Part shown: in pieces, positions 1 through 20,147 of the stretch
How the letters are laid out: each line of letters opens with the position of its first letter
Position numbering within the stretch: the stretch's first letter is position 1
Virus record (IMG/VR): IMGVR_UViG_3300030333_003511
Span: 11,268 to 31,414 of that record
Length of the DNA: 20,147 nucleotides
Direction: 5' to 3' (one strand)
Source of the DNA: a virus
Made by a program: the position numbers and the translations under genes
The notes under the pieces: generated by a model
What the model saw: the letters and a program-made list of their open reading frames with translations, nothing else
Told to the model about the DNA's origin: nothing
The model's database searches: none

Positions 1-618
1 AATAGTGTAAAATCTGGTTTTTCAAGCAATGCCCCACTTGATTTTGAAGAAAAAGGAGAATCGCAAGTATTTCAACCTCAATCCCCTCCAACACTTTCTC
101 AGCCATGGGAATTTTCACCATTTGAAAGAAACGATTATGACCCAATTGGAGAAGATAGGGAATTTTTAGATAACCCTGAGGAATGGATTTATAAAGAAGC
201 ACTTCCTGCAGGCAGTGAAAACGAAGGAATTGGAGGTTGGTTAGATATGTTGCGTAAAGGTGCGGCTTATTTAGCTCCTACTGCATCAGCTATGTCCATT
301 AGTCCTGATATATTGAGTAAAGCTGCGTCTAATTTAGCTCCATATTTAGCTGGTACTGCATCAGCTTTAGGCATTACTCGAGAGACACCTCTAGGACCTG
401 AAGTAGAAGTAGAATTTAAACCTGGAAAGTTACCTGTTGGAGAATACGGAGCTCAAGCTCAGTATGGATATGACCCTGCTGGAGGAATGAATATAGATTC
501 TGTCGATATGCAGAGTGATGCTACACAATCAAAGAAAAATACAGGCTATAGCGGTGGTGCTAGTCTGCTGGGTAATTATTTAAGAGAAATGATGGACCCA
601 GGAAGTAAGGTATACTAA
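1..618 (+). CDS. Partial hypothetical virion-associated protein (5' end missing)
   Basis: Frame 1 is open from the first base of the window to the TAA at 616-618, giving 205 codons with no stop. The gene therefore begins upstream, and the ATG at 247 is internal rather than a needed start. I do not recognise the family. The first 80 residues are acidic and rich in Pro, Glu and aromatics. A small-residue hydrophobic stretch (roughly codons 85-130) follows, with an imperfect 25-residue duplication: Y-L-A-P-T-A-S-A at codon 90 and Y-L-A-G-T-A-S-A at codon 115. The rest is Gly-rich and ends in D-P-G-S-K-V-Y. The stop overlaps the next ATG by one base, so translation is probably coupled. Its place ahead of a transglycosylase-like gene and the terminases suggests a virion or ejection protein, which is inference from position only. 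Confidence 0.8.
   Translation, partial: NSVKSGFSSNAPLDFEEKGESQVFQPQSPPTLSQPWEFSPFERNDYDPIGEDREFLDNPEEWIYKEALPAGSENEGIGGWLDMLRKGAAYLAPTASAMSISPDILSKAASNLAPYLAGTASALGITRETPLGPEVEVEFKPGKLPVGEYGAQAQYGYDPAGGMNIDSVDMQSDATQSKKNTGYSGGASLLGNYLREMMDPGSKVY
268..366 (+). repeat. Imperfect 75-bp-period in-frame duplication
   Basis: The 24-base segments at 268-291 and 343-366 match at 22 positions. The period is exactly 75 bases, so the duplication stays in frame and repeats a 25-residue Ala-rich hydrophobic unit (Y-L-A-x-T-A-S-A). It lies inside the partial first gene and looks like a within-gene duplication rather than a regulatory repeat. Confidence 0.75.
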
Positions 619-1406
619 TGGCATTTGACTCTAATTATTGGCTTAACCAACAACAACAAGTAACTCCTAACGAACAAATACCTGGAAGTGTTCCTTATGC
701 AACTCCTAACGTAAACCTTACACAACCTAATACTGGTCAAGTAGGAAGTTCAGTTGCAGCAATGCAGTATAATCCTAATTTTGGAGGTACTGATTTATCT
801 TATTGGAACCGAGATTTTAGAAATCTTACTGGCGGTCCTCTCCAAGTTGCAATGGCAAATGAAGCAATAGCAAATAAAGAACAAGAAGCTAAAATTGAAA
901 TAGAAAAAAATGAGGATGAACTTGATGAATTTGATAGTGAGGAACCGATGACGTATGACAACCAAGGAAACCTTATTACTCAGAAAAAATTAGATAATCA
1001 AAATAAATTAAATGATGAAAACGCTTTAGAAACAGGTGGAGGAGAAGGTTTATTAGGAAAATACATTTCAGAAAAAAATCCTGAATTATATGGTAAAATG
1101 ACTGATAATGCAGGTTTATTCCAAGGAGGAGTAGAAGGAAGGTCATTTGGAAGATTAAAAGACTTTTTTCAAGGTAAAACACCTGGATTATTTGGTAATC
1201 CTAAAAATGAAGATATAGGAAGCGCAAAATTAAGCAAAGAAGACAATAGAGGCGGTAGTGGCTCTGCTAGTAGTTCTGCTGGTGGTCAAACGGAAGATGA
1301 TGAAGGTGGATTATCTGATGAGCAAAAAATAGCTATGGGACAAGCATTTTCACAAATGGCGCAAGGACATAGAGGAAGTTTTGGTAAGTATGGAGATATA
1401 TTTTAA
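618..1406 (+). CDS. Hypothetical low-complexity acidic protein (262 aa)
   Basis: No family is recognised. The N-terminal 60 residues are rich in Gln, Asn, Pro and Thr (a QQQQ run at 11-14). A D-L-S-Y-W-N-R-D-F peptide follows at about 59-67, then a charged Glu/Lys/Asp segment (about 85-140). The C-terminal half is Gly- and Ser-rich, with a GSGSASSSAGG linker near 215-225. The composition suggests a largely flexible protein, perhaps a linker or internal virion protein. The start at 618 overlaps the previous stop (TAATG) and is preceded by AGGAAGTAAGG. The stop at 1404-1406 overlaps the next ATG in the same way. The aromatic peptide recurs at the C-terminus of the next gene product, hinting that both bind the same partner. 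The coding call is firm and the function is unknown. Confidence 0.85.
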   Translation: MAFDSNYWLNQQQQVTPNEQIPGSVPYATPNVNLTQPNTGQVGSSVAAMQYNPNFGGTDLSYWNRDFRNLTGGPLQVAMANEAIANKEQEAKIEIEKNEDELDEFDSEEPMTYDNQGNLITQKKLDNQNKLNDENALETGGGEGLLGKYISEKNPELYGKMTDNAGLFQGGVEGRSFGRLKDFFQGKTPGLFGNPKNEDIGSAKLSKEDNRGGSGSASSSAGGQTEDDEGGLSDEQKIAMGQAFSQMAQGHRGSFGKYGDIF

Positions 1407-2017
1407 TGACTGATTACGAAACAATGATAAGTCAATTTGGAAAGCATTGGGGACAAGACCAAGCAGGTCTTGAAAATATTATGGATACAATAGCTCATCA
1501 CGAATCTAAAGGTCAAAATGTTTATCAGACAGGAGGTGGCCCTGGAGCTGGATTTTTCCAATACGAGACTGGAGCTGGACAAGGAGGGATGACTGCTAGA
1601 AATAGATTGGCTAATTGGTATAAAAGCCAAGGAGCAAATATTCCTGAGTGGTTAATTCAAGAAGGTATGGACGAAAAAGGATTTGATGCATCTAAATTAA
1701 ATAAAGAACAACAAAGAATGATGTTTTTAGCTGATAAGAGGTATGATAAAACTGCATCTCTAACAAAAGAAGCTACTGAAGATATAGCTAATTGGTGGGC
1801 TAAAGAACACTGGAGAGGTGGAGAAGAAGGTTCTGATATATATAAAACTAGAGTTGCTTCATTTAATAGAGATTTAAGAGATAGTAATAGGAATGAAAGT
1901 CAGAATCCAGTAGAATCAACAATGAATGATTATGCCCAAGCTGATAGTGCTTTTACTCAAAAACCAAAAACTCCTTCATATGATGCAGATTTCTGGAATA
2001 AAGATTGGATAGTTTAA
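1406..2017 (+). CDS. Lysozyme-fold / lytic transglycosylase-like protein (203 aa)
   Basis: The N-terminal two thirds looks like a goose-lysozyme or lytic-transglycosylase fold, which cleaves peptidoglycan glycan strands. A helix leads to H31-H32-E33-S34, where E33 is the natural candidate for the catalytic glutamate. A glycine-rich turn and G-A-G-F-F-Q-Y-E (48-55) follow, in the place where SLT enzymes have a G-L-x-Q-type motif. Helical segments follow, including F-L-A-D-K-R-Y-D (107-114). There is no signal peptide or membrane segment. The C-terminal 45 residues are polar and end in Y-D-A-D-F-W-N-K-D-W-I-V. The start overlaps the previous stop (TAATG), with TGGAGA upstream. The distance from the holin-like genes and the association with structural-type genes make a virion-borne entry enzyme as likely as a free endolysin. 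The fold assignment is by eye. Confidence 0.65.
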   Translation: MTDYETMISQFGKHWGQDQAGLENIMDTIAHHESKGQNVYQTGGGPGAGFFQYETGAGQGGMTARNRLANWYKSQGANIPEWLIQEGMDEKGFDASKLNKEQQRMMFLADKRYDKTASLTKEATEDIANWWAKEHWRGGEEGSDIYKTRVASFNRDLRDSNRNESQNPVESTMNDYAQADSAFTQKPKTPSYDADFWNKDWIV

Positions 2018-2767
2018 TTGTATACAATAGATATACATCATAAAGGCGATAATAAGCCTACTACATATATGATTTTAAAAAAAGAAGAGGCGGATGATAA
2101 AAATCTGCCTTATAAGTATTGGAGGGAGGCAAATGAAGGAGAATACGGATTGTCCGATGATGGCTTTGTGGCCAAAGTCATCTCAAAATCCATATATAAA
2201 CCTACTAGTGTGTATATTCGCTATCCCTATGGCTACACTTTTTATAATCCTAATTATACTTCTACTAAGCTTAAAGCGAGTGGTCGCAAGTCTAATACGA
2301 CCATTAGTGGGAAGACTAACTGGGAAGTCTTGTCCAATGGACAGAAGATGAAGAATTTAGCTATGGTCTATGCTCAGACCATGGATTATGATAAAGCAAT
2401 AGAACACGTTCTAGATAATCCTACAAATAATCAAAAGATTATGTGGAAGAAAAGAATGAAGAAGGAGAAGTTCAAAGATATGGTTAGAGAAGAACTACAG
2501 AAATTATTAAATGAACACGGTCTTACTGAAGACTATACTTTGCAATTATTAGAAGAAACTATTATAAAAGCTAAAGATAAAGGTGATATTACTAATCTTA
2601 TGAGAGCTGTAGATAATCTTCAAGATATGCATGGTATGAAAGAAAAACATTTAGTTAAGACTACTGAACAAATAGAAGCAACAAGTAACACTAAGCTTAT
2701 TGACGAGCTTAAAGAAACAGAAGACAAGCTTATTGCTACTAAAACTATTACTGAGGAGTTAAAATGA
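2018..2767 (+). CDS. terS: Terminase small subunit with extra N-terminal domain (249 aa)
   Basis: The protein recognises viral DNA and regulates the large terminase. Residues about 105-150 form a helix-turn-helix-like segment (K-M-K-N-L-A-M-V-Y-A-Q onward). This is followed by the long helical region typical of small terminases: V-R-E-E-L-Q-K-L-L-N-E-H-G-L-T near 156-170, then a second helix to about 210. The C-terminal tail is charged and coiled-coil-like. About 100 N-terminal residues form a separate, aromatic-rich, probably beta domain (Y-K-Y-W-R-E-A, Y-G-L-S-D-D-G-F). The frame follows the previous TAA directly and begins with TTG. The first in-frame ATG (2069) has no nearby Shine-Dalgarno and would cut into the domain, so TTG is preferred, though GGAT before it is weak. 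Codon use in the first half (ATC, GTC, CGC, TCC) differs from neighbouring genes. Confidence 0.82.
   Translation: MYTIDIHHKGDNKPTTYMILKKEEADDKNLPYKYWREANEGEYGLSDDGFVAKVISKSIYKPTSVYIRYPYGYTFYNPNYTSTKLKASGRKSNTTISGKTNWEVLSNGQKMKNLAMVYAQTMDYDKAIEHVLDNPTNNQKIMWKKRMKKEKFKDMVREELQKLLNEHGLTEDYTLQLLEETIIKAKDKGDITNLMRAVDNLQDMHGMKEKHLVKTTEQIEATSNTKLIDELKETEDKLIATKTITEELK
2156..2384. repeat. Cluster of inverted repeats inside the small-terminase gene; candidate pac site
   Basis: Several short inverted repeats lie within about 230 bases. 2156-2182: GATGA/TCATC enclosing CTTTG/CAAAG. 2279-2305: AGTGGTCG/CGACCATT, 8 pairs with one G-T, 11-base loop. 2312-2331: AAGACT/AGTCTT. 2331-2343: TGTCC/GGACA around AAT. 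2361-2384: CTATGGTCT/AGACCATGG, 9 pairs with one G-T, 6-base loop. A direct repeat TGGGAAG sits at 2308 and 2321. By hand count GC is about 39% over 2101-2400, above the surroundings. Packaging-start (pac) sites of several headful phages, such as P22 and SPP1, lie in or next to the small-terminase gene, so this is a reasonable candidate. RNA structure or chance remain possible. Confidence 0.4.
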
Positions 2768-3330
2768 AACGACAAATAGCAATGATGATTATGAGCGCTC
2801 TTAGAAAAGGAAATAGAATGCTTTTAAATCAGTATAAAAGAATGATGGGTTATGATGATACTAGTAAAATGGTTCAAGAAGCCCAACAAATGTTAAAAGA
2901 AGCTAAACCAAAGCAAGTGTTAAAACCAGATGCAGAACTTTCTAAAAAAGCTTTAGAATATAATGAACGATTAAAAGCGATTGGTTCTCCACTTAGAATT
3001 GAAAAAAGCAGTAAAGTACCTGGAAAAACTAGTGAAATGTATGGTGTTTCAGGTATGCCAGATGAGGCTATTATGTCTCCAAGACCTGCAGGTCTTCCTT
3101 CTGCAGGACGACTAGATAATCCAGATATGATTGAAGATATGATGGCACAAGTAGACAAATTGCCAAAATATGCGAAAAGAATGCCTAGATTAGGAGAAAT
3201 GCAATCTCCTAGAATGGGTCCTGACGCAAGTCTAACACCTTTTGGACAAGCTTTAGAAACTGGAAGAAAGGGTATAGATTGGTTATGGGATTTAGTAAAA
3301 AAGAATCCTCTTAACGATAAAATTCTTTAA
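2764..3330 (+). CDS. Hypothetical protein between the terminase genes (188 aa)
   Basis: I do not recognise a family. The N-terminus is basic and Met-rich (M-K-R-Q-I-A-M-M-I-M), followed by amphipathic helical segments to about residue 80. A Pro/Met/Gly-rich middle (about 80-160) contains repeated short P-R or P-S turns, and the protein ends in a Trp-containing helix (I-D-W-L-W-D-L-V-K-K). There is no signal peptide or clear membrane segment. The start is supported by GAGGAG six bases upstream and a four-base ATGA overlap with the small-terminase stop. Its location suggests a packaging or head-assembly role, but nothing in the sequence proves one. The gene also contains a 16-bp perfect palindrome. 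Confidence 0.82.
   Translation: MKRQIAMMIMSALRKGNRMLLNQYKRMMGYDDTSKMVQEAQQMLKEAKPKQVLKPDAELSKKALEYNERLKAIGSPLRIEKSSKVPGKTSEMYGVSGMPDEAIMSPRPAGLPSAGRLDNPDMIEDMMAQVDKLPKYAKRMPRLGEMQSPRMGPDASLTPFGQALETGRKGIDWLWDLVKKNPLNDKIL
3081..3096. repeat. 16-bp perfect palindrome (AAGACCTG/CAGGTCTT)
   Basis: The two 8-base halves are exact reverse complements with no spacer. The core hexamer CTGCAG (3086-3091) recurs at 3101-3106, giving two copies exactly 15 bases apart. It lies in coding sequence between the terminase small and large subunit genes. A spacerless palindrome of this size suits a symmetric protein-binding site more than an RNA hairpin. One such 16-mer is expected by chance only about 0.3 times in 20 kb of random sequence, so it is suggestive and not proof. 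Confidence 0.45.
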
Positions 3331-3348
3331 TAAATTATAGGAGATATT

Positions 3349-3477
3349 ATGCCTCAAGGAAAAGGTACATACGGTAGTAAAAAAGGCAGACCACCTAAAA
3401 AGAAGGGTAAAAAGAAGGATTATAAAGGTTCTGGCAAAAATTATAAAAAAGAAAAAGTAGACGTTAAGTATTATTAA
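3349..3477 (+). CDS. Tiny lysine-rich basic protein with AT-hook-like core (42 aa)
   Basis: A clear TAGGAG lies a few bases before the ATG, and the frame runs to TAA at 3475-3477, filling the gap before the large terminase. The product begins M-P-Q-G-K-G-T-Y-G-S and continues with K-K-G-R-P-P-K-K-K-G. It is about one third lysine, with only three acidic residues. The G-R-P flanked by basic residues resembles an AT-hook, a minor-groove binding motif. From memory, similar M-P-x-G-K-G-T-Y-G proteins are common in marine phages, but this needs a search. A DNA-binding or capsid-internal role is inferred from charge alone. Confidence 0.75.
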   Translation: MPQGKGTYGSKKGRPPKKKGKKKDYKGSGKNYKKEKVDVKYY

Positions 3478-3491
3478 GTCTACTTTATAAT

Positions 3492-4991
3492 ATGGACTAC
3501 GAAGAAAAGTACGAGCAATTACAAGCTCTTAAGAAGTTAAAGAACAATATGGCCTTATTTGGCAAATATTGTTTTCCTACTGCATTAAAGAAGAGTACTC
3601 CTCCTTTTCATACTAATATTTATAAAGATTTAGCAAATGATAAAAAAAGAAGAGTATTAATAGCAGCTCCAAGGGGTACGGCTAAATCTACAGTTACTAC
3701 GCTTATATATCCTTTATGGAAAGCAGCGTTTAAGAAAACTAATGAAGATTTATTTATAGTTATTATATCTGAATCACAAGCTCAATCAATTAACTTCTTA
3801 TCAAGAATTAAGTATCATTTGACTTATAGTACTCAATTTAAACAAATATTTGGAGACTTAGGACCTGAAACAGCTACTAGATGGACGCATACAGATGTTA
3901 TACTTGCAAATGGTGCTAGAATGGTAGCAGTTGGTACAGGGCAAAGAGTTAGGGGTTTTCTACAAGGAGACACTCGTCCTAACTTAATTATAGTAGATGA
4001 CTTTGAATCAGAGTTAAACGCATATACTCCAGAAGCAAGAGCTAAAAATAGAAAATGGCTAACAGAAGCAGTTATACCATCTTTGTCTGATGAAGGCAAA
4101 ATAGCAATGATTGGGACAGTTATATCAGAAGATTGCTTTTTATGTTGGGCAAAAGAGTCAAGTGCTTGGAATGTATTATGGTTTTCTATATGGGATGATG
4201 ATGAAAAAAGTATATGGCCTGAAAGATTTCCTAAAGAAAGAATTTTAGCTATTAAAGAAGAGTTTAAATCTGTAGGAAATATTAATGGATTTTTCCAAGA
4301 GTATATGAATATTGCTCAATCTCCTGATGATGCTCCATTTCAACCAGAGTGGATAAAAATACATCATTATGAATATAAGAGAATACAAGGGCAAAATGTA
4401 TTGATTAAGAATGAAGGAGAGGAAAATGAAGAAATTAAACCTGTGGAGTTGTATACTGGTGTGGACCCTGCATCTTCTCTTAGTGCTAGGGCTGATTATT
4501 TCGTTATTGCTACTATTGCAATCGATAATGATAATAATAAGTATGTGGTAGATATACATAGAGATAGAATATCGCCAGCAGAACAACCAGAGTTAATAAT
4601 AAAACATTATAAAAAGTATAGACCTAGAAGAGTTAAGATTGAGACAGTGGGGTATCAAGAAGCTCTTAGAACAGGTGTTAGGGAGTTAATGAAAGATGAA
4701 AATTTATATATACCAGGATTAGAAGCAGGTGTCAAGCCTAGAAATGCTAAATCTGAAAGATTATTATCGCTTGTGCCATTATTTGCTAAAGGGTCTTTTT
4801 ATTTTAGACCACAAGATACACATGCACAAGGTGAATTTTTATCTTACCCTAAGGGAAAACATGACGATATTATGGATGCTATATGGACTGCTTTAGATAA
4901 AGCAAAACCTTGTAGAAGTGCTAAATTTGAAAGAATTTCTGAAGATGAATGGAGGGATACGAAGAAAAGTCTTGATTGGATGACTATGTAA
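3492..4991 (+). CDS. terL: Terminase large subunit (499 aa)
   Basis: This is the ATP-driven DNA packaging motor and headful or end-cutting nuclease, which docks on the portal. The N-terminal ATPase shows a Walker A-type loop A-P-R-G-T-A-K-S-T at about 59-67. Walker B is L-I-I-V-D-D-F-E at 165-172, and a motif III-like I-G-T sits at 207-209. The C-terminal RNase H-like nuclease shows G-V-D-P-A (D325), K-I-E-T-V-G-Y-Q (E384) and K-H-D-D-I-M-D-A (D458/D459). These acidic residues are the expected metal ligands. Length and domain order are normal for the family. The ATG at 3492 has no good Shine-Dalgarno (the upstream bases are TTTATAAT), so translation may be weak or helped by the gene 14 bases before. 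Confidence 0.97.
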   Translation: MDYEEKYEQLQALKKLKNNMALFGKYCFPTALKKSTPPFHTNIYKDLANDKKRRVLIAAPRGTAKSTVTTLIYPLWKAAFKKTNEDLFIVIISESQAQSINFLSRIKYHLTYSTQFKQIFGDLGPETATRWTHTDVILANGARMVAVGTGQRVRGFLQGDTRPNLIIVDDFESELNAYTPEARAKNRKWLTEAVIPSLSDEGKIAMIGTVISEDCFLCWAKESSAWNVLWFSIWDDDEKSIWPERFPKERILAIKEEFKSVGNINGFFQEYMNIAQSPDDAPFQPEWIKIHHYEYKRIQGQNVLIKNEGEENEEIKPVELYTGVDPASSLSARADYFVIATIAIDNDNNKYVVDIHRDRISPAEQPELIIKHYKKYRPRRVKIETVGYQEALRTGVRELMKDENLYIPGLEAGVKPRNAKSERLLSLVPLFAKGSFYFRPQDTHAQGEFLSYPKGKHDDIMDAIWTALDKAKPCRSAKFERISEDEWRDTKKSLDWMTM

Positions 4992-5007
4992 TTCGTAAAT
5001 TAAGCAG

Positions 5008-7224
5008 ATGGATTATAATAAAAAAGATGATAAAGGCGAAGCTCAGCCCAATATAGTTGCTGATACTGAGGAAATTTTTAGAAAGTATTCTAGCAAAAGA
5101 GATAGTTGGGCACAAGACGCTAAAGAAGACAAAGAGTTTAGATTAGGAAAGCAATGGACTGCTGAACAAATGGAAACTCTAAAGTCTAGAGGACAAGCTC
5201 CTATTGTTATAAACAGAGTTCATCCTGCTGTAGAATCAGCAAAAGCAATGTTAACATCTAATAGACCTTCTTTTAGGGCAGCTCCTAGAGAAGATTCTGA
5301 TAATAAGATTGCTCAAGTTATGAGTAATTTACTTGCTTATATGTATGATATATCAGATGGAAGAACTGCAATAAGACAAGCTGTAGATGATTATTACGTA
5401 ATGGGCGTAGGTTATTTACATGTATACCAAGACCCTATGAAAGATATGGGAAAAGGTGAAGTTTGTTTTCATGATGTAGACCCATTAGATGTATATGTTG
5501 ACCCTAATAGTCGACATAGGTTTTTTGATGATGCTGAGAATATTATAATATCAAAACTATTTACTAAATCTCAAGCAGAAAAGCTTTATCCTATGTATAA
5601 GGATAAGATTAACAATGCAGGAGCTAGTACCTGGGGTAATGATTGGAATGCTCCATCTACCTCTAGAGATGATAATAATACTGTTCATTTTCCAGAAGAT
5701 GTTGGTAGAATTGACAATCAAGATTATTTAAGAGGTTATGAAAGATATTATAAAATTGATGTAGAAGAATTTAGAGTTTTTGAAAAGTTTTCAGGCAAAG
5801 AAGATTTAATGAATGATGATTCATTTGCCGAATATATGAAAAAGCCTGTATTTAAAGTACAGGGACAAATAATAACTGATGCTAAAAAAGCTATGGAACT
5901 TGTTCAACAATTAGAAGAACAAAGAGAACAGCAAATAGCTATGATAGAACAACAAATGGCTGAAGCTGGATATGGTCCAGATGCAGAAAGACCAGAAGTT
6001 CCAGAAGTATTTAGTGAGCAAATTACAATGATGGACCTTGTTGAAGAAGGTCAAGTAGAAGTTGTAAAAGTTACTGTTAAAAGAATTAAACAATGTGTTA
6101 TAATAGGGGACAAAGTATTATATGAAAGAATACTGCCTGTAGAGAATTATCCTATAGTTCCTATTATGAACTTGCATACTAGAACTCCTTACCCGATGTC
6201 TGATGTAAGGCTTATAAAAGGGTTGCAAGAATACATTAATAAAACACGCTCTTTGATAATTGCACACGCTACGACAAGTACTAATACTAAAATACTTGTC
6301 CCAGAAGGTAGTGTTGATATGAAAGATTTTGAAGAAAAGTGGGCACAACCAGGCGTAGCTATTCCTTATGACCCGACAGATGGCGCTCCTGTACCTGTGC
6401 AACCTACTCCTCTTGGAAATGAATTATATACTCAAGAGCAAACAGCTAAAAATGATATTGACCATGCATTAGGATTATATGAGATGATGATGGGTAATTC
6501 ACAATCTGCACCATCTACATATAAAGCTACTATTAGTATTGATGAATTTGGTCAAAGAAAAATGAAATCTAAGTTAGCTGATGTTGAAGCTGCATTAACA
6601 AGATTAGGTCAAATTGCTATTCCTTTAATGCAACAGCTTTATACAACACAAAAGATTTTTAGAGTAATCCAGCCTAATAACTCTATTAACGAATATGTTA
6701 TTAATAAAAAGTTAGTAGATGATAAAACTGGAGAAATAGAAATAGTAAATGATATAACTATAGGCAAGTATGATATTATAGTTGTATCAGGTTCTACGCT
6801 ACCATCTAATAGATATGCAGAATTAGAGTTTTATATGGAAGCATATAAAAATGGTTTAGTAGATAAACAAGAAGTTCTTAAGAAAACAGAAATATTCGAT
6901 ATGGAAGGTGTTTTACAAAGAACTGATACAATTGCACAATTACAAGGACAACTCGAACAAGCTACTGAACAGATTAAAAAGCTTAAAGGTGACTTACAAA
7001 CAAGAGACCGAGAGTCAGTTAATCTTAGAAAGAAAGCTGAAGTCGAGAAATTCAAAGGAGAGCTGGGAGGAATTAGTAATAAAGCTAAAGCCGCTGGTAC
7101 CCTCTATGAACAAAGATTGAGCGATAGTTTAGCCACAATTAAAACTGGCATTAAAGATGCCATAAATAAAAAAACCAGCTCACCTTCTCAAAGTGGCAGA
7201 GAAGCAGCTAAAAGGAGAAAGTAA
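5008..7224 (+). CDS. Portal protein, P22-like (738 aa)
   Basis: It forms the dodecameric ring at the special capsid vertex through which DNA is packaged and ejected. The N-terminal region has the features usual in P22-type portals: K-Q-W-T-A-E-Q near 48-54, then P-I-V-I-N-R-V-H-P near 65-73, and D-P-L-D-V-Y-V-D-P at 158-166. A Gln/Glu-rich helical insertion lies near 295-320. The C-terminal 100 residues form a coiled coil (about 640-690), then a basic tail ending A-A-K-R-R-K, resembling the long C-terminal barrel or tail of this portal class. The length is close to P22 gp1 (725 aa). The start is 16 bases after the terminase stop with only a weak TAAGCAG upstream. The scaffold gene follows after three bases. 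Confidence 0.93.
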   Translation: MDYNKKDDKGEAQPNIVADTEEIFRKYSSKRDSWAQDAKEDKEFRLGKQWTAEQMETLKSRGQAPIVINRVHPAVESAKAMLTSNRPSFRAAPREDSDNKIAQVMSNLLAYMYDISDGRTAIRQAVDDYYVMGVGYLHVYQDPMKDMGKGEVCFHDVDPLDVYVDPNSRHRFFDDAENIIISKLFTKSQAEKLYPMYKDKINNAGASTWGNDWNAPSTSRDDNNTVHFPEDVGRIDNQDYLRGYERYYKIDVEEFRVFEKFSGKEDLMNDDSFAEYMKKPVFKVQGQIITDAKKAMELVQQLEEQREQQIAMIEQQMAEAGYGPDAERPEVPEVFSEQITMMDLVEEGQVEVVKVTVKRIKQCVIIGDKVLYERILPVENYPIVPIMNLHTRTPYPMSDVRLIKGLQEYINKTRSLIIAHATTSTNTKILVPEGSVDMKDFEEKWAQPGVAIPYDPTDGAPVPVQPTPLGNELYTQEQTAKNDIDHALGLYEMMMGNSQSAPSTYKATISIDEFGQRKMKSKLADVEAALTRLGQIAIPLMQQLYTTQKIFRVIQPNNSINEYVINKKLVDDKTGEIEIVNDITIGKYDIIVVSGSTLPSNRYAELEFYMEAYKNGLVDKQEVLKKTEIFDMEGVLQRTDTIAQLQGQLEQATEQIKKLKGDLQTRDRESVNLRKKAEVEKFKGELGGISNKAKAAGTLYEQRLSDSLATIKTGIKDAINKKTSSPSQSGREAAKRRK

Positions 7225-7227
7225 GAA

Positions 7228-8154
7228 ATGTCAAACGATAATATACAAGCAGACACTCCTAAAGAAAATCCACAAGAATTTGCATCTTTAGAAGAAGCAG
7301 TTTTTGGAGGAAATCAGGACTCTGCAAAAATAACTGACGCTTTCACAACAGGTGACACAGGAAACACAGAAACGGCTTCTGCACCAGCAGAACAACCCGT
7401 TGAAAACGTTCAAAAACCAGCTAATAATGATGAAACAAGATTTCAATATTGGCAATCTGAAGCTGATAAAGCTAAAAATGAGCTAAAACAAGTTAAACAA
7501 GCTTATGAACAACTTGCATCGCAAGCACAAGCACAAGCTCCTGTTCAACAAGAAGCAGTTCAAGAAGAAATGGGTGTTGAAAGTTTTCCAGATGCTCCTA
7601 TGAAACCACAAAGACCTAGTCATTTTAGCAGAGAAGAAGCTTTAGCTGACCCCTCTAGCGAAAGTGCAAGGTATATGGATTCAGTTGAATCATGGAGAGA
7701 TGATATGAATGAGTATAATAGTCTTAAAAGCCAATATCAAGCTACTGTTTTACAGGAAAAAATAGATTCTATGGAAAGACAGAAGGTTGAAGAAGCTCAA
7801 AGATTTCAGGCTCAACAAGCTTATAATCAAAAAACTAATGAAGTCAAGAATTATATTCAAGGACATCATGGGTTATCTGAACAAGAAGCTAATGATTTCG
7901 TTAATACTATGAGTAAACCTGATTCTATAAATATTGATAATCTTGTTCAATTGTACAGAATGAATAGTGGTAAAGCCGCTCCTCAACCTGCACAACCAAG
8001 TGAAACTTTTACTCAGCTACAAAATGCTCAGCAAGTACCATCTCCAATGGGAGTGATGCCTTCTGGACAAACAAATGCTGATAGTCGCACTATGGAAGAT
8101 AAGATTATGGATACAATGATAGGGAATTTTAATAGTAAAAATCCCTGGAAGTAG
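7228..8154 (+). CDS. Scaffolding-like protein (308 aa)
   Basis: It lies between portal and major capsid genes, the standard place for the scaffold that directs procapsid assembly. The composition fits: rich in Gln, Glu, Ala, Lys and Asn. There are two predicted coiled-coil stretches (about 71-103 and 150-210), a Pro-rich link with P-M-K-P-Q-R-P (124-130), and a low-complexity Pro/Gln/Ser region near 255-285. The C-terminus has a helix followed by N-S-K-N-P-W-K. Scaffold C-termini often bind coat protein. No protease motif is visible, so a fused prohead protease is unlikely. AAAGGAGAAAG lies 10-15 bases before the ATG. Scaffolds are poorly conserved, so the call rests on synteny and composition. 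Confidence 0.8.
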   Translation: MSNDNIQADTPKENPQEFASLEEAVFGGNQDSAKITDAFTTGDTGNTETASAPAEQPVENVQKPANNDETRFQYWQSEADKAKNELKQVKQAYEQLASQAQAQAPVQQEAVQEEMGVESFPDAPMKPQRPSHFSREEALADPSSESARYMDSVESWRDDMNEYNSLKSQYQATVLQEKIDSMERQKVEEAQRFQAQQAYNQKTNEVKNYIQGHHGLSEQEANDFVNTMSKPDSINIDNLVQLYRMNSGKAAPQPAQPSETFTQLQNAQQVPSPMGVMPSGQTNADSRTMEDKIMDTMIGNFNSKNPWK

Positions 8155-8157
8155 TTT

Positions 8158-8163
8158 TATAAT
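8158..8163 (+). promoter_or_regulatory. Possible -10 element (TATAAT) before the capsid leader
   Basis: A perfect TATAAT lies in the 71-base gap before the capsid gene. No recognisable -35 hexamer exists at 16-18 bases upstream, and no extended -10 TGn is present. In such AT-rich DNA, TATAAT occurs often by chance (another copy directly precedes the large-terminase ATG). It is recorded only because capsid genes commonly have their own strong promoter. Confidence 0.2.
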
Positions 8164-8204
8164 CCGCCCTACCCAAAGGCCTACCAAGGCAGCTGAGGAC
8201 GGGC
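8164..8204 (+). ncRNA. GC-rich structured leader upstream of the capsid gene
   Basis: This 41-base block is 28/41 G+C in a genome region near 30% GC. It is non-coding. GCCC at 8166-8169 can pair with GGGC at 8201-8204. Inside that, GCCT at 8179-8182 can pair with AGGC at 8187-8190 around an ACCA loop. Two purine/C-rich internal strands remain unpaired (8170-8178 and 8191-8200). This two-stem arrangement with asymmetric internal loops looks like a compact folded RNA rather than a terminator, since no U-tract follows. Its 3' edge is 22 bases before the capsid ATG and just ahead of the AAAGGA ribosome binding site, so it could stabilise the mRNA or control capsid translation. I cannot match it to a known RNA class. 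Confidence 0.45.
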
Positions 8205-8225
8205 AAAATTAAAGGATGGAATCGA

Positions 8226-9590
8226 ATGGGAACATTTTATTCAGGTCAAGCTGGTAACGACCTCAATTCTAGTGTCGATATAAATGATACTAGGCGAAAG
8301 TTTAATTTCGGTGAGAGAGTTGCTGAGCTTGCTCCACAACAAAGTCCATTCTTCGTATATTTATCGAAGGTGGCAAAAAAAGCTACTAATGACCCTGTGT
8401 TCAAGTTTCTTGAGCAAAGACATCAGTGGCAAAGAAGGAACTTTGAAGTTAATACTTCTTTAACTTGGACATTTGAAGCTGGTCCAACTATCGCTAATGC
8501 TGATAGTGATAATCTAGTAATAGATTGTGGATATGACCAGTATGGGAAAATACAATCAAATAACGCTTGTCATTTTCTTGTTCCAGGTTCAGTAATTGCA
8601 ATGAAAGCAGATGACGGTAATGTATATAGATTCAGAATTACATCTGGAGCTACTATTGCTCATTCTGGTACTGATGGTACTAATGGTATAACAACTATTA
8701 CTGTAACAGGTGGTGGTGATGAAATAATACCTTTAGATACTCCAACATCAGGAACTTTGACTTTTAGTGCAAATAACAAAGGTACTGTAGTTGGTAGTGC
8801 ATGGGCTGAAGGAACTGATAGTCCTGTTGGTTGGGAAGATAAATTATTTGACAGAGAAGGATATTGTCAAATCTTCAAAACTGGTATGAATATCTTTTCT
8901 GGTACAGCTATGGCTACTGAATACAGAGGTATTGCTAATGAGTTTCAAAGAATCTGGCAAGATAAACTTATGGAACATAAGATGGATGTAGAACAAGCTA
9001 TGTTATTTGGATATGGTGGTTCTTCTAATGAGCAGTCAACATCTGCTCCTTTAAGAACTACTTGGGGTATTTTACCTTACACTAGTACATATGGTAAAGT
9101 TTACAACATGTCTTATAGTTCATCTGGTTATGATGCTTTCTTAGATGCGATGGAAGATTTCTTCGCTCCTGAGTCTGGTAATAGTGGTAATAAACTAGTT
9201 CTAGCTTCTAGAAAAGTTATTACTTATTTAAATAAATTAGGAAACGGAAGTTTCTTAAATAATTCTGTAGGCTCTTCTCAATATAGATTAGACGTACAAT
9301 CAGTACCTGGTGCTTTTGGGCATACAGTAACAATGGTAAATACTATATTTGGTAATTTACATTTCGTTGCTGAGCCTTTATTAAGAGGACCTTGGGAAGA
9401 TTATTGCGTTGCAGTCGATATGAAGAATGTAGCATATAGACCACTAGTGGGTAACGGTATTAGTCGAGATACCTTCATTGAAACTAATGTACAAGACAAC
9501 GGCGTTGATGGTAGGCAAGACCAAATCATCACTGAAGCTGGATTGGAAATTAGTGTTCCTGAAACTCACGCAATTCTTAAGTTTTCTTAA
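8226..9590 (+). CDS. Major capsid protein (454 aa)
   Basis: Probably an HK97-fold coat protein. The order portal, scaffold, then this protein is decisive for synteny. The N-terminal part has F-N-F-G-E-R-V-A-E-L near 26-35, P-F-F-V-Y-L-S-K-V (41-49) and F-K-F-L-E-Q-R (59-65). A beta-rich, Gly/Thr-rich insertion follows (about 115-200). A helical core surrounds 220-260, and the P-domain-like C-terminus ends with I-I-T-E-A-G-L-E, then P-E-T-H-A-I-L-K. That ending resembles the DUF5309/SU10-type coat family, as recalled from family knowledge. The start at 8226 has AAAGGA about ten bases upstream. The nearby ATG at 8216 is out of frame. The gene follows the GC-rich leader, consistent with special expression control. 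Confidence 0.92.
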   Translation: MGTFYSGQAGNDLNSSVDINDTRRKFNFGERVAELAPQQSPFFVYLSKVAKKATNDPVFKFLEQRHQWQRRNFEVNTSLTWTFEAGPTIANADSDNLVIDCGYDQYGKIQSNNACHFLVPGSVIAMKADDGNVYRFRITSGATIAHSGTDGTNGITTITVTGGGDEIIPLDTPTSGTLTFSANNKGTVVGSAWAEGTDSPVGWEDKLFDREGYCQIFKTGMNIFSGTAMATEYRGIANEFQRIWQDKLMEHKMDVEQAMLFGYGGSSNEQSTSAPLRTTWGILPYTSTYGKVYNMSYSSSGYDAFLDAMEDFFAPESGNSGNKLVLASRKVITYLNKLGNGSFLNNSVGSSQYRLDVQSVPGAFGHTVTMVNTIFGNLHFVAEPLLRGPWEDYCVAVDMKNVAYRPLVGNGISRDTFIETNVQDNGVDGRQDQIITEAGLEISVPETHAILKFS

Positions 9591-9604
9591 GGGAGGAGTA
9601 AATT

Positions 9605-10048
9605 ATGGCTTTTACTAAAACTAGTGCTAATGGTAAAACAGTATATCAAGAAACATATACTTTACCAGCAAGTGCAACAATAGGTTATAGTACTGAGATA
9701 GACTTTTTTAAGTTTGACTCAAGTTTAGCTAATAAAAATGTAGCGATTGTATTGAATGCTAGTGCTGTTTCTGGTAGTAACTTAGATATATCGTTACATG
9801 GAACTTGGGAAGCTGGAGGTTCTAAGGTCACTTTAGTATCTGATGCTTTAGTTGCTGATATTACAGCAACAGGTAATAATGTTGATATTCTTGACTTAAA
9901 TGCTTATCCTATGCCTTATTATTATATAGGGTGGACGGCTGATGGTGATGAGAGTGCAAACACTATTACTTTAACTTGTATTGTTGATGAAGACAATGTG
10001 AGTATGGTAGATGGTGATTTTGGTGGTACAGGTAAAGACCCATCATAA
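9605..10048 (+). CDS. Candidate capsid decoration / minor structural protein (147 aa)
   Basis: It lies 14 bases after the capsid gene, behind the strong ribosome binding site GGGAGGAG, indicating high expression. The sequence is almost all predicted beta strand, with alternating hydrophobic and Thr/Ser/Asn residues and no long helix. It contains T-W-E-A-G-G near 68-73 and an aromatic strand Y-Y-Y-I-G-W (103-108). The C-terminus is acidic and glycine-rich. Size, position and fold type fit a head decoration protein. No catalytic motif is visible. It seems distantly like the 152-residue product encoded at 10699 in strand pattern, which is an impression by eye. The function is inferred from location. 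Confidence 0.65.
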   Translation: MAFTKTSANGKTVYQETYTLPASATIGYSTEIDFFKFDSSLANKNVAIVLNASAVSGSNLDISLHGTWEAGGSKVTLVSDALVADITATGNNVDILDLNAYPMPYYYIGWTADGDESANTITLTCIVDEDNVSMVDGDFGGTGKDPS

Positions 10049-10072
10049 TAAGTGGTTAGTTTGATTAATCGT

Positions 10073-10097
10073 AGTTGGGGAGCTTCGGCTCCCCACT
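10073..10097 (+). terminator. UUCG-capped GC hairpin after the capsid unit (no U-tract)
   Basis: TGGGGAGC (10076-10083) and GCTCCCCA (10088-10095) form a perfect 8-bp stem around the extra-stable loop TTCG. One bulged T lets AG/CT extend the stem. It lies in the 68-base gap after the 147-residue gene. No run of T follows, so full intrinsic termination is unlikely. Pausing, partial attenuation or protection of the upstream capsid mRNA from 3' decay are better readings. The hairpin itself is unmistakable; its role is inferred. Confidence 0.6.
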
Positions 10098-10116
10098 GCA
10101 CAACGTGGAGATTTAA

Positions 10117-10689
10117 ATGAGTGATTTGACAATAACAACAGCAGGAGTTTCAGTTGCAGCTAATAGTGCTGGTAGTTCTGTATCTACTGGTAAACGTAAA
10201 GTTATACGAGTTATTCCAACTATAGAAACAAGTGAATATACGCAAGGAGATGTAATATTTAACTCTGTAGCTATTCCAAATGCAGTAAGAGAAGAAGGCG
10301 GTTGTTCTAAATTAATAGCTGCATATGTAGTCAGTAATTCTACAGATAACTTGTTATTTGAAATGATATTTACAGAAAATGCTGCAACTTTTGGAACTGT
10401 TAATGCAACAGCAAATATTTCAGATGCAGATATAAGAGCTGCAAAAGTACTATCATCTTGGGCTTGTGAAGCAGTAGATGATACGACAGAGTATCTTGAT
10501 GGTTGTGAAATAAAAAGAATATTTGACACAAGAAGTGTAAATGGTAATACTGTAGGGAATATTGAGCCAACGCTTATGCAAGCAGCAGAAGGTTCAACAG
10601 ATGTATATTTTGCAGTAATAGCAGGAAATTCTACTATTACTTATGCTGGAGCAAATGATTTAGAATTTATTTTTCATATAGAATATTAA
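10117..10689 (+). CDS. Hypothetical structural protein, beta-rich (190 aa)
   Basis: GTGGAG lies upstream of the ATG, just past the UUCG hairpin. The product begins with a Ser/Thr/Ala/Val-rich strand segment (L-T-I-T-T-A-G-V-S-V) and is predicted mostly beta. It includes R-V-I-P-T-I-E-T-S-E-Y near 31-41, an L-L-F-E-M-I-F-T-E-N-A segment near 88-98, and the end E-F-I-F-H-I-E-Y. There is no signal peptide, membrane helix or catalytic motif. It sits between two other beta-rich genes in the head region, so a minor capsid, decoration or fibre-like protein is likely. The family is not recognised. The 10-base gap to the next gene carries AAGGAGAT. Confidence 0.7.
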   Translation: MSDLTITTAGVSVAANSAGSSVSTGKRKVIRVIPTIETSEYTQGDVIFNSVAIPNAVREEGGCSKLIAAYVVSNSTDNLLFEMIFTENAATFGTVNATANISDADIRAAKVLSSWACEAVDDTTEYLDGCEIKRIFDTRSVNGNTVGNIEPTLMQAAEGSTDVYFAVIAGNSTITYAGANDLEFIFHIEY

Positions 10690-10698
10690 GGAGATAGA

Positions 10699-11157
10699 AT
10701 GGCTTGGGATAGATTTCATAAAAGTATAAATAGCAATGGCGGAGTAACTGCAACTACAGGATATTTGTCTGAAACTATTACATTAGGTAATGACGCTGAT
10801 GCAAGTACAAGCCAATTGACTATTCCTACAAAATCTGATGCTACAATATTAGTATCGTTTAGCGCAGATTTAGGAACTGATACATATGTTCAAGTAGAGC
10901 ATAGTGTAGACGGCTCAACATGGTTTAAGCAAGGTGAATTTGAAGAAGACGGTAGTGTTGACCATGATGATATAAGTAAAAATATGGCAAAAATAGCAGC
11001 TATTGATGATGATTTGACCAATGAAGACGAAGGCATAATGATGCTATATAAAATAGATACTCACGGAGCGGGTATTTATACAAGATTTACAGTAAAAGCA
11101 AATGGCCAGAATGAAAGCAGCAAAACAGCTACTTTTTATTTCTTGCCTCATTTTTAA
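10699..11157 (+). CDS. Candidate decoration-type beta protein (152 aa)
   Basis: The start is set by AAGGAGAT seven bases upstream. The sequence looks like a beta sandwich. Strands such as A-T-I-L-V-S-F-S-A-D-L and Y-V-Q-V-E-H-S-V-D-G-S-T-W-F are followed by an acidic loop (D-H-D-D-I-S) and end with T-R-F-T-V-K-A-N-G and A-T-F-Y-F-L-P-H-F. The pattern V-x-V-E-x-S-x-D-G-S-x-W is common in small phage virion-surface proteins that measure or decorate other subunits. It may be a distant relative of the 147-residue protein upstream. The coding call is firm; the role is inferred from position in the head operon. Confidence 0.7.
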   Translation: MAWDRFHKSINSNGGVTATTGYLSETITLGNDADASTSQLTIPTKSDATILVSFSADLGTDTYVQVEHSVDGSTWFKQGEFEEDGSVDHDDISKNMAKIAAIDDDLTNEDEGIMMLYKIDTHGAGIYTRFTVKANGQNESSKTATFYFLPHF

Positions 11158-11173
11158 TTAAGGAGAAAATAGA

Positions 11174-11422
11174 ATGGCAAATAGTGAAAAATATAACATT
11201 GATTTAGTAGGGGTGACAACTGTTGCTATTGCTAAACCAAAAGGACCAGGTGCTGGCATGGGAATGGAGCAAAAAGGCAGTGGTTTTAAAGGTGAAAAAG
11301 GTGGAAAGCATGATAAAGCTGCAAAGCACGGAGATACAGGCAAAGCTAAATCAGCTACTAAATCTAAAGGGAAACCTGTATATACACCACCACCATCAAA
11401 AGGCAAAGGCGGCAAAGGGTAA
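11174..11422 (+). CDS. Small Gly/Lys-rich protein (82 aa)
   Basis: AAGGAGA eight bases before the ATG strongly supports this frame over the overlapping frame starting at 11223. The first 20 residues look like an ordered strand (Y-N-I-D-L-V-G-V-T-T-V-A-I-A-K). The remaining 60 are low-complexity, almost entirely Lys, Gly, Ala, Ser and Pro (for example K-G-E-K-G-G-K-H-D-K), ending G-K-G-G-K-G. It is strongly basic and likely disordered. A DNA- or RNA-contacting role inside the head is conceivable, but it could equally be a flexible linker. The stop overlaps the next ATG by one base (TAATG). Confidence 0.72.
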   Translation: MANSEKYNIDLVGVTTVAIAKPKGPGAGMGMEQKGSGFKGEKGGKHDKAAKHGDTGKAKSATKSKGKPVYTPPPSKGKGGKG

Positions 11423-11541
11423 TGCCTAAAGTTAAAAGATTAGCTAATGTATTTTCTGGGAGTATTGGGAATCCATGGCATGGAGCTGTGAATCCTAATA
11501 CTCGTAGGAAGTTAAATTTAAAAAAGAAAAAAGGTAAATAA
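11422..11541 (+). CDS. Tiny basic protein (39 aa)
   Basis: A complete small frame fits exactly between its neighbours, sharing one base with each (TAATG at both ends), which is strong support for a real gene. The product starts M-P-K-V-K-R-L-A-N-V-F-S-G-S. The middle is G-N-P-W-H-G-A-V-N-P-N-T-R-R-K, and the end is L-N-L-K-K-K-K-G-K. It has no acidic residue, so it is extremely basic. The family is not recognised. Its place just before the connector genes and its charge suggest contact with DNA or an acidic virion protein, which is inference. Confidence 0.7.
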   Translation: MPKVKRLANVFSGSIGNPWHGAVNPNTRRKLNLKKKKGK

Positions 11542-12212
11542 TGGCTTTAAATACTGCATTTTCAAATAGAATTACTGAATTAATAGGCAGTGAATATTCA
11601 ACTATAGCTTCTAATAGCTATATAGATTTATTTAATGCTGCAATATCAGAAGTAGCTGATATGGTAAGACCAGATTTGCTAGTTAAGTATGCGGTAGACC
11701 CTCAAGAAATTACAGATGGAAATGGTTGGAATGGTGTAGAAGGTAAAAAAATTTTAGGTGTTCACAGAAAGGATGCTGCTGATGGCTATTATAGAGAATG
11801 TAAGCATGCTACTATAGAAGATTTTGAAAGAGCTAAAGATAGCACTAGTTTATATTATGCTACTAAATACTCACCTGTATTTACATACACTACAGATGGA
11901 GGAACAACTGTTTTGGATATTGTTCCAGACCCTACTAGTGATGAATCTGTGAATATTTATTACTTTGCATACCCAACTACTGATAAAACAGGAGCAACTA
12001 GTATAGAAGGCTTACCTAACGAATTAGAACAAGCAGTAGTATTAAAAGCTTGTATTAATATATTGCAAGCATATATAAGTGATTTTGTCCAAGATGAAGA
12101 AGACCAAGAAATGCTTAATATGTTAAATGGACAAATACAACAATTACAGGCTCAATTCGGAGGAGAAATGAGCAGATTTACAGACCAAGAAGCAGGAGCT
12201 ACGGGAGAATAA
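11541..12212 (+). CDS. Head-tail connector / adaptor-like protein (223 aa)
   Basis: This is the first of the connector genes following the head genes. N-terminal helices (N-R-I-T-E-L-I-G-S-E-Y and Y-I-D-L-F-N-A-A-I-S-E-V-A-D-M-V) lead into a beta-rich middle. That contains T-T-D-G-G-T-T-V-L-D-I-V-P near 117-129 and Y-Y-F-A-Y-P near 140-145. The C-terminus is a long helical region (L-P-N-E-L-E-Q-A-V onward, about 155-205) with Gln-rich coiled-coil character. The helix-beta-helix layout and the phrase L-P-x-E-L-E-x-A-V-V-L-K-A are typical of phage connector proteins that ring the portal exit. The specific family is not certain. One-base overlaps on both sides suggest coupled translation. Confidence 0.7.
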   Translation: MALNTAFSNRITELIGSEYSTIASNSYIDLFNAAISEVADMVRPDLLVKYAVDPQEITDGNGWNGVEGKKILGVHRKDAADGYYRECKHATIEDFERAKDSTSLYYATKYSPVFTYTTDGGTTVLDIVPDPTSDESVNIYYFAYPTTDKTGATSIEGLPNELEQAVVLKACINILQAYISDFVQDEEDQEMLNMLNGQIQQLQAQFGGEMSRFTDQEAGATGE

Positions 12213-12475
12213 TGACAGCTAAAGAAATGGTAGAATTAGTTCAGCAACATCACCCACATATGGGAGAAAAAGAAGCAATTAAATTACTTAATAGAGCAAA
12301 AGATGAGTTTTGCGAAAGAACAGATATTTATAAAAAAACAGCTACAATGTCTACTACAGCAGACCATAGATGGTATGCACTCCCTGCGGGTTTATTAAAA
12401 ATAGAAGAAGTTTATATTGATGATGTTAAAATAGCTAGATTGCAAGGCAATCCTAAAATAAATGATGAGAGTTAA
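12212..12475 (+). CDS. Tail adaptor, N-terminal half (87 aa)
   Basis: The sequence resembles the start of podoviral adaptor or tail-tube A proteins (T7 gp11 / P22 gp4 type). A helix L-L-N-R-A-K-D-E-F-C-E-R-T (25-37) is followed by a strand, then W-Y-A-L-P-A-G-L-L-K-I-E-E-V-Y-I-D (53-69). The protein stops after I-N-D-E-S, where full-length adaptors would continue with a second beta half. The following gene, in another frame, begins with sequence that reads like that missing half. No slippery heptamer is seen near the stop. The start overlaps the previous stop (TAATG). Coding confidence is high; the adaptor assignment is by recalled pattern. Confidence 0.7.
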   Translation: MTAKEMVELVQQHHPHMGEKEAIKLLNRAKDEFCERTDIYKKTATMSTTADHRWYALPAGLLKIEEVYIDDVKIARLQGNPKINDES

Positions 12476-12477
12476 TT

Positions 12478-12876
12478 ATGGCAACTAAAAAAGAATATTT
12501 TTATTTTATAGATAGTTATGTAAGTGATGAGCAATTAGCTTTTGTTGAAAAAGGTTCAGTTACTAGAAATGGTTGGAGTTCAGATTATAAAACTATTCAA
12601 TTAACTATGATTGATGCTGTTAGAGTTAGAGGTTCCTTTTTAGAAGATGATTTGACTATTAATACATTGACAGGTTCATATTCAAATATACCTTCAAGAT
12701 TTCATAGCGCTATAGTAAGTAAAGTTATTGCTATGGGATATAAAGACCCTAGGCATATGGAATTAAAAACAGCACAATTTTTTGATAATGAGTTTGAAAT
12801 GGGAGTTAAAAGAGCCAAAAAGTTTAGTAAAAGTAATTACCAAACTGTAGGCAAAATTGTAGCACAGGACTTTTAA
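12478..12876 (+). CDS. Tail adaptor, C-terminal half / connector protein (132 aa)
   Basis: The ATG lies two bases after the preceding TAA, with GAGAG as a modest ribosome binding site. The N-terminal strands (Y-F-Y-F-I-D-S-Y and L-A-F-V-E-K-G-S-V-T-R) match the usual middle of adaptor proteins. The end has I-P-S-R-F-H-S-A-I-V-S-K-V-I-A-M-G-Y (72-89) and a helix with F-D-N-E-F-E-M-G-V-K-R-A-K-K, typical of their C-terminal helical tail. The frame upstream of the ATG is closed by a TGA at 12466, so it is a separate translation unit as it stands. Together with the 87-residue product it equals one adaptor of about 220 residues. Confidence 0.72.
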   Translation: MATKKEYFYFIDSYVSDEQLAFVEKGSVTRNGWSSDYKTIQLTMIDAVRVRGSFLEDDLTINTLTGSYSNIPSRFHSAIVSKVIAMGYKDPRHMELKTAQFFDNEFEMGVKRAKKFSKSNYQTVGKIVAQDF

Positions 12877-12877
12877 A

Positions 12878-13183
12878 ATGGACTGGCTAACTGTACTGGA
12901 ACAATATGGAGTTCCTCTTGTAGTAGCTGCGGCTTTTTGGTGGTTTATACAAAAGCAAAATAAGTTCATACAAGACGAGTTGCAGAAAGAATTAAGAGAA
13001 TCTTTTACTAGAGTTGAAAGCATTATAGTAAAGCTAATAGACCAGCAAAAGAAAATGCAACTAGAACAAAAAGGTATAGAAAATAGCTATAAAACTTTAG
13101 TTGAAATTATAGCTCATTTATCGGGTGGATTAAAGGACAAGTATTTAAGAATACAGGAGAAAAATGAAAACAAAAAGTATTAA
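12878..13183 (+). CDS. BhlA-like holin candidate (101 aa)
   Basis: One hydrophobic segment near the N-terminus (about 8-24, G-V-P-L-V-V-A-A-A-F-W-W-F-I) follows a short outside stretch M-D-W-L-T-V-L-E-Q-Y. A basic turn and a long charged coiled coil (27-75) come next, with a Lys-rich tail. This is the layout of BhlA/UviB-type bacteriocin or phage holins, where an N-terminal membrane helix is followed by a cytoplasmic coil. Holins open the inner membrane at lysis. AGGA lies upstream, and the gene overlaps the next one by 20 bases. A membrane-anchored virion or Rz-like protein is the alternative. Confidence 0.6.
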   Translation: MDWLTVLEQYGVPLVVAAAFWWFIQKQNKFIQDELQKELRESFTRVESIIVKLIDQQKKMQLEQKGIENSYKTLVEIIAHLSGGLKDKYLRIQEKNENKKY

Positions 13184-13376
13184 TGAGTATAGAGATGAGG
13201 TAATGACTCATCTTGCTTATATTAAAGAAAAAGTTGATGCAAATTTTGAACATTTAGAAAGAGTTAACGGCAGATTAAATAAAGCTGAAAACGATATAAC
13301 AAAACTAAAAACAGTTGGGTCAACAATGTTTTCATTGCTAACTGTAGCAATTGCAGTAATAGGAATACTGCTCTGA
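13164..13376 (+). CDS. XhlA-like membrane protein, lysis candidate (70 aa)
   Basis: The ATG is preceded by AGGAG and lies inside the end of the previous gene. Residues 1-49 form a charged amphipathic coil (L-E-R-V-N-G-R-L-N-K-A-E-N-D-I-T-K-L). Residues 51-70 form one hydrophobic helix running to the C-terminus (V-G-S-T-M-F-S-L-L-T-V-A-I-A-V-I-G-I-L-L). Coil first and membrane helix last is the architecture of haemolysin XhlA, which works with a partner membrane protein in PBSX-type lysis. Paired with the gene upstream, which has the mirror arrangement, it suggests a two-component membrane complex. The stop shares one base with the next ATG (TGATG). Confidence 0.62.
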   Translation: MKTKSINEYRDEVMTHLAYIKEKVDANFEHLERVNGRLNKAENDITKLKTVGSTMFSLLTVAIAVIGILL

Positions 13377-13495
13377 TGGAAAATCTCTTATTAGAATTTC
13401 AGTTAATGAATCTTATAAGAGATATAGTATATTTTATGGCTGGATTTATGACAACATTTGTCTTAGGATATATGTTGTATAAGGATGAGAGATGA
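13376..13495 (+). CDS. Tiny single-span membrane protein (39 aa)
   Basis: The frame begins on the last base of the previous stop and ends with a four-base ATGA overlap into the next gene. The product is M-E-N-L-L-L-E-F-Q-L-M-N-L-I-R-D followed by a Met/Phe-rich hydrophobic segment (about 18-35, V-Y-F-M-A-G-F-M-T-T-F-V-L-G-Y-M) and a charged end Y-K-D-E-R. It has one membrane helix and nothing else. The exact overlaps on both sides are strong coding support. It could be a holin, an antiholin or a membrane accessory of the two genes upstream. Confidence 0.65.
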   Translation: MENLLLEFQLMNLIRDIVYFMAGFMTTFVLGYMLYKDER

Positions 13496-13665
13496 TACAA
13501 GCATTATTAGTTAAGGCAATTATAAATAAAATTATGGATGCTATTGAAGAAGCTGATGATAAAAGAATTGCTAAGAATCATGAAAAAAGAATTGTAAAAT
13601 TAGAAAAAATGGCTCATCCTAAAAAAGAATTAGTTTGTAAATGTTGTAAAAATAAGGAGAAGTAA
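13492..13665 (+). CDS. Small amphipathic Cys-containing protein (57 aa)
   Basis: The start overlaps the previous stop (ATGA), with AAGGATGAGAG ahead of it. The N-terminus (M-I-Q-A-L-L-V-K-A-I-I-N-K-I-M) is hydrophobic/amphipathic but too short and charged for a sure membrane span. It is followed by a charged helix (K-R-I-A-K-N-H-E-K-R-I-V-K-L-E-K-M-A-H-P-K) and C-K-C-C near the end, which could bind a metal or form disulfides. The family is not recognised. AAGGAG inside its 3' end serves the next gene. Its setting in a run of membrane microgenes suggests a lysis or membrane role. Confidence 0.62.
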   Translation: MIQALLVKAIINKIMDAIEEADDKRIAKNHEKRIVKLEKMAHPKKELVCKCCKNKEK

Positions 13666-13827
13666 ATGAGTAAATTGTTAGCAGCTATTGCAACTAAATT
13701 ACTTAGTGAAAAAGTGCTAATAGCTATTGTTTTAAAGCTTGGAGACTGGTTAGTCAAAAGAAGCTCTAATGACCTAGATGATAAAATTTGGGCAGAAGTA
13801 AGCAAAGCTTTAGAGAATAATGGCTAA
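13666..13827 (+). CDS. Small hydrophobic protein, possible holin accessory (53 aa)
   Basis: AAGGAG lies eight bases before the ATG, directly after the previous stop. The product has a hydrophobic N-terminal half (M-S-K-L-L-A-A-I-A-T-K-L-L and V-L-I-A-I-V-L-K-L). It then continues G-D-W-L-V-K-R-S-S-N-D-L-D-D-K-I-W and an amphipathic end. The W-L-V-K-R-x-x-N-D-L-D-D-K segment looks like short phage proteins found beside holins, from memory. One weak membrane span or an in-plane amphipathic helix is likely. Its last eight bases overlap the start of the zinc-ribbon gene. Confidence 0.65.
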   Translation: MSKLLAAIATKLLSEKVLIAIVLKLGDWLVKRSSNDLDDKIWAEVSKALENNG

Positions 13828-14155
13828 TATAGGGCTTTCTATAAAAGAGAATAGAATGGTTATGCTAGAGGATTTAGTAGAAGACAAAGGTTCTCTAGTA
13901 GAAGCCCTAAATTGCGACACTAAGTTTGTTTGCAAAAAACGTCCTAAATGCTGTCCTGAATGCAATGCTACAGAAATTGTAGGTGTAGAAGTTATGGGCA
14001 GTTATGATGGGATACTTTTGTGGGAATGTGATATATGTGAATATACTATTCTCAGATTTGCAAAAGAAACAACTGAGAAATATCTTCAGTTGGCGAAAGG
14101 ATTATGGACAAATCCGAGTGATTGGGGATATGTCCCGAAATCTAAATTTAACTAG
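13820..14155 (+). CDS. Zinc-ribbon protein (111 aa)
   Basis: A four-cysteine zinc ribbon is visible: C45-P-E-C48 and C70-D-I-C73, separated by 21 residues with strand-like sequence between. An extra Cys lies at 44. The N-terminal 40 residues are charged. The C-terminal 30 hold a helix (T-E-K-Y-L-Q-L-A-K-G-L-W) and the end S-D-W-G-Y-V-P-K-S-K. Such ribbons bind nucleic acid or partner proteins. There is no nuclease or polymerase motif. It has no good ribosome binding site and starts inside the previous gene, so coupled translation is likely. Its role in the late region is unknown. Confidence 0.72.
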   Translation: MANIGLSIKENRMVMLEDLVEDKGSLVEALNCDTKFVCKKRPKCCPECNATEIVGVEVMGSYDGILLWECDICEYTILRFAKETTEKYLQLAKGLWTNPSDWGYVPKSKFN

Positions 14156-14169
14156 GAGTTTTTTGATAT

Positions 14170-14955
14170 ATGAAAAAAACTAAACAAGGGGTGCTAAAAA
14201 GAGCAATAGTAACCCCAGATAAGCACGCACCTATACATGATGTGCCTGCTATAAACGTAGTCAAACAGGCTATAGAGCTCGTAAAGCCCGATATATACGT
14301 TGATTTGGGCGATTTAGGGGAGTTTGGTAGTGTATCCCATTGGCAATGGAAACGTAAGAAAAAACCACCATTAGAGTACATTATGCCTAAAGTAGATGCA
14401 GATATTAAAGGTGTTAATGATTTGTTAGATGAAATTGATGAGTCTTTAGACAAAGTAAAATGTAAAGAAAGACACATTTGTGCAGGGAATCACGATGAAT
14501 GGTTGGATAGATTCGTAGAAGAGCATCCTTATCTAAAAGAATATCGTTTTGAACATGCATGTAAGTTCAAGGAACGAGGATACAAATATCACCCACCAGG
14601 TGAGTATCTAAAAATAGGAAAGCTCTATTTTTACCACGGGCATCATTTTGGTGGACAATACCACGCAGCGAATCATCTTAGGAAGTTAGGTGCCAATATA
14701 ATATATGGCCATCATCATTCCCTGCAGCAAGATAGCGTGACTTATATGGATGGTCCTAAATCAGCATGGTCACTAGGATGTTTAAAAGACATGAGTTCAG
14801 AAAAGAACGCATGGTTAGGTGGAAGACAGCATAAATGGGCACATGCATTTGCTATAGTAGATTACTACAAAGGTGGAAGATTTACTGTAGATATAGTACA
14901 AATAATAGATGGGAAAACCACGGTATGGGGAAAGCTACTAGACGGAAACAAATAA
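14170..14955 (+). CDS. Calcineurin-like metallophosphoesterase (261 aa)
   Basis: The metal-binding motif set is complete and in order: D17-x-H19, G47-D48 in D-L-G-D-L-G-E, G106-N107-H108-D109, H156-G-H158, and G180-H181-H182. These coordinate the two-metal centre of calcineurin-like phosphoesterases, which hydrolyse phosphomono- or diesters. The substrate cannot be read from sequence; nucleic acid ends, cyclic nucleotides or nucleotides are all possible. There is no signal peptide. The start has TAGGAG 11 bases upstream. By hand count, GC in sampled lines is about 42-45%, against about 22-23% in sampled lines of the giant gene that follows. Codons such as GTC, CTC and CCC are more common, pointing to separate acquisition. 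It is an unusual enzyme to find between lysis-type and tail genes. Confidence 0.9.
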   Translation: MKKTKQGVLKRAIVTPDKHAPIHDVPAINVVKQAIELVKPDIYVDLGDLGEFGSVSHWQWKRKKKPPLEYIMPKVDADIKGVNDLLDEIDESLDKVKCKERHICAGNHDEWLDRFVEEHPYLKEYRFEHACKFKERGYKYHPPGEYLKIGKLYFYHGHHFGGQYHAANHLRKLGANIIYGHHHSLQQDSVTYMDGPKSAWSLGCLKDMSSEKNAWLGGRQHKWAHAFAIVDYYKGGRFTVDIVQIIDGKTTVWGKLLDGNK

Positions 14956-15024
14956 TAGTAATAGTTCCAGATAACTATTGGACTTCTTCTATGCCTAATG
15001 TAAAATGGATAATAAAGGAGAGTG

Positions 15025-18000
15025 ATGCCAAAGAAAAGTCACGAAATAAAACAGTTTAATCAAGGCACTATATTAAATGCTTCTGAAAGAGATATTTCAG
15101 ATAGTACAGCCGCTTTTTCATTAAATATAAATCCAGTATCAGAAGATGGTATATTAGATAGTATTCCTAATGATAGATTAGCTGTTGCTGTAGATGATAA
15201 TGTAATTAATGTACATGGGGCAGCTTCTTGGTCTTCTAATAATCTTGGAACTGAAAATGTTTTATTTGACAATATAATTCCATTTAAAGAAAAATCAATA
15301 GCAAAGCTATATTTTATAGGTAATAAGGGAAAGAAAGAAGCTTTACAAGCTATAAATATAAAGCCATTATTTGAATATATTTGGGCTACTGAACCTATGG
15401 CAACTCCAGCATATGCAGAAGAAACAGAAGCAGCTTCTACATCTAGTGTTACTTTAAATGTAGATGATGGTTCTAGTGGTGATGTTTGGCATACTCATTC
15501 AGGTCATGGAGATGCTTTAACTAAGTTTTTTGTTGACCAATATATATATAAATCTGATGGAACTTTATTTGGAAAATGTACTGCAAGAGCTGATACAAGT
15601 AACGCTAATACTTTAACTTTTAGTAGTGGTTTAAGAGCTCAAATTACAGATAACGATATTTTATATAGACGAGTTATTGCATCTTATACACCTGCTTCTA
15701 CAATATCTGTTAATGCTAATGAACTTCCTTATTTAACTTCTACTAATGCAATAACTAGTGATGGCAGTGGGGTATCTGGTACTTGGGGTGATTCATTTGG
15801 GGCTACTGGAATAACAAGTGGGACTGGTACTATAACAATAACTTTAGATACAGATACTGTTACTACAAAAAATAATCTAGGAGGAGGAAAGTTTACTCTT
15901 ATAACTCCAAGTGGTTATAGTGTTGAATATCTTTTTAATAAACTTTATACTACTACTTTTTCAGGTTATATTTCTGGAAGTAATACTGCAATAGGTATTA
16001 GTGATATTTCTTCTGTTAATGATATAGCTGAAGCAGTTAAAGAAGCAATTAATCATCCTAATGGACACGGAGGAAGAATACAAGCTACTAGAGATGGTGC
16101 TGTAGTTAGTTTGTCTTATAATGAGCCCTTAATAAACAAACTATTAAATGAAGATGATTATTTTAAACTTGGAACAAGTAATGAAATTATAAAAGTAGTT
16201 AGAGATGATGAAGTAAATAGTCAGCTTATTATAAAAAGAGGATGTTTTGATACAGTTAAATCTAGATATGTAACTACTAGCAATTACGATATACAAGCAA
16301 ATAGAGAGACTATAGGTCTAATACAAAGACCTTCTTATAAAGCATTTGCCCTTATAGATAATTGGAGCAAATATTCAGGAAATCATATAGGAGCTAATTC
16401 TCATTATTTAGTTAATAGTTCTACAGCAAGATATAATGGAGCTATAGACACAAGTTCTTCTTCAAGAACTATAACTTTTAGTTCAACTAATAAAACAATA
16501 ACATGTGCAAATGTTACTGGTATGAACTTTTTTGAAGGAGATATATTAAATGTTTATTATGGAGCTGATGGAGAAGATGAGCCCAATAATGGTAAATCAT
16601 TTAAAATATTAAAGAAAGTTGAAGATAGTGGAAATACAATATTTACTGTAGATACTGCACCTACAGATGATACAGAAAGTGCGGACACTGTATATTTTGA
16701 ATGTAATTTATTAAAGAATCATACCTTTTCACATGCATCAGATGAAACTAATCCAACAGTAGAAGTTCATTCTAATCAGAATTATAAATGTAATAATTGG
16801 ATTCATAAAGAATATGCATATACAGATGGTGCAGGTGGGGACCCTGGAACTATTGTAAACAATTATAGAAATTCTACTAATACTACAGTAGCATTACAAA
16901 CATCTGGAGGCGGTTATTGGAATGATTATTTTAGACAAGAAAAAGCTGCACAACAAAGATACCCTTTTATAGCTAATGATGTTTATATAACATTAGAATC
17001 TGAATTTAAAGAAGCTACTATTAGAATTGGTGGAACATATGATATAGCCGCTACAGATAAGTTTTTAAACTACACAGATTCATATACAATATTTGCAAAA
17101 GGAGATATATTAAAAGTCTCTAGTGAATATATGAGAGTTGATGAAGTTGCATCTACAGGAATATATGTTACAAGAGGTTTATTTGGAACTACTCCTGCAG
17201 CTTATACAAGCACTACAGTAATATATAAATGTATAAATACTGGAATAAGTCAATCAGTATCTAAAGATAATTTAAAAACAGGGCAGCCATATATACTTTC
17301 ATTTTATGCTAAAGATGAATACATATCAAGTACATATGGTAGTGGATATTTGTCTATTACTTTTAACGGTGGTTACATAGACAAAGATGGTAATTGGAAT
17401 GAGTCTATCTCTGATTGGAAAACTCAAGGAAAGCAAAGCACTAGTTCAAAAGCTATGCAAGAACAAAGATGGATTCCATTTTCTGATTTAAATGCTCCTG
17501 AAGGCGGCACTAATAATCCAGATGGATTAGATGTTAATTGGAAAAAGTTTGATATAATAATATATCCTGGTAAAAAGATACCATTTGCTACTGATATGGA
17601 AATTGAATTTGCATCAAGAGGTCAAGATGGAACTAAAATAAGTTTAGATTTAACTTCATTAAATCAATACAATCCAATTGGAATAAATAATGAAGATGTT
17701 CAATTTAAGTCTGTAGGCAAAATTGACAATAAAGGTTCAAAAGATTTAGTAATATATGATTATGAAAATCAAGAAATAAAACATGTAAAAGATTTTAAAG
17801 AAAATGAATTAAGACTTCAAAATGCAACTACTAATATAGAACTTTCTTCTAGAGCAAGTGATGAATTAAAATCAGATAATAATGAAGCAGCTATAACATC
17901 TAGAAACAGAGAAGTTCATATAGGATTTGGTTCTAAAAAATCAAGTTCATCTCCTCAATGGATGGGTTATTTAAATCACGAATGCTTTGGAAAAGATTAT

Positions 18001-20147
18001 TCTCAAACATTATATCAAGATGAAGATACTGTACATAGTTATGATGATATAGGTATTATGTCTATGAGTAAAGTTTGTCTTGCTGGAGAACATGAATATT
18101 TAAGTGCTTATTGGAATCATGACAGCAGTACAGCTCCTGATGATGGAGAAAGTGGAACTTTAAGTTTGAATGCAAAAACAATGAGAATATATCATTCAGA
18201 CCATAAAATGAAAACTGGTGATAATATAGTTGTTAGGCAATATGCAGATACTGCTAATGAATGGGATGGTTCTGGAGTATGGGTTGTTACAGCTGGAGAT
18301 GGTTTAGCTTATTTTGAATGTAAAAGATATACTGCAAAAGATGCTGAGCCAGCAACTACAGGAGGAGCTACTGCTAAATTTAAAGTATCTTATAGACCTT
18401 ATTTTTATTATGGTATGAGAAATGATGATTACTTTTTATATAGAATATTTCCAGATGATTTAATTAAATCTGATTTAAGTGGAGTAGATGCAAGTTATCC
18501 TGCAGGAACAATACAAAAATCATTACCTTTAGGTTATAATATATTGTCTATTACATGCTGTCATAATAAAATACATAATGGCACTACAGGAGGCGATAGT
18601 ACTGGTGGTACTGGTGGTGGTATGATATATGCACTAACATCTAGTAATGTAAATGAAGTAAAAGTATTAGATGTTCAAATGAAATATAGTGAATGGGAAA
18701 GTTTGCCTTTTACAGAACAATCTACATTAACTCTTAGATTTAAATCTTATAAATGGAGTAATGACCATTTAAATGGAAATATAAATGGAGATACAGCAGT
18801 ATTTGATAGCTTGGCATCTGAAAGTACTCCTACTATAAGTTATAGTGGAATATTATCAGATATTATAGAAACTAAAGGACCAACTCCTGATTATGTCCAT
18901 GCAGCTAATGCTGCTTCAGATAATCCTCCAGACCATTTTGACACAAGATTGTGGGTGCAGACAAGACCTTCTTTAGATGATGGATTTTCAGGAGGAGATA
19001 GATTTTTATTTTGTGGAAGAACAGAAGGAGCGGCTGCAGGAACAGGTATTTATAAAACATCCGATGTTTATTTGGGAGATAGAACTCCTCCTACTATAAC
19101 ATTAAGACCAGAAGGATTTAGATGGGATGGAAGTAAATGGCAGTTTAGTTGCGGTCCAGGTGCGGACAATCAATTATTTGATTCTCAGCATGCAGCTGGT
19201 AGTAAAAAGAAATTAGACGAAATAAAAGCTCATACCTATAAAGATGATAAAGAAAATTACAGTGTAGTAAGTGAAGCCAATCCTCCCGTTATAAACTATG
19301 GAGAAAATGTTGGATGGCAACAAGGAACAGATAATGTATGTTCTATACAAGTTGCTAGATATGGAATGTTTCCTATAGCAGATAATGATGGTGATGGTGT
19401 TTTAGATGGAACAGGAGTTGTTGTACCTAGTACTACAAGTTTGCCTACTACAACTAATAATAAAAAACATGGACCTTGGGGAACTTATCACGAAAGAGTT
19501 ACAGGTCATGCAGTAGGATTATTAGGAGGTTCTGAAACTAACTGGATAAGAAATTGGGGAGCTCATGATGGATGTAATCATAAAATAACAAGTGGCGACA
19601 GATATTATCAAGGAGCAAAAGCAAGAGCTCCTGAAGATATGGAAACATCTAAATGTATATTTATATGCAGTGATATACATTTTGGTGATAGAATGCCAGA
19701 ATTAGAAACAGCTTCTAATAATTATTCAAGGCATCATATAACTCCTACTGGAGCTGTTGTAGACCCTGGTAGTGGAACTGGAACTAAATTTACAGTAGCA
19801 AGTGGAATAGTAGACAATCTTCAAGAAGGTGACGCTATATTTATACATTCTAAAGGAAGCAATACAAACGATATAGATTTTTCAGATGATAGGAATAGAA
19901 GTGGTTATATTACCCAAATAATAGATTCTACAAATTTTGTAGTAAATGTAGAATTTCATAGTGATTTTAATACTAATACTATATTATTTCCAGGTTCTCC
20001 AGCAATGTTTCATTATAGTACAAGTTTGTCTTCTAATGGAAATCAATCAACAGAGAATCATTTTGCAGGAAGTATGAATACAGACCATCCTGAATGGGCT
20101 TTTAATATAGATGATAAAGGTGATGCTGATATATTTAAAGGAGCTAC
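15025..20147 (+). CDS. Giant structural (tail / host-contact) protein, 3' end beyond the window
   Basis: The frame is open from ATG 15025 to the last base, giving 1707 complete codons with no stop. I read it through line by line. AAAGGAG lies just upstream. The N-terminus (H-E-I-K-Q-F-N-Q-G-T-I-L-N, then F-S-L-N-I-N-P-V-S-E-D-G) resembles the opening of podoviral tail-nozzle-type proteins, an inference from pattern. The rest is almost all beta, with very many Thr, Ser, Asn, Gly and Tyr. Several segments share a G-D-x-[IL]-x-[VI] strand followed by an F-x-V or Y-V-T-R strand. Residues about 739-884 look like a jelly-roll carbohydrate-binding module. D-N-D-G-D-G-V-L-D-G at 1453-1462 resembles a calcium-binding loop. 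There is no signal peptide or long coiled coil, so it is not a typical tape measure. Third positions are extremely A/T rich. Confidence 0.88.
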   Translation, partial: MPKKSHEIKQFNQGTILNASERDISDSTAAFSLNINPVSEDGILDSIPNDRLAVAVDDNVINVHGAASWSSNNLGTENVLFDNIIPFKEKSIAKLYFIGNKGKKEALQAINIKPLFEYIWATEPMATPAYAEETEAASTSSVTLNVDDGSSGDVWHTHSGHGDALTKFFVDQYIYKSDGTLFGKCTARADTSNANTLTFSSGLRAQITDNDILYRRVIASYTPASTISVNANELPYLTSTNAITSDGSGVSGTWGDSFGATGITSGTGTITITLDTDTVTTKNNLGGGKFTLITPSGYSVEYLFNKLYTTTFSGYISGSNTAIGISDISSVNDIAEAVKEAINHPNGHGGRIQATRDGAVVSLSYNEPLINKLLNEDDYFKLGTSNEIIKVVRDDEVNSQLIIKRGCFDTVKSRYVTTSNYDIQANRETIGLIQRPSYKAFALIDNWSKYSGNHIGANSHYLVNSSTARYNGAIDTSSSSRTITFSSTNKTITCANVTGMNFFEGDILNVYYGADGEDEPNNGKSFKILKKVEDSGNTIFTVDTAPTDDTESADTVYFECNLLKNHTFSHASDETNPTVEVHSNQNYKCNNWIHKEYAYTDGAGGDPGTIVNNYRNSTNTTVALQTSGGGYWNDYFRQEKAAQQRYPFIANDVYITLESEFKEATIRIGGTYDIAATDKFLNYTDSYTIFAKGDILKVSSEYMRVDEVASTGIYVTRGLFGTTPAAYTSTTVIYKCINTGISQSVSKDNLKTGQPYILSFYAKDEYISSTYGSGYLSITFNGGYIDKDGNWNESISDWKTQGKQSTSSKAMQEQRWIPFSDLNAPEGGTNNPDGLDVNWKKFDIIIYPGKKIPFATDMEIEFASRGQDGTKISLDLTSLNQYNPIGINNEDVQFKSVGKIDNKGSKDLVIYDYENQEIKHVKDFKENELRLQNATTNIELSSRASDELKSDNNEAAITSRNREVHIGFGSKKSSSSPQWMGYLNHECFGKDYSQTLYQDEDTVHSYDDIGIMSMSKVCLAGEHEYLSAYWNHDSSTAPDDGESGTLSLNAKTMRIYHSDHKMKTGDNIVVRQYADTANEWDGSGVWVVTAGDGLAYFECKRYTAKDAEPATTGGATAKFKVSYRPYFYYGMRNDDYFLYRIFPDDLIKSDLSGVDASYPAGTIQKSLPLGYNILSITCCHNKIHNGTTGGDSTGGTGGGMIYALTSSNVNEVKVLDVQMKYSEWESLPFTEQSTLTLRFKSYKWSNDHLNGNINGDTAVFDSLASESTPTISYSGILSDIIETKGPTPDYVHAANAASDNPPDHFDTRLWVQTRPSLDDGFSGGDRFLFCGRTEGAAAGTGIYKTSDVYLGDRTPPTITLRPEGFRWDGSKWQFSCGPGADNQLFDSQHAAGSKKKLDEIKAHTYKDDKENYSVVSEANPPVINYGENVGWQQGTDNVCSIQVARYGMFPIADNDGDGVLDGTGVVVPSTTSLPTTTNNKKHGPWGTYHERVTGHAVGLLGGSETNWIRNWGAHDGCNHKITSGDRYYQGAKARAPEDMETSKCIFICSDIHFGDRMPELETASNNYSRHHITPTGAVVDPGSGTGTKFTVASGIVDNLQEGDAIFIHSKGSNTNDIDFSDDRNRSGYITQIIDSTNFVVNVEFHSDFNTNTILFPGSPAMFHYSTSLSSNGNQSTENHFAGSMNTDHPEWAFNIDDKGDADIFKGA

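Follow-up and report, generated by a model that had tools for sequence, protein, structure and literature searches.

A structured leader RNA shared by unrelated capsid genes of uncultured phages

A structured RNA encoded on the + strand was found in single copy at a fixed site just 5′ of the ribosome-binding site (RBS) of phage capsid genes, and the same element is common to capsid genes that are unrelated to one another. It is very likely a control element for phage coat-protein production that has not been described before. Our preferred reading, held with only modest confidence and inferred without expression or binding data, is a new family of RBS-proximal leader RNAs that set capsid translation via a factor common to phages or hosts and not via the capsid protein.

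The window, meaning the whole 20,147-nt stretch of viral DNA that was analysed, holds the element in the 71 nt that separate a scaffold-like ORF from the capsid ORF, with a terminase and a P22-like portal encoded further upstream (Table 1). A preliminary description made from the sequence alone had reported here a GC-rich block of 41 bases with an outer GCCC/GGGC stem, an inner GCCT/AGGC stem, two structured-looking internal loops and no U-tract, and each of these claims held. The block at 8164-8204 (G+C 28/41) is the GC-richest 41-mer of the entire window (mean GC 33.8%), the minimum free energy (MFE) fold contains both the outer stem and the inner stem (8179-8182/8187-8190), and the internal loops proved to be filled by a covarying helix of 2-3 bp, a tandem G.A step, an AG/YU helix and a 2-nt AG bulge. 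An intrinsic terminator was rejected, as no U-tract follows 8204 and a terminator scan called no site. What did not hold was the emphasis on GC content, which is incidental to the window member and not family-wide: type A instances, the form to which it belongs, have a mean GC of 50% (range 33-68%).

The R1 search gave a single match in the window, which was also the sole match across the 31.4-kb virus record. At one core position this copy departs from the consensus (A8175, where most have G). Its inner helix is of the UACCC/GGAC class, in which the MFE register is one off the comparative register. Its two core halves form a tandem G.A-type step together with the pairs A8177-U8194 and G8178-C8193. 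The folding energy was unremarkable, with modest z-scores of −0.9 (71 nt) and −1.85 (46 nt), and the question was therefore decided through relatives, by compensatory changes.

Table 1. Parts of the leader element and flanking features, in window coordinates.
Feature	Position	Strand	Basis or remark
Upstream ORF, 308 aa, scaffold-like by position	7228..8154	+	no family match
RNA element type A, P1 to P1′, 39 nt	8166..8204	+	R1 match 8164-8209, 55.6 bits
P1 5′ strand GCCC, partner 8201-8204	8166..8169	+	MFE; covarying columns in relatives
UA, consensus linker/bulge between P1 and inner helix	8170..8171	+	alignment A1: U9-A43 pair in main class, A10 bulged; U.C in window copy
Inner helix 5′ strand CCC; comparative register 8173-8198, 8174-8197	8172..8174	+	Y12-n41 UA/CG covariation, Y13-n40 UU/CG exchange; MFE register shifted
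Conserved core 5′ half, mostly GAAG, AAAG in window; partner 8193-8196	8175..8178	+	nearly invariant columns, A1 and A6
P2 hairpin GCCUACCAAGGC	8179..8190	+	stem covaries; loop variable (GNRA, UUCG, longer in relatives)
AG bulge	8191..8192	+	invariant in A1 and A6
CUGA (YUGA), conserved core 3′ half	8193..8196	+	UGA invariant, A1 and A6
GGAC, inner-helix 3′ strand and linker	8197..8200	+	covariation with 8172-8174 in relatives
P1 3′ strand GGGC	8201..8204	+	MFE and covariation
Shine-Dalgarno region AAGGAUGG	8212..8219	+	SD usually 5-10 nt after element in family
Major capsid protein ORF, 454 aa, SU10_MCP PF17236, phrog_1328	8226..9590	+	family matches; start 21 nt past P1′ end

A protein search yielded 80 IMG/VR loci encoding homologous capsids. 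The core was present in 68 of the 78 that were testable, at 12-95 nt 5′ of the capsid start, and the typical leader element of about 40 nt reads CCC-UAC-YY-GAAG-G..(hairpin)..C-AG-YUGA-NNGA-GGG. Among the ten loci negative by the simple pattern were L027, in which R1 detects the element, and L014-L017 and L019, which carry a diverged hairpin in the leader; no element was found in the capsid leaders of L013, L022, L074 and L077. As a separate observation, the capsid leaders of L009, L056, L071, L072 and L014-L017 display an extra small hairpin (of the CCCGUAUGGG or ACCCGUUAUGGGU type) directly 5′ of a longer or diverged element.

Compensatory change was evident throughout the type A stems. In alignment A1 (64 type A sequences, a set filtered for pairing) the 13-pair structure reached a covariation score of 0.459, whereas shuffled alignments gave 0.246 and slid registers no more than 0.174. 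Against a tree-based null, in which substitutions were re-dealt along the tree, five pairs attained E<0.05, all of them predicted (in P2, in P1 and Y13-n40), and further predicted pairs ranked high without reaching significance. A set of 82 instances, selected by a pattern fixing only the core and the inner loop without any pairing filter, showed stems exchanging C-G, U-A and A-U. In the paired columns G-U was frequent and A.C rare, which indicates an RNA of the + strand. Approximately 125 independent double compensatory events were tallied on the capsid-protein trees, a parsimony count that should be read as approximate. The covariation check proposed in the preliminary description was thereby passed, since both stems covary across the leaders of homologous capsids.

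A second form of the element, type B, was seen in the leaders of other capsids and has the architecture P1-AAAA-UGAAGG-hairpin-CAGYUGA-AA-P1′. For 56 distinct sequences, picked by the core pattern alone with no pairing filter, 99.3% of cells pair, individual P1 positions appear as G-C, C-G, U-A and A-U, and the covariation score was 0.537, where shuffling gave 0.135 and sliding no more than 0.091. The two forms share a common design of P1, a linker or inner helix, the tandem G.A, the AG/YU helix, the AG bulge and a P2 cap. The string UGAAGG...CAGYUGA is invariant in both, except for a Y before GAAG and a rare A for G, whereas the P2 loop and length vary across forms and include GAAA and UUCG loops. 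That P2 is free to vary while the internal-loop core is invariant matches the expectation for a recognition site. The capsid leaders of L434 and L468 contain a further diverged form with a long P2 (in L434, UUGAUUGCGUAGAU...AUCUGCGUAUUGAUAG), possibly a third type.

The position of the element relative to the start codon is nearly constant. The AUG lies 15-25 nt 3′ of the element in 130 of 134 type A instances and 15-26 nt 3′ of it in 80 of 81 type B instances, and 117 of 120 distinct spacers contain a Shine-Dalgarno (SD) sequence of the AAGGA, GGAG or GAGGU type, mostly 5-10 nt past the element. In many type A loci the element lies immediately past the upstream stop codon. One strong sense-strand copy was detected per virus record, both in records scanned whole by R1 and in 19 records scanned by R2; G032 had a weak second R2 match besides its strong copy. 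The SD region is predicted to be mostly open (unpaired probability about 0.6-0.75), the SD and AUG fall outside the predicted structure, and no alternative fold sequestering the SD was visible in prediction; no simple RBS-masking switch is therefore apparent. The element-free capsid leaders (L013, L022, L074, L077 and many A4-set loci) tend to be short with SDs of the AAGGAG(G) type, a trend noted without statistics.

Wherever the downstream ORF could be read (n = 134, a collection in which some instances had been filtered on pairing), type A copies precede capsid genes, which fall into two clusters of 89 and 45 that are unlinked by blastp. Type B contexts add the phrog_9953 capsid (L519) and two members of the window's capsid cluster. 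The carriers thus comprise three capsid families whose sequences show no detectable relation, SU10-type, phrog_267/544 and phrog_9953; the hhalign probability was 0.1-0.2% for the window capsid family against the other two capsid alignments, and 97.7% for those two against each other. Strong type B copies were also located before small non-capsid genes in L475 (reverse strand, near 4081 in that strand's numbering) and L548 (4076-4115). The ORF following the L475 copy is of 13 codons and itself contains a GGGAC-GAAA-GUCCC hairpin.

At the loci examined, the cluster 2 phages had no detectable relative of the window terminase, portal or scaffold, and 15 whole records, mostly of cluster 2, had no relative of the window helicase. 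Some of them share with the window a small ORF like 12878-13183 (about 60% identity), an ORF like 10117-10689 (38%) and the metallophosphoesterase at 14170-14955, whose presence at up to 66% identity in phages with unrelated head genes suggests gene exchange or shared hosts. The element is patchy in cluster 2: among the protein-anchored loci, 23 of 78 and 8 of 79 have the core, and capsids 76-88% identical were found both with and without it. The phages have no close cultured relatives, and no tRNAs were found in the loci by a tRNA/tmRNA scan, by which a tRNA or tmRNA identity was also rejected.

Two further observations concern the window's virus. The other head-region gap (10049-10116), preceding ORF 10117-10689, holds a strong GGGGAGC-UUCG-GCUCCCC hairpin at 10062-10100 (z −3.6, no U-tract), a motif different from the capsid-leader element. 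In the rest of the virus record (L308:4543-6154), a ThiF-like gene (PF00899) sits next to a JAB-like one (Prok-JAB, scoring under the cutoff), a pairing of E1 and JAB known from ubiquitin-like or defence/counter-defence systems.

No known RNA class accounted for the element. Rfam 15 gave no match in the window at the gathering threshold, and a relaxed search (E<=10) of the window region and a consensus-like member gave none near the gathering score. The family is thus apparently absent from Rfam 15, and no prior description was encountered in the open literature searched, which did not cover a 2017 survey of 224 candidate RNAs. The suggestion of an undescribed phage leader motif is accordingly supported, both by the covarying stems and by the Rfam check that had been proposed along with it. 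GTDB genomes, searched with the type A pattern only, contained 12 matches which on CM rescoring were chance or partial and none convincing; one partial match was in Exiguobacterium (L206, 29.8 bits). Among cultured phages, a consensus blastn search of 50,697 phage records found no real copy, blastn being weak for structured queries of 50 nt; a Staphylococcus phage match was rejected as it lies inside coding sequence. R1 had no match in the leaders of HTVC026P, 111P, 112P, 202P, DSL-LC06, VS-ABTNL-3 and CRP-810.

Resemblances to described RNAs were only partial. Some type A copies share a CUGANGA-like string with the hammerhead ribozyme, an identity that was rejected because the CUGANGA/GAAA core is not kept in alignments A1 and A6, there are two stems and not three, and neither a cleavage-site motif nor an Rfam match is present. 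Like a kink-turn, the element has tandem G.A beside short helices, and one of its strands is bulged; this identity was also rejected, since a kink-turn calls for a 3-nt bulge with tandem sheared G.A directly after it, whereas here the AG bulge is separated from the G.A step by a conserved 2-bp AG/YU helix of A-U and G-Y pairs with standard pairing. A boxB resemblance was rejected on the alignments. The manA and wcaG motifs, RNAs from marine metagenomes and cyanophages (PMC2864571), are likewise structured leader RNAs mainly from uncultured marine DNA and phages, but they precede metabolic genes whereas the element precedes virion genes, and no Rfam match links them.

Protein-responsive leaders situated close to the RBS include the ribosomal-protein leaders and the coat operators of RNA phages. 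The element resembles these in being a small structured RNA just 5′ of the SD and start codon, with one putative target gene, and differs in having no Rfam leader match, no E. coli rRNA match and an SD outside the structure. A ribosomal-protein leader mimic was rejected because R1, run on E. coli rrnH with filters off, reached no more than 6.9 bits (E 2.3), a comparison limited to E. coli rRNA. A capsid-binding operator, which would be expected to accompany related proteins, is disfavoured by the unrelated carrier capsids (the hhalign values above, and also phrog_9953). As the element is common to unrelated capsid genes, the gene product is, in contrast to protein-responsive leaders, an improbable ligand. 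What defines a cis-regulatory leader RNA, namely a covarying structure, the same strand and a fixed position before a gene, is met; its effect on expression is inferred.

In the mechanism we propose, the leader RNA would act in cis on the capsid mRNA, its 3′ end being some 8 nt away from the SD and some 20 nt away from the AUG. The conserved internal loop (GAAG/AGYUGA with the tandem G.A and AG bulge) would be the docking site for a factor acting in trans. This would probably be an RNA-binding protein, encoded by the host or else shared widely among phages, none having been identified. Because the downstream proteins are unrelated, a host or shared phage factor is inferred to be a more likely recogniser than the capsid. 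Binding would adjust initiation at the adjacent ribosome-binding site, and the capsid cistron would gain an output separate from that of the upstream scaffold cistron. The preliminary description had offered stabilisation, processing or translational control of the capsid; the general idea is supported without resolving which, and the constant RBS spacing is taken, by inference, to indicate translation initiation. Translational action, binding of a trans factor and co-transcription of scaffold and capsid are all inferred, and activation versus repression is undetermined. In favour of the proposal, carriers span three unrelated capsid families in phages without detectable relatives of the window terminase, portal or helicase. 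Against it, the structure is not predicted to mask the SD or AUG, the L475 and L548 copies precede non-capsid genes, and some close capsid relatives lack the element.

The main rival, which remains possible, is a role in mRNA processing or stability, where a nuclease cut at or beside the element, or a block to exonucleases, would release a separate, long-lived capsid mRNA from a polycistronic transcript. The intercistronic site, directly past the upstream stop in many type A loci, and the large amounts of capsid required are consistent with this. However, a plain barrier would need neither an invariant internal-loop core nor constant spacing to the start codon, and an RNase III site would usually be longer.

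A small-molecule riboswitch governing capsid translation is unlikely. The compact conserved core beside the RBS does resemble small translational riboswitches, but the context is nearly always a capsid and no metabolic gene, no Rfam riboswitch matched, and an alternative SD-sequestering fold was not visible. Autoregulation, with the capsid protein binding and repressing its own leader in the manner of RNA-phage coat operators, is less likely again. The capsid gene does follow the element directly in nearly all cases, and feedback on coat synthesis has a precedent in RNA phages. Against this, the same core precedes three capsid families without detectable relation, some capsids have it where others of 76-88% identity do not, and two copies precede non-capsid genes. 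Also improbable is a self-cleaving ribozyme separating the capsid mRNA from the upstream transcript: the size, the highly conserved internal loop and the hammerhead-like CUGANGA string of type A speak for it, but the hammerhead core is not preserved, given CUGAUAG or CUGAGAG in many type A copies and UUGAAAG in type B, and there are only two stems and no Rfam ribozyme match. A chance or DNA-level feature (compositional blip, protein-coding residue or cruciform), to which the modest single-sequence z-scores might point, is all but excluded by the massive covariation and the strand bias.

Returning to the leader RNA with a shared recogniser, a bolder version may be considered, although we lean slightly against it: a portable RNA, repeatedly recruited before unrelated capsid genes in uncultured phages, that would read a host factor or the state of host or infection and time or boost capsid synthesis, as a shared late-gene translation module passed between phage lineages whose head genes have otherwise nothing in common.

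The element constitutes a compact RNA family, with two forms proven by covariation, that is linked, across many uncultured phages, to the most abundant protein of the virion. It is usable as a simple marker for capsid start sites in the annotation of viral metagenomes, and it offers a handle on the stoichiometry of capsid versus scaffold within one gene cluster of a dsDNA phage. One RNA core before unrelated capsid genes implies a common recogniser, which is open to direct fishing.
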